Shown here piece by piece: positions 1 through 64,000 of a DNA stretch of 64,000 bases. The translations under genes were made by a program, and so were the position numbers. The stretch is taken from contig NZ_JXQM01000007.1 of the NCBI RefSeq assembly GCF_000832065.1, positions 62,001-126,000 of the forward strand, read 5' to 3'. The notes beneath the pieces are model-generated. The model was not told the DNA's origin and ran no database searches. It worked only from the letters and a program-made list of their open reading frames with translations. The stretch comes from Nitrosospira sp. NpAV. GTDB taxonomy: Bacteria > Pseudomonadota > Gammaproteobacteria > Burkholderiales > Nitrosomonadaceae. How positions within the stretch are numbered: position 1 is the first letter of the stretch; each line of letters begins with the position of its first letter.

Positions 1-890
1 CGTCCGATATTGACACCCGCCGTATGGGTGGGGATCAGCGCGAGCGTAATGCCGAGATCTTTTTCGTCCCCAAGTAGTCCATCCGGATCATGTAGCCGGA
101 ACGCAAGTCCGAGCAGAGTCGCCACCGGACCTAAGGTGATATAGCGTTTTTCCCAAGTGACCCGCATACCCAGTACATTCGGATCGCCATTGAATTCGCC
201 ATGGCAGACAATGCCAAAATCGGGAATCGACCCTGCATCCGACCCCGCATCCGGTCCGGTAAGAGCGAAGCAAGGGACTTCCTGCCCTTTCGCCAGACGC
301 GGGAGGTAGTAATTTTTTTGTTCTTCCGTGCCGTAATGCAATAGCAGCTCCGCCGGCCCCAGGGAATTCGGTACCATCACCGATACCGCTGCGGTGCCGC
401 TGCGCGAGCCGATTTTCATCACCACCTCGGAATGCGCCAGCGCCGAAAAACCATGGCCTCCATACTGCTTGGGGATAATCATGCCGAAAAAACCGTTGTC
501 TTTGATGAATTGCCAGACATGGGGCGGCAGATCGTGCAGCTCGCGCGTAATGTGCCATTCGTCAAGCATCGCGCACAGTTGCTCCACCGGACCGGCAAGA
601 AAGGCTTTTTCTTCTGTGCTCAGTTTCGGCTTAGGATAGGCTAATAACTTGTTCCAGTCCGGCTTGCCGCTGAACAGGTCTCCGTCCCACCATACGGTTC
701 CCGCGTCCAGCGCCTCCTGTTCGGTCTGCGAAATCTGCGGCAGGATCTTGCGGAAAAATTTCAGCATACGATTCGAAATGAGGGCGCGCCGCAGCATCGG
801 GACGAATAGAATAACGCCGAGAACGACAACCAGTGCCAGCAGCACAGAAGAGATCAAGGTAATTTTCCCGCTTAAATTTGAAACAACCAC
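1..890 (-). CDS. fadE: acyl-CoA dehydrogenase, FadE type (N-terminal part, cut by window edge)
   Basis: Catalyses the first, FAD-dependent step of fatty-acid beta-oxidation. The minus-strand frame reads a hydrophobic N-terminal segment (about residues 10-30), then a stretch typical of long FadE/YafH proteins: [17 protein letters not shown], then [18 protein letters not shown], then the flavin-site region [13 protein letters not shown]. The reading frame is still open at base 1, so the C-terminal half lies outside the window. The start is uncertain: GTG at 890 is the first possible start after two in-frame stops, with only a weak AGGA upstream; a TTG at 857 is an alternative. The family and the membrane-anchor segment are clear. 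Whether it really degrades fatty acids in this organism is inference. Confidence 0.85.
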
Positions 891-921
891 ATCCTATTAT
901 TGTAGGGGACTCCGAACGCGA

Positions 922-1281
922 TCAATCTTTTACGGCCGCGCCAGCACTCTTTAAACTCATTTTATTGTCCACTTTTTTAATGCCCTCGGCCATCCAGGCA
1001 AGCATGATGACGCGATCTATCTGAGTTTGATTATCCACCAAACCGCTCAGCATAACCTCGCCATCGTGTGCTTCGATTTTCACGTCCAGATTCTTGACAT
1101 TCGGATCGGCGCGCAATGCTGACTGTATGTTGCCGGCAAGCGTGGTATCGTCGATAACCGGCCCCGCCGGAGGGGTCACCCAGGACTCGTGCACCTTGTC
1201 CTCATGCCTTGTGCAGGCTGTGATGGAGAGAGCGCCGATAAGCATTCCGATAAAAATTATCCTTTTATATTTATCATTCAT
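922..1281 (-). CDS. BON-domain lipoprotein
   Basis: Small secreted lipoprotein of about 119 residues. The N-terminus has a positive charge cluster, a hydrophobic run and the lipobox LSITAC, so it should be lipidated on cysteine and anchored to a membrane. The rest is one BON domain (bacterial OsmY and nodulation), with the usual pattern of a short amphipathic helix (IQSALRADPNVK), the strand-turn VKIEAHDGEVMLSGLV and a closing helix. BON domains are thought to bind phospholipid or peptidoglycan surfaces, often under envelope stress. ATG at 1281 is preferred because GGGAG lies eight bases upstream; an in-frame TTG at 1296 lacks such a site. No function can be assigned beyond the domain. Confidence 0.8.
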   Translation of the reverse strand: MNDKYKRIIFIGMLIGALSITACTRHEDKVHESWVTPPAGPVIDDTTLAGNIQSALRADPNVKNLDVKIEAHDGEVMLSGLVDNQTQIDRVIMLAWMAEGIKKVDNKMSLKSAGAAVKD

Positions 1282-1351
1282 ATTTTTTTCTCCCAACTGG
1301 AGTTGATCAAAAAATCGACAATCACATCGACCCTTTATTGATAAGCCATGA

Positions 1352-2323
1352 TTATGAAACCAATGTCGTCTTCAAACCAGTGCCACGCAGATACTCCCAT
1401 ACGTGTTCCGGCAAATTTTCCATCAGGCAATCGAATTTCGCTATGCCTTGCATAGGACGCAGCCAGGTGAGCTGCCGTTTTGCCAGCTGCCGTGTGGCGG
1501 CGAGCGCCATTTCACGCATTTTGTCCAGGCTGATTTCATTGTTCAGATACATCCACACCTGCCGGTAGCCGACGCAGCGCATTGAAGGACTTTCATCGTC
1601 CAGACAGAATTTATCACGGATTGCACGAACTTCATCGATCAATCCCCGTTCGAGCATTTTTTCGAAGCGTTGCGCGATGCGCTGATGCAATACTTGGCGA
1701 TTGCCGGGAGTCAGGGCGACGCGAATCACCCGATAGGGAAGATAAAGATGTCTGGGTTTTTTCAGCGTTTCCGACATGGGTTTATCGGTGAGGTAATAGA
1801 CTTCCAGCGCACGCTGGATGCGCTGGCTGTCGGTGGGTTGAATGCGCGCTGCGCTGACCGGGTCAAGCCGCAGCAACTCGTTATGCAGCGCCGGCCAGCC
1901 ACTCTCTTCCGCTCTGGTTTCGATCAATGCGCGCAGCCGGGTATCTGCGGAGGGGAGTTCGGAAAGACCCTCCAGCAATGCCCGGAAATAAAGCATCGTG
2001 CCGCCGGCCAGGAGTGGAATATTACCCCGCCCCGTAATCTCGCGCATGGCGGCAAGCGCATGATTAACGAATTGCGCGGCGGAATAGCGCTCGTGCGGTT
2101 CGATCAGATTGATGAGATGGTGCGGCACCGCCACCATGGATTGCGCATCGGGTTTGGCGGTACCGATATCCATGTGACGATAGACCTGGGCGGAATCCAC
2201 GCTGATGATTTCAATTGGCAGATGTTTGGCGATTTCCAGTGCAATGCCACTTTTGCCGCTCGCGGTGGGCCCCATGAGAACAATGGCGGGTGGAAAAGGT
2301 GGAAAACAACTCTGCTCTGTCAT
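1352..2323 (-). CDS. miaA: tRNA dimethylallyltransferase
   Basis: Transfers a dimethylallyl group from dimethylallyl diphosphate to N6 of adenosine 37 in tRNAs that read codons beginning with U, the first step to ms2i6A, which stabilises decoding. The 323-residue protein has the P-loop GPTASGKS at residues 18-25, the conserved SVDSAQVYR segment near residue 42, the GTMLYFRALLEGL stretch and the RCVGYRQVW motif in the C-terminal half. The length is normal for the family. It is transcribed away from the neighbouring DAHP-synthase-like gene and towards the BON lipoprotein. hfq, often next to miaA in other proteobacteria, is not adjacent here. Confidence 0.97.
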   Translation of the reverse strand: MTEQSCFPPFPPAIVLMGPTASGKSGIALEIAKHLPIEIISVDSAQVYRHMDIGTAKPDAQSMVAVPHHLINLIEPHERYSAAQFVNHALAAMREITGRGNIPLLAGGTMLYFRALLEGLSELPSADTRLRALIETRAEESGWPALHNELLRLDPVSAARIQPTDSQRIQRALEVYYLTDKPMSETLKKPRHLYLPYRVIRVALTPGNRQVLHQRIAQRFEKMLERGLIDEVRAIRDKFCLDDESPSMRCVGYRQVWMYLNNEISLDKMREMALAATRQLAKRQLTWLRPMQGIAKFDCLMENLPEHVWEYLRGTGLKTTLVS

Positions 2324-2364
2324 GGATGAAACGCCAGATTTAACCGGATTGATTCGATTGCTGC

Positions 2365-2781
2365 TTACTCTTTATCTTTAAGCAGGGTTTTGAGATTTGC
2401 AAATGGATTATGCGTGGCTTGCGTTGTCTCTACATTCCCCGATGAATTGCCGCCGCCGGCGTTATCCAGGTATCGGGAATGCTCGTTCTCATGACAGTAC
2501 ACACATAGTAATTCCCAATTACTGCCGTTAGCCGGATTATTATCGTGATTGTGATCCCGATGATGTACCGTCAGCAACTGGACGTTCGTGTGATTAAACT
2601 CACGGGCGCATCGTCCGCAGATCCACGGATAAATCCTGAGCGCCTGCTCACGATAGGTTCTATTTCGTTGCTCCCGGTTGCGCCGGGCTTCGGCGACAAT
2701 ACGATCCAGCCTGTCGTTGTCCGGGGGAATTGATTTCGATGACATTTGAATCGGTAAGCCGGGGCAAACTTCAAAATCCAT
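2365..2781 (-). CDS. YajD-like HNH nuclease family protein
   Basis: Short HNH-fold protein of at most 138 residues. Two zinc-knuckle cysteine pairs (CGRC at residues 55-58 and CVYC at 93-96) flank the HNH core TVHHRDHNHDNNP and the segment GSNWELLCVYCHENEH. This layout, with the tail NPFANLK, matches the Escherichia coli YajD family, whose substrate is not established. Several other HNH proteins of this size belong to defence or mobile elements, but this one sits among core genes and has the YajD signature end to end. The start is uncertain: ATG at 2781 gives the ORF used here, while ATG at 2745 would give a length nearer to YajD. Neither has a clear ribosome binding site. Confidence 0.8.
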   Translation of the reverse strand: MDFEVCPGLPIQMSSKSIPPDNDRLDRIVAEARRNREQRNRTYREQALRIYPWICGRCAREFNHTNVQLLTVHHRDHNHDNNPANGSNWELLCVYCHENEHSRYLDNAGGGNSSGNVETTQATHNPFANLKTLLKDKE

Positions 2782-2909
2782 TTAAATACCACATGAAAAA
2801 GCATTAAACGCCATATTCGATTGCATGGCAAGCACCGGGCTTTTCGGTTAGAATCCAATTTTGCCGCCATGCCTTCCGCGCTGGTTTTGTCAACCCCCGA
2901 TACTATCCC

Positions 2910-4034
2910 ATGATTCTTGTCCTAAGCCCGGATACCCGATCTGACAGTTCCGAATACAAGCAGTTAATGGTGCATCTGGCTAACTTGCCGGGTATTTCCA
3001 CGCGCGTGCATAGCGAAGTTGGCGTGGAGCAGACGCTGACCGAGGTATATTTGATTGGCAATACCAAGGCGTTACCTGTTGAAGATATGCGAAATCTGCC
3101 ATGCGTCGAGCAGGTGGTCAGGATTTCGGAGGAGTACCGTGTTCTCGGACGGCACAAGGACGATCATCGATCTACCCACTTCGACTATAACGGCGTCCGC
3201 TTTGGCCAGGATACGCTTAATGTGTTCGCCGGACTGTGTGCGGTGGATACCCTCGAGCACGTTGAATTAATGATGCGGGCGCTGCGCGATAATGGGCAGG
3301 TTTGCACTCGTATGGGGGCCTATAAGCCGCGTACCAGTCCCTATTCGTTTCAAGGTCATGGTAAAGCGTGCCTGCCTTATGTATTCGAGCTCGCAGGGAA
3401 ATATGGCATCAAGGTGATCGCCATGGAAATCACCCATGAGACCCACGTGGAAGAAATTCGTGACGCGCTCTTCCGGACAGGCAACGCCACCGGTGTCATG
3501 CTGCAGATCGGCACGCGCAATACACAAAATTTCGAACTGCTGAAAATTGTCGGACGTCAGCAGGATTTTCCCGTGCTGATCAAACGGGGCTTCGGCATCA
3601 CCCTGGATGAATCACTCAATGCCGCGGAGTATCTGGCTTCCGAGGGTAACCGCAAGGTCGTCTTCGGGTTGCGCGGCATGAAAACCAACATGGCGGACCC
3701 TCATCGCAATTTTGTGGACTTTGCTCATGTGCCGGTAGTCAAACGGCTGACGCGCATGCCTGTTTGCATCGATCCTTCGCATTCGGTTGGCATGCGCGCG
3801 CCTTCGCCAGAAGGCATCCTGGATATCATGCATGTTACTGCCCAAGGTGTGATCGCGGGTGCCAACATGGTGCTGGTGGATTTTCATCCGGTACCGAATA
3901 AGGCGCTCGTGGATGGGCCGCAAGCCCTGCTGATCAAAGAATTGCCGCTTTTTCTGGAGGATATCCGCATCGCACGGGCGGCTTATGAACAACGCACGGC
4001 CTTGATCAGCCGTTATCAGGAAGCGGAATCTTAG
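2910..4034 (+). CDS. 3-deoxy-7-phosphoheptulonate synthase-like protein (type I-beta fold, altered motif)
   Basis: The 374-residue protein has an N-terminal ferredoxin-like domain (about 1-85) followed by an (alpha/beta)8 barrel of the DAHP/KDO8P synthase family, which condenses phosphoenolpyruvate with a sugar phosphate. The substrate-binding run GAYKPRTSPYSFQG (136-149) is intact. Presumed metal ligands are present: Cys110, His291 in DPSHS and Asp335, while the usual Glu is Asp324 in VDFHPVP. Odd points are GLC in place of the usual GPC before the barrel, and LRGMKT at 254-259 where type I-beta enzymes carry ERGIRT, so the active-site glutamate is gone. It may be the shikimate-pathway entry enzyme or a divergent paralogue with another aldol substrate. 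The fold is certain; the reaction is not. Confidence 0.75.
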   Translation: MILVLSPDTRSDSSEYKQLMVHLANLPGISTRVHSEVGVEQTLTEVYLIGNTKALPVEDMRNLPCVEQVVRISEEYRVLGRHKDDHRSTHFDYNGVRFGQDTLNVFAGLCAVDTLEHVELMMRALRDNGQVCTRMGAYKPRTSPYSFQGHGKACLPYVFELAGKYGIKVIAMEITHETHVEEIRDALFRTGNATGVMLQIGTRNTQNFELLKIVGRQQDFPVLIKRGFGITLDESLNAAEYLASEGNRKVVFGLRGMKTNMADPHRNFVDFAHVPVVKRLTRMPVCIDPSHSVGMRAPSPEGILDIMHVTAQGVIAGANMVLVDFHPVPNKALVDGPQALLIKELPLFLEDIRIARAAYEQRTALISRYQEAES

Positions 4035-4247
4035 AATTCTGGTCCGCATCGTCGCATCTCAAGACATTTCCGCAATCCCCTTTGCAGTCCCTGGTTTGCG
4101 ATCGCATGCCTAACCCAGTGAACCTTGATCCGGCAGTTGACCGCTCATTTGTCAACCTCAAATTGAATTTCTGGGACCCATACATGGGGCATTATTTTTG
4201 AATCCATCGTGAATATGGGGTATACGCATTAAAAACCCCCTCCATAT

Positions 4248-5168
4248 ATGAGGCATGGCATTTTAGCGCTGTTGTGGATATTGCCCATGTTGCCGTGGAC
4301 TTCTATCGGTCTTGCGAGTGCTATAGATGTCACGCGCCAGTCTTCGCCCCCCAATTTTCCACTCAGGCTGACGGATGATCGTGGACGTGACATCCGCCTG
4401 AATCACTTTGCTACACGTATTATTTCACTCTCACCCAATATCACTGAACTGGTATTCGCCGCAGGCGCCGGCGGCAAGCTTGTGGGCGTCAGCCGTTACA
4501 GCGACTATCCGGCGGCGGCCAAATCCATTCCGGACGTTGGGGATTCATCCAGTCTTGATCTGGAAAGAATTATTGCTCTCAAGCCTGATCTGGTGGTCGC
4601 GTGGCATAGCGGCAATTCCATTGCTGATATTGAAAAACTTGAGAAACTAGGGCTCACCGTTTTTGCCACAGAAGCCACCAGATTGGAAGATGTGCCACGT
4701 TTATTGCGGATAATCGGCACGCTTGGGGGAACCTCGACACAAGCGGAATCAGCGGCAAGCGCTTACGAAACAGAGTTGCGGCAAATAAAGCGCACTTACG
4801 TTAGCCGCCGGCCGGTCAAGGTATTTCAATTGATCTGGCATCAGCCGCTCATGACCGTAAATGGGCATCATATTATCAACGATATCATCGATATGTGCGG
4901 CGGCATCAACGTGTTTGCTTCCGCGGCTTCCCTCACACCGGTGATCTCCACGGAAAGCCTGCTGGAAGCCGATCCTCAGGCCATCATCGCCAGCGTATCC
5001 CTCGAAATCGCTGAAACTGGAATCAGAGAGCGCCTGTCAACCATTAGCGCGATCAAAAACAATCATTTATTTTTTGTGCATCCGGACCTCATGCACCGCC
5101 AGACGCCACGTATTTTGCAGGCGGCAAAAAAGGTGTGCGCGCAGCTGGAGGAGGTTCGGTCCGGTTAA
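4248..5168 (+). CDS. periplasmic cobalamin/iron-complex binding protein (BtuF-like)
   Basis: Substrate-binding component of an ABC importer. A cleavable signal peptide covers roughly residues 1-25 (hydrophobic [10 protein letters not shown], then LASA). The mature part has the helical-backbone metal-receptor pattern of Btu[43 protein letters not shown], and a C-terminal lobe with [13 protein letters not shown]. Family members carry vitamin B12 or Fe-siderophores in the periplasm to a membrane permease. No permease or ATPase gene is adjacent, so it stands alone. A B12 role would fit the cobalamin-dependent MetH encoded further along, but this is inference. The 210 bases upstream show no recognisable cobalamin riboswitch. 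Confidence 0.8.
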
Positions 5169-5237
5169 GGAGCTCCGGCGAGCAGACTCTCTCCTGGACA
5201 TTGAAACGAAAAAATAGCACTTTTGCAGTCAATTTTT

Positions 5238-5265
5238 TTCAAGTCCGGCAGCCTGCTAGTATAAT
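5238..5265 (+). promoter_or_regulatory. possible sigma-70 promoter for ispH
   Basis: A perfect -10 hexamer TATAAT lies at 5260-5265, preceded by a weak -35 (TTCAAG at 5238-5243) at 16 bases spacing. It lies about 120 bases before the ispH start, in the 215-base gap after the btuF-like gene. Inferred from sequence only. Confidence 0.4.
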
Positions 5266-5383
5266 GATTCGTCGGCTTTTGTCATGGATTAAAGGTACAC
5301 TATTGCATATTGCGAAGGAGTGCGCGTTGGAACACACACAGTATCGGCGCTCAAATGAAGATGGTTTTTATGGAGAACGACCA

Positions 5384-6328
5384 ATGATCAAGGTATTGCT
5401 TGCAAATCCCAGAGGTTTTTGCGCCGGCGTGGATCGCGCTATCGAGATTGTCGAGCGGGCACTGGCCATGCATGGGGCACCGATTTATGTCCGTCACGAG
5501 GTGGTGCATAACCGTTTCGTGGTCGAGAATCTGGAAAAAAAAGGAGCCGTATTTGTTGAGAATCTCGATGAAGTTCCTGTTGGCAGCATTTTAATTTTTA
5601 GTGCCCACGGTGTTTCCCATGAAGTGCGGCGAGAGGCCGAGGCGCAACAGTTCAAGGTATTCGATGCGACCTGTCCACTGGTGACCAAAGTTCATATTGA
5701 AGTGGCGAAGATGCGCGAGCAGGGCAGGGAAATCATCATGATCGGCCACCAAGGTCATCCTGAGGTGGAAGGCACCATGGGCCAGGCTGAAGGGGACGGG
5801 CCTTGCATGTATCTGGTGGAAACAGAGGAAGATGTCGACAATTTGCAGGTTAAGGATCCGACTCATCTGGCCTATGTCACCCAGACCACGCTGTCGGTGG
5901 ATGATGCAACGCGGGTGATCAATGCTCTGAAGAAACGCTTCCCAAAAATAACCGGGCCGAAAAAGGACGATATTTGCTATGCCACGCAAAACCGTCAGGA
6001 TGCGGTCAAGATGATGGTAAAACAATGCGATCTGGTGATCGTCGTGGGTTCCCCCAATAGTTCAAATTCCAATCGGTTGTGCGAGGTCGCACGAAACGCC
6101 GGTGTGGATGCGTTCATGATAGATCGTGCCGAGCAATTACAGGAAAGCTGGCTGGAGGAGAAGGATCGAATTGGCATTACAGCTGGCGCTTCCGCGCCGG
6201 AAGTGCTCGTACAGGAAGTCATCTCACGCCTCAGGCAGATTGGAGCCGGACAGGCTGGCAGGGAAGTGGTGGTAGAGGAACTCAGCGGTGTGGTTGAATC
6301 GGTGGTATTTCCGCTGCCTAAAAATTGA
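5384..6328 (+). CDS. ispH: 4-hydroxy-3-methylbut-2-enyl diphosphate reductase
   Basis: Last enzyme of the MEP isoprenoid pathway, converting HMBPP to IPP and DMAPP with an iron-sulfur cluster. From ATG 5384 the protein is 314 residues, the family length. All three cluster cysteines are present: Cys13 in PRGFCAG, Cys97 in DATCPLV and Cys198 in [10 protein letters not shown]. The catalytic glutamate lies in [10 protein letters not shown] (residues 125-134), and [13 protein letters not shown] is in the third domain. The reading frame extends upstream to 5135, but ATG 5384 is chosen because GGAG lies eight bases before it and family homology starts at [15 protein letters not shown]. The fkpB/slpA gene that often precedes ispH is absent. 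Confidence 0.97.
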
Positions 6329-6573
6329 TGGATCCGGATGTCAGACCTCTAAGCAAGCTTCGCGACCCTATTTCCGCAATTTGAGGGAGCGATTGGTAAT
6401 CGCTGCTGTGGCGGGACCCATACCGGCTGCCGGGAGGACGGTGACATCACTATCGCCAGGTATACTGCCGGATGCGTGCTTACCTGTGCCGGGCCATGGA
6501 CTCCAAGGAACTTATTCAGGGTTGCCTTACTAGTCTTCTTCAAACCACCCTCAGGCTTACCCTCGGAATATCG
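6329..6573. other. gap between ispH and kdsC without a recognised gene
   Basis: About 245 bases where many proteobacteria carry kdsD before kdsC. I see no coding frame resembling a sugar isomerase and no convincing terminator. It presumably contains the promoter of the kdsC-lptCAB operon. Confidence 0.5.
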
Positions 6574-7098
6574 ATGCAACATATACTGGAAAGAGCGAAA
6601 AGAATCCGCGCAGTTGCCTTCGACGTGGATGGAGTGCTTACCGATGGGAGTCTCTATCTTACGGATAGCGGTGAGGAGATCAAAGCGTTTAATAGCCACG
6701 ACGGTCACGGCATAAAAATGCTCAAGGCAAGTGGCGTCAAGATTGCCCTTATTACCGGTAGAGAATCCCGCTGCGTCGCTTTGAAAGCGAAAGACTGGGG
6801 TGTTACGCTCGTTTACCAGGATGCGAAAGTCAAGCTGCCCGCATTCGAAGCATTATTGAAGGAACTGGAACTGGACGCTTCCGCCTGCGCCTACGTGGGT
6901 GACGATCTAATAGATTTACCGGTAATGTTGCGCTGCGGCCTGGCCATTTGTGTGCCGGCCGCACCCGCGCTGGTGAAAAGGCACGCGCATTATGTCACTT
7001 GCCTCGAGGGCGGACGTGGCGCGGTGCGGGAGATCTGCGAAATGATAATGCAGGCGCAGGATACACTGGATACCCATTTGGCGACGTACCTTAAATGA
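6574..7098 (+). CDS. kdsC: 3-deoxy-D-manno-octulosonate 8-phosphate phosphatase
   Basis: HAD-superfamily phosphatase that removes the phosphate from KDO-8-P to give KDO for lipopolysaccharide inner core. From ATG 6574 it has 174 residues, the family size, with HAD motif I (AFDVDGVLTDG, residues 15-25), motif II (ALITGRES) and motif III (YVGDDLIDLPVM). The longer frame beginning at 6472 would add 34 unconserved residues, so the internal ATG is preferred although its ribosome site (CGGA) is weak. The stop codon overlaps the lptC start (ATGA at 7095-7098), so the two are translationally coupled. kdsD, the isomerase usually directly upstream, is missing. Confidence 0.95.
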   Translation: MQHILERAKRIRAVAFDVDGVLTDGSLYLTDSGEEIKAFNSHDGHGIKMLKASGVKIALITGRESRCVALKAKDWGVTLVYQDAKVKLPAFEALLKELELDASACAYVGDDLIDLPVMLRCGLAICVPAAPALVKRHAHYVTCLEGGRGAVREICEMIMQAQDTLDTHLATYLK

Positions 7099-7670
7099 TC
7101 GGCCGGCTGCTTCCCGGATTTCCTCTCCTTCTGGCAACTTTGCTGGCGGCGCTGCTGTTGTGGCTGAACCAATCGGTGCGTGCGCCTTCCCCGATCCAGG
7201 ATGGAAGCTCGCGTCGCGCCGAGCCCGATTACATGATAGAAAATTTCTCCGCAGTTCGCATGGATCGGGACGGCATTACGCGTCACTTGCTTTCAGCAAA
7301 AAAAATGGTGCACTATCCGGACGATGATACCACTGATCTGGAATATCCCCATTTTATCAATACCGAGCCTGGCAAACCGGCGATGCAAGTGGACGCGGAC
7401 CAGGCAAAGATGACCGCCAACAGCGAGGACATTTATTTATCGGGTAACGTCAGGATACTGCGGAGTGCGGGTAAAGGCCGGGGAGAAACAGCCATGACCA
7501 CCAGTTTCTTGCATCTCCTTCCTGATGACGGAATTGCCAAAACCGACAGGCCGGTGGTTATTACCGAAGCGAATGCCGTCATTAAAGCGGTCGGGATGGA
7601 AGTCAGTAACCGTACCCAGGTTACCCGGTTATTGTCACAGGTCAGAGTTGTCCATGCCAAAACGCGTTAG
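7095..7670 (+). CDS. lptC: LPS export protein LptC
   Basis: Bitopic inner-membrane protein that passes lipopolysaccharide from the LptBFG transporter to LptA in the periplasm. The 191-residue protein starts with a single membrane anchor (LLLATLLAALLLWLN, about residues 10-24), followed by a beta-jellyroll domain containing DYMIENFSAVRMDRDG, the conserved YPDDDTTDLEYPHF stretch and MTANSEDIYLSGNVRI. It overlaps the end of kdsC by four bases and is followed at once by lptA and lptB, the usual order. Identification rests on size, anchor, sequence pattern and position. Confidence 0.92.
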   Translation: MIGRLLPGFPLLLATLLAALLLWLNQSVRAPSPIQDGSSRRAEPDYMIENFSAVRMDRDGITRHLLSAKKMVHYPDDDTTDLEYPHFINTEPGKPAMQVDADQAKMTANSEDIYLSGNVRILRSAGKGRGETAMTTSFLHLLPDDGIAKTDRPVVITEANAVIKAVGMEVSNRTQVTRLLSQVRVVHAKTR

Positions 7671-7733
7671 TGCGGTGCGTCAGACGCCTTGCAGCTATTT
7701 CCTGTCATGTATGAGCGTATCGGCGAGAAGAGG

Positions 7734-8282
7734 ATGAAGCTCCGCGCCGACACATTTCTTTTGATCACGGTAGCCATGTTGTTTACGGGATCGGTACTGG
7801 CCGAGCGTGCGGATCGCGATAAACCCATCCATCTGGAATCCGATCAGGCCACCGTGCAGGATGCCAACAAGCTTGCCACCTTTACCGGCAATGTGGTGTT
7901 CACACAGGGTACGCTGGTCATCCGCGCTGACAAGATGACGGTGAAAGAAGATGCCAACGGTTTTCAATATGCCACCGCTTTCGGTAATCTCGCCAGCTTT
8001 CGGCAGAAGCGCGATGGCAAGGATGATTACATCGAGGGCTGGAGCGAACGTATGGAATATGATGGCAAGGCTGACAAGGTCCAGCTTTTCAAGAAAGCAA
8101 GATTGAAAAGAGGGCACGATGAAGTTCATGGAGACTATATTGCCTACGATGCGATCAATGAATTTTTTCAGGTCACGAGCAACAACAATGGGACGAGCAC
8201 TCAAACAAATGCCGATGGGCGAGTGCGGGCGGTAATTCAGCCGAAGAAAAAGGAACCGAACCCGAAGGATGAGAGTCCATAG
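7734..8282 (+). CDS. lptA: lipopolysaccharide transport periplasmic protein LptA
   Basis: Periplasmic bridge protein that forms the filament moving LPS to the outer membrane. About 182 residues from ATG 7734, with a clear Sec signal peptide (LLITVAMLFTGSVLA, cleaved after about residue 23) and the OstA/LptA beta-jellyroll: KPIHLESDQATVQDANKLATFTGNVVFTQGTL. The frame could extend to a TTG at 7689, but that would put 15 residues before the signal peptide, so ATG 7734 is preferred. The C-terminal tail is charged (KKKEPNPKDE). It follows lptC and precedes lptB, completing the transport module except for lptFG. Confidence 0.93.
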   Translation: MKLRADTFLLITVAMLFTGSVLAERADRDKPIHLESDQATVQDANKLATFTGNVVFTQGTLVIRADKMTVKEDANGFQYATAFGNLASFRQKRDGKDDYIEGWSERMEYDGKADKVQLFKKARLKRGHDEVHGDYIAYDAINEFFQVTSNNNGTSTQTNADGRVRAVIQPKKKEPNPKDESP

Positions 8283-8303
8283 CGTCGCAACGCCGTCCCC
8301 GAA

Positions 8304-9026
8304 ATGAGTGAGCTAAGAGCAGGTAATTTAAAAAAGCGTTATAAGTCTCGCACAGTTGTGCAGGATGTATCGCTTTCCGTCAATAGCGGTGAAGTGGTCG
8401 GTTTGCTCGGGCCGAACGGCGCCGGAAAAACCACTTGTTTTTATATGATGGTTGGATTGGTGCCTTTGGATGGGGGCGGCATATACCTCGACGGGCGCGA
8501 TTTGACCCAGTTGCCGATTCATCAGCGCGCGCGTCTGGGTTTGAGCTACCTGCCGCAGGAGGCCTCGATCTTCCGGCGGCTTTCCGTGGCTGACAATATT
8601 CGCGCCGTGCTGGAATTGAAGAATTACACAGCCGATGAAATGCAGCAGCGTCTGGACGGTCTGCTGCATGATCTGCATATCAGCCATATTCGTACCAGTC
8701 AGGGTATCAGTTTGTCTGGTGGTGAGCGCCGACGTGTGGAAATTGCCAGGGCGCTCGCAACACAGCCACGGTTCATCCTGCTGGATGAACCATTTGCCGG
8801 AGTGGATCCCATCGCCGTATTGGATATCCAGAAAATTATCCAGTTTCTCAAGGAACGCGACATCGGTGTTCTCATTACCGACCATAACGTGAGGGAAACA
8901 CTGGGGATTTGTGATCGCGCCTACATCATCAGTGATGGTATGGTGCTGGCGAGCGGTAAGCCTGATGAAATCATCTATAATGAAGATGTGAGAAAAGTCT
9001 ATCTGGGAGAACATTTCCGGCTGTGA
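8304..9026 (+). CDS. lptB: LPS export ABC transporter ATP-binding protein
   Basis: Cytoplasmic ATPase of the LptB2FG complex that extracts lipopolysaccharide from the inner membrane. 240 residues with Walker [10 protein letters not shown] (36-44), a Q-loop in [13 protein letters not shown], the signature [15 protein letters not shown] and Walker [19 protein letters not shown], then the switch histidine in ITDHNVRET. The Phe-Arg-Arg-Leu after the Q-loop and the C-terminal YLGEHFRL are typical of LptB. It sits directly after lptA and before rpoN, the arrangement found in many proteobacteria. Confidence 0.97.
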
Positions 9027-9077
9027 AAATGAGGATTCGACCTACGCGAATCTGGTTCTACTGTTGTTTTCCATACT

Positions 9078-10553
9078 ATGAAGCCTACCCTCCAGTTTAA
9101 GCTGTCGCAGCACCTGACGCTTACTCCCCAGCTGCAGCAATCCATACGGTTGCTACAACTTTCCACAGTGGAACTGAATCAGGAGATAGAGCGCATCGTG
9201 CAGGAAAATCCTTTGCTGGAACTGGATGACAGCATAGGCAACGATGCCACTGAATATCGGTCCATCCTTCCTGACAGCCCGGCAGAGCCGCTAGCTCCGG
9301 ATTTGCTGGAAGTCTCCGGTGAGGGTATAACGGAGATACCAGCTACCGACAGTGATCCTGGCGTAAAACATGACCTGACCGACGAATCGGACTGGTTCGG
9401 CGATGACGGCGTTTCTCGCAGCCCACGTGATGAGGATGACGACCGCGATTTTTCGCAACAGGCGGCGGAGCCGCCCAGTTTACGTGAGCACCTCAACTCG
9501 CAACTCAGCCTGAGTCAGATCGGCGAGCGAGACAGAAGAATTGTGGGCTTGCTGATCGACAGTCTGAACGACGATGGGTATCTTGTTCAGGATCTGGAAG
9601 AACTCGTCAGTCTCTTGCCGCCCGAGCTTGAAATAGATATCGATGCCCTGCACATTGCCCTTGAATATTTGCAGCATCTAGATCCACCCGGTGTCGGTGC
9701 GCGTAATTTGAGGGAATGCTTAAGCATGCAATTGCAAGCTCTGCCGGAAGACACGCCATTCCGGGACCATGCGCTACTTCTGGTTGACAGCCATCTCGAT
9801 AGCTTGGCGTCGCGGGATTTTTGCACAATTAAAAAGTTGCTGCATTGCGATGACGAATGTCTGCGCTCAATCCAGTATCTTATCACCCACTTGAATCCGA
9901 GACCGGGTACGGCATTCAGTTCGGCGGTGGCACGTTATATTATCCCTGACGTGATTGTGACGAAAATCAATGGGTCGTGGGTAGCCAGTCTTAACCCGGA
10001 AGCAATGCCGCGGCTCAAGATCAACCGCCTCTATGCCGATATTCTTAAACGGAGTCATGATGATTCCGCGCGTCGACTGGTCAGTCAATTACACGAGGCC
10101 AAATGGCTCATCAAAAATGTACAGCAGCGTTTCGGCACCATACTGAAAGTGTCCTCCGCTGTTGTCGATCGCCAACGGCAGTTTTTTGAGCACGGCGCGG
10201 TTGCCATGCGTCCATTGGTGTTGCGGGAAATTGCGGAAGCACTTGAGTTGCATGAGTCCACGATTTCGCGTGTGACTACCCAGAAATTTATGCGTACGCC
10301 GCGTGGGATATTCGAGTTAAAGTATTTTTTTGGCAGTCACGTGGCGACCGATACGGGCGGCGCCTGTTCTGCCACCGCGATTCGTGCGCTGATCAAGCAA
10401 ATGGTAAATTCGGAAAATGCAAAGAAACCACTGAGTGATAGTCAGATTTCAGAAATTCTGGGACAGCAAGGCATTGTAGTTGCACGTCGTACTGTCGCAA
10501 AATACCGGGAGTCCATTCAGATTCCTCCCGTTAATCTTCGTAAATCATTTTAA
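9078..10553 (+). CDS. rpoN: RNA polymerase sigma-54 factor
   Basis: Alternative sigma factor directing RNA polymerase to -24/-12 promoters that need enhancer-binding activators. The 491-residue protein has the glutamine- and leucine-rich region I (QFKLSQHLTLTPQLQQSIRL) that contacts activators, an acidic region II (about 50-140), the core-binding region with DPPGVGARNLRECL, the helix-turn-helix (LHESTISRVTTQKF) and the diagnostic RpoN box ARRTVAKYRE near residues 469-478. It lies between lptB and hpf, as in many proteobacteria. No obvious defects. Confidence 0.98.
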   Translation: MKPTLQFKLSQHLTLTPQLQQSIRLLQLSTVELNQEIERIVQENPLLELDDSIGNDATEYRSILPDSPAEPLAPDLLEVSGEGITEIPATDSDPGVKHDLTDESDWFGDDGVSRSPRDEDDDRDFSQQAAEPPSLREHLNSQLSLSQIGERDRRIVGLLIDSLNDDGYLVQDLEELVSLLPPELEIDIDALHIALEYLQHLDPPGVGARNLRECLSMQLQALPEDTPFRDHALLLVDSHLDSLASRDFCTIKKLLHCDDECLRSIQYLITHLNPRPGTAFSSAVARYIIPDVIVTKINGSWVASLNPEAMPRLKINRLYADILKRSHDDSARRLVSQLHEAKWLIKNVQQRFGTILKVSSAVVDRQRQFFEHGAVAMRPLVLREIAEALELHESTISRVTTQKFMRTPRGIFELKYFFGSHVATDTGGACSATAIRALIKQMVNSENAKKPLSDSQISEILGQQGIVVARRTVAKYRESIQIPPVNLRKSF

Positions 10554-10573
10554 CCCCAAGCTCAGGAGGCATG

Positions 10574-10906
10574 ATGAATCTAAATCTTACCGGTCACCAC
10601 GTAGAAATTACTTCCTCCTTGCGTGATTATGTTGCTTCAAAGATGAGCAAGGTCACGCGTCATTTCGACCATGTGATTGATGTCAGCGTGATCCTGTCCG
10701 TGGAAAAACTTAAGCAGAAGGCTGAGGCCAATGTACACGTGAAAGGCAAAGATATTTTTGTGGAGACCGACAGTGCCGATATGTATGCTTCCATAGACAG
10801 TCTGGTGGATAAACTTGATCGACAGATCCTCAGGCACAAGGAAAAGAATACAAGCCGCCGCAATAACGGGGCGTTGAAAAATCAGGAAACGGAACAGCCG
10901 GAGTAG
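10574..10906 (+). CDS. hpf: ribosome hibernation promoting factor
   Basis: Small ribosome-associated protein that helps convert idle 70S ribosomes to inactive dimers or blocks tRNA sites in stationary phase. The 110-residue sequence has the beta-alpha-beta-beta-beta-alpha fold signature: MNLNLTGHHVEITSSLRDYV at the start, KLKQKAEANVHVKGKDIFVE in the middle and MYASIDSLVDKLDRQILRHKEK at the end, with a charged tail. ATG 10574 is chosen over ATG 10571 because of the spacing to AGGAGG just upstream. Its length fits the short HPF type rather than the long dimerising form. It follows rpoN at 20 bases, so it is probably co-transcribed. Confidence 0.94.
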   Translation: MNLNLTGHHVEITSSLRDYVASKMSKVTRHFDHVIDVSVILSVEKLKQKAEANVHVKGKDIFVETDSADMYASIDSLVDKLDRQILRHKEKNTSRRNNGALKNQETEQPE

Positions 10907-10934
10907 CCGAACGGATTCCACAGCATAGAAGCTC

Positions 10935-10966
10935 GGCGCCTTCTTCGGTAACGTTGGGAAGGCGCC
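10935..10966. repeat. inverted repeat between hpf and hprK
   Basis: A perfect nine-base inverted repeat, GGCGCCTTC at 10935-10943 and GAAGGCGCC at 10958-10966, with a 14-base loop. It is G/C-rich but not followed by a T-run, so it is not a textbook intrinsic terminator. It sits where ptsN is usually found and may attenuate or process the transcript between hpf and hprK. Confidence 0.6.
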
Positions 10967-11042
10967 CATCGCCATGACTTAGCGGTTCCAAGCATACCGC
11001 TACATTCCCGTAAATTGCATTACATAAACTATAGCCTATCGA

Positions 11043-12011
11043 ATGTCCCGAATCAGTGTTACGCAACTATTTGAAGAAAAGTGTCAAAAACTGGCTCTGA
11101 CCTGGGAGGCAGGCAGGGATGGCGGCGGCAGACAGCTCAACGACGACGCCATAGCCCGGTCTACTCAGGGGATAATCGGCCATCTCAATTTCATTCATCC
11201 TAACTGGATCCAGGTGCTGAACGATCCGGAAGCTGATTATCTGAATCAGCTCGATCCTGTTTCCTTGCGGCAGAATATGGAGCGGCTGGCGCAAAGCAGT
11301 TTATGGTGCATTATCGTTGCCGGTGGTGCCAACGTACCGGACTCAATAAGGACTTTTGCAGACTCTACTCATACCGCCCTATTCTGCTCGCCGCATTCCA
11401 GCCTGGAGGTAATCTGGTTATTACGCCCTTTTCTCGGACGCGTTCTAGCGCCTTCCAGTACGCAGCACGGCGTTCTGCTGGATGTTCTGGGAATGGGGGT
11501 CATGATTACCGGCGAAAGCGGTGTCGGCAAAAGCGAATTGGCGCTGGAACTGGTAAGCCGCGGGCACGGGTTGGTTGCGGATGATGTCGTAGAGCTTTAT
11601 CGCATTGCCCCGGAAACCCTTGAGGGACGGTGTCCGCCGATGTTACGTGATTTTCTTGAAGTCCGCGGATTGGGGATGCTGAATATTCGCACCATTTTTG
11701 GCGAAACCGCAGTACGCCGGAAAAAAAACATGAAGCTTATTGTGCATCTGCAGAAACCCAGCAGCGTGGACTTTAATTCCCTGGAACGGCTGCCGATCAA
11801 TGATGTCACCGAAAACATACTGGACGTCAATATCCGGAAGGTTATCATCCCGGTTGCCGCCGGGCGCAACTTGGCCGTACTGGTAGAGGCGGCGGTGCGT
11901 AATTACGTCCTGCAACTGCGAGGGATCGACAGTGCCCAGGAATTTCTTGCGCGGCATCAGCAGGAAATGGAGGATCAGGAAAATGATAAAAGCCTGAAAA
12001 GTGAACCATGA
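11043..12011 (+). CDS. hprK: HPr kinase/phosphorylase
   Basis: Phosphorylates and dephosphorylates HPr on a serine, linking carbon or energy state to regulation. The 322-residue protein has an N-terminal domain and a C-terminal kinase domain with Walker A GESGVGKS at residues 157-164, the catalytic HGLVADDVV motif and the family signature [15 protein letters not shown]. In many betaproteobacteria ptsN (EIIA-Ntr) lies between hpf and hprK; here there is only a 136-base spacer. Its stop overlaps the rapZ frame, so the two genes are coupled. Confidence 0.96.
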
Positions 12012-12888
12012 ATTCAAGGGTACGCCCATCGTTACATCAAAAAAAGAAATGCAACTGATTGTCATAAGTGGCCTCGCCGGTTCCGGCAAAAGCATCGCGC
12101 TTACCGCTCTGGAGGATAGCGGGTATTATTGCGTGGATAATCTTCCCGCAAGCTTGTTGCAAGAGGTTACGCTTTATTTAAAAGGATCGGCGCATCCAAG
12201 GGTGGCTGTCAGTATTGACGCCAGAAGCCGAGAGACCCTGCACTTGTTGCCGCAGCAGCTGTCGGATTTGAGGCAGCAGGAAATAGATGTGCACTTGCTG
12301 TTCCTGGAGGCCAAAACGTATACGCTGGTAAAGCGTTTCTCGGAAACACGCCGCCGCCATCCACTCAGCGATGACCGCTCGACGTTGCCAGAATGCATAC
12401 AGGCGGAGCGTGAAATGCTGCGCGAGGTGCGCGATCTTGCAAATCGCATCGACACCAGCGACCTCAGTGCCAGTTCGTTGCGCGCCTGGGTCAGGGATTT
12501 CATTGGCCTCAATCCCGCAAGCCTGACGCTCCTGTTTCAATCGTTCGGCTTCAAGCATGGCATTCCATTGGATTCCGACATGGTGTTCGATGTACGTTGT
12601 CTCCCCAATCCGCACTATGAGGCGCTTCTGCGGCCGCTGACCGGCAGGGATGGGCCGGTCATCGAATATCTTGATGCGAATATCGACGTCAATCGAATGT
12701 TTGAAGATATCAGGCGGTTCGTCGATGACTGGCTGCCCTGTTTTATTCGCGACAATCGGAGTTACCTGACGGTTGCTATCGGCTGTACCGGCGGACGTCA
12801 TCGATCGGTGTATTTCGTGGAACGCCTGGCGCGTTACTTCGCGGGAAACAACCAAGTGTTGGTGCGGCATAGGGAACTGGATTCATAG
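12001..12888 (+). CDS. rapZ: RNase adapter RapZ
   Basis: Nucleotide-binding adapter which in Escherichia coli targets the small RNA GlmZ to RNase E and so controls glucosamine-6-phosphate synthesis. The protein has Walker A GLAGSGKS, then [13 protein letters not shown], and the C-terminal domain with [24 protein letters not shown] and the conserved [18 protein letters not shown] at 12001 overlapping the hprK end gives 295 residues; ATG 12049 gives 279 and starts where homology starts. Neither has a strong ribosome site. The position after hprK is the common one. Whether GlmZ-type RNAs exist here is unknown. Confidence 0.93.
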
Positions 12889-12990
12889 AATGAACGCAGG
12901 GATGAAGCGTTCATATATGATTCAACTTGTAAAAGATAAGTTACCCGATGTCGTATATCGTACTATCGGAAAATAAACCGTCGAGCATCT

Positions 12991-13623
12991 ATGAGTACAA
13001 CAAAAACCATTACCCTTGCTTTAACCGGCGCATCCGGAATGCCGTACGGCATACGTTTGCTGGAGTTGCTCTTGGCGGGTGGCAATTGCGTTTATCTGTT
13101 GTATTCCCAAGCGGCACAGATTGTCGCACATCAGGAAATGCAACTGGTACTCCCGTCTCGTGCCAAGGAGGCGGAAGAGTTGTTCAGGCATCGTTTTAAC
13201 GCCGCTGAAGGACAACTGCGAGTATTCGGACGAGAGGAATGGTTTGCGCCGGTAGCTTCCGGTTCCAATCCGGCGGACGCGATGGTGGTCTGCCCCTGCA
13301 CCATGGGAACGCTTGCCGCCATCGCGGCGGGGCTCAGCCAGAAGCTGATCGAGCGCGCAGCGGATGTCATGCTGAAGGAAAGCCGGAAGCTCATACTGGT
13401 TCCCCGCGAAACGCCATTTTCAGCGATTCATCTCGAAAATATGCTGAAACTTGCGCGCAGCGGCGCAGTGATTTTGCCTGCCAATCCCGGTTTTTATCAC
13501 CATCCCGCAAGCGTGCAGGATGTGGTGGACTTTATCGTGGCGCGCATACTCGATCACCTCGGGGTGGCGCACGCGCTTATGCCGCGCTGGGGCACAGAAA
13601 ACCAGCCCCGCATCGTGCCATAG
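12991..13623 (+). CDS. ubiX: flavin prenyltransferase UbiX
   Basis: Makes prenylated FMN from FMN and dimethylallyl phosphate, the cofactor for the decarboxylase UbiD in ubiquinone synthesis. The 210-residue flavoprotein starts with ITLALTGASGMPYGIRLLELL, holds the FMN-binding segment VASGSNPADAMVVCPCTMGTLAAIAAG and continues with LVPRETPFSAIHLENMLKLARSGAVILPANPGFYHHP. All these blocks are typical. ubiH and ubiK also lie in this window but in other operons. The gene stands alone between rapZ and a convergent cyclo-ligase gene. Confidence 0.96.
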   Translation: MSTTKTITLALTGASGMPYGIRLLELLLAGGNCVYLLYSQAAQIVAHQEMQLVLPSRAKEAEELFRHRFNAAEGQLRVFGREEWFAPVASGSNPADAMVVCPCTMGTLAAIAAGLSQKLIERAADVMLKESRKLILVPRETPFSAIHLENMLKLARSGAVILPANPGFYHHPASVQDVVDFIVARILDHLGVAHALMPRWGTENQPRIVP

Positions 13624-13681
13624 GGCGCGGATGTGCATCAGGTTTCCATTTCACCGATGGGGTAAAGGTAAGGGGCGGCGC

Positions 13682-14308
13682 TTATTTCAAGGCATTCTCC
13701 GCCGCGCACTCCTCTATAGAAATTAAATCCAGGCCGGCTGGCGTTACCCGGTAAATCCCGGCCTCGGTCACAATAAAATCCATCGGAACATCGTGCGGCT
13801 GAGGGTGGACGCTATCCAGGCGCAGCATTTCAAACGCCACACCGATGGTCAACGGACGTGGGGTGATTGCAATCAGGGTGCGATCAAAATAACCGCCGCC
13901 ATACCCAAGCCGGAAGCCCAGTCGATCAAATCCGATCATGGGTATTATCACCGTGCCAATCGTTACCGGCTCGGTATTATCAGGGACCGGGATATCATAA
14001 GCACCGACTTTCATGCGTGCTTCCGGCCACCATTTGCGAAAGTGTAGGACCTCCCGCTTATTCACTATCTCCGGCAGTGCAAGGGTTGCTCCGCGCTCCT
14101 GGAAATAGCCCATCGCGGGACGAGGATCATACTCGCCGCGGTGGGGCCAGCAAAACCCCACCACGCGGTTTTGTAACGAGGGAAAGCCCCGTTCGAGCGA
14201 ATGCGTGATGGCTACGCTCCAGCAGCGATGCTCCGCTTCGCCGATTGACTCCCTGCGCGTCATCAACTCGGCACGCCGATGCTTTCTCCATTCCTGCCAG
14301 TTATGCAT
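13682..14308 (-). CDS. 5-formyltetrahydrofolate cyclo-ligase
   Basis: ATP-dependent enzyme that turns 5-formyl-tetrahydrofolate into 5,10-methenyl-tetrahydrofolate, recycling a dead-end folate. 208 residues with an N-terminal basic helix (WRKHRRAELMTRR), the GEYDPRPAMGYF stretch and the ATP-site signature IIPMIGFDRLGFRLGYGGGYFDR. The C-terminal VPMDFIVTE is also conserved. It reads convergently to ubiX and lies just downstream of mutY on the same strand, separated by about 40 bases. The 6S RNA gene that precedes this gene in Escherichia coli is not seen. Confidence 0.94.
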   Translation of the reverse strand: MHNWQEWRKHRRAELMTRRESIGEAEHRCWSVAITHSLERGFPSLQNRVVGFCWPHRGEYDPRPAMGYFQERGATLALPEIVNKREVLHFRKWWPEARMKVGAYDIPVPDNTEPVTIGTVIIPMIGFDRLGFRLGYGGGYFDRTLIAITPRPLTIGVAFEMLRLDSVHPQPHDVPMDFIVTEAGIYRVTPAGLDLISIEECAAENALK

Positions 14309-14350
14309 TATTTTGGTGAACTGCTCGTAGAGAATGTTGATTGCGTAAAA

Positions 14351-15445
14351 TCACAATTGTTTTTCGAACGGCAATTGGCCTGATTGCGGGTGTCCATGTC
14401 GCAGGATCAGTTTTCTGACCGGCGCGGGAATGGCTGCTTTTAGCGCATCGTCAAGCGTTATCCACATTGCCTCGTCTTGCCATGGTGTCTTGATAGCGGC
14501 GGGATAGGAAACGACTTGCAGCGGCCGCGGATGAATCCGCAGCCTGAAGTGGGTGAAGGTGTGATCCAATGGCGGCATGTGTGCCAGCGGTTCCACCGTC
14601 ATCCCAAAGTGCCGGGTGCAATAGGCGATGGCGTCTTCGCTCACCGGCATTTCGGGCAGGCACCACAGCCCGCCCCAAATCCCTGTGGCGGGGCGTTTTC
14701 CCAGCAGTACTTTACCTTGCTTCATCAGCATCAACAGAATGGTTTCTTTTTCTGGCAGCGGCCTGTGGGGCCTGGGAGCAGGAAGCCGATCTACGCGATC
14801 ATCCCGTAATGCGATGCAATCCTGCTGCAGCGGGCATGCCATGCACTTGGGTTTGCCGCGGGTGCAAACGGTTGCGCCCAGATCCATCAATGCCTGAGTA
14901 TATATTTCAATCCGGCTTTTTTCACTTTTCTCGGGCAGCAGTTCTTCGGCTTTCCGCCACAGCAATATCTCATTCTTTCTTTCCCCCGGATAGCCATCCA
15001 CGCCAAAGCAGCGGGCAAAAACGCGCTTGACGTTGCCGTCGAGTATGGCGGATCGCTCTCCATACGCGAACACCGCAATTGCCGCGGCGGTTGAGCGGCC
15101 AACGCCGGGGAGCTGCTGAATGACTTCAAGGTCTCGGGGAAATATGCCTTCTTGGTCCTCGGCGATCAAGCGTGCCGCCCGATGCAGATTTCTTCCGCGT
15201 GAGTAGTAGCCCAGGCCGCTCCATAGCGCTAGCACTTCATCGACCGTGCCGGCGGCAAGGCTTCCGATATTGGGGAAGCGTTGCAGAAACCGCAGGTAAT
15301 AAGGGATGACGGTGGTCACCTGCGTTTGCTGCAGCATGATCTCAGAGACCCAAATAGCATACGGGTCACGCGTGTTCTGCCAGGGGAGATTATTGCGTCC
15401 GTGAAGTTTTTGCCAGCGGATCAGTTTGGCGGAGAAAGTAGACAT
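14351..15445 (-). CDS. mutY: A/G-specific adenine glycosylase
   Basis: Base-excision repair enzyme that removes adenine mispaired with 8-oxoguanine. 364 residues: the N-terminal catalytic domain has WQNTRDPYAIWVSEIMLQQTQV with the catalytic glutamate region, the helix-hairpin-helix QQLPGVGRSTAAAIAVFAYG and the catalytic aspartate in SAILDGNVKRV. The iron-sulfur loop CTRGKPKCMACPLQQDC gives a C-x6-C-x2-C-x5-C pattern. A C-terminal NUDIX-like domain (from about residue 230) reads the oxidised base. It begins 20 bases after the stop of the asmA-like gene, so the two are probably co-transcribed. Confidence 0.96.
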   Translation of the reverse strand: MSTFSAKLIRWQKLHGRNNLPWQNTRDPYAIWVSEIMLQQTQVTTVIPYYLRFLQRFPNIGSLAAGTVDEVLALWSGLGYYSRGRNLHRAARLIAEDQEGIFPRDLEVIQQLPGVGRSTAAAIAVFAYGERSAILDGNVKRVFARCFGVDGYPGERKNEILLWRKAEELLPEKSEKSRIEIYTQALMDLGATVCTRGKPKCMACPLQQDCIALRDDRVDRLPAPRPHRPLPEKETILLMLMKQGKVLLGKRPATGIWGGLWCLPEMPVSEDAIAYCTRHFGMTVEPLAHMPPLDHTFTHFRLRIHPRPLQVVSYPAAIKTPWQDEAMWITLDDALKAAIPAPVRKLILRHGHPQSGQLPFEKQL

Positions 15446-15464
15446 GCGATGGTCCCGTCTCTGA

Positions 15465-16973
15465 CTAAGGATTAATGTCGAGCCTCACATTGGACGATTT
15501 GACGCTAGCGCCTTTCAGCAAACCGATGCGGATCGAGCCCCGAACCTCGAGATCGTTCAGCACGGATAAACCCAGCGATTCCTCCAAGGTTTTTCCGTTT
15601 TCGGCTTTCTGTGCATATTTTCCCTGTTTCCGCTGTTCGGGCAAAAAACGATCCATATCCAGTTGATCGATGTCCACTTCGAAATCGAAGGCCGGCTGGG
15701 CGAAATTCGCTGCCCCCAATTTAGCCTGGATATTGCTATCCATTAACTTGCCGGCGAGATTAGCCTGTAGGTTCTGCGACACGCCGTCCACGGCGGCGTT
15801 GCCCAGCAGATTACCGCTGATGCCGTTGCCGGAAATATCCGGACCACTGGCGTTGATAACAGCGGTTAAATCCGGCAGCTTCAATTGGCGGGTATCCAGG
15901 TTGCCGGTAAGTGGAGACGCCAGCATGGCGTTGACGGTCAGCCCTCCTTTCTTTGATTCCAGTTCAACGCTCAGCGCTTTACTCTTGAAATCACTTACCG
16001 AGCCCTCCACACCTGAAAGGAAGAGAGTGCCGCTGGTGCTACCCTCGGGCCCGGTTATTTTTGCGGTCACGGTTGTTTTGTCGCCCGCCACTGTTTCTCC
16101 GATAAGACTCAAGCGTGGTGCGTCGAACTTGATGTCGAGATTATTCGTGCCGCTTGCTCCGGTGATGCCCAGCATAAGCTTGCTTGCAGTAAATTCGCCA
16201 GCAGCAGGTTTGATAGACAAATTACCCCTGGAACTTACCACAAGATTATCGATTCCCGTAACGGCCCCATTGATCTCCAGACTCAGGCCATCCAGGGTGT
16301 AATACTGCTTGTCGAAATCGGACGTTAATTCGAATTCCAGCCTGGTGTTCAGATCAATCGCGGGCCGATCGGGTTGGTTAGCCTTAAACGACAGTTTCAC
16401 TTGGTGCCGGACCGAACCATCCCCCGAATGGAAGCGGGAACCGGTTTCGCCGGCCTTGAGATTCAAGTCCCTGAATACGTACTGTTCCCCGCTGGCTTCA
16501 TCACGGAAAGTGAGCATCGTATTTTCCACTTGTATATGATCAATGTCGATTTTGAACTGTTCGGGTTCTTCGCTTTTGGCAATAAGATCGTCGATATTCG
16601 TGCGGCCATCCTTGAAACGAATCAGATTGGCTTTGAGTCCGACGATAGCCACTTCATTTATCACCAGTTGCTTTTTGAGCAATGGCATCAAGGCGAGCGA
16701 CACAAAGATGTCCTCCACAGCGGCGAATTCCTTGTCACGGTTAGTTTCGCTTAAAGTGATATTACCGACCGTGGCGCCGATATTAGGGAAGAATGTAAGC
16801 TTGATATTGCCATCGAGCCTGAGGGCACGCTGTTTTTTTTCCTTTACCAATTGAATGATCTGGGGTTTATAGGCATTGGGGTCAAAAATGGCGGCAATAT
16901 AGATCACAAGGCCCGCCAGCAGAGTTGTAACGACAGCAAATACGATAAGTGCGTATCTGAGATACGGATTCAT
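15465..16973 (-). CDS. AsmA family protein, C-terminally short
   Basis: Inner-membrane anchored, periplasm-facing protein of the AsmA family, implicated in outer-membrane assembly and bulk phospholipid transport. 502 residues from ATG 16973: one membrane segment (ALIVFAVVTTLLAGLVIYIAA), then the conserved IFDPNAYKPQIIQLV block, FPNIGATVGNITLSE and long beta-rich repeats. The frame runs further upstream across the tRNA-Gly gene, but that part is not coding. The protein ends abruptly at DVRLDINP-like sequence (SSNVRLDINP), just where other AsmA proteins begin their conserved C-terminal domain, so about 100-200 residues seem to be missing. The stop lies 20 bases before mutY. Confidence 0.82.
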   Translation of the reverse strand: MNPYLRYALIVFAVVTTLLAGLVIYIAAIFDPNAYKPQIIQLVKEKKQRALRLDGNIKLTFFPNIGATVGNITLSETNRDKEFAAVEDIFVSLALMPLLKKQLVINEVAIVGLKANLIRFKDGRTNIDDLIAKSEEPEQFKIDIDHIQVENTMLTFRDEASGEQYVFRDLNLKAGETGSRFHSGDGSVRHQVKLSFKANQPDRPAIDLNTRLEFELTSDFDKQYYTLDGLSLEINGAVTGIDNLVVSSRGNLSIKPAAGEFTASKLMLGITGASGTNNLDIKFDAPRLSLIGETVAGDKTTVTAKITGPEGSTSGTLFLSGVEGSVSDFKSKALSVELESKKGGLTVNAMLASPLTGNLDTRQLKLPDLTAVINASGPDISGNGISGNLLGNAAVDGVSQNLQANLAGKLMDSNIQAKLGAANFAQPAFDFEVDIDQLDMDRFLPEQRKQGKYAQKAENGKTLEESLGLSVLNDLEVRGSIRIGLLKGASVKSSNVRLDINP

Positions 16974-16986
16974 AGACGGGAGAAGG

Positions 16987-17060
16987 TGGAGCGGGTGAAG
17001 GGAATCGAACCCTCGTCGTAAGCTTGGGAAGCTTCTGCTCTGCCATTGAGCTACACCCGC
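16987..17060 (-). tRNA. tRNA-Gly (anticodon CCC)
   Basis: A 74-base cloverleaf with a seven-pair acceptor stem GCGGGTG/CACCCGC, D-arm GCTC/GAGC, anticodon loop TTCCCAA and T-loop GGTTCGATTCC, ending in an encoded CCA. The anticodon CCC reads GGG, as in the Escherichia coli glyU product, which it closely resembles. It lies just upstream of the asmA-like gene on the same strand. Confidence 0.95.
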
Positions 17061-17194
17061 ATGGATGGAATTATACGATGGAAACCACTTTATAGGCGCT
17101 GTCAGCAATAAGAGAGGGCTCGCCCTGTAGCGATCTCGCTGCTTCCCGAATCCTGGCAGAGCGAATTTGTGACGGAAGATACGGGCGCACTCAG

Positions 17195-17223
17195 TCGACT
17201 ATGTGACTGCTCCACCGTATAAT
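17195..17223 (+). promoter_or_regulatory. putative sigma-70 promoter for thiS-thiG
   Basis: TCGACT at 17195-17200 (four of six matches to the -35 consensus) and a perfect TATAAT at 17218-17223 are separated by 17 bases. Transcription would start about 45-50 bases before the thiS start. No thiamine-pyrophosphate riboswitch is visible in the short leader. Confidence 0.5.
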
Positions 17224-17279
17224 CGACATCCCAAAGCCAAACTGGCATCCAAATGTATCCGCTTCCAGGCGGTTCTAAA

Positions 17280-17525
17280 ATGATACAACTCATCATCAAC
17301 GGGCAGCCGCAACGCTTTCCCCTCCCCGATCAGGCGCGGCCGCCAAAGAGCGATCAACATGACGCAATGCTGAACATCACGCAATTGCTGGCCCATATGG
17401 CGTTGCAGGGCAAGCGTATCGCCATAGAGCGCAATGGGGAAATTGTTCCGCGCAGCAAATATGACGAGCAGGTTCTGACCGACGGGGACAAGCTCGAAAT
17501 CGTGGTCGCGGTAGGTGGGGGATAA
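17280..17525 (+). CDS. thiS: sulfur carrier protein ThiS
   Basis: Ubiquitin-like sulfur carrier; its C-terminal glycine is adenylated and converted to a thiocarboxylate that donates sulfur to the thiazole ring of thiamine. The protein has 81 residues and ends in the required Gly-Gly (VAVGGG), preceded by the family block [15 protein letters not shown] and DGDKLEIV. It is about 15 residues longer than most ThiS proteins because of an insertion ([14 protein letters not shown]) before the first helix. ATG 17280 is chosen, as homology begins at [10 protein letters not shown]. thiG follows after five bases. Confidence 0.93.
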
Positions 17526-17530
17526 GCGCT

Positions 17531-18331
17531 ATGGACAACTTCATCATTGCAGGCAAGACATACTCCTCGCGGCTTCTGGTGGGTACCGGCAAATACAGGG
17601 ATTTCGCCGAGACGCGCGCGGCGGTTGATGCCAGTGGCGCGGAAATCATCACTGTGGCGATCCGCCGGACCAATCTCGGCCAGAATCCTGGTGAACCGAA
17701 CCTGCTGGATGTGCTGCCGCCATCGCAATACACGTTGTTACCCAACACCGCCGGCTGCTACACCGTGGATGACGCGGTGCGCACCCTGCGCCTTGCACGT
17801 GAATTGCTGGATGGCCACAGCTTGGTGAAGCTGGAGGTTCTGGGTGATCCGAAGACGCTTTATCCCAACGTGGTCGAAACCCTCAAGGCGGCAGAAATCC
17901 TCATAAAAGAAGGTTTCCAGGTCATGGTCTATACTTCCGATGACCCTATTGCAGCCAAGCAACTGGAAGAAATCGGCTGTATCGCGATCATGCCGCTGGC
18001 TTCCCTGATCGGTTCCGGCATGGGGATTCTCAATCCGTGGAATTTGCAGATTATCATCGAGAATGCCACTGTTCCGGTAATTGTCGATGCGGGTGTCGGC
18101 ACCGCTTCGGATGCGGCTATCGCGATGGAGCTGGGCTGTGACGGCGTGCTGATGAATACGGCCATTGCCGCTGCGCAAAATCCGGTGTTGATGGCTTCCG
18201 CTATGAAAAAAGCGGTGGAAGCCGGGCGCGAAGCCTATCTGGCTGGACGCATGGCGAAAAAGCTTTATAGTGCCAGCCCCAGTTCGCCCGTCAGCGGCAC
18301 TATCGCCAGCAGCAAAGGCAAAGCCTCCTAA
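17531..18331 (+). CDS. thiG: thiazole synthase
   Basis: TIM-barrel enzyme that assembles the thiazole phosphate of thiamine from deoxyxylulose phosphate, dehydroglycine and ThiS thiocarboxylate. 266 residues with GTGKYRDF near the start, the Schiff-base lysine at residue 100 in LVKLEVLGD, and the phosphate-binding [13 protein letters not shown] and [21 protein letters not shown] segments. It directly follows thiS, making a two-gene operon; no other thiamine genes are nearby. The C-terminal 15 residues are Ser/Ala-rich and unconserved. Confidence 0.97.
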
Positions 18332-18377
18332 CCCGAATTTCCGTTTCCCCGATCTCCGGGCCTATTCTTTCCTCTAA

Positions 18378-19049
18378 ATGGCAGAGCATCGTCTCATCCG
18401 CAGCTTTGTCCTTCGCCAGGGGCGTGTTTCGAACGCCCAGCGCCGCGCGCATGAAACCCTGATGCCGAAATATGGCATCCCATTTGCGGATAATCTGCTT
18501 GATCTCGATCGCATTTTTGGCAGGAGCGTGCCAAAATTTCTGGAAATCGGTTTCGGCATGGGCGAGACGACAGCCACTATCGCCAAGGCTCACCCCCAAT
18601 ATGACTATCTCGCCATCGATGTTCATACGCCAGGCGTGGGCAGCCTGCTGAAGCAGATCGATGAGTCTGGATTAGTGAATGTGCGTGTTATCCAGCATGA
18701 CGCAGTGGAAGTCCTGCAACGGATGCTGCCATCCGATTGTCTCGATGGCGTGCATATTTTTTTTCCTGACCCCTGGCCCAAAGCGCGCCACCATAAGCGG
18801 CGGCTGATACAGCCGGAATTCGTCGCGCTTCTGTGCCGGCACCTGAAGCGTGGGGGTTATATCCATGTCGCGACCGATTGGGAGGATTATGCCGGCCAAA
18901 TACTGGAAGCATTATGCGGCGAACCGCAACTTGCCAATACCGCCGTTGACTATGCCTCACGTCCGGCATACCGGCCGTTGACTAAATTTGAGCAGCGCGG
19001 TTTGCGGCTGGGGCATGATGTGCGGGATATGGTGTTCCAAAAGCAATAA
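18378..19049 (+). CDS. trmB: tRNA (guanine-N7-)-methyltransferase
   Basis: SAM-dependent enzyme methylating G46 in the variable loop of tRNAs. 223 residues with the SAM-binding [12 protein letters not shown], the acidic [17 protein letters not shown], the catalytic block [18 protein letters not shown] and the C-terminal [20 protein letters not shown]. It follows thiG by about 45 bases and may be read with it. Length and motifs are normal. Confidence 0.96.
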
Positions 19050-19086
19050 AAAGCATGTAAAAAAGAGATGAGGGGCAAGTAGCTCC

Positions 19087-20313
19087 TTAGGCTCCTGACT
19101 CCGGCAGGAAGATCTGCAATAAATCGTTCAGAAAGCGCCTGCCGGCAAGAGTGGGCACGATTCGCTGACAATCGCGCGTTATCAGCTGTCGCCGCTCTGC
19201 CTCGTCAAGTTGTGGCTGGATACTGTCAATGGCCAGGCCGGTGCGCTCCTCAAACATTTTCGTCGCAAAACCCCCGGTCAGGCGCAGTGCGTTCATCATG
19301 AATTCGAAGCCCCGGTCATTCTGCCCTACTTCATGCTGTTCCATGACGGGTGAGTCAAAAGCCATCATGTCCGGCGAAGTTTTGGCAAGATAATCTCTGG
19401 GTTGTTTATAGCGCATCTGGCGCATCATTCTATCGGCAAAGCTTATTTTGCTGTGCGCACCCGCACCAATACCCAGATAGTCGCCGAACAGCCAATAATT
19501 CATATTGTGGCGCGATTCGCACCCGGGCTGGGCGAATGCCGAAGTTTCATAATTCAGGTAACCGCTCTGAGCAAGCGTTTGCTCGATCATTACCTGCATT
19601 TCCGCCGCCAAATCGTTATCCGGCAGCGGCGGTGGATAGCGATGAAACAACGTATTGGGCTCCAGCGTAAGATGATAAGCGGAAATATGCGGGACGCCGT
19701 AAGCGGCCGCAGTCTTGATATCGTTTCGGGCCTCCTCCATGGTCTGATGCGGGAGTGCGTACATCAGATCAAGATTCACATTGTCAAAATTCTCCTGGGC
19801 AATTTCGACCGCGCGATGCGCCTGGCTGCCGTCGTGGATTCGTCCCAGCGATTGAAGATGCCTGGGGTTGAAGCTTTGAATGCCGATGGACAGGCGATTG
19901 ATTCCCGCAGCGCGGAAATCGGCAAACTTTTGCACCTCGAACGTTCCGGGATTCGCTTCCAGCGTCACTTCCGCAAAATGTTCCAGCGGCAGCAAGGTCC
20001 TCACCGCGGTAAGAATCGCATCGATGGATCGGGCGCTAAACAGGCTGGGTGTGCCGCCGCCAAAGAATACGCTCGTTATGCTACGCCCCCAGATCTGCGG
20101 TAATGCTGTTTCCAGATCGCGGATCAGCGCGGTTACATACTCAGTCTCCGGCACATTACCATTTTCGCCACGAACCTCATGGGAATTGAAGTCGCAATAG
20201 GGGCACTTTTTCATGCACCACGGAATATGGATATAGAGACTCAGTGGGGGCAGCGATTTCAGTCTCAGAGAGGGGGTGTCCGGCATAGATGCGGGAGGAA
20301 TGATTGCTGTCAT
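19087..20313 (-). CDS. hemW: heme chaperone HemW (radical SAM, HemN-like)
   Basis: Radical-SAM protein of the coproporphyrinogen-oxidase-like family; HemW members bind heme and are considered chaperones rather than oxidases. The 408-residue protein has the cluster motif C-x3-C-x2-C at residues 33-40 in IPWCMKKCPYC, then FFGGGTPSLFSARSI and SIGIQSFNPRHLQSLGR. HemN itself has an extra upstream cysteine (CxxxCxxCxC) that is missing here (Phe follows Asp), which supports HemW. It reads into the convergent trmB and lies downstream of rdgB-rph. Confidence 0.92.
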   Translation of the reverse strand: MTAIIPPASMPDTPSLRLKSLPPLSLYIHIPWCMKKCPYCDFNSHEVRGENGNVPETEYVTALIRDLETALPQIWGRSITSVFFGGGTPSLFSARSIDAILTAVRTLLPLEHFAEVTLEANPGTFEVQKFADFRAAGINRLSIGIQSFNPRHLQSLGRIHDGSQAHRAVEIAQENFDNVNLDLMYALPHQTMEEARNDIKTAAAYGVPHISAYHLTLEPNTLFHRYPPPLPDNDLAAEMQVMIEQTLAQSGYLNYETSAFAQPGCESRHNMNYWLFGDYLGIGAGAHSKISFADRMMRQMRYKQPRDYLAKTSPDMMAFDSPVMEQHEVGQNDRGFEFMMNALRLTGGFATKMFEERTGLAIDSIQPQLDEAERRQLITRDCQRIVPTLAGRRFLNDLLQIFLPESGA

Positions 20314-20355
20314 ATCGATTCAGACAACAAGTTGAAGGGGTGGATCAGCTGCGAT

Positions 20356-20967
20356 TCAAAATGTTTCTTCCCTGATGCGCTCAACCAGTCGCGTCAGCGC
20401 TTTGCCGCGATGGCTGATTCGATTTTTTTGCTCCATCGGAAGTTGCGCTCCGGTTTTACCCAAATCCGGGAGAAAGAAATAGGGATCGTAACCGAACCCT
20501 TCTTCACCGCGAGGTTCCAGTGTGATCTCGCCATGCCAGGCGCCGTCGGCAATGATGGGTTGCGGATCATCGGCGTGGCGTACCAGCACCATGACGCAGT
20601 AATAGTGTGCCCCGCGATCCGCTTGATTTCTTAACACATCCACCAGCTTCTGATTATTCCGCTCATCCGATTTGGGTTCTCCCGCATAGCGCGCGGAATA
20701 AACGCCCGGCCCACCGTTCAAGGCATTCACGCAAATGCCGGAATCATCCGCCAGCGCCGGCAATCCGGACGACTTACTGGCATGGCGCGCCTTGGCGAGC
20801 GCATTTTCAACGAAGGTGCAATGAGGCTCTTCGATTTCCGTAATATTGAAAGCGGACTGCGGCAATACCTCAATTCCCAGGGGTTCGAGCAAGTGGCGGA
20901 TTTCCCGAAGTTTGCCGGCATTGCCGCTGGCAATCACGAGTTTTTGCATTTTCGGGACTCCGCTCAT
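20356..20967 (-). CDS. rdgB: dITP/XTP pyrophosphatase
   Basis: House-cleaning enzyme that hydrolyses dITP, ITP and XTP to prevent their incorporation into nucleic acids. 203 residues with the start [44 protein letters not shown] in the middle and [20 protein letters not shown] near the end, all diagnostic for HAM1/RdgB. Its start overlaps the end of rph by four bases, so translation is probably coupled. The order rph-rdgB-hemW is a common one in proteobacteria. Confidence 0.96.
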
Positions 20968-21683
20968 TTTGTTGCCAGCGCCGCTTTCTGAATCTCGATC
21001 AGATCCTGTATTCCGTGCTGTGCCAAGTCCAGCATGGTGTTCAGGTCTTGCCGGCTGAACGAGATCCCTTCAGCGGTGCCCTGCACCTCCACCAGGCCGA
21101 AATCGCCGGTCATCACGACATTCATGTCGGTATCGCAGCAGGAGTCTTCCAGATAATCCAGATCAAGCACGGGTACACCCTCATAGATACCGACCGAGAT
21201 GGCGGCGACATGCGTCAGTATCGGCGTGGTTTGTATCAATTGCCGCTGCAGCAGCTTTTCGACAGCGTCATGCAACGCTACAAACGCCCCGGTAATGCTG
21301 GCGGTACGGGTGCCGCCATCGGCCTGGATGACATCGCAGTCGATCTGGATAGTTCGCTCGCCAAGCTTGGTCAGGTCCACGACCGAACGCAGTGCGCGCC
21401 CGATCAGGCGCTGGATTTCCATGGTGCGGCCGGATTGCTTGCCCTTGGTTGCTTCGCGCTGCATCCGCTCATTCGTGGAGCGCGGCAGCATGCCATATTC
21501 CGCAGTGAGCCAGCCCTGACCTTTACCCCTGAGAAAGGGGGGGACTTTTTCGTCCAGGCTGGCGGTGCACAATACCTTGGTGTCACCGCACGCGATCAGC
21601 ACCGCACCTTCGGCGTGCCGGGTGTAATGCCGGGTGATTTCAACAGAGCGGAGTTGAGCTGGGGTGCGATTGCTGGGACGCAT
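20964..21683 (-). CDS. rph: ribonuclease PH
   Basis: Phosphate-dependent 3' exoribonuclease that trims tRNA precursors. 239 residues with [39 protein letters not shown], the conserved [22 protein letters not shown] and [16 protein letters not shown]. Family length and motif order are normal. It heads the rph-rdgB-hemW cluster and is divergent from yicC; in many bacteria rph and yicC lie next to each other in this way. Confidence 0.97.
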
Positions 21684-21997
21684 GGTTATGGTAAATCCTT
21701 AGAAGATAATGGCATCGGCGGAGCTTGCGCCGATGGCGCATGGTGCAATCCTAAATCGGTAATAGATCAGTATTATGATTAATAATAATATTCTGTATTA
21801 CCTGCGCTCACTTTTCAGGCGAGGCTGCTATGGGGTAAATGGCGCAATTCTTGCGGCACACATGGTTGCGTTCCGGATTAACGCCGACAAGCCGCTAGGC
21901 GCGAGTGCGTTGTGGCATAATCCGCGATAATGGCGTGTGGTAATGCGCCACATTGGTTATTTTAACTTATTAAGGACTTGCCGGTGGTTAAGTTAGC
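21684..21997. other. divergent intergenic region rph-yicC
   Basis: About 314 bases between two divergently read genes, presumably carrying both promoters. A CATAAT at 21916-21921 could be a -10 element for yicC. I see no coding frame or RNA gene in it. Confidence 0.5.
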
Positions 21998-22864
21998 ATG
22001 ATCTACAGTATGACCGGCTATGCGGCAGTTGCAAAGGAGGTGCCGCATGGCTCACTGAATCTGGAGCTGCGCTCCGTCAACAATCGTTATCTTGACATTC
22101 AGTTCCGCCTGCCTGATGAACTCCGTTTGCTTGAGGCCAGGATGCGTGAGTTTTTGACGGCCAGATTGAACCGGGGAAAAATCGAATGCCGTTTGAGTTT
22201 TTCTCGGCTCGCGAGTGCCGAAGATCCGCAGCAAATCAATACCGACTTGCTACAAAAACTGCTTGAATTGGACCGCATCGTCAGAGGGGTCCTGCCGGGT
22301 GCGCGAGGCCTCGAAGTGGCCGACATCCTTCGCTGGCCGGGAATACTGGGGGCCGATTCCCCACCTGCGGAAAGCTTAGGCGAGTCATGCATGGAATTGC
22401 TAAGCATTGCCCTGGATGAGTTTGCCGCGGCACGCGCCCGCGAAGGTGAGAAACTTCAAACCATCCTGCTTGAGCGTCTCGGCAAGATGCGTCGTCTGGT
22501 GGCGGAAGTATCGCCGCGTATCCCTGCGTTGCTTGTGGCATTCCGGGAGAAGATCAGATCCCGGCTGAGCGAGGCGATGATAAATCAGGACGATGATCGC
22601 ATCCGTCAGGAATTATTGCTATTTACCAGCAAAATCGATGTAGACGAAGAATTATCCCGCCTGCAGGCTCACCTAGATGAAGTTGAACGGGTCTTGTCCA
22701 GCGGGAGCGCGATCGGCAAACGCCTGGATTTTTTGATGCAGGAACTCAATCGCGAAGCCAACACGATAGGCTCAAAATCGGTGGATGTGGAAGTGTCGAA
22801 GATTTCCCTGGAGCTCAAAGTACTGATCGAGCAGATGCGGGAACAGGTACAGAATATTGAATGA
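21998..22864 (+). CDS. yicC: YicC family endoribonuclease
   Basis: Member of the YicC/YloC family, shown in Escherichia coli to be an endoribonuclease acting on small RNA. 288 residues with the typical start MIYSMTGYAAVAKEV, NLELRSVNNRYLDIQFRLPDELRLLE, and the strongly conserved C-terminus: HLDEVERVLSSGSAIGKRLDF followed by MQELNREANTIGSKS. gmk usually follows yicC directly; here gmk is 8.4 kb further on, separated by the accessory island. An intrinsic terminator follows about 40 bases after the stop codon. Confidence 0.95.
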   Translation: MIYSMTGYAAVAKEVPHGSLNLELRSVNNRYLDIQFRLPDELRLLEARMREFLTARLNRGKIECRLSFSRLASAEDPQQINTDLLQKLLELDRIVRGVLPGARGLEVADILRWPGILGADSPPAESLGESCMELLSIALDEFAAARAREGEKLQTILLERLGKMRRLVAEVSPRIPALLVAFREKIRSRLSEAMINQDDDRIRQELLLFTSKIDVDEELSRLQAHLDEVERVLSSGSAIGKRLDFLMQELNREANTIGSKSVDVEVSKISLELKVLIEQMREQVQNIE

Positions 22865-22960
22865 CCTTTCATAAAGAATCAGGCTATCTCAGTATTTTAT
22901 AAAAGCCGCTAACCATGCGGCTTTTTCATTTCATCCCATTGCAATACGTCTCAAGAAAGC
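22841..22960 (+). repeat. terminator-containing repeat, copy 1 (yicC 3' end)
   Basis: Begins in the last codons of yicC at GAACAGGTACAGA, continues through TTCATAAAGAATCAGG, the AGCCGC hairpin and CATTTCATCCCATTGCAAT. Copy 2 (30168-30262) shares the CAGGTACAGA start, the TCATAAAGAATCAGG core and the identical hairpin. Copy 3 (24212-24330) is more diverged. Because it contains the yicC coding end, this is likely the parent copy. Confidence 0.8.
22904..22927 (+). terminator. intrinsic terminator after yicC
   Basis: Six-pair stem AGCCGC/GCGGCT with a seven-base loop (22904-22922) followed by five T residues. The same hairpin recurs at 30215-30238 within repeat copy 2. Confidence 0.85.
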
Positions 22961-22981
22961 GCAATTTTATCGGGTACACCT

Positions 22982-23401
22982 ATGGGTATCGTCAACTCAG
23001 GCTGCGGGTTTTCAGGATTATTGCCTTTTACAAACCTTTATTTTTTTAGCGGTTATCAAGAACTTCGTCAAAGCCCCATTCATTTTGTAGATGACAAATC
23101 AATTCTTTCGCTTTTCAAACTCACCTTTGTTGCCTCCCATAATCAAAAATATTCAGCAAATGGCGGGTGTGAAATAGTAGGCTATGCGCATCCTGGCGTG
23201 CCGTGCAAAGCTGACAGCCTGATAGTCGAGTTGGCTGCTCAAATCCTTGCCACGCTTCGTACCGAGGAATGGGGTAACAGTGCGACATTGCTTATCCGTT
23301 CTGAGTCTGTATTGGGTAAACTGGGTATGAGCCCTGCCGGCCGGTCTAAGGTTTCCATATTTAAGAAGCAGGGACCAAATCCTTATGCTGAGTTTGGGTA
23401 G
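22982..23401 (+). CDS. hypothetical protein, C-terminus like phage terminase small subunit
   Basis: 139 residues. I do not recognise the N-terminal half, which is rich in aromatic residues. The C-terminal 45 residues (VLGKLGMSPAGRSKV, then a charged spacer and NPYAEFG) resemble the end of P27-type phage terminase small subunits, which typically finish with a GLTP/SRSRV motif and NPFAEF. It is shorter than intact P27 proteins and no other packaging gene is near, so this is probably a remnant fused to unrelated upstream sequence. It is the first gene of the island after repeat copy 1. Confidence 0.4.
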   Translation: MGIVNSGCGFSGLLPFTNLYFFSGYQELRQSPIHFVDDKSILSLFKLTFVASHNQKYSANGGCEIVGYAHPGVPCKADSLIVELAAQILATLRTEEWGNSATLLIRSESVLGKLGMSPAGRSKVSIFKKQGPNPYAEFG

Positions 23402-23446
23402 TCAATAATCGTCGGCAATAAGCTCAGGATTGTTTAGAATTCTTTA

Positions 23447-24027
23447 TTGCTGGTCTATATAAATCCAACTTGTTGCGCAAAAGTGAAGCCCATTTTGAAA
23501 AGCCGAGCCAAGAAACTATGCTATCTGTGTGGCTCTAATGCTACTACCAGGGATCATGTGCCTCCCGTTGGACTTTTCCCTGCACCTCGACGTAAAAATC
23601 TCATTACAGTACCAGCCTGCAAGCCATGCAACGAGAAGAACTCTCTTCACGATGAGATTTCCGACTTGTAGTTGCCATGGGTAGCGAGAGCAGCTCAGCG
23701 TCACTTTCATTGTTGCATCAGCGCATCTTGCCGCGCATGCATAGAAGGCCTGCACTGGTAGCTGATCTGATGAAACGCCTGTGCTGGACAGAGATTAAAA
23801 GTAAAGAGAGAATACATCTCGGACGTGCACATGCCTTTTCTCCTGATACTAATCGTATTCAAATAGTTATCGAAAAAATTATTAGAGGATTGTATTATCA
23901 TCACACCCAGCGAATATTACCTCTTCATTATTTTATAGAAGAGTATTCGCGAAATCTGGATCTTCCAGAAGAGTTTTTAAGAATGATGGCCAGTCTTTCT
24001 CGGCATGATATTGGAGATGAGGGTTAG
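23447..24027 (+). pseudogene. HNH endonuclease-family gene with a frameshift
   Basis: Two adjacent frames together make one protein. The first (23447-23671) has a CYLCG knuckle, DHVPPVGLFPAP, ITVPACKPCN and ends at a TAG after HDEISDL. The second frame, entered just before that stop, reads RLVVAMGSESSSASLSLLHQ and continues to 24027 with RGLYYHH and a C-terminal helix. Gain of one base near 23660 would restore FRLVVAMG after the HNH core. This matches the layout of stand-alone HNH proteins with a CxxCG-DHVPPK-CxxCN core and a helical tail. The start is unclear (TTG at 23447 or a later GTG). Confidence 0.6.
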
Positions 24028-24570
24028 TATTTAGCTATATCTCATAGACGACCAAGCTACTGGAAATAGTTTTTGGTTCTTAATGTTTTATGAGCGTACT
24101 TTATTTTTAAGTCGCACTGCCCCTCATGACGGGTACCTTTGAGTGTACATACAGGTAAGATTGAATAAGATAGACTTTTTATCCATGCGAATATAATGGG
24201 GCTACTTCTTATTCAGGTACATTTCAAAGAATCAGGTAGTCTCATAATTTCCGTAACTTCCTAAAAAGCTGTTGCCCACTCAGCTTTTATCATTTCACCC
24301 CATTGCAATTCATCTCAGGAAGCTCACAACTCTTGTGTACCCAGTCGTGTACACAAGGGACTTCATCTCCAAAATTTTGAGGTACATATACACCGAATGC
24401 GGCAATGCCAGAATGAGGCTTTTGCCCTAAAAGAATAATGGGCAAACGAACAAGTAGAGCACGCTCTTTGAGAATAGGCGTGGAAGCTACTATTTAGCTA
24501 AAGAACTAGAGGATTTTCTGATGAATTTCAGCTGCAAACCCCAATGGAGAAGCGGGAAGTTTCTATAAAT
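24028..24570. other. 543-base non-coding stretch in the island
   Basis: A/T-rich. It holds repeat copy 3 (24212-24330) and otherwise no frame that looks coding on either strand. Probably decayed sequence between the HNH pseudogene and the 3' end of the Mur-ligase-like gene. Confidence 0.5.
24212..24330 (+). repeat. terminator-containing repeat, copy 3 (diverged)
   Basis: Shares with copy 1 the words CAGGTAC, AAAGAATCAGG, a central hairpin (here AAAGCTG/CAGCTTT at about 24264-24287) and ATTTCACCCCATTGCAATTCATCTCA. The hairpin sequence has changed but pairing is kept. Confidence 0.6.
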
Positions 24571-25812
24571 TTAGTAGCAATTGTCGCATCTAAAACATTC
24601 TTTCTTTATGCGGCAACTGGTACTCCAGCAAGCAACTTTTTTTTCGTAATCCATGGCGACTCGCTCCAGATGGTCGGTATATGCGGATCCTTTTAAAAGT
24701 ATTACTTCCCCCGGGATCATGGTTTCACGGATGAAATCCCGCAACTCAACGATGTTTGATATGAACTTGGCTCGCCCTGACAACACATCTTCCTCGTCCG
24801 GCCTTGCGTGAGAAGCCTTTTCCCCGAAGAAAATTACCCTGTCAGCCAACTTTCGGGCAAGCTCATAGGCTAGTTTATAGTGGGTGTGAATACCCTTCTT
24901 GGATTTATCCGACACGGTCCCAAGCACTATTGTTCTTCGTGGCGCCTGTGGAAAGTTACTTATCGTTTGTAAAGCCAGATGCAGGGTCCCAAATGGCGCT
25001 TTCGCCGTGTCGCAGATAAAAATGGGAGCATTCGGACTGGAATGCAAAGAGCAGCGTCCTAGTGTCTGAGTAAATGTTTTACTGCGCTCGGCCAATGAAG
25101 ATAGCGAAATGCCAAGTTGATGTGCGCAAGAAATGGCGCCCAACAATGGAGTCATAAAATGTAGCCCCAGTAATCCGACATCAAATTGGACAGATTCTTT
25201 CTTGTGACGACACGTGAATCGCAAATGTCCATCAGCTGAAATGCTTAGGTCTGTGGCACAATAATCCGCCTCTTCTGATTTACCATATGTAAATACTTTT
25301 GCTGCGGTTCTTGCACGCATATCAAGGACTCGGGGATCATCTGCATTCAAAAATACCACTCCACTCGGAAGAATATTTGATGCAAGACAACCTTTTTCTT
25401 GTGCAATATCGCCGATGCCATCAAAGTTTGTAATGTGTTCTTCTGCAATCACCGTTATTATTCCAAATTCCGGCTGCACGAATTTACAAGCCGCATCTAT
25501 CGCACCTCGCCTGTCTCCGCTGATTTCGAAGACCGCATATTTGATGTTTCTAGTAAGCTTTCGAATACCTCCCTGGATTGAGGGAAGAGCATTATCGAAA
25601 GCAGATAGAGCGCATCTGTCATTTTCACTCAGCAGGTGATGAATAAAACGTGCAGTAGTAGTCTTGCCGCCACTACCGGTTATCCCTATGAATTTCGTGG
25701 AGCCCATTCTGGAGCGCTTGCGGAGAAGGAATTTTTCCATTTCTTCGCTGGATGGGCGCCTCCTTGACTTCAGGAATGTCTTAAGCTTTAGCCACTGGTA
25801 ATCCAGAGCCAT
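24571..25812 (-). CDS. Mur-ligase-like ATP-dependent amide ligase with cysteine-rich tail
   Basis: 413 residues with the Mur ligase three-domain plan, closest in pattern to MurF. The ATP loop is GITGSGGKTTTARF (43-56), NADDP is at 156-160, the central-domain LGLHFMTPLLGAISCAHQLG replaces the usual HNxxNxxAAxA pattern but keeps the histidine, and LLKGS lies in the C-terminal domain. It lacks the UDP-binding N-terminal domain expected of peptidoglycan ligases: only about 40 residues precede the ATP loop. The last 20 residues carry five cysteines (Cys395, Cys400, Cys406, Cys409, Cys412). The start has AAGGA nine bases upstream and overlaps the small CCxxC ORF. The family joins a carboxylate to an amine through an acyl phosphate; the substrate here is unknown. 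Confidence 0.8.
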   Translation of the reverse strand: MALDYQWLKLKTFLKSRRRPSSEEMEKFLLRKRSRMGSTKFIGITGSGGKTTTARFIHHLLSENDRCALSAFDNALPSIQGGIRKLTRNIKYAVFEISGDRRGAIDAACKFVQPEFGIITVIAEEHITNFDGIGDIAQEKGCLASNILPSGVVFLNADDPRVLDMRARTAAKVFTYGKSEEADYCATDLSISADGHLRFTCRHKKESVQFDVGLLGLHFMTPLLGAISCAHQLGISLSSLAERSKTFTQTLGRCSLHSSPNAPIFICDTAKAPFGTLHLALQTISNFPQAPRRTIVLGTVSDKSKKGIHTHYKLAYELARKLADRVIFFGEKASHARPDEEDVLSGRAKFISNIVELRDFIRETMIPGEVILLKGSAYTDHLERVAMDYEKKVACWSTSCRIKKECFRCDNCY

Positions 25813-25940
25813 GCCAATTTATCCTTGAGATTGGAAGTAAATTTGTTATCATCTTCTATATGCATGATGCATGCCGGGCAGCAATCTTCCTGACTCCATA
25901 GGCGAGCGTTCTGCGCCATGCACTCGCGATTTGAAAACAT
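25788..25940 (-). CDS. small CCxxC protein preceding the Mur-ligase-like gene
   Basis: A 50-residue frame in the 200-base gap between the PP-loop gene and the Mur-ligase-like gene. It starts with MFSNREC, contains DCCPACIMH and ends with LAWLWITSG, overlapping the ligase start by 25 bases. AAAGG lies just before the ATG, at short spacing. It has four cysteines, a net acidic middle and a tryptophan-rich C-terminus ending Ser-Gly. I recognise no family. It could be a small metal-binding partner, a carrier or substrate peptide for the ligase, or a chance frame. The overlap with a well-supported gene on the same strand and the residue composition favour a real gene, but only moderately. Confidence 0.4.
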   Translation of the reverse strand: MFSNRECMAQNARLWSQEDCCPACIMHIEDDNKFTSNLKDKLAWLWITSG

Positions 25941-26012
25941 GCCTTTCCGGTCGCAATAGTGGCGGCGTCCCTGATGAACCGAAACATGCCAGAGTTTTCA
26001 AGCACATGTGCC

Positions 26013-27119
26013 TCAAGGCCGGGCACTTTCAATGCTTTCCTCCGACCGTTTAATTAGCTTCCCCAGCGCCTTATCGATGGGTGGATCGAGATGTCCTATC
26101 AGTTCCCTTCTGAAATTAAGTGGCAGGTTATTTGTTAGTGGCGGCAAGGCCTCGATGGCTTGAATCAGAGGTATATCTTCGGGCAGGGTGCGGATCTGCA
26201 AATCCGGCGCATGCCAGCGCAAGGTCATGCGCAATAATACGCACTTATGGCAATAGCCACAGTTTCCGCGCGATGACGGATTTTCCCAGCATACGCGTAA
26301 GTGGTCCTTCATCAATGATCTTGCAACTGGGTGATTGATCAATCGCTTCAATTTTTCCGATCGGGAAACTTCATGGCCTATGCTTTTCACCGAAAGACGA
26401 CTTGAGGACCAATAAGAATCGAGATCGGGATGCGAGCCCCAGGGACCTAGGTGATCCTGATCATAGCTGGAAGAAATAAGCAGGGTACCAATATGCTTCT
26501 GCAGCAGATGCCCCAAAAATGCGACTGCGGCGCCATGAGAAGCCTCCCAGGATATTCTCCGAAAGAGACGATGCCCTTTGAGATCCGTCTCGATCATCGT
26601 CCAATTTTTTTCCGTTGCCTCAGCTACTGCAGCTAGCGAATTGCACATTGGGATGAGAATATCTCTTCGTTCCAATGGGATATCAAATCCGGAACCCAGA
26701 ATTAGAAGGTCGGGGCCCGGATCAGCAAAAAAACAGGAGTAAAACGAATCCACTCCCAGGCTGAATGCTAGTCCCACCCCTTGGCTCGGCTTGCCAGGAG
26801 CACCCGGTGTAAAGTCGGGGTGGATCAACCCCCAATCCCACCACTCATCTACCAGATCAAGTATGCGTTTTGTATTTTCCAGCCACTTCGGATCACATGA
26901 CTTTCCGGCAAGACGTCTTCCCATCGCCAGGGCAGGCAGTAGAAATGCAGTGCCCAAAGCCTCGGGAGAGAGAACAAGCTCTGAGTGTTCACTTCGAACG
27001 TGCAGGAATTTACCATCGATCCTCGTGCATAAATCATTGCCGTGCTCAACAAGCGACGGGATATGTACGGGAATATCGAGAAAACGAGCTATCCGATCAC
27101 GTATTTTGGGTTTCGCCAT
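26013..27119 (-). CDS. QueC-like PP-loop protein
   Basis: 368 residues. The N-terminal part is unassigned; a PP-loop ATP-pyrophosphatase core starts with GLAFSLGVDSFYS (117-128), where SLGVDS takes the place of the usual SGGxDS. Near the C-terminus is CWENPSSRGNCGYCHKC (277-293), a C-x9-C-x2-C-x2-C set that matches the zinc site of QueC (7-cyano-7-deazaguanine synthase), followed by LLRM as in QueC's CxLR. The intervening PWGSHPDLDSYWSS block is typical of an uncharacterised branch often met in polysaccharide clusters. It overlaps the pyruvyl transferase end by 23 bases, so the two are coupled. The reaction is unknown; ATP-driven amidation or adenylation is the family expectation. Confidence 0.7.
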   Translation of the reverse strand: MAKPKIRDRIARFLDIPVHIPSLVEHGNDLCTRIDGKFLHVRSEHSELVLSPEALGTAFLLPALAMGRRLAGKSCDPKWLENTKRILDLVDEWWDWGLIHPDFTPGAPGKPSQGVGLAFSLGVDSFYSCFFADPGPDLLILGSGFDIPLERRDILIPMCNSLAAVAEATEKNWTMIETDLKGHRLFRRISWEASHGAAVAFLGHLLQKHIGTLLISSSYDQDHLGPWGSHPDLDSYWSSSRLSVKSIGHEVSRSEKLKRLINHPVARSLMKDHLRVCWENPSSRGNCGYCHKCVLLRMTLRWHAPDLQIRTLPEDIPLIQAIEALPPLTNNLPLNFRRELIGHLDPPIDKALGKLIKRSEESIESARP

Positions 27120-28116
27120 ATTTATCAGTGGGCGATTTTTCGTCTGGTAGGACGCTTTGGCCTAATTGGACAATATCGCTTGATCCAGTCCAGGCAGCGG
27201 CATAGGTATGGTTCTTGCCATAGGAGTTATTCCAGATGGTATTCGGAATTCCCATCAGGCAAGCCAGAAGGTGGGCGTGCAGCCTATCAGTGGTGATTAT
27301 GTCAAACCGGCTGAATAGATGAACAGCGTCATCGATGAATTTACCTACGTACTCGACCCATAAATCCAGTCCATGGCTGACTCGTGCAAGACTGAAGTGC
27401 ATCAAGTGCAATGCACGCAATAAACGACATGCCCTTTGAATCCGGCGCTTCTCACTGCGCTGGAATAACTCTTCCCAGTCAGCACGCAGGTCAAAATCCG
27501 TTGCGATGGCATTCGCACGCTCCTTATCGACTCTCATGAGCGCGAGATGGCGGCTTTCAGGATGCCGGGAACGCTGTATAGGCCATAACTGATGCGCCAT
27601 ATCAGGTAGGAGATATACGTGCCGGGACATAGGTAGCGCAAGTTCATACGATGACCGGTCTCTGACGCAAATATGCAGGTCCGGATGCTGCGAAAAGGTT
27701 TTACAACACTCCTCGTATGCGTCCTTGGAGCGAAAATGGATGGTCTGGGGAAGAATGATTATTCTGTTCCTTGGCAGCGCCTGAATCACGCTGTGACGAG
27801 CCTGTTGGTGTCCGTCATAGAGATCGCCAAAATTTCCTCCACCTTGAAACACAATCACATCATTAGGAAGCGCCCACCTTGTGCGATAGCTGAAATAAGC
27901 TGCCTTAACACCAATTCTTATTTGATAGCGCTCGAAGAAGCGTAGCGTGCCGGACATGATCAACAGATCCCCTATGTTTCTGTGCATGGGAATATCAAGA
28001 TAGTGCACGCGATCTGCTCCAATCAGAGCAGCGAGGACATCATGCTCATCCGCAAGCGATTGCATTACTTCGGCATGATTGTTTTTCATTGCTAGTGCGG
28101 ATTCCCTATATCTCAT
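27097..28116 (-). CDS. polysaccharide pyruvyl transferase family protein
   Basis: 339 residues. Members add a pyruvate ketal from phosphoenolpyruvate to sugars of exopolysaccharides or cell-wall polymers. Diagnostic blocks are MHRNIGDLLIMSGT near residue 44, VIVFQGGGNFGDLYDGHQ near 90, ICVRDRSSYE and the C-terminal TTDRLHAHLLACLMGIPN with NSYGKN. ATG 28116 has GGGAG five bases upstream. It appears to be the first gene of a minus-strand operon that continues into the QueC-like gene, the CCxxC ORF and the Mur-ligase-like gene. Substrate sugar unknown. Confidence 0.85.
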   Translation of the reverse strand: MRYRESALAMKNNHAEVMQSLADEHDVLAALIGADRVHYLDIPMHRNIGDLLIMSGTLRFFERYQIRIGVKAAYFSYRTRWALPNDVIVFQGGGNFGDLYDGHQQARHSVIQALPRNRIIILPQTIHFRSKDAYEECCKTFSQHPDLHICVRDRSSYELALPMSRHVYLLPDMAHQLWPIQRSRHPESRHLALMRVDKERANAIATDFDLRADWEELFQRSEKRRIQRACRLLRALHLMHFSLARVSHGLDLWVEYVGKFIDDAVHLFSRFDIITTDRLHAHLLACLMGIPNTIWNNSYGKNHTYAAAWTGSSDIVQLGQSVLPDEKSPTDKYGETQNT

Positions 28117-28531
28117 ATGCAGCTCCCATCAAAGCCAGAAGATAGCTCTCAGCTCCTACCGCATCACGAAGTGTAAAAGCATCTCTCCCACGCTTTGTTT
28201 CTGTCAGACGAACGAGCAACACGATGAACCAAGATAGGTTGCTCATACTGTAGCTCATCCTTGGAATATACAGCCTATACCTTGGCAAGACAGGTTGAAT
28301 TTTCCTTGATGGGGAAAACAATGACTACCTGCAAGATTTTACAGCTATTGGGAAATGCATTTGCATGATGTAATATAGCATATCTCTCTTAACCCATGGA
28401 TTTATTAAGATATTTGGCGAATATTCCGCTACCGGATCAGTCCGGATGAGCGCTCTCATTCGCTACCGGATTTCGCGTTCTTCTTTTAAGATTTTTCTGA
28501 GACTCTTGCTCATAGGAATGCAAACATAGAC
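28117..28531. other. divergent region between pyruvyl transferase and glycosyltransferase
   Basis: About 415 bases separating two divergent genes, so it should hold both promoters. It contains an 11-base direct repeat CGCTACCGGAT at 28427-28437 and 28461-28471, 34 bases apart, a possible operator. A 71-residue minus-strand frame (28106-28321) is weakly coding-like and ends inside the pyruvyl transferase start; it may be a leftover N-terminal piece and I do not call it as a gene. Confidence 0.5.
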
Positions 28532-29644
28532 ATGCAAAATACGGACTCTTTACTAGCTCGTCTGGAAAAATTCGTAAGGAAGAAATTAGTTTTACGTGGA
28601 AAGCTCTTATGGGCTCGAATCAAATTCGAAATTCTGGGTCAGGCTGCAGGTCGATCAGAACTGAAGACAACGCTCATCTCAATGATAAGAAATGAGAAGG
28701 ACATCCTCGAGGCCTTTTGCGCGCATACCTCGTGCCTGTTTGATCGCGTTATTCTCATTGACCATCTCTCGTCCGATGGCACCAGGGAATATATAAAGCT
28801 TTTGTCAGAGAAAAGCTCCAATATCGAGTATTACTGCTTCGACGATCCTGGCTACTATCAGTCCGAACTGATGACCTGGACAGCACACCAGCTTGTGGAC
28901 AATAAAATGCCCGGATGGATATTCTTTCTCGACGCAGATGAGTTCTTGCCCTTTAAATCGAAGGAGGAGTTCGACGGCACGCTGTCAGAGCTCAGTCGAT
29001 TTCCAGCAATCTCCATGCCGTGGCTCAATCTGATTCCTTTGGACATGGAAAGTGGCAGGGTAATCGATGGGGTTTTTCTGAAACCTCCCAAACCTTCCCG
29101 TTTTAGAAAGATCGCTTTCCAACCCAACCGCATTCCTTTGAATGATTACTTTGTTGCGCAGGGAAATCATGACATATTCGTGGGAAGCAAGTCCTTGTGT
29201 ATAAGAGTTCCGGCCAAAAACAGTTTCCCGATTTACCATTTGCCAATACGGACAAAACAGCAATTTCGAGAAAAAATTAGATGTGGAGTCGAAGCATATC
29301 AACATATGGGTAGTCGTCGGCAGCGAACAAACGGTTTTCATTGGGATGAGATTCACTGCATTATGGAAACCACCAGCCTTACGGACGAAATGATGATGGG
29401 AATTGCAGCCCAATACAGCGACACCTTGCAGCCACCTTACGAGAAAAGCATTGATGATTTACTAAAACATGGCTACTGCGAAATGAAGATGGAGATATGC
29501 GGTTCCAAAGCCATGATCCCCTTCCCTGGCCAAAGCATTGCTAAAAATGACCATCCTTCTATAGGGACAAATATTGGTCGATCAACAAGTGACCCAAAAA
29601 TAGACTTTGACCGATCAATGGATTCCATGAGAATAACTGCGTAA
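28532..29644 (+). CDS. glycosyltransferase family 2 protein
   Basis: 370 residues. After a basic N-terminal helix, ISMIRNEKDILEAFCAHTS and VILIDHLSSDGTREYI form the nucleotide-sugar binding start of a GT-A fold (Glyco_tranf_2_4-like), and WIFFLDADEFLPF holds the DxD motif near residue 133. The C-terminal third with FREKIRCGVEAYQ is common in such enzymes acting on surface glycans. It is read divergently from the pyruvyl transferase operon, and shared location suggests it serves the same surface structure. Donor and acceptor sugars cannot be told. Confidence 0.8.
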   Translation: MQNTDSLLARLEKFVRKKLVLRGKLLWARIKFEILGQAAGRSELKTTLISMIRNEKDILEAFCAHTSCLFDRVILIDHLSSDGTREYIKLLSEKSSNIEYYCFDDPGYYQSELMTWTAHQLVDNKMPGWIFFLDADEFLPFKSKEEFDGTLSELSRFPAISMPWLNLIPLDMESGRVIDGVFLKPPKPSRFRKIAFQPNRIPLNDYFVAQGNHDIFVGSKSLCIRVPAKNSFPIYHLPIRTKQQFREKIRCGVEAYQHMGSRRQRTNGFHWDEIHCIMETTSLTDEMMMGIAAQYSDTLQPPYEKSIDDLLKHGYCEMKMEICGSKAMIPFPGQSIAKNDHPSIGTNIGRSTSDPKIDFDRSMDSMRITA

Positions 29645-29830
29645 CAATGTGCACTAGGACAAAATTTCGGATTTTGGCCTAAGGTAGCCATCGGGAAATC
29701 TCGTGGGGCTTAACCGGAAAGATACCCATTCTTGTATGGCAATCTAAAGGTACCTTTCGGATTGCAGATACTGCGCAGTAATGAGCAGTCGACGAATTTC
29801 AAGTAGACAATCCAGAAGTAGAGTTTTTCC

Positions 29831-30183
29831 CTTTGGGGGGTGTTCCCAGGCGCGGCATCTACGACAACATGAAGACCGCCGTGGACAAGGTCTACAGAAG
29901 TAACGGTCATGTTGTCAATACACGCCTCTTTGCCATGGCGGCACACTATCTGTTCGATCCCGACTTCTGCAATGTTGCCTCGGGCTGGGAGAAGGGGTAT
30001 TGTTGAGAAGAACGTGTAGGAAGCGCGCCGGCATATCTGGATGGATGTCATGCAGCAGCGTTTCAGCACGTTCGAGGAATTGAATGCCTGGCCTGCCCGT
30101 TGCCGCGCCTTGTGGTCGAGAGTGTGCGGCATCCGGAGCATGGCGGCATTACCGTTGCTGACGTGCTCGAACAGGTACAGATC
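29831..30183 (+). pseudogene. IS21-family transposase (istA) C-terminal remnant
   Basis: Fragments in shifting frames read GGVPRRGIYDNMKTAVDKV, then LFAMAAHYLFDPDFCNVASG and WEKG, followed after a frameshift by VEKNV, then a stop, MDVMQQRFSTFEELNAW in a further frame and RHPEHGGITVADVLEQ. These are consecutive blocks of the IstA transposase C-terminal half. At least two frameshifts and an internal stop make it non-functional; the N-terminal half and istB are missing. Its end fuses into repeat copy 2, since the VLEQ codons run into CAGGTACAGA. Confidence 0.75.
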
Positions 30184-30262
30184 CTTCATAAAGAATCAGG
30201 TCATTATTTTATATAGCCGCTAACCATGCGGCTTTTTTATCTCGCATTGCTGCAATTTACTT
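30168..30262 (+). repeat. terminator-containing repeat, copy 2
   Basis: Matches copy 1 from GAACAGGTACAGA through TTCATAAAGAATCAGG and the identical AGCCGC/GCGGCT hairpin (30215-30233) with six T residues. About ten bases after CAGGTACAGA, including the yicC stop, are deleted relative to copy 1. The similarity fades after GCTGCAATTTAC. Confidence 0.75.
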
Positions 30263-30292
30263 AAAGGGTGGCGCGTTTAGTCTAAGGGGACT

Positions 30293-30321
30293 GTAAAAGC
30301 CGCTGACCAGGCGGCTTTTAC
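30293..30321 (-). terminator. perfect hairpin downstream of the small lipoprotein gene
   Basis: Eleven-base perfect inverted repeat GTAAAAGCCGC/GCGGCTTTTAC with a seven-base loop. On the minus strand it gives a stem with a T-run inside its 3' arm, 22 bases after the lipoprotein stop, and it could also act in the other direction. Its core equals that of the repeat hairpins nearby. Confidence 0.7.
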
Positions 30322-30343
30322 GTCACGTGCCATTTTACTTAGA

Positions 30344-30508
30344 TCAGTATTGTTTCTCTGGAACCACGATGACTTTCTCGCTGGTACCGGATGGACCTTG
30401 CTGTCCTTGGGGTCCCTGTGGTCCAGGAGTGCCTCTGGAGCCAATTGCTATGCATCCACTCAGCCCGGTCAACATTACCAATACCGCAAACAGTTTTAAG
30501 TTTTTCAT
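30344..30508 (-). CDS. small collagen-like lipoprotein
   Basis: A 54-residue protein. It begins with MKNLKLFAVLVML and the lipobox LSGC (Cys19), so it should be lipid-anchored. The mature part is only 36 residues and contains a collagen-type Gly-x-y run, GTPGPQGPQGQQGPSG, followed by TSEKVIVVPEKQY. AAGGA lies seven bases before the ATG and a hairpin terminator follows the stop, so the gene is well formed. Short Gly-x-y segments can make triple helices or act as flexible spacers; its role is unknown. It lies just inside the far boundary of the island. Confidence 0.75.
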   Translation of the reverse strand: MKNLKLFAVLVMLTGLSGCIAIGSRGTPGPQGPQGQQGPSGTSEKVIVVPEKQY

Positions 30509-30759
30509 TAGACTTTCCTTTTTTAGTGGTTAATATCATAAGGAAAAATAACCTAATGTTGGGCTTGTAACAGTTTGCTACCGCACATTCAGCCGCTTTT
30601 ATTCCATGTTTTGTATGGATGATGGAGAATCGTGGGGGTGCCTTGCTACCTGATAAGCGGTTTGGAATGATCTCTCAGGCATGCTTATGCCAAGCATAGT
30701 GCTCGCGGGATTCAAAGATAAGGTAGAATCTTTCCCTGCCCATCAGATTGAGAATTCTC

Positions 30760-31191
30760 ATGAGCAATTCCCTGCACATTGTGTGTCCCCACTGTCAGGC
30801 GGTTAACCGCGTACCCGCTGGACGGCTCGAGCAGCAACCCAATTGCGGACAATGCCATCAGCCGTTGTTCACCGGTAGTCCGGTGGAGTTAACCGCCACT
30901 ACGTTTGGCAGACATCTCGCCCGCAACGACATTCCGGTGCTGGTCGATTTCTGGGCGCCCTGGTGCGGGCCTTGCAAAATGATGGCGCCAGCCTTCGAAC
31001 AAGCGGCGGTCATGCTGGAGCCGCATGTCCGGCTGGCGAAGGCCAATACCGAGGCCGAGCCAGCGTTGGGTGCGCAATATCATATCCGCAGCATTCCGAC
31101 ACTCGCTCTTTTTAGGGACGGTCGCGAGGTTGCGCGACAGTCTGGTACCATAGCAGCGCAAGATATTGTGCGCTGGGTTCAGTCCCGCTAG
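30760..31191 (+). CDS. trxC: thioredoxin 2 (zinc-binding)
   Basis: Cytoplasmic thiol-disulfide reductase of the TrxC type. The 143-residue protein starts with a zinc ribbon (Cys9, Cys12, Cys29, Cys32 in CPHC and CGQC) before the thioredoxin fold with the active site WCGPC at 68-72 and cis-proline in RSIPTLALF. ATG 30760 is chosen over the in-frame TTG at 30748 because homology starts at the IVCPHC block. It is followed after 44 bases by gmk, and marks the return to core genes after the island. Confidence 0.94.
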   Translation: MSNSLHIVCPHCQAVNRVPAGRLEQQPNCGQCHQPLFTGSPVELTATTFGRHLARNDIPVLVDFWAPWCGPCKMMAPAFEQAAVMLEPHVRLAKANTEAEPALGAQYHIRSIPTLALFRDGREVARQSGTIAAQDIVRWVQSR

Positions 31192-31235
31192 AAACCAGCG
31201 GCAGATTGCTACACTTTGGAAGAAACCATTACAAA

Positions 31236-31862
31236 ATGACGTGGGGTAATTTATTCATTATCAGCGCCCCCTCAGGCGCCGGAAAAACAAGCCTGGTTAA
31301 GGCATTGCTAAAAACCGGCATCGACTTGCGCTTGTCGGTTTCATACACCACGCGGCCAGCGCGTCCCGAAGAGGTGGATGGGCGTGATTATCATTTTATA
31401 AGCCAGGAAGCTTTCGAGCGGAGATTAAACCAGCATGAGTTTTTGGAAAGCGCTGAGGTTTACGGAAATTTCTATGGCACTTCACAAAAATGGATAAATG
31501 AAACCATCCTGGCGGGACACGATATTTTGCTGGAAATCGACAGCCAGGGTGCGCAACAGGTGCGGCGCGCTTTTCCCAGAGCGGTGGGAATTTTTGTTCT
31601 GCCACCATCGCCGGAGGCGCTGGAAACGCGCTTAATGCAGAGGGGCCAGGATAGCCTGGAAGCAATTACGCGGCGTCTCGCAGCTGCCCGTGAAGAGATG
31701 GCTCATATGAGCGAATATGATTATGTTATCATCAATGAGAAGCTGGACCGGGCATTGCAGGATTTGACCTGTATCGTACACGCCGAGCGCTTGAGGGCAT
31801 GCAGGCAGCTTGATCGCCATCGTGACCTGATAACACAATTCGAAAGAATGCCCGTTCTATAA
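31236..31862 (+). CDS. gmk: guanylate kinase
   Basis: Phosphorylates GMP to GDP; essential for GTP supply. From ATG 31236 it has 208 residues with the P-loop SAPSGAGKTSLVK (10-22), the GMP-binding SVSYTTRPARPEEVDGRDYHF and YGNFYGTSQKWI, and ILLEIDSQGAQQVRRAFP. The frame extends to 31206 without conserved residues, so the internal ATG is used. gmk, rpoZ and spoT in this order form the usual guanine-nucleotide and stringent-response cluster, normally preceded by yicC. Confidence 0.97.
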   Translation: MTWGNLFIISAPSGAGKTSLVKALLKTGIDLRLSVSYTTRPARPEEVDGRDYHFISQEAFERRLNQHEFLESAEVYGNFYGTSQKWINETILAGHDILLEIDSQGAQQVRRAFPRAVGIFVLPPSPEALETRLMQRGQDSLEAITRRLAAAREEMAHMSEYDYVIINEKLDRALQDLTCIVHAERLRACRQLDRHRDLITQFERMPVL

Positions 31863-31952
31863 ATAAAGATTTTTTGAGCTTTTTATCCGTTCTGCGCGAT
31901 GAGAAGTCAAAACAATGTTCATTTGTACCCTACATATTTTTGGAGCAAGACT

Positions 31953-32159
31953 ATGGCACGCATTACCGTAGATGATTGTTTGAAAAAAATTCCCAACCGT
32001 TTCGATATGACCCTCGTTGCGACCATTCGCGCGCGGCAGCTTTCCATCGGCGGAACCCCCATGGTGGAAGCCGCACGGGATAAGCCCACTGTAATTGCAT
32101 TGCGCGAACTGGCCCAGGGAATGGTCGGAATAGAAATTCTTACCAGTGTCCCGCTTTGA
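31953..32159 (+). CDS. rpoZ: RNA polymerase omega subunit
   Basis: Small subunit that helps fold and assemble beta-prime and forms part of a ppGpp binding site in proteobacterial RNA polymerase. From ATG 31953 it has 68 residues, starting [19 protein letters not shown] and containing RARQLSIGG and the conserved [18 protein letters not shown] sits seven bases before the ATG; the upstream extension of the frame is not conserved. It lies between gmk and spoT as usual. Confidence 0.97.
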
Positions 32160-32310
32160 TTTTGCCGGAAGCGCATCTATACTAGAAGCGGGTTCAACTC
32201 AATCCTCCAACTCAGGATATTTGCAACTGAATTTATAGACCGTCATGAGAGTGCTGCCATCCTGAGATGCCCGTACCTCTGGGCCTATCACAGTGAAGGA
32301 AGGAATTACC

Positions 32311-34455
32311 ATGCGAGCACGAGGTTTGCCGGATCCCTCTGCTACCTTACCCGAGGCGGATTTCCTGTTTACTGAATTGTCCGGCTACCTCAAGCCGGAA
32401 GATATTTCTGAGCTTCAGAACGCCTACCTTTTCAGCCAGAGCGCCCATTCCGGGCAATTCCGAAAATCCGGTGAACCTTACATTTCCCATCCGCTGGCGG
32501 TAGCCGGCATCCTCGGAAGACTACGTCTCGATCCCCAGACATTGACTGCCGCGTTGTTGCACGACGTGATGGAGGATACCCACGTTTCCAAGGCGGAGAT
32601 CAACGATAGATTTGGCAAAGCGGTGGCCGACCTGGTGGATGGGGTCTCCAAGCTCGACAAGATCGAATTCCAGACTCATGCAGATGCCCAGGCGGAAAAC
32701 TTCCGTAAAATGCTCCTGGCAATGGCGCGCGACGTGCGCGTCATACTTATCAAGCTGGCGGACCGGTTGCACAACATGCGAACGCTCGAGGCGATGCGGC
32801 CCGAGAAGCGGCGCCGCATTGCTCGCGAAACCATGGAAATCTACGCACCTATCGCCAATCGGCTGGGGCTTAATAGCATTTACCAGGAGCTACAGGAACT
32901 CAGTTTCCGATACCTTTTTCCCACACGTTACAGAGTACTGACCAACGCCACCAAGGCAGCGCGTGGAAATCGGCGTGAAGTGGTGACCAAAATTCTGGAT
33001 TCCATCAAGCAGCGTCTACAGGCGGCGGGACTGGATGCGGAGGTGACTGGACGTGAAAAACAGCTTTACAGTATCTACAAGAAAATGGCGGAGAAGCATC
33101 TCACGTTTTCCGAGGTACTCGACATTTACGGTTTTCGCGTTATCGTCAAGGACGTACCGTCTTGTTACATCGCGCTGGGGGCATTGCATAGCCTGTACAA
33201 TCCTATTCCTGGCAAATTCAAGGACTATATCGCGATTCCCAAGGCAAACGGCTACCAGTCCTTGCATAACACGCTATGGGGACCTTATGGCACACCCATT
33301 GAAGTGCAAATTCGCACCGCCGACATGCATCGGATAGCGGAGGCGGGCGTCGCTTCACACTGGCTCTACAAGAGCACCGATGCCGATCTTAATGATCTGC
33401 ATATGAAAACTCATCAGTGGTTGCAGAGCCTGCTGGAGACGCTGAGTGATTCCACCGATTCTCTGGAATTTCTGGAACATCTCAAGGTCGACCTGTTTCC
33501 TGGCGAAGTTTATGTATTTACGCCCCAAGGCAAGATATTGGCCCTGCCGAAGGATGCGACGGCGGTCGATTTTGCCTATGCGGTGCACACCGATATTGGT
33601 GACTGCTGCGTGGCCGCGAAAATAAACGGTGAGAATGCGCCACTGCGCACCCCTCTGAGGAGTGGCGATCGTGTGGAAATTGTCACGGCATCTCATGCAA
33701 AGCCCAATCCCGCCTGGCTCAATTACGTGGTTACCGGCAAGGCACGCTCGCATATCCGCCGCTTTCTCAAGACCATGCAATACGAAGAGTCGGCAAAACT
33801 GGGGGAACGTTTGCTGCATCAGGCTTTAATGTCGCTCAAGATTGATCCGCAGACGATAAATGAGGCACAGTGGGAAAAACTGGCACGCGAGAGCGGTGCC
33901 AAATCCAAAAAGGATTTATTGGCGGACATGGGACTCGGCATGCACCTGCCGGCAGTCATCGCAAGGCGTCTGGCATCACCGGGAGAATCCGCTTCCGGGG
34001 CAAATGGAGGTAATGGTGTCATCACGATACTTGGCACCGAAGGTATGGCGGTGCAGTTTGCCAAATGCTGCCGCCCGATTCCGGGGGACTCCATTGTCGG
34101 CTTCATCAAAAAAGATCAGGGATTGGTGATTCATATCCATGATTGCCCCGCAATTTCCAAAAATCGCGGTAATTCGGAACATTGGCTGGACGTGGCATGG
34201 GGTAAAGGAATTGCCAGGCATTTCGAGGTCAGTATCAAAACAATGGTAGCCAATCAGCGTGGTGTGCTGGCAAGAGTGGCGGCGGCAATCGCCGAGGCCG
34301 GTTCGAACATTGACAACGTTGCCATGGAGGGGGATGGTGCCTATACAACCATGAACTTCATGCTACAGATACGCAACCGCTATCACCTCGCGCAAGTCAT
34401 GCGCAGTCTGAGGCGTATTCCGGAAGTGGCGAAAATTACCCGTATGAAAGGCTGA
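32311..34455 (+). CDS. spoT: bifunctional (p)ppGpp synthetase/hydrolase
   Basis: Makes and degrades the alarmone (p)ppGpp. The 714-residue protein has an intact HD hydrolase domain (SHPLAVAGILGRLRLDPQTL then AALLHDVMEDT and LIKLADRLHNMRTL), the synthetase domain (REKQLYSIYKKM, YGFRVIV, NGYQSLHN), a TGS domain (VYVFTPQGKILALPKDAT) and a C-terminal ACT domain. Presence of the HD residues means it can hydrolyse; the SpoT name follows its place after rpoZ. ATG 32311 has AAGGAAGG about eight bases upstream, better than the GTG at 32293. Confidence 0.96.
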   Translation: MRARGLPDPSATLPEADFLFTELSGYLKPEDISELQNAYLFSQSAHSGQFRKSGEPYISHPLAVAGILGRLRLDPQTLTAALLHDVMEDTHVSKAEINDRFGKAVADLVDGVSKLDKIEFQTHADAQAENFRKMLLAMARDVRVILIKLADRLHNMRTLEAMRPEKRRRIARETMEIYAPIANRLGLNSIYQELQELSFRYLFPTRYRVLTNATKAARGNRREVVTKILDSIKQRLQAAGLDAEVTGREKQLYSIYKKMAEKHLTFSEVLDIYGFRVIVKDVPSCYIALGALHSLYNPIPGKFKDYIAIPKANGYQSLHNTLWGPYGTPIEVQIRTADMHRIAEAGVASHWLYKSTDADLNDLHMKTHQWLQSLLETLSDSTDSLEFLEHLKVDLFPGEVYVFTPQGKILALPKDATAVDFAYAVHTDIGDCCVAAKINGENAPLRTPLRSGDRVEIVTASHAKPNPAWLNYVVTGKARSHIRRFLKTMQYEESAKLGERLLHQALMSLKIDPQTINEAQWEKLARESGAKSKKDLLADMGLGMHLPAVIARRLASPGESASGANGGNGVITILGTEGMAVQFAKCCRPIPGDSIVGFIKKDQGLVIHIHDCPAISKNRGNSEHWLDVAWGKGIARHFEVSIKTMVANQRGVLARVAAAIAEAGSNIDNVAMEGDGAYTTMNFMLQIRNRYHLAQVMRSLRRIPEVAKITRMKG

Positions 34456-34456
34456 G

Positions 34457-34576
34457 TCAACCGTATTTGCTCCAAATCCCACAGGTTTTCCCGTCCTCAG
34501 CCAACGCAAAACCGATGGCATACCACAGCTTCATCAGCGCAGGAGCTGCGACAGCGGGATTGAGTCCGGCGGTCAT
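34457..34576 (-). pseudogene. possible truncated carboxymuconolactone-decarboxylase-family gene
   Basis: A 39-residue frame beginning MTAGLNPAVAAPALMKLWYA with AAGGA eight bases before its ATG. The start resembles that of AhpD/CMD-family proteins (a MNP-x-AAP-x-LMKxW pattern), but it stops one base before the convergent spoT stop codon and lacks the catalytic CxxC part. Most likely the 5' stump of a deleted gene. The similarity is short, so this call is tentative. Confidence 0.35.
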
Positions 34577-34716
34577 GATCGGGTTCCTTCCGTTGGTTCC
34601 GACATCATGACGACGCTGAATCCGCCAATGACATGTGCGCCAACTTTTTTTGCACGTCGCCAATCCTGTCCGGTCGTCCGCTCGCTCCTACAGCGCAAGC
34701 ATTGCGTTCTGAACGC

Positions 34717-35211
34717 TCACATCTTCTCTCCAGGGAGTTCGCTGGCTTGCTTTACCCAGTTGGCGAATTGCACCTCATCGAATCGGTCTTCGTAGATGTC
34801 GAGATAACGCACGTTCTTGTGCTTAGACTCACCATGAGGAAGAGGACGCAGGGACACGCCGTTGAGGAAGGTGACCTTGATGTACTTCGTGAAGCAATGA
34901 AAACTGAGAAACCAGCCGTCACCCTCGACGCCGTAGAAGGGCGAGTTCCATTTGACTGCCTTGCTCACGCTGGAAACGGTGCGTTCGATGACGCCGTCCA
35001 GGCGACGCCCGATGTCGCTTTTCCAGCCCGGCATGGTCGCGATGTAGGCCTGCACTGGAGCATCGCCGTACCCCTTGGCGATCTGAGGATTGCCACCCGA
35101 GAGGAGGATGCCTTTGCCGGACTGCGCATTGGGTACCGTCTTGCGTGATTTGGCGGTCTTCTCGTTTTTCCGTGCAATCTTCGTTAGCTTATCCGGCGTC
35201 TCTTCGGCCAT
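34717..35211 (-). CDS. DUF1801 domain protein
   Basis: 164 residues. After a basic low-complexity N-terminus (KIARKNEKTAKSRKT), a YdhG-like DUF1801 fold follows: DAPVQAYIATMPGWKSDIGRRLD, KAVKWNSPFYGVEGDGWFLSFHCF and KYIKVTFLNG, ending in a helix of the form RFDEVQFANWVKQA. The family resembles Fe-S scaffold-like SufBD-associated folds and is mostly uncharacterised; it is often found as an isolated gene. No operon partner is visible. Confidence 0.8.
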   Translation of the reverse strand: MAEETPDKLTKIARKNEKTAKSRKTVPNAQSGKGILLSGGNPQIAKGYGDAPVQAYIATMPGWKSDIGRRLDGVIERTVSSVSKAVKWNSPFYGVEGDGWFLSFHCFTKYIKVTFLNGVSLRPLPHGESKHKNVRYLDIYEDRFDEVQFANWVKQASELPGEKM

Positions 35212-35347
35212 TCACATGTTCCAGCTCAATGAGAACTTCTTTCGGGAGAATCCCTGGAGATTAAAAATTATTGGGTCGAGGCGGATTATTGTTTTCGGGG
35301 CGTGTTGGCGGGGAGGAACCCGCTCTCCAGGATCCCGATCCCGCGTA

Positions 35348-38300
35348 TTACTGTCGTTCATAGGCCAGCGTTGGCGCCAGCCATCTCTCCGCTTCTTCCA
35401 TTGTCCAGCCTTTGCGCCTTGCGTAATCCTCCACCTGATCCTTGTTTATTTTTCCCACGGCGAAATAATCCGCTTCGGGGTGAGAAAAATAGAAACCCGA
35501 TACCGCCGCCGTAGGGACCATGGCGTAGGATTCGGTCACAATGATGCCAGCGTTTTCCGGCGCTTTCAGCAGTTCAAACAATGGCCCCTTCTCGGTATGG
35601 TCGGGACAGGCGGGGTAACCCGGCGCGGGACGGATGCCACGATATTCCTCATTGACAAGTTGCTCATTACTCAGCTTTTCATCTTTGACAAAACCCCAGA
35701 ATTCGCGCCGCACCCGCCAGTGCATATGTTCGGCAAAAGCTTCCGCCAGGCGGTCGGCCAATGCTTTCAATATAATTGCATTGTAATCGTCATGCGCTTC
35801 CTCAAAAGCCTTGACCCGTGCGTCTATGCCGAGTCCGGCAGTCACCGCGAATACGCCGATCGTGTCCCGAATCCCGGTTTCCTTGGGGGCTATAAAGTCA
35901 GCCAGGCATAGATTCGGGCGCCCGTCCGGTTTCGTGGTCTGCTGTCGCAGATTGTGGTACGTCATTGCCACCTTGGTACGGGCTTTGTCAGCATAGATCT
36001 CGATATCATCGCCATTCACGGTATTTGCGGGAAACAGGCCGACCACGGCATTGGCGCCGAGCCATTTCTGTTCGACAATTTTCTTCAGCATGGCCTGGGC
36101 GTCGCGGAATAGCGTGGTGGCAGCCTCCCCCACTATCTCGTCTTGAAGGATCGCCGGATAGCGGCCGGATAATTCCCATGCCTGAAAGAACGGCGTCCAA
36201 TCGATGTAGGGCACTATTTTTTCCAGCGGGTAATTTCTCAATGACCGCACGCCGATAAAATCCGGTTCGGGCGGCGTGTAGGTTGCCCAGTCGGTTTTAA
36301 AAGCATTATTTCGGGCTTCCGCAATAGTCAGCATTGGCGACGGCCCTTTTTTGTTCTTATGCTGGGTACGAACCTTCTCATACTCCGCCTGCAAGCCTTG
36401 CACATAATCCGCCCGCAAATCCTGCGACAGCAAATTGCTGCATACACCCACGGCGCGGCTTGCATCCGGCACCCAAACGGTAACCCCTTTGTAATGCGGC
36501 GCAACTTTCACGGCGGTGTGGACCCGCGAAGTGGTTGCCCCGCCAATCAGCAGCGGAATGGTAAATCCTTCACGCTGCATTTCCTTCGCCACATGTGCCA
36601 TTTCTTCCAACGAAGGTGTGATCAGTCCCGACAGACCGATCATGTCGGCATTCTCACGCCGCGCCATCTCCAGAATCTGCGCGCAAGGCACCATGACACC
36701 CATGTTCACGACTTCATAGTTATTGCACTGGAGCACAACCGTGACAATGTTTTTGCCGATATCATGGACGTCACCCTTGACGGTGGCGATGACGATCTTT
36801 CCCTTGGGTTTGGAATCGCCCGACAATTTTTTCTCAGCCTCGATGAATGGCAGCAAGTGCGCCACCGCCTGTTTCATGACGCGCGCCGACTTGACGACTT
36901 GCGGTAAAAACATCTTGCCAGAGCCGAACAGGTCGCCCACCACGTTCATGCCATTCATGAGCGGGCCCTCGATGACCTGGATCGGGCGCCCACCCTGGTT
37001 GCTGATTTCGAGCCGCGCCGCCTCGGTATCCTCTACGATATAAGTGGTGATGCCCCTGACCAGCGCGTGAGTCAGACGTTCCTGGATCGGCTGATTGCGC
37101 CAGGAAAGATCTTCGACGGTTTCCTTGCTTTTTCCCTTGAAGCTCTCCGCGAATTCCACCAGCCGCTCGGTGGGCGTGACATCCCCTTGGACTGGGCGGT
37201 TGAGCAGCACATCCTCGACCCGCTCCAGCAGGTCCTTGGGAATATCGGAATAAACGCCCAACTGCCCGGCGTTGACGATGCCCATGGTCATGCCGGCGTG
37301 AACCGCGTGATAAAGGAACGCGGTATGGATCGCCTCGCGAACCGGCTCGTTGCCACGGAAAGAGAATGATACATTCGACACGCCGCCGCTTACCTTGGCA
37401 TAGGGCAGGGTTTGCTTGATGATGCGCGTGGCTTCGATGAAATCGACGCCGTAATTGTTGTGCTCCTCGATGCCGGTCGCGACCGCAAAAATGTTGGGAT
37501 CAAAAATAATGTCTTCAGGCGGAAAACCTATCTGATCAACAAGAATGCGATAGCAACGCTTGCAAATCTCCACCTTGCGTTCCTTCGTATCGGCCTGCCC
37601 CGATTCATCGAATGCCATCACGATGACCGCCGCACCATAGCGGCGCGCAAGTTTCGCATGTTCGATGAACTCCGCTTCACCTTCCTTCAAGCTGATGGAG
37701 TTGATGATGGCCTTGCCTTGCACGCATTTGAGTCCCGCTTCAATCACGGACCATTTGCTCGAATCTATCATGACCGGTACACGGCTGATATCCGGTTCGG
37801 CGGCAATAAGGTTCAGGAACGTCACCATCGCCTTCTGCGAATCGAGCATCGCCTCATCCATGTTGATGTCGATGATCTGCGCGCCATTTTCCACCTGGTT
37901 GCGGGCAACGCTCAGCGCCTCCGCATAATTATTACCCAGTATCAGGCGGGCGAAGGCCTTCGAGCCGGTGACATTGGTTCGCTCGCCCACATTCACGAAG
38001 AGTGAGTCATCACCGATGCTAAGTGGTTCAAGGCCTGATAGCCGCAGTTTTTTGGGAACGTCGGGAACGGCTCGCGGCGCGATGTCGCTTACCGCATCGG
38101 CAATGGCTTTAATGTGTGCGGGGGTGGTACCGCAGCAGCCGCCGACGATATTGACAAAACCTGATTGCGCAAACCCCTTGATCAGGCTCGCGGTATATTC
38201 CGGCGATTCGTCATAGCCGGTCTCCGCCAGCGGATTAGGCAGGCCCGCATTGGGATGCGCACTGACATATACACCGGCCACCCGCGATAGCTCTTCGATA

Positions 38301-39076
38301 TAGGGGCGCATCAGCTCCGCTCCTAAAGCGCAGTTAAGTCCCACTGATAGTGGACGCGCGTTACTCACGGAATTCCAGAAGGCTTCAGGCGTCTGTCCGG
38401 AGAGTGTGCGGCCGGAAGCATCCGTAATGGTCGCCGAGATCATGACGGGGACGCGCATGCCGTGAATGTCGAAATATTGATCAACGGCAAACAGGGCGGC
38501 CTTGGCATTCAGGGTATCGAAAATGGTTTCCACCAGGATGATGTCGGCACCGCCATCAATCAATCCGCTAATGGAAACCGAGTAATCCGCCACCAGTTGA
38601 TCGAAGGTGATACCGCGAAACCCCGGGTCGTTCACATCCGGCGAGATCGACGCCGTTTTGGTGGTCGGCCCAAGAACCCCCGCGACGAAGCGTGGCTTAT
38701 CAGGGGTTTTCGCTTCCATTGCCTGCGCCGCTTCGCGCGCCAGTTTGGCTCCCGCAAAATTAAGTTCGTATACCAGATCTTCCATATGGTAATCCGACAT
38801 CGAGGCCGCAGTGGAATTGAAAGTATTGGTCTCGATGATGTCGGCACCCGCTTCCAGATAGCCGGTGTGGATGGAATGGATAATCTGCGGCTGGGTGAGC
38901 GTCAGCAGATCGTTATTGCCTTTGAGATCATGCGGAAAATCGGCAAAACGCGACCCGCGATAATCCGCCTCGTCAAGTTTGTGGCTCTGGATCATCGTGC
39001 CCATGGCGCCATCCAGCATCAGGATGCGGCGGGATAGGAGGTCTTGCAGTAATGCGGTACGGGGATGTTCGTTCAT
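35348..39076 (-). CDS. metH: cobalamin-dependent methionine synthase
   Basis: Transfers the methyl group of 5-methyl-tetrahydrofolate to homocysteine through methylcobalamin. The 1242-residue protein carries all four modules: homocysteine domain with zinc cysteines in [11 protein letters not shown], the pterin domain ([13 protein letters not shown] then PVMIDSSKW), the B12 domain with the lower-ligand histidine in GDVHDIGKN, and the C-terminal SAM-dependent reactivation domain ([12 protein letters not shown]). Length matches Escherichia coli MetH (1227). It stands alone. No cobalamin riboswitch is recognisable in the short upstream gap. Confidence 0.98.
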
Positions 39077-39165
39077 GACTCGGCGGATTCCGGTGGAGGC
39101 TGAATTCTATCATGCCCCCGCCGCTATTTTGCCCGAGCTAACCGGGAATGGCGTGAACTGCTGCT

Positions 39166-41136
39166 TCAGCGGGCGGAGTTTGCCTGCTTTTCAATGCTGC
39201 GTAGAGCCCGCCTTGCGGATCGGAGCGAACCTTCGATGAACCCCTGGTAGTCAGAAAACGCTTCCCCGCAAACATGGATATTCTTTTGTTCCGGCGAATC
39301 CGGATTCAAGGAGAATGCCTCAAGGAAATCAATATGTCTCCAGGACATCACGCCTGGCAGCCATCCATGCGCCGCGGCGCCAAAGGGTTTCTTGCCCCAG
39401 TCGCGCATCCCGCAGGCGAGGAGGCGGTCCTGGGTAAAATCATGGTGCTCATAGTCCCTCGCAAACTGCACAAAACGCTGCCACAATCGGGGGTAATCCG
39501 GTTCCTTCACAACAGCCGGATTTTCGTCACCAAAGTATAGCGCTTGAGACGGATCTCGAGCATCTTGATGAAGAGGTTCTTTTTTCAACTTCAAGAACCA
39601 GGTTTTGGCTATTTCCTGGCTCTCAAGCTGAGGATCTTCCGATGGCGTTTGATTGGGTTCATTGTGATCGCTCTCTAAGGTTCTCAGGTAATCAGACCAG
39701 AATGTAATCGCCGGACGGTCTGTGTAGACCATGATCAGTCCCTTTGTTCCATCGCTGCTTTTTACATAGAGCAACTCGCGCGTAGGGATATCCGCGGCAT
39801 AGCGGTTAAGAGGCCTGTTGTCTTCCCACCAGGGCCTTTCGATTACGAAGAAGCACTTTAACAGTGGAAGGCAGGCAACGGCATTCAGAGCTTCTTCGAG
39901 TCTTTTTTGCGGTGGTTTTCCATTCCAGGACATCTTTTCGAGTGGCTGCTTGGGCAAAGCAAGAATCACTCTTCGCGCCTTGATGACTTCCTTCTCGTTT
40001 TCCATGATGACATTCACCTCATCACCATCGGATTGAAGGCCCAATACTTTTCTGCCTCTCTGAACGCATAATGAAGGATTATTTTTTCCTTCCTCATAAA
40101 GTTTTTCGAGGAGCTTCCAGATAATCCGGCTCATTCCTCCGCGAATACCGCGAAGCGATCCAGTGCTGCGAATCGCTCTAAGCCAGAAAATGATCCATTC
40201 CGCGGCATTCAAGTTTTCATGCACAAAGTGGTAGTAACTTCCCCAGTCTCTTATCTTGACCACAGCGTAGTGGCTTAGCACATCGCTGAGAACATTCCAG
40301 AAACCGAGGTTCCACAGCGGTTGATCTCTGAAACGGGCAGTTTTTCTAAACGCTTCCAGGTCTTCGTCAGTAATATTCTGGATCCATTCGAGCAATTCTC
40401 CTTTCCAGTAGTGGCGATAAAAGAATGCTTCTTCCGTTAAATTTCTCCACTGTTCATTGGCTGCGCTCTTCTTCCATGGCGCTTCTGCGTTATCGAGATG
40501 GACGAGCTCGAAGATGCGCTTGAGGGCCAGTATCATCAAGTCAAAGGGCGTTTTTTGCTTGGCTTCCTCTTCCTGGAGCGTAAACCGAGGCTCCATGGGA
40601 TCTTCCGACGCATAGGAAGAGAACGGTACCAGATCGTCCAGACTCTCTTCATCACCGGGCACCTGTTCTTTGATTCCCAGTTCGTCCAGCAATGCGTGCA
40701 ATAACGGCTGGTCACGCGGCTCTATTCTCATGGGCCCGAATTCTGCACGAAAATATTCAATCCTGGATCGCTTTTCAGCATCTTTGCCATCTTTTTCCAT
40801 GGCCTGTCTTTCGGTGGGGCCTCTATAGGGAGATTGCTTGTCGCCTTGTGGCTCAAGAGGATCAGGCTTGCCGCTGGTAAAATCCCAGTTACAGGGGTCC
40901 CAGGTATCGTCGAATCCGATGGCTTCCCCATTTTTCTCATCAGTTCTCAGCAACGACCAGGTTTCTATGCGGCCCCCAAACCGGTTCGAAGCTTCGAGAA
41001 GGAGAATACTATTGATGCTGAGCGATTCACGCTGCTTAATCAGCTCGTGGCAACAATACAAACCCGCAATCCCGCCGCCAACGATCACGACGTCATAGGG
41101 TGCGGCGGCTCGCTTACCGGTTTTATTGTTTGGCAT
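39166..41136 (-). CDS. flavin-containing amine oxidase family protein
   Basis: 656 residues. The N-terminal dinucleotide-binding fold DVVIVGGGIAGLYCCHEL (15-32), the ILLLEASNRFGGRIETW segment and the C-terminal GVMSWRHIDFLEAF and HVCGEAFSDYQGFIEGSL are those of the monoamine/L-amino-acid oxidase family, which oxidises amines with FAD. It is larger than typical (about 450-500), mainly because of a charged middle region (about 60-260) that I cannot match. No signal peptide is seen. Located between metH and an amidohydrolase gene, with a gap of about 90 bases to the latter. Substrate unknown. Confidence 0.8.
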   Translation of the reverse strand: MPNNKTGKRAAAPYDVVIVGGGIAGLYCCHELIKQRESLSINSILLLEASNRFGGRIETWSLLRTDEKNGEAIGFDDTWDPCNWDFTSGKPDPLEPQGDKQSPYRGPTERQAMEKDGKDAEKRSRIEYFRAEFGPMRIEPRDQPLLHALLDELGIKEQVPGDEESLDDLVPFSSYASEDPMEPRFTLQEEEAKQKTPFDLMILALKRIFELVHLDNAEAPWKKSAANEQWRNLTEEAFFYRHYWKGELLEWIQNITDEDLEAFRKTARFRDQPLWNLGFWNVLSDVLSHYAVVKIRDWGSYYHFVHENLNAAEWIIFWLRAIRSTGSLRGIRGGMSRIIWKLLEKLYEEGKNNPSLCVQRGRKVLGLQSDGDEVNVIMENEKEVIKARRVILALPKQPLEKMSWNGKPPQKRLEEALNAVACLPLLKCFFVIERPWWEDNRPLNRYAADIPTRELLYVKSSDGTKGLIMVYTDRPAITFWSDYLRTLESDHNEPNQTPSEDPQLESQEIAKTWFLKLKKEPLHQDARDPSQALYFGDENPAVVKEPDYPRLWQRFVQFARDYEHHDFTQDRLLACGMRDWGKKPFGAAAHGWLPGVMSWRHIDFLEAFSLNPDSPEQKNIHVCGEAFSDYQGFIEGSLRSARRALRSIEKQANSAR

Positions 41137-41229
41137 GTAGTTCTCTCAAAAGATTTGGTTCTGAATATTGGAAAAAAACGCGTCAGCTAATCCGATCCCC
41201 TGTACTGCCTGATTTTGTTTTGATCTATT

Positions 41230-42435
41230 TTACTTTCTAACCAGCACACCGTCCCTGACAACACATTTACCCGCTTTATATACCGAGCGATGCTTCGGCA
41301 CTGACACGACGGCCTCAGGGATATGTTCCGCGTTGAGCGTCACGAAGTCGGCATTTGCGTTCTTGCGCAATCCATAATCGGTGAATCCGAGCGCTTTTGC
41401 GCCTGCTTCGGTCACGACATCGAAGGCGACGCGGAGATCGTTGTCCGTATAGAAGCCTGAACGATAGCCAATCATCATGGCCCGACCCAGCATATCGCCA
41501 TCCCCATAGGGCCACCAGGAATCGCGGATATTATCGCTGCCGCTGAAAACGGTAACGCCCGCCCTGCGCAATTCCAGGATGGGTGGAAAGGAGCGGTCCC
41601 CCGGCGCATTGGTCATGATCGCAATGCCCGCCTCGGCAAGGATCTGCGCGGTGCGACTGACAACATCGGGCGAAACCTCGCCGAGCGCATAGGCGTGGCT
41701 GACGGCAACATGGCCTTGCATGCCCAGTGCGCGGGTACGGGCGGCAATTTCTTCCAGTTCGAAGATGCCAAGCCTATTGGGATCGTGAAGGTGAATATCG
41801 ATATCGACGTCGCGCTTCTCGGCAATACCGAAAACCACATCGAGATGTGCCTTGGCCTCTCTATCGAACGAAGCAGGGTCGAGTCCGCCGATCACGTTAC
41901 AGCCCATATCGAAGGCGGCATCCAGCAGTTCTGCCGTACCCGGGCAGGTGATGATGCCATTCTGCGGAAAGGCGGCAAGTTGGATATCAATAATATCCCG
42001 ATATTCTTCACGGACAGCGAGTAGGGTTTCAAGGGATTTGAGACCGGTGACTGCATCCACCATGACGTGGCTGCGCATATGTGTCGATCCATTGGCAATA
42101 CAGAGCTCAAGCTGGCTGCGGGCGCGCTCGGCCATTGGCGCCGCCTCAGCGAGGTTCCGGCGCTGGAATTCGACACGTTCGCGCACGTCAAACCCGGCGG
42201 TGCATGCTTTGTGGGGCTTCCAGGCATCTCCATAAAAGCTGGTGTCAAGATGGATATGGCCTTCGACGAAACCCGGGACAACCAGCGCCCCGCCGAGATC
42301 GACGACATGGTTCGCCGGGATGTTTATGCCGCTACCGGATTCGATAGAAATAATCTTGCCATCCTTGACGGCGATGGATGAAAGCGTGCCATCAAAGAGC
42401 TTTGCACCCCGAAACAGCGTATCGGCGTTTTGCAT
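41230..42435 (-). CDS. cytosine-deaminase-like amidohydrolase
   Basis: About 401 residues, amidohydrolase superfamily. The metal-binding HxH occurs in FVEGHIHLDTSFYG, a second histidine in DIHLHDPN, a third in VAVSHAYALG and the catalytic aspartate in FSGSDNIRDSWWP; these are the CodA-type (cytosine/isoguanine/N-methylhydantoin) signatures. The strongest call is metal-dependent deaminase; whether cytosine is the substrate cannot be decided. ATG 42435 is chosen because GGAG lies about seven bases upstream; the preceding in-frame TTG is less likely. It is followed on the same strand by the amine oxidase, so nitrogen-compound breakdown is a possible common theme. Confidence 0.85.
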   Translation of the reverse strand: MQNADTLFRGAKLFDGTLSSIAVKDGKIISIESGSGINIPANHVVDLGGALVVPGFVEGHIHLDTSFYGDAWKPHKACTAGFDVRERVEFQRRNLAEAAPMAERARSQLELCIANGSTHMRSHVMVDAVTGLKSLETLLAVREEYRDIIDIQLAAFPQNGIITCPGTAELLDAAFDMGCNVIGGLDPASFDREAKAHLDVVFGIAEKRDVDIDIHLHDPNRLGIFELEEIAARTRALGMQGHVAVSHAYALGEVSPDVVSRTAQILAEAGIAIMTNAPGDRSFPPILELRRAGVTVFSGSDNIRDSWWPYGDGDMLGRAMMIGYRSGFYTDNDLRVAFDVVTEAGAKALGFTDYGLRKNANADFVTLNAEHIPEAVVSVPKHRSVYKAGKCVVRDGVLVRK

Positions 42436-42572
42436 CAAAAAACTCCATAAAACCTAAATCCGGTAGTAGCGGTCCCCCCTAGAAAGTGAGAGACGAACAA
42501 TATGAAATATTTGTTATTGCCGGATCGTATTCAATTTCAAATGACTGCTAGCGCATTTGCATAGTTTCACAT

Positions 42573-44078
42573 CTAATTTCTGTCCAGTCTCCGGTACTGC
42601 ACCGCTTCCGCGATATGTGTACTGGCTATACCGTCGCTTGCCGCCAGATCGGCGATGGTGCGGGCCACTTTCAGTACGCGATGATAAGCCCGTGCGGAAA
42701 AATTCAGGCGGCTGATGGCCTGTTTGAGTAAATTCTCGCCCAACGTATCCGGTACGCAGTATTTGTCGATTTCCTTTACCGTCAGCCGCGCATTGGCCTT
42801 GTCCTGACGTGTCAATTGCCGCTGATGCGCGGATTCAACCCGCTGCCTGACCATATCGCTTGATTCGCTCTGGGTCTGGCGCATCAAATCTTCCTGCGGT
42901 ACGGCGGTTACCTCGATCTGTATGTCGATGCGGTCGAGCAGGGGACCGGAAATTTTGCCGCGATAGCGTGCCACCTGGTCGGGAGTGCAGCGGCATTTTC
43001 CACTGTAATGCCCGAGGTAACCGCAAGGACAGGGATTCATCGCCGCGATCAATTGGAACCGGGCGGGGAAGTCGGCCTGGCGTGCCGCGCGTGATATGGT
43101 GATGCGTCCCGATTCCAGCGGCTCGCGCAGGACTTCGAGCACTTTGCGGTCAAATTCCGGCAACTCATCTAGAAATAATACGCCATTCATTGCCAGCGAA
43201 ATCTCACCGGGGCGGGGATTGCTGCCGCCACCCACCAGGGCCACGCCCGAGGCGGTATGGTGTGGTGAACGGTATGGGCGGCGTTTCCAGCGTGCAATGT
43301 TGAAGCCGCCACTGCTCAGGGATTGCATCGCGGCGGATTCAAGGGCCTCATCGTCAGTCATGGATGGCAGAATGCCGGGGAAGCGCGCCGCCAGCATGGA
43401 TTTACCCGTGCCGGGCGGACCCACCATCAACACACTATGGTTCCCGGCTGCTGCAATTTCCAGCGCGCGCTTGGCATGCGCCTGGCCTTTGACTTCTTCC
43501 ATGCCGGGATATCGAGGCACGTCAGCTGCGTTTGCCCTGTCATCCGCGGTATAACGCTGCAATGGCTCGCGCCCGGCAAGGTGGGCGCAAATCTGCAATA
43601 ACGATGTCGCGGGATAGACCACCGACTCCTTGACCAAGGCCGCCTCGGCGGCATTCTGCTGTGGCAGCACGAAACTGCGGCCCGAAAGCGATGCCCCGTA
43701 AGTCATCGCCAATGCGCCGCGTATTGCACGTAATTCTCCGGTCAGCGCAAGTTCCCCCGCCCATTCATACTGATCAAGTTTATTCGAGGGAATTTGACCC
43801 GTTGCCGCGAGGATGCCCAATGCAATGGGGAGATCAAAACGTCCGCTTTCCTTGGGCAGATCGGCGGGGGCGAGATTGACGGTAATGCGTCGGGCGGGAA
43901 ATTCAAATTGAGCATTTTGCAATGCCGCCCGCACCCTGTCTTTGCTTTCCTTTACTTCCGCTTCCGGTAGTCCGACGATGGTGAAACTGGGTAGACCATT
44001 GGCGATATGAGCTTCCACCGTAACCAGCGGAGACTCCATGCCCGAGATAGCGCGGCTATAAAGAATAGCGAGCGGCAT
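42573..44078 (-). CDS. comM: ComM/YifB family Mg-chelatase-like AAA+ ATPase
   Basis: Hexameric helicase that promotes branch migration and integration of DNA during natural transformation in naturally competent species. 501 residues with an N-terminal Lon-protease-like domain (start MPLAILYSRAISGMESPLV), Walker A in MVGPPGTGKSMLA, FLDELPEFDRKVLEVLREPLE with the Walker B, and the zinc cysteines in CPCGYLGHYSGKCRC. Complete and in family length. It is often next to ubiK, as here. Presence suggests but does not prove competence. Confidence 0.95.
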   Translation of the reverse strand: MPLAILYSRAISGMESPLVTVEAHIANGLPSFTIVGLPEAEVKESKDRVRAALQNAQFEFPARRITVNLAPADLPKESGRFDLPIALGILAATGQIPSNKLDQYEWAGELALTGELRAIRGALAMTYGASLSGRSFVLPQQNAAEAALVKESVVYPATSLLQICAHLAGREPLQRYTADDRANAADVPRYPGMEEVKGQAHAKRALEIAAAGNHSVLMVGPPGTGKSMLAARFPGILPSMTDDEALESAAMQSLSSGGFNIARWKRRPYRSPHHTASGVALVGGGSNPRPGEISLAMNGVLFLDELPEFDRKVLEVLREPLESGRITISRAARQADFPARFQLIAAMNPCPCGYLGHYSGKCRCTPDQVARYRGKISGPLLDRIDIQIEVTAVPQEDLMRQTQSESSDMVRQRVESAHQRQLTRQDKANARLTVKEIDKYCVPDTLGENLLKQAISRLNFSARAYHRVLKVARTIADLAASDGIASTHIAEAVQYRRLDRN

Positions 44079-44220
44079 GCAAACAAATTCTCAATCAGGG
44101 ATCAATAGGATCAACATGAGTCATTGCGGATTGCGGTTGACCGAGCGGTATTTTCACATTGGCAAACTCGTTGCAATTTTTATTGCATGCATGAATTCTC
44201 CTCGGTTTGAGGCTTGCGTG

Positions 44221-44511
44221 TTATTCCGTTTCCGTGAGGTCATCCAGTGTCTCCACTGGAGTGTCCAGGCTGTCTGATTTCGTGGGATTCTCCAGCCCGG
44301 CGATCCTTGCTTCCAGCATGGTCAATTTCTCGCGCGTGCGTTTCAAGACTTCCTGTTGCACCTCGAATTCGTCCCGCGTCACCAGATCTAGCCGGGTGAA
44401 CATTCCCGACAGCATAACTCTCAGATTCTTCTCTACATCCTTCACGGGGCTCTGCGCGAGCAGTTCGTTAACCTTGGTTACGATTTCGTCCAATACTTTT
44501 TGGTTGAGCAT
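44221..44511 (-). CDS. ubiK: ubiquinone biosynthesis accessory factor UbiK
   Basis: Small membrane-fusogenic coiled-coil protein that assists the aerobic ubiquinone biosynthesis complex. About 96 residues starting MLNQKVLDEIVTKVNELL, with KDVEKNLRVMLSGMFTRLDLVTRDEFEVQ and a long heptad-like C-terminal helix (LKRTREKLTMLEARIAGLE), as in YqiC/BMFP proteins, plus an acidic threonine-rich tail. ATG 44511 has GGAG six bases upstream and is preferred over an upstream ATG at 44523. It lies upstream of comM on the same strand. Confidence 0.92.
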   Translation of the reverse strand: MLNQKVLDEIVTKVNELLAQSPVKDVEKNLRVMLSGMFTRLDLVTRDEFEVQQEVLKRTREKLTMLEARIAGLENPTKSDSLDTPVETLDDLTETE

Positions 44512-44611
44512 GATTTTCTCCATGATTGCCGCTCGTCATCCGACCGATGAGGAGTGTTGCATGATGCTAAAATCTCATACTTCTGGCATTTAGGCAAATC
44601 AGTGGATTACC

Positions 44612-45616
44612 ATGGAGCGCTTGCAACTTCTGGAAAACTGGATCAGGACACAGTTTCCCGATAAAAGCTACACATTGTCGCCGGCTTCCGCCGATGCGAG
44701 TTTCCGGCGTTATTTTCGCGCAACTTTCAGCGACGGAACATTGATCGCGATGGATGCGCCGCCGCAGCAGGAAGATTGCGCGCCTTTTGTGCATGTGGCG
44801 GAACTATTCGCTGCCGCCGGCGCGCATGTGCCCGCCGTATTGGCGCGGGATCTGGCGCAGGGTTTCCTGCTGCTTTCGGATCTCGGAAGCACCACTTACC
44901 TTCAGGCGCTGAGCAGTGATCCCGATAGCGCCGACCGCCTGTATCGCGATGCGGTGGCGGCGCTCCTTAAAATCCAGTTGGCAAGCCGTCCGGATATGCT
45001 GCCGGAGTATGATGAAGCGTTATTGCGGAGGGAGCTCGATCTCTTCCCGGACTGGTATGTGGCGAAGCATTTGCAGATAGCACTTGGAGCAAGCCAGAAA
45101 GCGTTGCTTGATACGATTTTCCAGCAAATTATGCGGAATAACTTGGCTCAAGCCAGAGTATTCGTGCATCGTGACTACCATTCGCGCAATCTGATGGTTA
45201 CGACTCCCAATCCCGGCATTCTCGATTTCCAGGACGCGGTTTATGGCCCCATTACCTACGACCTGGCATCGCTGTTCAAGGATGCTTATATCTTTTGGGA
45301 CGAGGAACGTATCCTGGACTGGATAATACGCTACTGGGAAGAGGCGCGGAAAGCGGGATTGCCGGTGGCTGCGGATTTTGCTGATTTTTACCGTGATTTT
45401 GAATGGATGGGCGTACAGCGCCATATCAAGGTACTGGGAATATTCGCGCGCCTGTATCACCGCGACGGCAAAGCGGGCTATCTCAGGGACATGCCGCTGG
45501 TAATGGCATACTTGCGCAAGGCCTGCGAGCGTTACCGCGAACTTAATCCTCTGCTGACACTGCTGGATGGGCTGGAAAACAAGCCGCCGGAAGCAAAAGT
45601 TGGCTACACATTCTGA
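44612..45616 (+). CDS. amgK: N-acetylmuramate/N-acetylglucosamine kinase
   Basis: Anomeric sugar kinase that phosphorylates MurNAc and GlcNAc at C1 in the recycling pathway that by-passes de novo UDP-MurNAc synthesis. The 334-residue aminoglycoside-phosphotransferase-like protein starts with SADASFRRYFR (nucleotide loop region), and has the catalytic VFVHRDYHSRNLM and the metal-binding GILDFQDAVYGPITYDLASLFKDAY. It overlaps murU reading space and is followed at 34 bases by murU, the next enzyme of the pathway, which supports the function strongly. Confidence 0.94.
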   Translation: MERLQLLENWIRTQFPDKSYTLSPASADASFRRYFRATFSDGTLIAMDAPPQQEDCAPFVHVAELFAAAGAHVPAVLARDLAQGFLLLSDLGSTTYLQALSSDPDSADRLYRDAVAALLKIQLASRPDMLPEYDEALLRRELDLFPDWYVAKHLQIALGASQKALLDTIFQQIMRNNLAQARVFVHRDYHSRNLMVTTPNPGILDFQDAVYGPITYDLASLFKDAYIFWDEERILDWIIRYWEEARKAGLPVAADFADFYRDFEWMGVQRHIKVLGIFARLYHRDGKAGYLRDMPLVMAYLRKACERYRELNPLLTLLDGLENKPPEAKVGYTF

Positions 45617-45650
45617 ATTGGCGCCGTTCAATCTGAATAGGTTCAAGGCC

Positions 45651-46355
45651 ATGATTCTGGCCGCGGGACGCGGCGAGCGCATGCGCCCCCTGACCGATGC
45701 GTTGCCCAAACCGTTGCTGCGGGCAGGGGGCAAATCGCTGATTGAGTATCATCTTGAGAACCTCGCGCGCGCGGGTTTTGTTGAAGTGGTTATTAATCAT
45801 GCTCATCTGGGCCAGATGATCGAGGCTGCCCTGGGCGATGGAAAACATTACGGGATCGGCATCCGTTATTCGCGTGAGCCGGTTGCGCTGGAAACCGCCG
45901 GCGGCATCGCCCAGGCGCTGACTATTCTGCACAAGGGGTCAGCTGATGGAGAACAGCCGTTCGTGACGGTGAATGCCGACATCTATTGCGGAATCGATTT
46001 TTCGATACTATTGCCGGTCCTGCGGCATATGCAAACCCATCCTGATGCAGATCTGGCGCATTTGGTGCTGGTGGATAACCCGATCCATCATCCTGGTGGT
46101 GATTTTGCCTTCGATTCGGGTAGAGTGATGCTTTCAGAAAAAAATACGCTCACTTTTAGCGGAATCGGTGTGTATCAACCCAGACTGTTTAAGGATGTCG
46201 TACCTGGCACAGTGGCAAAACTTGCGCCACTGCTGCGCCAGGCAATTGCGGCAGGAAAAGTCGGCGGCCAACATTATCGAGGCGCATGGGTAGACGTGGG
46301 TACGCCGGAACGCCTGCACTCGCTCGATATCCGGTTAAGTAAGGGATCGGGATGA
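45651..46355 (+). CDS. murU: N-acetylmuramate alpha-1-phosphate uridylyltransferase
   Basis: Nucleotidyltransferase that makes UDP-MurNAc from MurNAc-1-phosphate and UTP in peptidoglycan recycling. 234 residues: MILAAGRGERMRPLTDALPKPLL with the signature GxGxRMxPxTxxxPKP, ETAGGIAQAL, VNADIYCGIDF and the C-terminal YRGAWVDVGTPERL. The frame could start earlier (45567) inside amgK, but homology and the nucleotide-binding motif begin at ATG 45651. The pair amgK-murU confers a fosfomycin-tolerant recycling route in Pseudomonas; whether so here is inference. Confidence 0.95.
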   Translation: MILAAGRGERMRPLTDALPKPLLRAGGKSLIEYHLENLARAGFVEVVINHAHLGQMIEAALGDGKHYGIGIRYSREPVALETAGGIAQALTILHKGSADGEQPFVTVNADIYCGIDFSILLPVLRHMQTHPDADLAHLVLVDNPIHHPGGDFAFDSGRVMLSEKNTLTFSGIGVYQPRLFKDVVPGTVAKLAPLLRQAIAAGKVGGQHYRGAWVDVGTPERLHSLDIRLSKGSG

Positions 46356-46412
46356 GAATTTCTGCCTCGACACTTGCTTTGCATTATCCGGCAAATACTG
46401 TAAAAATTAGTG

Positions 46413-47735
46413 ATGATCCCAGTTAAATCATTCCGTGAGCGGCGGCGGCATTTGGCATCCCAGATGCAAAAGGGCGTTGCCATCATTCCCACTGCGCCGG
46501 AACAGGTGCGGAATCGCGACGCATATTTTCCCTATCGTTTCGACAGCTATTTTTATTACCTGACGGGCTTTCGCGAACCGGAGGCGGTGCTGGTGATTGT
46601 GGCGGAGAGCGATGAAAAAGAATCCAAACATATCCTTTTCTGCCGCGACAAAGATCTGGAGCGGGAAATCTGGGATGGTTTCCGCTATGGCCCCGGGGCT
46701 GCGCGAGAAATATTCGATTTCGATGAGGCATACCCTATTTTCAGGCTGGACGACATGCTGCCGAGCCTGCTGGCAAACCACTCTACCGTGTTTTGCTCGT
46801 TGGGACACGATACCGCATGGGATACGCGTGTGACCGGCTGGATCAATCAGGTACGGCAACAGGCGCGCAGCGGGGTCACCGCGCCCGCCAGAATTGATGA
46901 TGTCCGGCCCTTGCTGGATGAGATGCGTCTATTCAAAAGCGCGGAAGAGCTTCAGGTCATGCGCCGCGCGGCCGAGATTTCCAGTGGCGCCCATCGCCGC
47001 GCAATGCGGGAAACCCGGCCCGGTATGAGCGAATATGAAGTGGAGGCTGGGTTGCTGCACGAGTTCCGCCGTCATGGCGCGCAAGCACCCGCCTATACAT
47101 CTATCGTTGCAGGCGGCGCCAATGCCTGTGTATTGCATTATGTCGAGAACAATGCCTGTCTGAATAGCGGCGATTTGTTACTCATCGACGCCGGCTGCGA
47201 GGTGGATGGTTATGCATCCGACATTACGCGTACATTCCCGGTGGATGGAAAATTCAGTTCGGCGCAAAAGGATTTGTATCAACTGGTGCTGTCGGCGCAG
47301 GCGGCGGCGATAAGCGCGGTGCAGCCAGGCAATTCCTGGGATGCGCCGCATGAAGCGGCACTGCGGGTGCTGGTCCAGGGTTTTATAGATTTAGGTCTGT
47401 GCCAGGGTAGCCTGGATACAGTCATACAATCGGAAGACTATAAGCGCTTTTACATGCATCGCACCGGTCACTGGCTGGGACTCGATGTGCACGACCCAGG
47501 TGAATACAAGCGCGATGGGGAATGGCGTCCACTGCAACCGGGAATGACCCTGACGGTGGAACCGGGTTGCTACGTCCGCCCCGCGGATAATGTGCCTCGT
47601 CATTTCTGGGATATCGGCGTGCGTATCGAAGATGATGTGGCGGTAACAGAAACCGGATGCGAAGTATTGACGCCGGCTGCCCCCAAGACGGTGGTGGAGA
47701 TTGAAGAATTGATGCAGGAAAGGAAAGATCAATAG
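46413..47735 (+). CDS. pepP: Xaa-Pro aminopeptidase
   Basis: Metallopeptidase releasing N-terminal residues before proline. About 440 residues; an N-terminal creatinase-like domain (KSFRERRRHLASQMQ, AYFPYRFDSYFYYLTGF) and a pita-bread catalytic domain with the five metal ligands in DAGCEVDGYASDITRTFP (two Asp), HRTGHWLGLDVHDPG (His), MTLTVEPGCYV (Glu) and GVRIEDDVAVTE (Glu). ATG 46413 is used; GTG 46410 is possible. It precedes a small membrane protein and ubiH, the order pepP-ubiH being common in proteobacteria. Confidence 0.96.
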   Translation: MIPVKSFRERRRHLASQMQKGVAIIPTAPEQVRNRDAYFPYRFDSYFYYLTGFREPEAVLVIVAESDEKESKHILFCRDKDLEREIWDGFRYGPGAAREIFDFDEAYPIFRLDDMLPSLLANHSTVFCSLGHDTAWDTRVTGWINQVRQQARSGVTAPARIDDVRPLLDEMRLFKSAEELQVMRRAAEISSGAHRRAMRETRPGMSEYEVEAGLLHEFRRHGAQAPAYTSIVAGGANACVLHYVENNACLNSGDLLLIDAGCEVDGYASDITRTFPVDGKFSSAQKDLYQLVLSAQAAAISAVQPGNSWDAPHEAALRVLVQGFIDLGLCQGSLDTVIQSEDYKRFYMHRTGHWLGLDVHDPGEYKRDGEWRPLQPGMTLTVEPGCYVRPADNVPRHFWDIGVRIEDDVAVTETGCEVLTPAAPKTVVEIEELMQERKDQ

Positions 47736-47757
47736 TCTAACTGCCGGATTCAGGATA

Positions 47758-48090
47758 ATGAATGAAGATAGAAAGATAGTCATAAGACGCATCATCCGGA
47801 ATGAGAAAACGGGCATGCCCGAAGAGGAGATTGTGCATGTGTCTCCTGGCAGCCGATGGGCGGCTTACCTGCTCCTTATTCCCGTATTGATTGCCATGGC
47901 TGTTTTGGGCGTTTTCTTCTTTACCGCTTTTCTTGCCTTATTCGCCATAGCCGCCGCTGGTATTTCATTTCGGTTATGGTGGCTGCGGCGTAAGTTACGT
48001 AAAGCCAGGGAAATGGAGGAAGGAGAATATGTGGTAATCGAGGATGCGGAAATTGTCGAAGAACGAACGGACAAACCACACACTAAATAA
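47758..48090 (+). CDS. small membrane protein between pepP and ubiH
   Basis: 110 residues. The charged N-terminus (about 1-33, including a KTGMPEEEIVHVSPGS stretch) is followed by a hydrophobic hairpin or one long membrane region (YLLLIPVLIAMAVLGVFFFTAFLALFAIAAAGI, about 37-69), then a basic segment (LRRKLRKARE) and an acidic tail. I do not recognise a family. It is 22 bases after pepP and 18 before ubiH, so it is almost certainly part of the pepP-ubiH operon. Confidence 0.75.
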   Translation: MNEDRKIVIRRIIRNEKTGMPEEEIVHVSPGSRWAAYLLLIPVLIAMAVLGVFFFTAFLALFAIAAAGISFRLWWLRRKLRKAREMEEGEYVVIEDAEIVEERTDKPHTK

Positions 48091-48108
48091 GCCCTAAATG
48101 TACGACAT

Positions 48109-49338
48109 ATGAGCCGCGAAAAAATCACGCTGAAGCACGAGTATGACCTTATCATTATTGGTGGTGGCCCGGTAGGCATGGCGCTGGCATTGGCATTGCG
48201 CGGCAGTGGCGTGTCCGCCCTGCTGCTGGAAGCGCGCGGGTTACCCGAGAAAACGGAAGACTCCCGTCCGTTGGCGTTGTCCCACGGCAGCCGGCTTATT
48301 TTAGAGCGTTTGGGCGTATGGAAGCCATTACCGGATGTTACGCCCATTACGACCATTCATATCTCCAATCGCGGGGGTTTCGGCCGAACCGTCATGACCG
48401 CCGACGATATTGGTGTGCCGGCTTTGGGTTATGTAATCAATCACCATGATGTATTCCGGTCCATGCATAAGGCGCTGAAAAAATGTGACGTCGATTATCT
48501 GACCGGGGCGCAGGTGACGCAATTGGAAACCGGAATTGAATCGGGGCGGATTGAATTTCAGCATGATGGAGTGGCGAAACAAGCCGTCGGCCGGCTGCTG
48601 GTGCTGGCGGATGGCGGCCGCCTCACTGCGAAAATCGACGGCGTGACCCAGCATGTGCATGACTATCAGCAATGGGCGGTTGTCGCGCGTATCAAAAGTG
48701 AGTGCGCTCCGAAAATAACCGGCCGTGGCGGGAGCGAATTCACGCGTTCTCCCGCTCAGGCAGGCGTGGCCTATGAACGTTTCACCCCGGATGGCCCGGT
48801 GGCACTCCTGCCTTCAGGCGAGTATTTTGCCTTGGTGTGGACCGTTTCTCCCTCAGCGGCCCAGGAGATTCTTGCTTTGGACGATGCGGCGTTTCTTGTC
48901 CGGTTACATGAGCATTTCGGCGATCGTCTCGGCAAACTCGTCGAGGCCGGTAAGCGTTCCGGCTTTCCTCTCGTGCTTAAATACGCCACCCCCGTCACGG
49001 CTTGCCGTGCGGTATTGATCGGCAATGCCGCACAAACGCTGCATCCGGTTGCCGGGCAAGGTTTTAATCTGGGTTTGCGTGATGCCTGGGAACTGGCTGA
49101 CGAAGTTATCTCGGCTCCCGCTGAGACAGGAACTCCCGCAATGCTTGCGAGATATCGTTACAGGCGCCGGATGGATAGCGGCGGCGGGCGGTTATTCACT
49201 GATTCCCTGGTGAAACTTTTTTCCAATGACGATCCTGTATTGGGAAGCGTGCGCAGCGTCGGGTTAAGTGCGCTGGATTGCCTTCCGCAAGCCAAGCGTT
49301 TCGTTGCCCGGCGCATGATGTTTGGTGCTAGAGGTTAA
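48109..49338 (+). CDS. ubiH: FAD-dependent ubiquinone hydroxylase (UbiH)
   Basis: Flavin monooxygenase that hydroxylates the ubiquinone precursor ring. 409 residues with the FAD-binding YDLIIIGGGPVGMALALAL near residue 13, the SRPLALSHGSRLILE motif typical of UbiH/COQ6 and the second FAD motif GNAAQTLHPVAGQGFNLGLRD, which in its GNAAQ form points to UbiH rather than UbiF or UbiI. It closes the pepP operon. Exact ring position hydroxylated is inferred from the family. Confidence 0.9.
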   Translation: MSREKITLKHEYDLIIIGGGPVGMALALALRGSGVSALLLEARGLPEKTEDSRPLALSHGSRLILERLGVWKPLPDVTPITTIHISNRGGFGRTVMTADDIGVPALGYVINHHDVFRSMHKALKKCDVDYLTGAQVTQLETGIESGRIEFQHDGVAKQAVGRLLVLADGGRLTAKIDGVTQHVHDYQQWAVVARIKSECAPKITGRGGSEFTRSPAQAGVAYERFTPDGPVALLPSGEYFALVWTVSPSAAQEILALDDAAFLVRLHEHFGDRLGKLVEAGKRSGFPLVLKYATPVTACRAVLIGNAAQTLHPVAGQGFNLGLRDAWELADEVISAPAETGTPAMLARYRYRRRMDSGGGRLFTDSLVKLFSNDDPVLGSVRSVGLSALDCLPQAKRFVARRMMFGARG

Positions 49339-49604
49339 CTCGTAAAAAATGTTTGTCGAGATGAAGCAGTGAGTTTCGCAATCAATTAAGTTTGTATATT
49401 TCCCCAAACCTCACGGGGGCTACAGTAAATATTAACTGGCGTCACCTGTAAAATCTTACATCTATCCATTGTCACCGCATAACGATACGCTTACGCGTAC
49501 TCGTCGCCAACGCGCTACGTGAATTTCAATAGCCTGTTAAAATAAAATTGTAACGCTTATCCTCCATCTCCCGGGTTAGCTCCCCACTATTTAAAAGTAG
49601 AAGC

Positions 49605-50618
49605 ATGCGGATCGGTCCTCATATTCTTAAAAACAATCTTATCGTCGCACCCATGGCGGGGGTGACCGATCGCCCCTTCCGGCAGTTATGCAAGAGTATG
49701 GGGGCGGGCATGGCTGTGTCGGAAATGGTATCGAGCAACTCCTTGTTGTGGGGTTCCGAAAAAACCCGGAGACGCGCCAATCATGAAGGAGAGGTTGATC
49801 CCATTTCGGTGCAAATTGCGGGTGCAGACCCGGCCATGATGGCTGAAGCCGCACGCTACAATGTGGCGCAAGGGGCACAGATCATAGATATCAATATGGG
49901 CTGTCCGGCCAAGAAAATCTGCAACGTAATGGCGGGCTCCGCATTGTTGCAGGATCAACCGCTGGTGGGAAAGATACTTGATGCCGTGGTGGGCGCGGTA
50001 AATGTTCCTGTCACGCTAAAGATCCGCACCGGTTGGGATACACAGCATAGAAATGCGCTGGCGGTGGCGAACATTGCCGAGAGCGCGGGGGTCCAGGCGC
50101 TGGCTATTCATGGACGTACCCGCGCTTGCGCTTATGCGGGGCATGCCGAGTACGACACCATCGCCGAGGTAAAGGCTGTGGTGAAAATTCCGGTCATCGC
50201 CAACGGCGATATCACTACGCCTGAAGAGGCAAGGCGGGTACTCGACTACACCGGGGCCGATGCCGTCATGATCGGCCGCGCTGCCCAGGGCCGGCCATGG
50301 ATATTTCGTGAGATCAGCCACTATCTCGCCACCGGCAAGCATCTCCAGCTACCGGAAGTGAGTGAGATCCATCGAGTGCTCATCAAGCATTTGCATGAGC
50401 TATATGATTTTTACGGTGAGTATTCCGGTGTGCGCGTCGCCCGCAAGCATATCTCCTGGTATACCAAAGGTCTGGTCGGCTCTGCTGTATTTCGTCATGC
50501 AATGAATCAATTGCAAACGACAGATCAGCAGGTGCTGGCGGTTAACGAATTTTTTAGTGAGCTTGCCGGCCACGGCCGGCGCTTGACTTACGTTGAGCCC
50601 GAGGAGTTGGTCGCATGA
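49605..50618 (+). CDS. dusB: tRNA-dihydrouridine synthase B
   Basis: FMN-dependent reductase of specific uridines in tRNA. 337 residues with VAPMAGVTDRPFRQLCKSMGAG, the FMN region DINMGCPAKKICNVMAGSALL with the catalytic cysteine, LKIRTGWD, AIHGRTRACAYAGHAEYD and VIANGDITTPEEAR. The stop overlaps the fis start (ATGA), as in many proteobacteria, so the pair is coupled. Confidence 0.96.
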   Translation: MRIGPHILKNNLIVAPMAGVTDRPFRQLCKSMGAGMAVSEMVSSNSLLWGSEKTRRRANHEGEVDPISVQIAGADPAMMAEAARYNVAQGAQIIDINMGCPAKKICNVMAGSALLQDQPLVGKILDAVVGAVNVPVTLKIRTGWDTQHRNALAVANIAESAGVQALAIHGRTRACAYAGHAEYDTIAEVKAVVKIPVIANGDITTPEEARRVLDYTGADAVMIGRAAQGRPWIFREISHYLATGKHLQLPEVSEIHRVLIKHLHELYDFYGEYSGVRVARKHISWYTKGLVGSAVFRHAMNQLQTTDQQVLAVNEFFSELAGHGRRLTYVEPEELVA

Positions 50619-50857
50619 GCATTATTAACGAGAACGAAATCGCCCGCTGCGTGCGCGAAGCGGTGAACGGTTATTTCAACGATCTGGATGGTGAAAAGCC
50701 TCATGCCATCTACGAAATGGTAATACATAGCGTGGAGAAGCCCTTGATCGAACTGGTGATGAACCACGCCAAGGGAAATCAGACGCGTGCCGCCGAGTTG
50801 CTCGGTATCAATCGCAATACGCTGCGCAATAAAATGAAGCAGTATCAGATCAAATAG
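50615..50857 (+). CDS. fis: Fis family DNA-binding protein
   Basis: Nucleoid-associated regulator. 80 residues; the C-terminal helix-turn-helix reads LIELVMNHAKGNQTRAAELL then GINRNTLRNKMKQYQI, a classical Fis domain. Shorter than enteric Fis (98), as usual in betaproteobacteria, where the N-terminal activation hairpin is reduced. The link to dusB is the ancestral arrangement. Confidence 0.95.
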   Translation: MSIINENEIARCVREAVNGYFNDLDGEKPHAIYEMVIHSVEKPLIELVMNHAKGNQTRAAELLGINRNTLRNKMKQYQIK

Positions 50858-51021
50858 GCCATGTAGCCTAGCCCGGTACGATAGTGCGAGGATCTGTGGA
50901 TAGGTCGGGCGGTACATTCGGCTATAATCCTGATCCGGCGGTGGGTTGCCTGCTTGCCGGTTTAGTAATTTAAGTTGTAAAAATTTTCATCTGACTAGCG
51001 GATTCAGGATAATTCTAATAA

Positions 51022-52593
51022 ATGACGATTAAACAAGCCCTCATCAGCGTTTCCGAAAAAACCGGAATTGTCGAGTTTGCGCGTGAGTTGCGCCGCCTGG
51101 GAGTGATCATTCTTTCCACCGGCGGTACCGCCAAGCTGCTGAAGGATGCCGGCCTGACCGTTACCGAAGTAAGCGATTACACCGGCTTTCCCGAGATGCT
51201 CGACGGGCGGGTAAAAACCCTGCATCCGAAAATCCATGCGGGCATCCTGGCGCGGAAGGACGCGCCCGAACACATGGTGGCGATGGAAAAGGCGGGGATT
51301 TCCGGCATTGAGCTGGTGGTGGTGAATCTTTATCCCTTCAGCCAAACCGTGGCCCGTTCCGATTGCAGCCTGGAAGAGGCCATCGAGAATATTGATATCG
51401 GCGGTCCCACCATGGTGCGAGCCGCGGCAAAGAACTATAAGAGCGTGACGATCGTTACCGATCCGGAGGATTATGCGCCACTGTTGGAGGAGATGAAATC
51501 CACCGGCGGCGCAGTGAGGCAGGAAGTCCGTTTCCAGCTTGCCTGCAAGGCCTTCTCGCATACCGCTGCCTACGATAGCGCCATCAGCAATTATCTTACT
51601 TCGATCGATCCGAAGGATGAGCAACGTGGACAGCGCCAGGCGTTTCCCGAGCGCCTCAATCTTAATTTCAGCATTGGCCAGCATTTGCGTTACGGTGAAA
51701 ATCCCCATCAGCAGGCGGCCTTTTATCGCGACCTCGCGCCCGCCCCCGGCAGCCTTGCCAGCTACACTCAATTGCAGGGTAAGGAATTGTCGTACAACAA
51801 TATCGCCGATGCCGATGCTGCTTGGGAATGTGTCAAGACGTTTGATTCCCCTGCCTGTGTCATCATCAAGCATGCCAACCCCTGCGGCGTGGCTGTGGCC
51901 GATACACCACTTGCGGCTTATCAGCTGGCGTTTGCCACTGATCCCACTTCCGCTTTTGGCGGCATCATCGCTTTCAATCGCGCGCTCGACGGCGCCGCGG
52001 CCGAGGCGGTGATCAAGCAGTTTGTCGAAGTGATCATCGCGCCGGAATTAAGCGACGACGCAAAACAGATTCTCGCCCGAAAAACTAACGTGCGCGTGCT
52101 GACCTTGCCGCTCCAGGCGGGAGGCAATGCTTTCGACTTCAAGCGCGTGGGCGGCGGATTGCTGGTGCAAACGCCGGATAACCTCAACGTCGCCGCGGCG
52201 CAACTGAAAGTCGTGACCAAGATACAACCGACGCCGCAGCAGTTGCAGGATCTGTTGTTTGCGTGGCGCGTGGCGAAGTTCGTCAAATCCAATGCTATCG
52301 TGTATTGCGCCCATGGCCAGACGCTGGGCGTAGGCGCGGGACAGATGAGCCGTGTGGATAGCGCCCGCATTGCTTCCATCAAAGCGCAGAATGCAGGACT
52401 CGCGCTCACCGGTTCGGTCGTTGCCTCGGATGCATTTTTCCCGTTCCGCGATGGACTGGATGTCGTCGTTCAGGCGGGTGCGAAGGCGGTCATCCAGCCT
52501 GGCGGCAGTGTGCGCGATGAAGAAGTGATTGCCGCCGCGGATGAGCAGGGCGTGGCGATGGTATTGACCGGCGCGCGGCACTTCAGACATTGA
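51022..52593 (+). CDS. purH: bifunctional AICAR transformylase/IMP cyclohydrolase
   Basis: Last two steps of de novo purine synthesis, AICAR to FAICAR to IMP. 523 residues: N-terminal MGS-like cyclohydrolase domain ([48 protein letters not shown]) and C-terminal transformylase domain ([40 protein letters not shown]). It follows fis by about 160 bases and precedes purD. Confidence 0.97.
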
Positions 52594-52691
52594 GGCGCTG
52601 GGAGTGGTGTGCCTGGTATTGCGAAGACCACCACTAAAGTCCAGGACCGCGAAGCGGATGCTCGCAAAACTTGAATGTAGAGACACCTGAT

Positions 52692-54002
52692 ATGAAACTA
52701 CTTGTAATTGGCGGCGGCGGCAGGGAGCATGCGATAGCATGGAGACTGCTCCAGGCGGCGCGTGTCACGCGTCCCATAAAGGTGTTTATCGCCCCCGGCA
52801 ACGCCGGCACGTCGCTGGAAAGCGACTTTGAGAATCTTTCCATTACCGGGATTCCCGAATTGGTGGAATTCGCCAAAAAGGAGTCCATCGCGTTCACCAT
52901 CGTCGGGCCGGAGGCTCCCCTGGCGGCGGGCGTCGTGGATGCTTTCCGCGCGGCGGGCCAGAAGATTTTCGGTCCCACCCGGCAGGCCGCGCAACTGGAA
53001 ACGTCTAAGGGTTTTGCCAAGGCTTTCATGCAGCGTCACGGTATTCCTACCGCTTCTTATGCCAGCTTCAGTTCCGCTGCCGAAGCCCATCATTATGTGG
53101 ATCAGACAGGTGCACCTATCGTCATCAAGGCCGATGGCCTTGCGGCGGGCAAAGGGGTGGTGGTTGCCACGACGCTGGCGGAGGCCCACGCCGCCGTAGA
53201 CGCGATGCTGGTTGAAAATCGCGTGGGGGATGCGGGTGCCGGGATCGTGATCGAGGAATTTCTGGAAGGCGAGGAGGCGAGTTTCATCGTCATGGCTGAT
53301 GGCCGCCATGTGTTGCCGCTTGCCACCAGTCAGGATCACAAACGCCTCAAAGAAGGTGATCAAGGGCCCAATACCGGGGGCATGGGCGCGTATTCTCCCG
53401 CACCCGTCATCACGCCCAAGCTGCATGCCAAGATAATGCGTGAAGTGATCCAGGCGACGATCAACGGCCTGGAGCAGGAAGGCGAGAAATACACCGGGTT
53501 TCTTTATGCCGGGTTGATGATAGCGCCGGATGGCGGCGTAAAGGTACTGGAGTTCAATTGCCGCATGGGCGATCCGGAAGCGGAAGTCATCATGCTGCGG
53601 CTGAAAAGCGATCTGGTAACGCTGATGGAACACGCCATGAACGGAACGCTCGACAAGATAGAGGCGGAATGGGATCGCCGCACCGCCCTGGGTGTAGTAA
53701 TGGCAGCCCCAGGTTATCCGGACACGCCGCGTAAGGGAGACGTGATTCATGGTTTGGCGGAACTCCCATCCATGGCGCTACCGGAAAAAGATTTTTGCGT
53801 GTTCCATGCAGGCACGGCTCTGGGGGGGGAAAACGGCAAGGAAATCGTGACTGCGGGTGGGCGTGTATTATGTGTTACCGCGCTGGGGGATAGCGTGAAG
53901 ATGGCGCAGCGCCGCGCCTATGACGTTGCCGAGCAAATTCACTTCAACGGTTGTCAGATGCGCCACGACATCGGGTATCGCGCTATCAACCAACGAAAAT
54001 AG
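52692..54002 (+). CDS. purD: phosphoribosylamine-glycine ligase
   Basis: ATP-grasp enzyme making glycinamide ribonucleotide in purine synthesis. 436 residues from ATG 52692: [79 protein letters not shown] and [15 protein letters not shown] few extra upstream codons (from 52671) are not conserved. It lies 98 bases after purH, the common purH-purD pair. Confidence 0.97.
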
Positions 54003-54052
54003 TGAATCTGTAGTGCGTAGCCTGTAGGGCGGGATGGGGATCGGGAGTTTGC

Positions 54053-54952
54053 ATGGATACAACGCAGCAAGTTAAAGAATTTTTCACCGGACTTCAGCAA
54101 CGCATTGTCGCGCGTCTGGAAGAGGTGGATGGCAAATGTTTTCGCCGCGATCCATGGGAACGTCCCGAAGGCGGTGGTGGATTAAGCTGTGTGATGGAAG
54201 AGGGCAACGTACTTGAGCGTGGCGGAGTGAATTACTCACACGTGTTCGGTGGCGGGCTGCCCGCCTCGGCCACCGCCGCCCGGCCTGAACTGTCGGGACG
54301 TTCGTTCGAGGCAATGGGCGTGTCGCTGGTGCTGCATCCGCGCAATCCTTATGCACCTACGGTGCACCTGAATGTCCGTTACCTGGAAGCGCATAAGGAG
54401 GGGGCCGAGCCGGTCTGGTGGTTCGGCGGCGGAATGGACCTGACGCCTTACTATGGGTTTGAAGAAGACGCCATACACTTTCACCGGACTTGTAAAGATG
54501 CACTGCAACCGTTCGGTGGCGACCATCATGCACGCTTCAAGAAATGGTGCGACGAGTATTTTTATCTGAGGCACCGCAAGGAGCCGCGCGGCATAGGCGG
54601 TATTTTTTTTGATGATTTGAGCAAACCGGATTTCGATACCTGTTTCAATCTGACTAAAAGTGTCGGCGATCATTTCCTCCCTGCCTACGTGCCGCTACTG
54701 GAGCGGCACCTCAATACGCCCTATGGTGAACCTGAACGCGACTTCCAGGCCTATCGCCGGGGCCGCTATGTGGAATTCAATCTGGTGTGGGATCGTGGCA
54801 CTCTGTTCGGCTTGCAATCGGGCGGACGTACCGAATCCATTCTGATGTCGTTGCCGCCCATCGTGAAATGGCGCTATGACTGGAAACCCGAGGCTGGCAC
54901 CCCTGAAGATAAGCTCTATACGGATTTTCTGATTGGCAAGGACTGGGTGTGA
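54053..54952 (+). CDS. hemF: oxygen-dependent coproporphyrinogen III oxidase
   Basis: Converts coproporphyrinogen III to protoporphyrinogen IX using O2 in heme synthesis. 299 residues with [60 protein letters not shown], the catalytic [16 protein letters not shown] and [27 protein letters not shown]. Family length. It is an aerobic-only enzyme, fitting an aerobic lifestyle. It follows purD by about 50 bases. Confidence 0.97.
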
Positions 54953-55087
54953 AGGGCTTGAGCCTCGGTAATGCTTATAAGTGCAATTGTCTACCGAAAT
55001 ACCCCCGGAATTACCACATCATTGCCAATGCTTCAGAAACCTCAATATTATGCCACCGCTTTTTGTTATAAAATACGCGTAATAATC

Positions 55088-55163
<76 letters not shown>

Positions 55164-55278
55164 ATTAGGTGTTTCAACAAGTCCCAAGAAGTCCCCGCCA
55201 CCACCTTCGGGCTGGCTTTCTCGTCGTCGGTCATTTCGACCCCCTTTAGGAGTTTTAGGCCTCCCACTGCAGCATTAC

Positions 55279-55644
55279 TTAATCCCCCGCAGCGCCTGGT
55301 AGCGTTGATGGACTTGCCCCCATCCCCGGAGTTCGCCCAGATGCGTTGGAGCCGGAAGTACTTGGCGGACCCTTTTTACTAGGGGGAGTGACGCCACCTG
55401 GATCGCTAGCGGAGCCACCTAATCCTGGCACGCTGCCATTTCCTCCTGCACTGCCCCCCGCTTTTCTTGCCGTACCAGCAGATGCACCAGCGCCAGCGGT
55501 TTCTACCGCGGATCCACCAGAAGTTACCCCAGCTTCAGCCGCCCTTGGGGCTCCAGCAGTGCCTTCTTGCGTGTAAACAAAGCCGACCAATCCACCCAGT
55601 AAACCAACGATGATCCAATCCTTCGAAATAGATTTAATGCTCAT
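55279..55644 (-). CDS. membrane-anchored Ala/Gly/Ser-rich protein
   Basis: 121 residues. An N-terminal hydrophobic segment (IIVGLLGGLVGFVYT, about 11-25) is followed by a low-complexity region made of Gly, Ala, Ser, Pro and Thr to the end. AGGAG lies six bases before ATG 55644, so translation is well supported. No family recognised. Such compositions occur in surface or phage-derived spacer proteins. It is read towards the tRNA-Ala. Confidence 0.6.
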   Translation of the reverse strand: MSIKSISKDWIIVGLLGGLVGFVYTQEGTAGAPRAAEAGVTSGGSAVETAGAGASAGTARKAGGSAGGNGSVPGLGGSASDPGGVTPPSKKGPPSTSGSNASGRTPGMGASPSTLPGAAGD

Positions 55645-56035
55645 GGGTCGCTCCTAATATTCGATTTAGCAGGGTTGCTGTATCAAATATTACTCCGCAG
55701 CCAAAAACAATCTGTGCGCTATTTCGCATTAGCAGGATGCTCCCTTACTCCACTTTAACGCCTCAATAATCGACCAAAAGCGATAACGATATTTTCCCTG
55801 CCTTCCAGTCATGCATTGGCATTTAACCGCACCAGGCCAAACACCGAGAACTTGATCAAAGTTTCTATAAAATTATTTTTTTATTTCTCAGTGTCTGGTA
55901 GCGTGTTAAGTGCCTGTGCGATATATTGCCCACCTATTTTCCGCAGAATATTTTCGCCCACGATGCCTTTTTATCTTTCTTGATATAAAGCTCAGCAGTG
56001 GATAGGATGCAAATTCTTTACAAAAAGAGGTGAGC
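55645..56035. other. 390-base stretch without a gene
   Basis: A/T-rich spacer between the Ala/Gly-rich protein gene and a gene remnant. I see no coding frame, tRNA or clear terminator. It presumably carries the promoter of the Ala/Gly-rich gene. Confidence 0.45.
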
Positions 56036-56260
56036 ATGAGCAACGAAGAAGAGAAAGGGGTTCAAGAGGCAAAATTCTTTTCCAAGTTCGTTGCAATTTC
56101 AGGTCTGCCATATAATCTCTCCACCATAGAAAAACGCCCCCCACACCTGAGCCCGACATTCTCTGTGTTCACAGATCCTATGGTTTGGATGCTGAAACGC
56201 GCTGCCGTGATGAGCGCGATAGGTTAATCACATCAAATTAATTGGCAATAAAAAACCCGC
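56036..56260 (+). pseudogene. broken gene of unknown function with a frameshift
   Basis: AGAGG precedes ATG 56036. The frame reads MSNEEEKGVQEAKFFSKFV and SGLPYNLSTIEKRPP, then loses character. In another frame from about 56140 the text becomes PPTPEPDILCVHRSYGLDAE, the natural continuation (ExPDILC is a pattern of small uncharacterised proteins with a nuclease-like start). One base change would join the two parts. The C-terminal part is missing. Not identifiable further. Confidence 0.45.
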
Positions 56261-56323
56261 CGAAGCGAGTTGATGATTATCTTGATCGTTCCGAGAATAT
56301 TAATCAATGAGGAGCTTTTTAAA

Positions 56324-56629
56324 TTGAAAAGAATCGCGCTTTTAGCAATCGCTTTATCCATTTTAAGTGGCTGCGCTGGGACTGGTTCTATTAGGGAGAC
56401 TTTGGTGACATCGGAAAGAGGTGTTAAAACTTATCTTTTAGCAAAGGATGTCGGTTCTCTATTAGGAGAAGCATACACAGTGAAGGGATTGAATGAGCGG
56501 TCTAAGGAATTGTGTCCCAATGGCTACACTGTAATGAATGAGGAAACCCACGAGGTGAAAAATTGGACAGGGAATCCTGTCGGCAGGGAAGAGGTTACGA
56601 GAAAAATCATGTGCTACAGTTCTGAATAG
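56324..56629 (+). CDS. small lipoprotein with probable TTG start
   Basis: About 101 residues. The N-terminus KRIALLAIALSILSGCAGTG is a lipoprotein signal with lipobox LSGC. The best start is TTG 56324, since GAGGAGC lies about seven bases upstream; an ATG start further upstream (56270) would put 18 residues before the signal. The mature part has two further cysteines (in LCPNGY and IMCYSS) that could form a disulfide. No family recognised. Confidence 0.65.
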   Translation: MKRIALLAIALSILSGCAGTGSIRETLVTSERGVKTYLLAKDVGSLLGEAYTVKGLNERSKELCPNGYTVMNEETHEVKNWTGNPVGREEVTRKIMCYSSE

Positions 56630-56647
56630 GCAAGCTAGCGTTAAGCT

Positions 56648-56791
56648 TTGCAATTGATAAAAGGCGAGGCAAAGGCAGTAATCCAGGACGTGGCTTCTTA
56701 TGAGGAAACGCAGGAGACGCTGGCGCTACTTAAGATTCTCGCACTTGGCAATCAGGAGATTGAAGCCGGGAAGGTCAAGCCGGGAGCCTGA
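56648..56791 (+). pseudogene. remnant of a Phd/YefM-type antitoxin
   Basis: The frame reads LQLIKGEAKAVIQDVASYEE followed by TQETLALLKILALGNQEIEA and GKVKPGA before a stop. This is the C-terminal half of a prevent-host-death family antitoxin, where the pattern GEAKAVIQD-YEET-ETLALLKIL is common. The N-terminal DNA-binding part and any toxin gene are missing, so it cannot function. Confidence 0.6.
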
Positions 56792-56840
56792 CGGCTCACC
56801 CCTCTGTACTCACCGTGACATCCGTCGTTTCGCCTCTACT

Positions 56841-57698
56841 TCAAAAGAGAATCGAAGGCAGGAAGGCGCCCGAAGGCTGGGTATAGAGCCCAAAGCTCAT
56901 CAACGTCATGGGCTGGACAATGCGAAGTCCGTGCTGCAAGCACCAGCGGAACAGCTCGCCATTGCGCGTGGGCAGGAGAAAGCCCGGCCCCGGGAAGTCT
57001 TTCGCAGCCCCAATGAGGGCCTTGAGGTCTTCATTGCTCTCCCCCACGGCATGCCCAAAGAACCCGATTAATGTGGCGTAACCGGTGATGCGACCGGCGT
57101 GTTCGACCACGGTGGCAGTGCCTTGTTGGATCGCTTGGCGCAGCTCGTGACCCCGATCATATCCATGGACGTTCTGACAAAGCCGATTGCAAGCCTCTTC
57201 ATCCCCAGCTTGCGCGGGACGCACGATGTAGCCTGGGATGTCGAGCTCCAGCGCCGGCCCCTGCAGGTTTGCCAGCGGCTCCCGTACCTCGAATCCCAGC
57301 TTGGTGTAGAGGGCCAGGGAGCGGTTATGATACGCGGCTTGCACCAGGCGCACTCCGGCGAACCGTTTCTGCCAGGCACGCGCCAATACGTCTTCCATCA
57401 GGCATCTGCCAACCGTGCTGTTTTGGACATCCGGGGCGACCGTTAGCGGACCGATACCCGCGATGACCGCATCTTCCCACAGGAAATTGCTGCCTATGAT
57501 CCGCCCCTCGCTCTCAGCTACCACCGAGTATACGTCAGGGCGTGACAACAGCGATGAAAAGAGGTCACATGCCACCTCGGTCGAGGGAAAATCCGACGGG
57601 AAATTATGTTGTCCGGATATCGTCCTGAATGCCTCGTAGCAGATCATTCCGCCCGCCTCCGCGTCTGCGAGACGGCCCGTTCGTATATTGAAATGCAT
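56841..57698 (-). CDS. GNAT-family N-acetyltransferase (two tandem domains)
   Basis: 285 residues. The first domain has the acetyl-CoA motif in GIGPLTVAPDVQNSTVGRCLMEDVL and the C-terminal RSLALYTKLGFEVREP; a second GNAT-like domain starts near residue 150 (YIVRPAQAGDEEAC) and is more degenerate. The acceptor substrate is unknown. GGAGT lies five bases before the ATG. It is a typical accessory gene between two tRNA genes with no operon partner. Confidence 0.8.
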   Translation of the reverse strand: MHFNIRTGRLADAEAGGMICYEAFRTISGQHNFPSDFPSTEVACDLFSSLLSRPDVYSVVAESEGRIIGSNFLWEDAVIAGIGPLTVAPDVQNSTVGRCLMEDVLARAWQKRFAGVRLVQAAYHNRSLALYTKLGFEVREPLANLQGPALELDIPGYIVRPAQAGDEEACNRLCQNVHGYDRGHELRQAIQQGTATVVEHAGRITGYATLIGFFGHAVGESNEDLKALIGAAKDFPGPGFLLPTRNGELFRWCLQHGLRIVQPMTLMSFGLYTQPSGAFLPSILF

Positions 57699-58003
57699 GT
57701 TTACTCCGCTCGAATAATTAATCTAAGGGGGGGATATAAGGGGATAGTAAATCAGAGGGAAAAATGATAACCATGCCTGGTTTCTACTTTGTAATTTAGA
57801 CACGGTCAGCACGACTTTGCAACCAGCGCTTGCAGTCGATTAGTGTGCGTTAAAGCACCTTTCCCCGGGTAGATAAAAAAATCCATCGCACATCATCCAT
57901 TCGAATTTCTCAACGGATGTGGTAGCATTCGCTACTATGAAGTTTGGTCAATACGAAGCCGAGATTCAAGCTTCTTGTTTCAGCCACACTCCTTGAAAAT
58001 TCC
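57699..58003. other. 305-base spacer before tRNA-Lys
   Basis: Contains the upstream region of the acetyltransferase gene and of tRNA-Lys. No coding frame of note. Confidence 0.45.
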
Positions 58004-58079
58004 GGGTCGTTAGCTCAGTTGGTAGAGCAGCGGACTCTTAATCCGTAGGTCGAGCGTTCGAGCCGCTCACGACCCACCA
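58004..58079 (+). tRNA. tRNA-Lys (anticodon CTT)
   Basis: 76-base cloverleaf with acceptor GGGTCGT/ACGACCC, D-arm GCTC/GAGC, anticodon loop CTCTTAA and T-loop GTTCGAGCC, encoded CCA at 58077-58079. The prophage genes start within 200 bases of its 3' end, so it is a candidate attachment site. Confidence 0.93.
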
Positions 58080-58254
58080 ATAATCAAAGAGTTATCCTTC
58101 CGATTCTCGGGAGTGTAACCCTTTTCTATTTTATGTAAGTGCAGGTGTAAGTAAATATTATGCGATCGCACATTAGAATTGGGCACGTGGGTGTAACTGC
58201 GCGCACCATTTGAGACTATTTTGCGCTTCATTTGAGACTGCCTGAAACGCTATT

Positions 58255-58656
58255 TTATTGATCCCAATTCTTCCATTCCTTGTTCCAGCTCTTCCAATGG
58301 TGCAAAATCTCATCCGCCTCTTCCTTACCTAGGCTGACCTCGTTGGCATCGCGCAATAATAGTTGAACGAATTTTTCAACACACCCTGGGTGGAACCATA
58401 TTTCGAGTGGTTCCGGTTCCGGTGTTGTTGGATTATGGCCATGCCACATGACCGCTGGTAGTTGTTGCAGGTCTCCGCAGCAATGGAAGCAACGCTTTCC
58501 GACCTCCTGGATAAATGGGCGGAAGCGTTCCGGAGAGAGCAGGGACTCCGCGTCGTTCTGTGATAGCCCCTGCGTCTGAACGGCATCTTCTACTTCCTGA
58601 CTTGTTTTACGATGCTTCTCGAAATTAAATTGAATGTGTTTAGAACGAACTAGCAT
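58255..58656 (-). CDS. hypothetical prophage protein with Cys/His cluster
   Basis: 133 residues, no family recognised. It holds RCFHCCGDLQQLPAVMWHGHN and WFHPGCVEKFVQLLL, a Cys/His set (CxHCC ... HPGC) that could bind a metal. AGGAGG nine bases before the ATG supports translation. It is the last minus-strand gene of the prophage before tRNA-Lys. Confidence 0.6.
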   Translation of the reverse strand: MLVRSKHIQFNFEKHRKTSQEVEDAVQTQGLSQNDAESLLSPERFRPFIQEVGKRCFHCCGDLQQLPAVMWHGHNPTTPEPEPLEIWFHPGCVEKFVQLLLRDANEVSLGKEEADEILHHWKSWNKEWKNWDQ

Positions 58657-58687
58657 TGGGCATTTCCTCCTCGCCCAGCATTCTAGA

Positions 58688-59452
58688 TTATTTCCAGTTC
58701 CTTATGATTAATTCTGAACGCCTGCCCCGCCCCTGAGTACCACCAACGGTATAATTGATGTCTACCGATTCCGTTGTTAGACCGCTAAACGCTTTGCGCA
58801 TTTCAGGGATATCGTTGACGCTTACAATCATTTTTCCTCTGATCGATCGGGCCAGATCAGCCATTTGATCGTATTGCTCCAGGCCGAAATCAACCCCATA
58901 TCCTTCAGTGCCCCAGTAGGGAGGATCACAATAAAATAAGGTATGGGGGCGATCATATCGGCGCATACATTCCTGCCAGTTCACGTGTTCTATGTATGTG
59001 CGTGCCAACCGCAGATGCGCCTGGCTTAAATCCTCCTCCAACCTCAGTAAGTTTAGCCTTGGTGGACAAGTAGTAGCTGTGCCAAAGCTCTGGCTTTCCA
59101 CCCTTCCGCCGAAAGCAAGCTTTTGAAGATAAAAGAACCGCGCCGCGCGCTGGACATCGGTCAACGTTTCCGTTGGGGTAATTTGCGTCCACTTGTAAAT
59201 TTCACGGCTGGTTAACGCCCATTTGAATTGCCGGACAAATTCCTCCAAATGGTATTTAACTATTCGGTACAAATTGACCAGCTCGCCATTGATATCATTC
59301 AATACTTCGACCGGCGCTGGGGCTTTACGAAAATACAGTGCAGCCGCTCCTGCGAACGGCTCTACATAACATTCATGGTCTGGGAATAGCGGGATAATCT
59401 TGTTTGCCAGGCGTCGTTTCCCGCCGATCCAGGGAATAATAGGGTTGTGCAT
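58688..59452 (-). CDS. DNA adenine methylase (D12 class, phage Dam)
   Basis: SAM-dependent N6-adenine methyltransferase. From ATG 59452 it has 254 residues with the SAM motif PIIPWIGGKRRLANKI, VEPFAGAAALYFRK and the catalytic DPPYWGT, and a C-terminal SVNDIPEMRKAF block. The frame could start at 59527, but homology starts at the internal ATG, which has AAGG nine bases upstream. Phage Dam proteins often shield phage DNA from host restriction. The recognition site is unknown. Confidence 0.9.
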   Translation of the reverse strand: MHNPIIPWIGGKRRLANKIIPLFPDHECYVEPFAGAAALYFRKAPAPVEVLNDINGELVNLYRIVKYHLEEFVRQFKWALTSREIYKWTQITPTETLTDVQRAARFFYLQKLAFGGRVESQSFGTATTCPPRLNLLRLEEDLSQAHLRLARTYIEHVNWQECMRRYDRPHTLFYCDPPYWGTEGYGVDFGLEQYDQMADLARSIRGKMIVSVNDIPEMRKAFSGLTTESVDINYTVGGTQGRGRRSELIIRNWK

Positions 59453-59548
59453 TACGTGAGCCTTATAAATGGTTATGCTAGACTCCGATTGCCGCGTACG
59501 TGGCAGGGAGCCTTGGCTATGGCTCACAGCTATATTCTGTGGGTTATG

Positions 59549-59584
59549 GCGACCGGGATCATGTTAGCGCATGATTCCGGTCGC
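59549..59584. repeat. long hairpin between the Dam and small membrane protein genes
   Basis: A 15-base inverted repeat, GCGACCGGGATCATG (59549-59563) and CATGATTCCGGTCGC (59570-59584), with one G-T mismatch and a six-base loop. No T-run follows on either side, so it may be a factor-dependent terminator, an mRNA-stabilising element or a protein-binding site. Confidence 0.65.
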
Positions 59585-59618
59585 TCTCTCATCTGTGTAA
59601 TCTATACGCAGATGGTGA

Positions 59619-59846
59619 TCAGCCAAACAGGCTCTTCGCTGCCCAGCCTATCAATCCGCCAACCGTCAGCATCGCCATCGAGATACCTATCACGATAGGA
59701 GCGGAGTAACTCGATTGCTCGATCGCATTCAATCCTCTGTCTACAACAGCATCGGCCTGCTGATTCAGATTTTTGGCCTCGGTTAATGCGGCGGTCAGCG
59801 TATCTTGAAGTGCTTTTATTTGAGCTTTCACATCTTCAACGTTCAT
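59619..59846 (-). CDS. small prophage membrane protein with coiled-coil N-terminus
   Basis: 75 residues. A helical, Gln/Ala-rich N-terminal half (VKAQIKALQDTLTAALTEAK) is followed by one membrane segment near the C-terminus (APIVIGISMAMLTVGGLIGW). AAGGAG is seven bases upstream of the ATG. It resembles YqjD/DUF883-type proteins in layout only. Between Dam and another membrane protein gene; a lysis-related role is possible but not shown. Confidence 0.6.
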   Translation of the reverse strand: MNVEDVKAQIKALQDTLTAALTEAKNLNQQADAVVDRGLNAIEQSSYSAPIVIGISMAMLTVGGLIGWAAKSLFG

Positions 59847-59890
59847 GGTCTATCTCCTTCGTCTGTGGTTAAAAGTGATGCCCTTGACTT

Positions 59891-60154
59891 TCATGCTGCG
59901 TAAAAAATAACTGTTAATAGCAGGGAAGCCAGCCCCCAAAAGAACAGATCCTGCCTCCCCAGGGCGCGCCAGTCCCAATTATGTTGTTCCAGCTCGCGAA
60001 CAATCCCTCCGACGAAAGACAGAACCCCGGCGCCCCAGGCCGGAATAGGCAGCAGAATCAATATCCACAAAATTCCTGAGTAACCCATGTGGAGAAATTG
60101 ATAGCCAATCTCTACCCATAACGGTCGCCCTGGCTTGAGAGAAAAAATTACCAT
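59891..60154 (-). CDS. prophage membrane protein, possible holin-like
   Basis: 87 residues with two membrane segments (YSGILWILILLPIPAWGAGVLSFV is the first, about 29-52, and DLFFWGLASLLLTVIFY the second, about 69-85). Its place among late prophage genes suggests a holin or superinfection function, but no endolysin gene is adjacent. Its start overlaps the end of the tail-fibre-assembly-like gene by seven bases. Confidence 0.55.
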   Translation of the reverse strand: MVIFSLKPGRPLWVEIGYQFLHMGYSGILWILILLPIPAWGAGVLSFVGGIVRELEQHNWDWRALGRQDLFFWGLASLLLTVIFYAA

Positions 60155-60729
60155 TGGATTGCGTCCAGTTGTTGCTGAGTGGGAGTCACACCCAGCGCCT
60201 CGATCTGATCGCGCAGGCCCTGTGCCTTCCCGGTTAGTTCACCGTGAATCGGAGAAAACAGAGCGGCTTTTGCGAGGATCTTAGCAACGAAGGCGGCCTT
60301 AGTGATCCCGCGCCCTATTACCGCCCCATCGATCCAGGGTGTGGGCATGTCATTATTCAACTCCCATGCGCGCGCCTCTTCTTCCTGCTTTGGCCAGCTT
60401 TTTACCTCCTCCTCCGGGTAGTCGGCAGTTACCACTTTTACAGCCGATTGATAGTCCCCATTAATGCGTGCCAATGCGGCGGATATCATCTGCGCAGTGG
60501 TCGGAGGCGCAGGCGGCTGTGGTGCGGCCGCGATCCATAAATCGATGAATGGCTGAAAGGGATCGATGTCACCCAATAGGGTGTTGGCCGTATCGTCATA
60601 CTCGACATGCCCTTGGGTGCCATCCCATTGCACCACCCTGACTCCCTCAAATAGGGCAGAGAGGTCTACCTGACGAAATACGCCGCCAACTCCAACAACG
60701 CCATCGTCTCGAATAATCGTTACTCGCAT
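60148..60729 (-). CDS. phage tail-fibre assembly-like protein (DUF4376-like)
   Basis: 193 residues. The N-terminal part RVVQWDGTQGHVEYDD and the proline-rich linker QPPAPPTTAQ, followed by the helical AALARINGDYQSAV and the C-terminal GVTPTQQQLDAIQW, have the layout of small proteins encoded after tail fibres. AAGGAG precedes ATG 60729. It overlaps the preceding gene by ten bases. Function by position. Confidence 0.6.
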   Translation of the reverse strand: MRVTIIRDDGVVGVGGVFRQVDLSALFEGVRVVQWDGTQGHVEYDDTANTLLGDIDPFQPFIDLWIAAAPQPPAPPTTAQMISAALARINGDYQSAVKVVTADYPEEEVKSWPKQEEEARAWELNNDMPTPWIDGAVIGRGITKAAFVAKILAKAALFSPIHGELTGKAQGLRDQIEALGVTPTQQQLDAIQW

Positions 60730-61103
60730 AGTTTCTCCTTTGAAATTGCCATTGGAATGTAAAGGGGTGGGTGTGAGTTAGCCACCATCATTGGATTATG
60801 GATATGCGGTGAATTGTTGAGTGTGGCAAAAGATTGGCGGTTTCTTTCACCCTCTTTCACCATTTCATTGCGGAACGACTCGGTGGCCGCCACCCCCTTG
60901 CGTGACTCGTTGGCCGTGTTAATCATCAGCGTTGGCATCCAGGCAATTGCGCACCCAAAATCCTCGACCTCTTTGCCGGTATTGGTATCAACTCCGGCAA
61001 CCTTTATGTACCAAGGGCAGCGAGCGATATACTGCTTGCCGCCATCAGTTTTAACGTCTTCACACTTGGCACCGAGTGGACAGTCTGCTTGTCTTATATC
61101 CAT
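60720..61103 (-). CDS. hypothetical prophage protein, cysteine-containing
   Basis: 127 residues with cysteines in DCPLGAKCEDV, ARCPWYIKV and FGCAIAW, and a C-terminal half that is polar. Phage tail-region proteins with this N-terminal pattern are known but not characterised. It overlaps the tail fibre gene at its start by one base. Confidence 0.6.
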   Translation of the reverse strand: MDIRQADCPLGAKCEDVKTDGGKQYIARCPWYIKVAGVDTNTGKEVEDFGCAIAWMPTLMINTANESRKGVAATESFRNEMVKEGERNRQSFATLNNSPHIHNPMMVANSHPPLYIPMAISKEKLCE

Positions 61104-61732
61104 TAGTTTTTGCTCGCCAGAATCATGTCAATATATTGCACTGCCAGATTTATGGCAGTACCGGTAAAAGTGTGATTGTGTGAACCACCACTACCTCCGT
61201 CAGTAGCGGTGCCTGGCGAAGCTGAGGGCGAACCTCCAGAGCCGCCACTTGGATTCGATCCCGCGCCGCCGGTGTTATACACGTTAAATGCATGAGGATG
61301 CGGTGGCGTTTGGGCCGTTGTCAGCGTGGTCGCACTATTCGAGCCATTCACTGCCTGAGACGCAAAAGCGGTGGTAAACGCGACTGAACCACCCGAACCA
61401 CCTCCAGGACCGCTGACAATTCTCAACGCCTTATTGTTGTGCGTAGTGATCTGTGTCCAGCCTATCGGCGCCGCTGCTTGAAAAAATAACAACTTGGTTC
61501 CGATATCAAAATTCGATAACTCCAAAGCTTCTTTAAGCTGAGTTCTGCTACCAGGGTCGAGTGCCATTCCTGCACCCTCGATTACATTCGCAATTTCTTC
61601 CTGTATGGCATTGAAGATCGCGGCGTTGAGATCTGTTGGGGCGATCCCGAGCGATTGATTTCCATCTTTGAAGCCATGTTTGCCAGCCCCGAAAAGGTCA
61701 ACAGCCTTGGTTGCGGTGTCAATTCGTTGCAT
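61103..61732 (-). CDS. phage tail fibre / collar protein
   Basis: 209 residues. The N-terminal part (QRIDTATKAVDLFGAGKHGF, DLNAAIFNAIQEEIANVIE) is the tail-attachment region seen in Mu- and P2-type fibres; the middle WTQITTHNNKALRIVSGPGG is a tail-collar motif; a Gly/Ser-rich flexible part (SGGSPSASPGTATDGGSGGS) precedes the C-terminal HNHTFTGTAINLAVQYIDMILASKN-like end typical of collar domains. It is short for a receptor-binding fibre, and no larger fibre gene lies nearby. AAGGAG precedes ATG 61732. Confidence 0.8.
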   Translation of the reverse strand: MQRIDTATKAVDLFGAGKHGFKDGNQSLGIAPTDLNAAIFNAIQEEIANVIEGAGMALDPGSRTQLKEALELSNFDIGTKLLFFQAAAPIGWTQITTHNNKALRIVSGPGGGSGGSVAFTTAFASQAVNGSNSATTLTTAQTPPHPHAFNVYNTGGAGSNPSGGSGGSPSASPGTATDGGSGGSHNHTFTGTAINLAVQYIDMILASKN

Positions 61733-61741
61733 TCTTTCTCC

Positions 61742-62329
61742 TTACACGTAAGCGAAAATAGCCGTGGTATGCGCTGGCTTAAAGTGATTGATCCGGCACT
61801 CGATAACCTCATCGCCCCACGCTTGGAGCGCATCATTACAGGTACTGTTACAGTTCATGACTATTGCGCCGCCAAGTGATGGCAGATTGATCCTCCAGGC
61901 AAACCGATCCGCCTCAGATGCCACTGCATCATTGCAATCATCGTTGCAATTCATCGGCCTGAATTCGTCAATCGTTGCGCCAGGGTAACCGAGCGCAGCG
62001 GCTATATTGATAAAGTATTGTCTGCTCTGGCCACCCAGGCTGGTCAGCTTAGAAACCAGTGCGGCACGCCGCTGCTCGACGGTCTGACCAGCGGTAAGGC
62101 AGGTATCAGGCAAACCGGCAATCCGTTCCCAATCGGTTAATAGATCCGATGTATTTCGCGGATCTGCCTCGTTGATCAGATCCTCGCCACGCCGGTCCAC
62201 GCGGGCAAATTCCTCGGCCAAGGCCGCCAACAGCTGAGTAAGTGTCGCCTCGGCGTCGCGCGGCCATGCCTGGCCTTGCGGTAGCAACGATTGCAGCTGA
62301 CGTAGATAATCGTTGGCTGTCATGCCCAT
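61742..62329 (-). CDS. YmfQ family phage tail protein (Mu gp48-like)
   Basis: 195 residues. YLRQLQSLLPQGQAWPRD at the start, a DWERIAGLPD block and TLGGQSRQYF-like KLTSLGGQSRQYFINIAAAL are those of DUF2313 baseplate wedge proteins (Mu gp48). The C-terminal part has CNDDCNDA and CNSTCNDA, a repeated Cys motif, as in relatives. Overlaps the baseplate J gene by ten bases. Confidence 0.88.
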   Translation of the reverse strand: MGMTANDYLRQLQSLLPQGQAWPRDAEATLTQLLAALAEEFARVDRRGEDLINEADPRNTSDLLTDWERIAGLPDTCLTAGQTVEQRRAALVSKLTSLGGQSRQYFINIAAALGYPGATIDEFRPMNCNDDCNDAVASEADRFAWRINLPSLGGAIVMNCNSTCNDALQAWGDEVIECRINHFKPAHTTAIFAYV

Positions 62330-63375
62330 ATGATTGTTCCCATCGTCGCCATCTGGCCGGTGGCGTGTGTTACGTCCGCATTCGGCACAGTCATCGTGTA
62401 ATTATTTTCGCCTGCTGCGATACTGATCGCCTGGCGAATATGCGAGAGCAGGATTGTGCCGCCCGGCTCGGCTTCGCGGAGCAACAGATCGGCAAGCTCG
62501 GCCTCAATGGCATCCTTGACCGCTGCTGTATTCGGTGTCGCTGCGATGGTGAAATTTAGCGCCACCGCTACCGGGGCTGTGACCATGACAGCGGCCGTTA
62601 CCGGACGGCGGGCATCAATATAGTCTTGCACCGCCGCGACCTCTCCCGCGTCTGGAATGATGCTTACATCGTCATCGCGTACAAAGCGCACAGCGACGGT
62701 GCCAGGCCCCAGCTCCTGCGGGTACACCCATGCACGGGTCACACCAGCAACCTCAAGTGTCCAGGCGATATAGTCATAATCCGCACCGCCATGTGGCGGC
62801 TGCTGGATGCGGGCAATCAACCGGGCGCGAAGACTGGCGTCCGCCTCGGTATCGGACCCTTGAGAAAGCCCTCCAGTGGCAACGGTGGCCGAACCGTTAA
62901 TTCCGGCAATCGGCACCACCATAGTTAACGCGGTAGCGGCATCTGTATTACCTGCCGCACCCGCCACCGAGGCGGTCACGGCAACGGTAGCGGTTCCTGA
63001 TGATATGGTGGCATCGGCATCAGTGGTAAATTCCGCCGCATCCGCGCGCTGCATCACTGTACCCGCCGGAATGAGTGTGGCATTCGTGCCGGTGAACGCG
63101 ACATTGCCAACCGCTGGTGTGGCAACCTTGCGCGGTTGTGTAAGCCAAATTGTCGACCAGCGGTCGAGTATTTCCGCTTCGGCTGTGTCGTAAATAACCT
63201 GCCTGGCCAGCCAATCAAGATAACCATACAACCCATGCACTGCACCGGCATGCACGCGTGAAAGTACGTTTAAGTTGGAACGACGTAGCCGGGCATCGAC
63301 GCCTGGCAGGCGTGCTTCGATATCGTTGATCGAACGCTCTATCAGATCGGCAAGTGCTGGGCGGGAGAATGGCAT
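62320..63375 (-). CDS. baseplate J/gp47 family protein
   Basis: 351 residues. Main baseplate wedge protein of contractile tails. Diagnostic blocks: PFSRPALADLIERSINDIEA at the start, HGLYGYLDWLARQ, FTGTNATLIPAGTVMQRAD, SQGSDTEADASLRARLIARIQ, PPHGGADYDYIAWTLEVAGV and DYIDARRPVTA. Family length and order of genes (gp46-gp47-gp48) match Mu. One base separates it from the gp46-like gene. Confidence 0.93.
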   Translation of the reverse strand: MPFSRPALADLIERSINDIEARLPGVDARLRRSNLNVLSRVHAGAVHGLYGYLDWLARQVIYDTAEAEILDRWSTIWLTQPRKVATPAVGNVAFTGTNATLIPAGTVMQRADAAEFTTDADATISSGTATVAVTASVAGAAGNTDAATALTMVVPIAGINGSATVATGGLSQGSDTEADASLRARLIARIQQPPHGGADYDYIAWTLEVAGVTRAWVYPQELGPGTVAVRFVRDDDVSIIPDAGEVAAVQDYIDARRPVTAAVMVTAPVAVALNFTIAATPNTAAVKDAIEAELADLLLREAEPGGTILLSHIRQAISIAAGENNYTMTVPNADVTHATGQMATMGTIIWA

Positions 63376-63828
63376 TTATGCGGCCTTCCAGAAATTCTCA
63401 AAGCGGTATTTCGCAACGGTGCTATCAGGCCGAATGATCTCGATGTATATACCTAGCACACCCATGCGCACGATTGCGGTGGTGATATTCACTGCCTTTG
63501 CCACGCCATCCTCAACCAGCCAGTCAAGTGCCTCCTGGGCATATTCGCGGGCACGGATTACCACAGATTGCAGTTGTTTTTCCCGATGCAGCAACCACAA
63601 CCGGCTACCGATCTTGTCCGCTGGCACATCGGCAAACATGTCCGCCCACCAGCCACGCCTATCGGCCGTGGCATCGGGGATGATATCGCCAGACTCGGCT
63701 TGACGATCCGTAAAGAGCGAAAGGATCACAGCCGTTTCCAATCCGTCGTCTGCGGTCAGGCCAAGGGCATCTATGGCATAATCGGCACCCTGCTCGAAGC
63801 CGAAAAAGAGAGTCTTAACGTCGCTCAT
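63376..63828 (-). CDS. phage GP46 family baseplate protein
   Basis: 150 residues; SLFTDRQAESGDIIPD, RRGWWADMFAD, KIGSRLWLLHREKQLQ and REYAQEALDWLVEDGVA are conserved in Mu gp46 proteins. Its ATG overlaps the stop of the upstream gp45-like gene by four bases. Structural baseplate protein of the contractile tail. Confidence 0.93.
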   Translation of the reverse strand: MSDVKTLFFGFEQGADYAIDALGLTADDGLETAVILSLFTDRQAESGDIIPDATADRRGWWADMFADVPADKIGSRLWLLHREKQLQSVVIRAREYAQEALDWLVEDGVAKAVNITTAIVRMGVLGIYIEIIRPDSTVAKYRFENFWKAA

Positions 63829-64000
63829 GGCTGAAAGCTTTTGATATCGCCGGTGACTTCAAGCAGGGGTGTCACCATTCGCACTTTGGTGCTCGCGGTC
63901 ACCTCAATCACCCCCCCGCGCTGCATTACAATCTTATCGCCTTGGTCCGTATAAATCGCCACCTCGCCGGGTTGCAGCCCCTTGAGCCGGTAGCGCCGGT
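63825..64000 (-). CDS. phage baseplate assembly protein V, Mu gp45-like (C-terminal part)
   Basis: The frame enters from beyond the window and ends at 63825 with RYRLKGLQPGEVAIYTDQGD and KIVMQRGGVIEV, a short Thr/Val-rich strand region and KSFQP. This is the C-terminal region of Mu gp45-type central spike/baseplate V proteins. The rest lies outside the window. Confidence 0.82.
   Translation of the reverse strand, partial: RRYRLKGLQPGEVAIYTDQGDKIVMQRGGVIEVTASTKVRMVTPLLEVTGDIKSFQP

Follow-up and report, generated by a model that had tools for sequence, protein, structure and literature searches.

A 64,000-nucleotide stretch of Nitrosospira sp. NpAV (the window) contains a pyruvyl transferase (PT), a QueC-like protein, a short cysteine-rich open reading frame and a Mur-type ligase in a row. 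Do these four genes form a pathway, as a first-pass annotation had proposed? That annotation had located the four minus-strand frames correctly (Table 1), including the overlaps of 23 bases (PT and the QueC-like gene) and 25 bases (the Cys-rich frame and the ligase). The ribosome sites that it had reported for the first and last frames can also be seen by eye: GGGAG lies 6 bases 5' of the first ATG of PT, and AAGGA lies 9 bases 5' of the ligase's ATG.

Table 1. Features of the locus and its surroundings in the window.
Feature	Position	Strand	Length	Basis or remark
PT, polysaccharide pyruvyl transferase family (PF04230)	27097..28116	-	339 aa	Pfam, DRLH motif
QueC-like ATP pyrophosphatase, QatC-shaped in the predicted model	26013..27119	-	368 aa	PP-loop SLGVDS, C-x9-C-x2-C-x2-C
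50-aa Cys-rich ORF, probably not a gene	25788..25940	-		Codon-position mismatches vs G288
MurF-like ligase without N-terminal domain	24571..25812	-	413 aa	C-terminal tail CW-x3-C-x5-C-x2-C
Glyco_tranf_2_4 glycosyltransferase, divergent neighbour	28532..29644	+		Pfam, E 4.5e-12
Variable island	22865..30747		7.9 kb	yicC on one side, thioredoxin and gmk on the other
yicC, island flank	21998-22864			Pfam
Thioredoxin, island flank	30748-31191			Pfam
gmk, next to thioredoxin	31206-31862			Pfam

The GC content of the PT, QueC-like, ligase and glycosyltransferase genes is 0.45-0.50, and that of the flanks is 0.54-0.55. (By Pfam, the flanking genes encode Ham1, RNase PH, YicC, thioredoxin, guanylate kinase, and RelA/SpoT.) In 8 of the 22 other Nitrosospira loci, at most 1 kb separates yicC and thioredoxin; in the remaining 14, no thioredoxin was seen within the fetched locus. 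Homologues of the glycosyltransferase are found near PT and QueC-like genes in G294, G292, and G307 (66, 61, and 55% by tblastn; loci L038, L040, and L037).

The first gene belongs to the pyruvyl transferase family, as annotated: residues 47-293 match PF04230 with E 8.5e-31 (108.3 bits; cut-off 25.3). PT is 63-75% identical to homologues in four other Nitrosospira. These alignments begin only at residue 9-14, which makes the second ATG, at 28089, the probable true start.

As for the second gene, the label "QueC-like" suits the fold and the core motifs, but no Pfam, NCBIfam, or PADLOC model matches the window protein at E 1. The loop in the window protein is SLGVDS, and S120, G122, D124, C277, C287, C290, and C293 are invariant in 14 of 14 members. 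DUF6395 weakly matches 3 of the 14 (best E 4.3e-4). The exact patterns of the QueC substrate motifs (YxQxHxxE, VPxRN, and YPDC) are missing from 16 of 16 members. The QueC superfamily (PF06508) has been mapped in PMC13329287, with types for queuosine, Qat and CBASS defence, LarE, WbpG, and GMP synthetase. Because PF06508 misses the window protein at E 1 and detects just 3 of 14 members, weakly (best E 0.024), this map apparently does not cover the QatC-shaped branch from polysaccharide loci.

The first-pass annotation had also remarked that the Qat defence system shares only a QueC-like member with this locus. That is correct for the genes, but it understates the structural likeness: the predicted model of the window protein aligns with QatC across almost the full length (core plus extensions). 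This match comes from a second structure comparison; a Foldseek search of the PDB gave nothing below E 0.001, and QatC was not among the 50 matches listed. In a viral structure search, the model had two matches below E 0.001, one of them named as a phage 7-cyano-7-deazaguanine synthase. On viral contigs, 14 loci carry QueC-like genes and none carries the ligase family.

Does the QueC-like enzyme modify a protein, as QatC and Cap9 do? If so, it would act on the N-terminus of a partner protein, possibly PT or a different neighbour, by conjugating a group to it. Several pieces of evidence make this unlikely. First, even at a threshold of E 10, the PADLOC profile for QatC is silent for 7 of 8 members (the other has E 0.071) and does not match the window protein. 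Second, the QatC pattern D-x4-R-x7-W-x-R is missing from 16 of 16 members. (Another QatC motif, P-x4-T-K, is present in 1 of 16; the two-letter motif HP is present in 15 of 16 and is uninformative.) Third, in G494, a single 753-aa ORF fuses PT behind the QueC-like domain, so the N-terminus of that PT is not free. Fourth, 9 of the 25 commonest families of neighbouring proteins are glycosyltransferase models, and the sole family named for conflict systems, GT4-conflict, is itself a glycosyltransferase model. No model for qatA, qatB, or qatD matched the five companion ORFs (PADLOC, E 1) or ten flanking ORFs (E 0.01). We also rejected membership in a defence system, as PADLOC is silent for the six ORFs of the locus and its neighbours. 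PADLOC matches in the flanks were read as housekeeping genes (RelA/SpoT on PDC-S33, 4.8e-16, and weak matches for the ORF at 19087-20313 and for gmk).

The first-pass annotation had placed PT and the QueC-like gene together, and their recurrent adjacency bears this out. We sampled genomes by class (369) and by phylum (398), with additional draws by order, family, and genus. PT lies within 5 kb of the QueC-like gene in 16 of the 29 positive genomes and within 1 kb in 12 (outside Nitrosospira, 9 of 22). Uniform random placement would put PT near the QueC-like gene in 0.2 of 29 genomes, which overstates the surprise because glycan genes cluster anyway. The adjacent pair is found in three phyla, and in four other Nitrosospira genomes PT adjoins the orthologous QueC-like gene. 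Of 14 plasmid records with a QueC-like gene, we examined six besides Gemmobacter, and PT is directly upstream in five (one from Gloeothece, three from Azospirillum, and one from Priestia; Nostoc is the exception). Azospirillum brasilense Sp7 carries the pair. In the literature that we searched, no paper connects PT with a QueC-like gene or a pyruvyl transferase with 7-cyano-7-deazaguanine synthase. Papers that mention both QatC and polysaccharide are, judging by their titles, on other subjects, and in PMC9956331 the letters QueC belong to an author's name.

The two enzymes might instead be co-tenants: both would be decorations of polysaccharide loci, but each would modify its own portion of a shared glycan, independently of the other. 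Consistent with this, the 5 kb around the QueC-like gene contain no PT in 13 of the 29 positive genomes, and unlinked PTs also occur in genomes with QueC-like genes. On the Nostoc plasmid, the QueC-like gene sits amid flippase and glycosyltransferase genes without a PT. Seven of those 13 genomes lack any PT, which speaks against a constant shared target: a pyruvate ketal cannot be the substrate of the QueC-like enzyme in every case. But the fusion in G494 and the repeated pairing across the QueC tree (see below) speak against co-tenancy. So does the pair from Azospirillum: in the gene table, which is incomplete, the surrounding 6 kb show only a tagaturonate reductase and an aldose epimerase and no other glycan-assembly gene. 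We consider co-tenancy somewhat unlikely.

The neighbours of 25 QueC-like loci (18 genomes) comprise 136 proteins, after five long ones were left out of 141. Their commonest families include, in raw counts, Glycos_transf_2 (9), Polysacc_synt_3 (5), Glycos_transf_1 (5), and PS_pyruv_trans (5). By eye, glycan genes are scarce or absent at the loci of G333 and G373 and at one of the two in G427.

In the PT tree, the window PT falls in a clade of 10 rows (support 95/95) from three phyla. Nine of the 10 are linked to a QueC-like gene, and the tenth is on a 5-kb contig. When the 31 PT rows are taken together, the linked label requires 7 changes, versus a shuffled mean of 10.6; beyond the clade, linked PTs are thus interspersed with unlinked ones. 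The QueC-like partners of this clade are scattered over the QueC tree, which we read as repeated pairing. The incongruence can also be read as a loose partnership. A single co-inherited module was rejected, since the paired QueC-like proteins form no one clade. Several caveats apply to these trees. The PT tree leaves out three short rows (L098, L042, and L202). The PT profile did not recover the PTs of G735 (L194 and L195) or the linked PTs of G558 and G1032, and the linked PT of G112 is outside the locus used. The trees contain several long branches, for example those of the G494 fusion and of the PT from Azospirillum, and rows of unusual composition.

We then considered the other two frames. 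The 50-residue Cys-rich ORF is an open frame with the overlap described above, but as a gene it shows no coding signal. G288 has homologous DNA downstream of its QueC gene, and in the frame of this ORF the mismatches are spread evenly over the codon positions (13/15/14). The same comparison for the QueC gene, as a control, gives 68/31/155. A second open frame (58 aa with a TTG start, 25856-26032) covers much of the same stretch. Also, the GGAAAGG before the ORF's ATG ends one base away from it, which by eye is too near for a usual ribosome site. A CCxPC stretch in G288 (L039) resembled a homologue, but given the codon-position result we rejected the ORF as a conserved substrate. Judging from these comparisons, it is probably not a gene.

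The fourth gene is a Mur ligase, as annotated (Mur_ligase_M, PF08245, E 3.9e-28; Mur_ligase_C, PF02875, E 1e-8). It scores 184.5 bits against NCBIfam's murF, which is under the cut-off of 288.6. The N-terminal UDP-sugar domain is missing: Mur_ligase_M begins at residue 44, and the murF profile is matched only from position 73. In the tail, C395, W396, C400, C406, and C409 are invariant in 11 of 11 seed members. This Cys4 tail was not seen in canonical MurF (among the matches listed below 211 bits, all end by profile position 399 except G411, at 412).

In the proposed four-part pathway, pyruvylation, carboxylate activation, and Mur-type amide ligation would be combined, with the Cys-rich peptide as carrier or substrate. 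The overlapping frames in a single orientation fit this idea, as does a Gemmobacter plasmid that carries PT, a QueC-like gene, and a member of this ligase family within 4 kb. But a four-gene pathway was not supported. The ligase is missing from all four other Nitrosospira genomes in which PT is beside the orthologous QueC-like gene. Among the 369 class-draw and 398 phylum-draw genomes (at most 4 candidates scored per genome), G000 is the only one with both the ligase family and a QueC-like gene. In the fetched loci, a ligase of this family is otherwise near a QueC-like gene only on the Gemmobacter plasmid and in G220, whose ligase frame is interrupted. With the peptide's lack of a coding signal as well, we find the four-part pathway very unlikely. 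The ligase and the small ORF look like local company, not fixed parts of the pair.

The ligase family could be an independent system. Some relatives carry a peptidyl-tRNA hydrolase (Pth) domain, either C-terminal (in genus g2, presumably Nitrosomonas, and in G638) or N-terminal (G602), and all six fusion genomes tested have a separate pth gene as well. Pth cleaves N-acyl-aminoacyl-tRNA. The ligase might acylate the amino group of an aminoacyl-tRNA, and the Pth domain would then release the product. But members of 413-451 aa (the window, G107, Gemmobacter, G398, G625, and four phylum-draw genomes) are too short for a full Pth, and the AF2 single-sequence model of the ligase (pLDDT 45.3) is unusable for the tail. 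We consider this tRNA-linked role quite unlikely for the family. No paper in the literature searched combines QueC or peptidyl-tRNA hydrolase with a Mur ligase. These Mur-Pth fusions are a second unexplained family.

Overall, PT and the QueC-like enzyme probably cooperate on surface sugars. More specifically, we give about even chances to a core module of two enzymes, PT and a QatC-shaped ATP pyrophosphatase, with the same surface glycan as their target. It is supported by recurrent adjacency, one fusion, occurrence in three phyla, the predicted fold, the ATP-loop and zinc-type cysteine motifs, and the glycan-locus context of many members. In this module, PT would put a pyruvate ketal, and hence a free carboxylate, onto a sugar. 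The QueC-like enzyme would adenylate this carboxylate, or a uronic acid of the same glycan, and would convert it to an amide or couple it to an amine. We count the chemistry of QueC and Cap9, as given in PMC13329287, PMC13279940, and PMC13060819, in support of this module. In Nitrosospira sp. NpAV, the module lies in the variable island beside a glycosyltransferase and an additional MurF-like carboxylate-amine ligase, which may add an amino acid either to that glycan or to a different polymer; the 50-aa ORF would have no role.

A broader and more tentative picture, which we doubt as a whole, is of a cross-phylum glycan decoration: a QatC-shaped, QueC-fold enzyme would amidate the ketal carboxylate freshly made by its paired PT, or couple an amine to it, and the defence protein QatC would then be kin to a lineage that modifies sugars. 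Separately, the Cys4-tailed Mur ligases with Pth fusions would represent a new, tRNA-linked route by which envelope polymers gain amino acids. Should the paired chemistry hold, the surface sugars of bacteria would have a new kind of decoration, and QatC-type catalysis could be approached via a simple two-gene unit in harmless soil bacteria.

How does the locus compare with known systems? The window PT shares its PF04230 domain and DRLH motif with the PS_pyruv_trans family (WcaK and CsaB), but it differs from CsaB itself (19.1 bits against the NCBIfam model, with a cut-off of 213.1), and its clade stands apart in that 9 of 10 rows are paired with a QueC-like gene. Among Mur ligases, CapB and MurT are two-domain relatives. 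The ligase resembles MurF in its central and C-terminal domains (murF is its best NCBIfam model, and MurF is the best PDB match of the ligase profile), but its P-loop is near residue 45, versus about 100-120 in MurF chains, and it has the Cys4 tail, and relatives with Pth fusions. The predicted QueC-like model shares its architecture with QatC of qatABCD defence (9y01, PMC13279940), but the window protein lacks the PADLOC match, the D-x4-R-x7-W-x-R pattern, and neighbouring qatA, qatB, or qatD models. Members differ from QueC and Cap9 in lacking the three substrate motifs (16 of 16) and in the length of these 16, 368-431 aa, versus about 220 for QueC (PMC13329287). In that paper, the N-acetyl-sugar amidotransferase WbpG is cluster 5 of PF06508. 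By its description, WbpG is alike in being a QueC-superfamily enzyme in surface-sugar synthesis, but the window protein has no NCBIfam match.

The first-pass annotation combined four successive minus-strand frames into one candidate pathway: a pyruvyl transferase (PT), a QueC-like enzyme, a 50-residue Cys-rich peptide, and a Mur-ligase-like enzyme. The coordinates and the overlaps of 23 and 25 bases were as it described. By Pfam, PT is a clear member of PF04230 (polysaccharide pyruvyl transferase) and the last of the four genes encodes a Mur ligase; the QueC-like protein had no match in Pfam or NCBIfam at E 1. The instinct to group PT with the QueC-like gene was good, as the pair recurs, but the four-gene pathway is unsupported: the ligase is weakly linked to the pair and the peptide has no coding signal against G288, another Nitrosospira.

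QueC-like orthologues (67-80% identity) are present in 5 of 22 other Nitrosospira, and a sixth (G302) has only a distant relative. In four of these five, PT lies within about 1.5 kb; in the fifth (G306), a similar PT is on a separate 5-kb contig. Three of the four linked genomes have, close to the pair, a homologue of the window's divergent glycosyltransferase; the G288 homologue adjoins a second QueC-like gene. Searches farther out recovered more divergent members: 4 additional genomes among 200 from the order (E 0.001), 9 among 369 of the class draw (E 1e-15) and, in the phylum draw (E 1e-20), 9 among 398. We searched 29 QueC-like-positive genomes for PF04230 over their full length, and it is absent from 7 of them. 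PT lies no more than 5 kb from a QueC-like gene in 16 genomes (0.2 expected under uniform placement), 12 of them with a gap of 1 kb or less. The 16 comprise all 7 Nitrosospira (G306 and G302 via distant QueC-like copies) and 9 of the 22 others. In one genome, G494, the two are fused. QueC-like genes also occur in 14 plasmid records, of which we opened Gemmobacter and six others. In five of those six (Gloeothece, three Azospirillum, and Priestia), PT is directly upstream of a QueC-like "hypothetical protein"; in Nostoc, a flippase and glycosyltransferases flank the QueC-like gene. In Gemmobacter, a single gene separates QueC-like from PT. We found no description of this pair in the literature searched.

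Six loci have adjacent pairs of different QueC-like copies (see table), hinting at heterodimers. In a viral collection, QueC-like genes are on 14 contigs (L144-L157).

The window's PT belongs to a 10-row clade (support 95/95) of a 31-row PT tree; the clade spans three phyla, and 9 of its rows have a linked QueC-like gene. Linked and unlinked states switch 7 times over the whole tree, versus a shuffled mean of 10.6. In the QueC tree (54 rows), this clade's partners are scattered, and well-supported branches require at least 4 changes. We read these sequence trees as repeated pairing of the two enzymes; scattered partners could also mean a loose partnership. The trees include several long branches, such as the G494 fusion.

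Coordinates of features at the window and other loci
Locus	Coordinates	Feature
Window	27097..28116 (-)	PT
Window	26013..27119 (-)	QueC-like gene
Window	25788..25940 (-)	Cys-rich ORF
Window	24571..25812 (-)	MurF-like ligase
Window	23447-24027	HNH-like ORF and second short ORF
Window	29781-30006	Short ORFs, possible transposase remnant
Window	29833-30006	ORF
L099	8994-12424	QueC-like pair
L131	8784-11388	QueC-like pair
L133	8820-11169	QueC-like pair
L139	8574-11005	QueC-like pair
L140	8841-11233	QueC-like pair
L004	176-2592	QueC-like pair
L026	11392-13344	Ligase-Pth fusion
L025	7803-9668	Ligase-Pth fusion
L025	9723-11615	Ligase-Pth fusion
L090	9653-11566	Ligase-Pth fusion
L087	9364-11532	Ligase-Pth fusion
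L024	12096-12956	Small PP-loop protein
L023	78-485	Small PP-loop protein

Between the peptide ORF and G288, mismatches are even across codon positions (13/15/14), unlike 32 fifty-codon pieces of QueC, in which the third position takes 49-78% of them. Thin as the evidence from one species pair is, the most likely reading is a non-coding ORF.

The ligase belongs to a family separate from MurF. On the family profile, its complete members reach 299-724 bits, against 210 or less for canonical MurF proteins; the larger piece of an interrupted frame in G220 scores 221. The motif C-W-x3-C-x5-C-x2-C is invariant across 11 seed members, and two G625 members lack its tryptophan. In the family draw (125 genomes, E 1e-30), the seven matches were this genome and six from another genus (presumably Nitrosomonas), so no other genome of the same genus has the ligase. 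More members are in four class genomes, four phylum-draw genomes of one genus, and a Gemmobacter plasmid. Peptidyl-tRNA hydrolase (Pth) is fused C-terminally in some presumed Nitrosomonas and G638 members and N-terminally in one G602 member; a stand-alone pth gene persists in each of the six fusion genomes tested. The ligase is weakly tied to the pair: among the loci examined, it lies near a QueC-like gene at three (the window and Gemmobacter, both with PT, and G220). The presumed Nitrosomonas ligases adjoin a different small PP-loop protein (L024, L023), which the QueC-like profile does not match (QueC Pfam E 0.0067 for L024). At L025 and L027 these ligases sit in clusters with ATP-grasp genes (ATPgrasp_ST and others, at L025) and, by eye, AsnB-like genes, a setting that suggests polymers decorated with amino acids or amides.

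The genes lie in an island flanked by YicC, thioredoxin, and guanylate kinase genes (Pfam). The yicC-thioredoxin gap is 7.9 kb here and under 1 kb in 8 of 22 other Nitrosospira. In the other 14, no thioredoxin gene is seen in the fetched locus, which reaches about 1.5 kb or less beyond yicC, so this stretch seems variable there too. GC content is 0.46-0.50 for the PT, QueC-like, and Mur genes versus 0.54-0.55 for the flanks. At one edge, an HNH-like ORF with weak matches to HNH_5 (Pfam) and PDC-M01B (PADLOC) precedes another short ORF, in a different frame and with no match; this looks like a fragmentary gene. Short ORFs beyond the glycosyltransferase resemble an IS21-type transposase remnant; one (29833-30006) had no Pfam match.

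Around 25 QueC-like loci (136 proteins) in 18 class-draw and phylum-draw genomes, the commonest neighbour families were Glycos_transf_2 (9) and related glycosyltransferases, Polysacc_synt_3 (5), Glycos_transf_1 (5), and PS_pyruv_trans (5); these counts stand without a background comparison, and one protein may match several families. By eye, G333, G373, and one of two G427 loci have few or no glycan-type genes. A pyruvate ketal bears a carboxylate. Taken together, the most economical proposal is that this carboxylate, or else a uronic acid within the same glycan, would be the QueC-like enzyme's substrate. The ketal cannot be its sole substrate, because some QueC-like genomes lack PT. According to three papers (PMC13329287, PMC13279940, PMC13060819), QueC adenylates a carboxylate and adds ammonia, Cap9 joins its carboxylate to a protein amine, and QatC's reaction is treated as unsettled. 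What is left standing is a recurrent PT/QueC-like pair with a fold link to the antiviral enzyme QatC.
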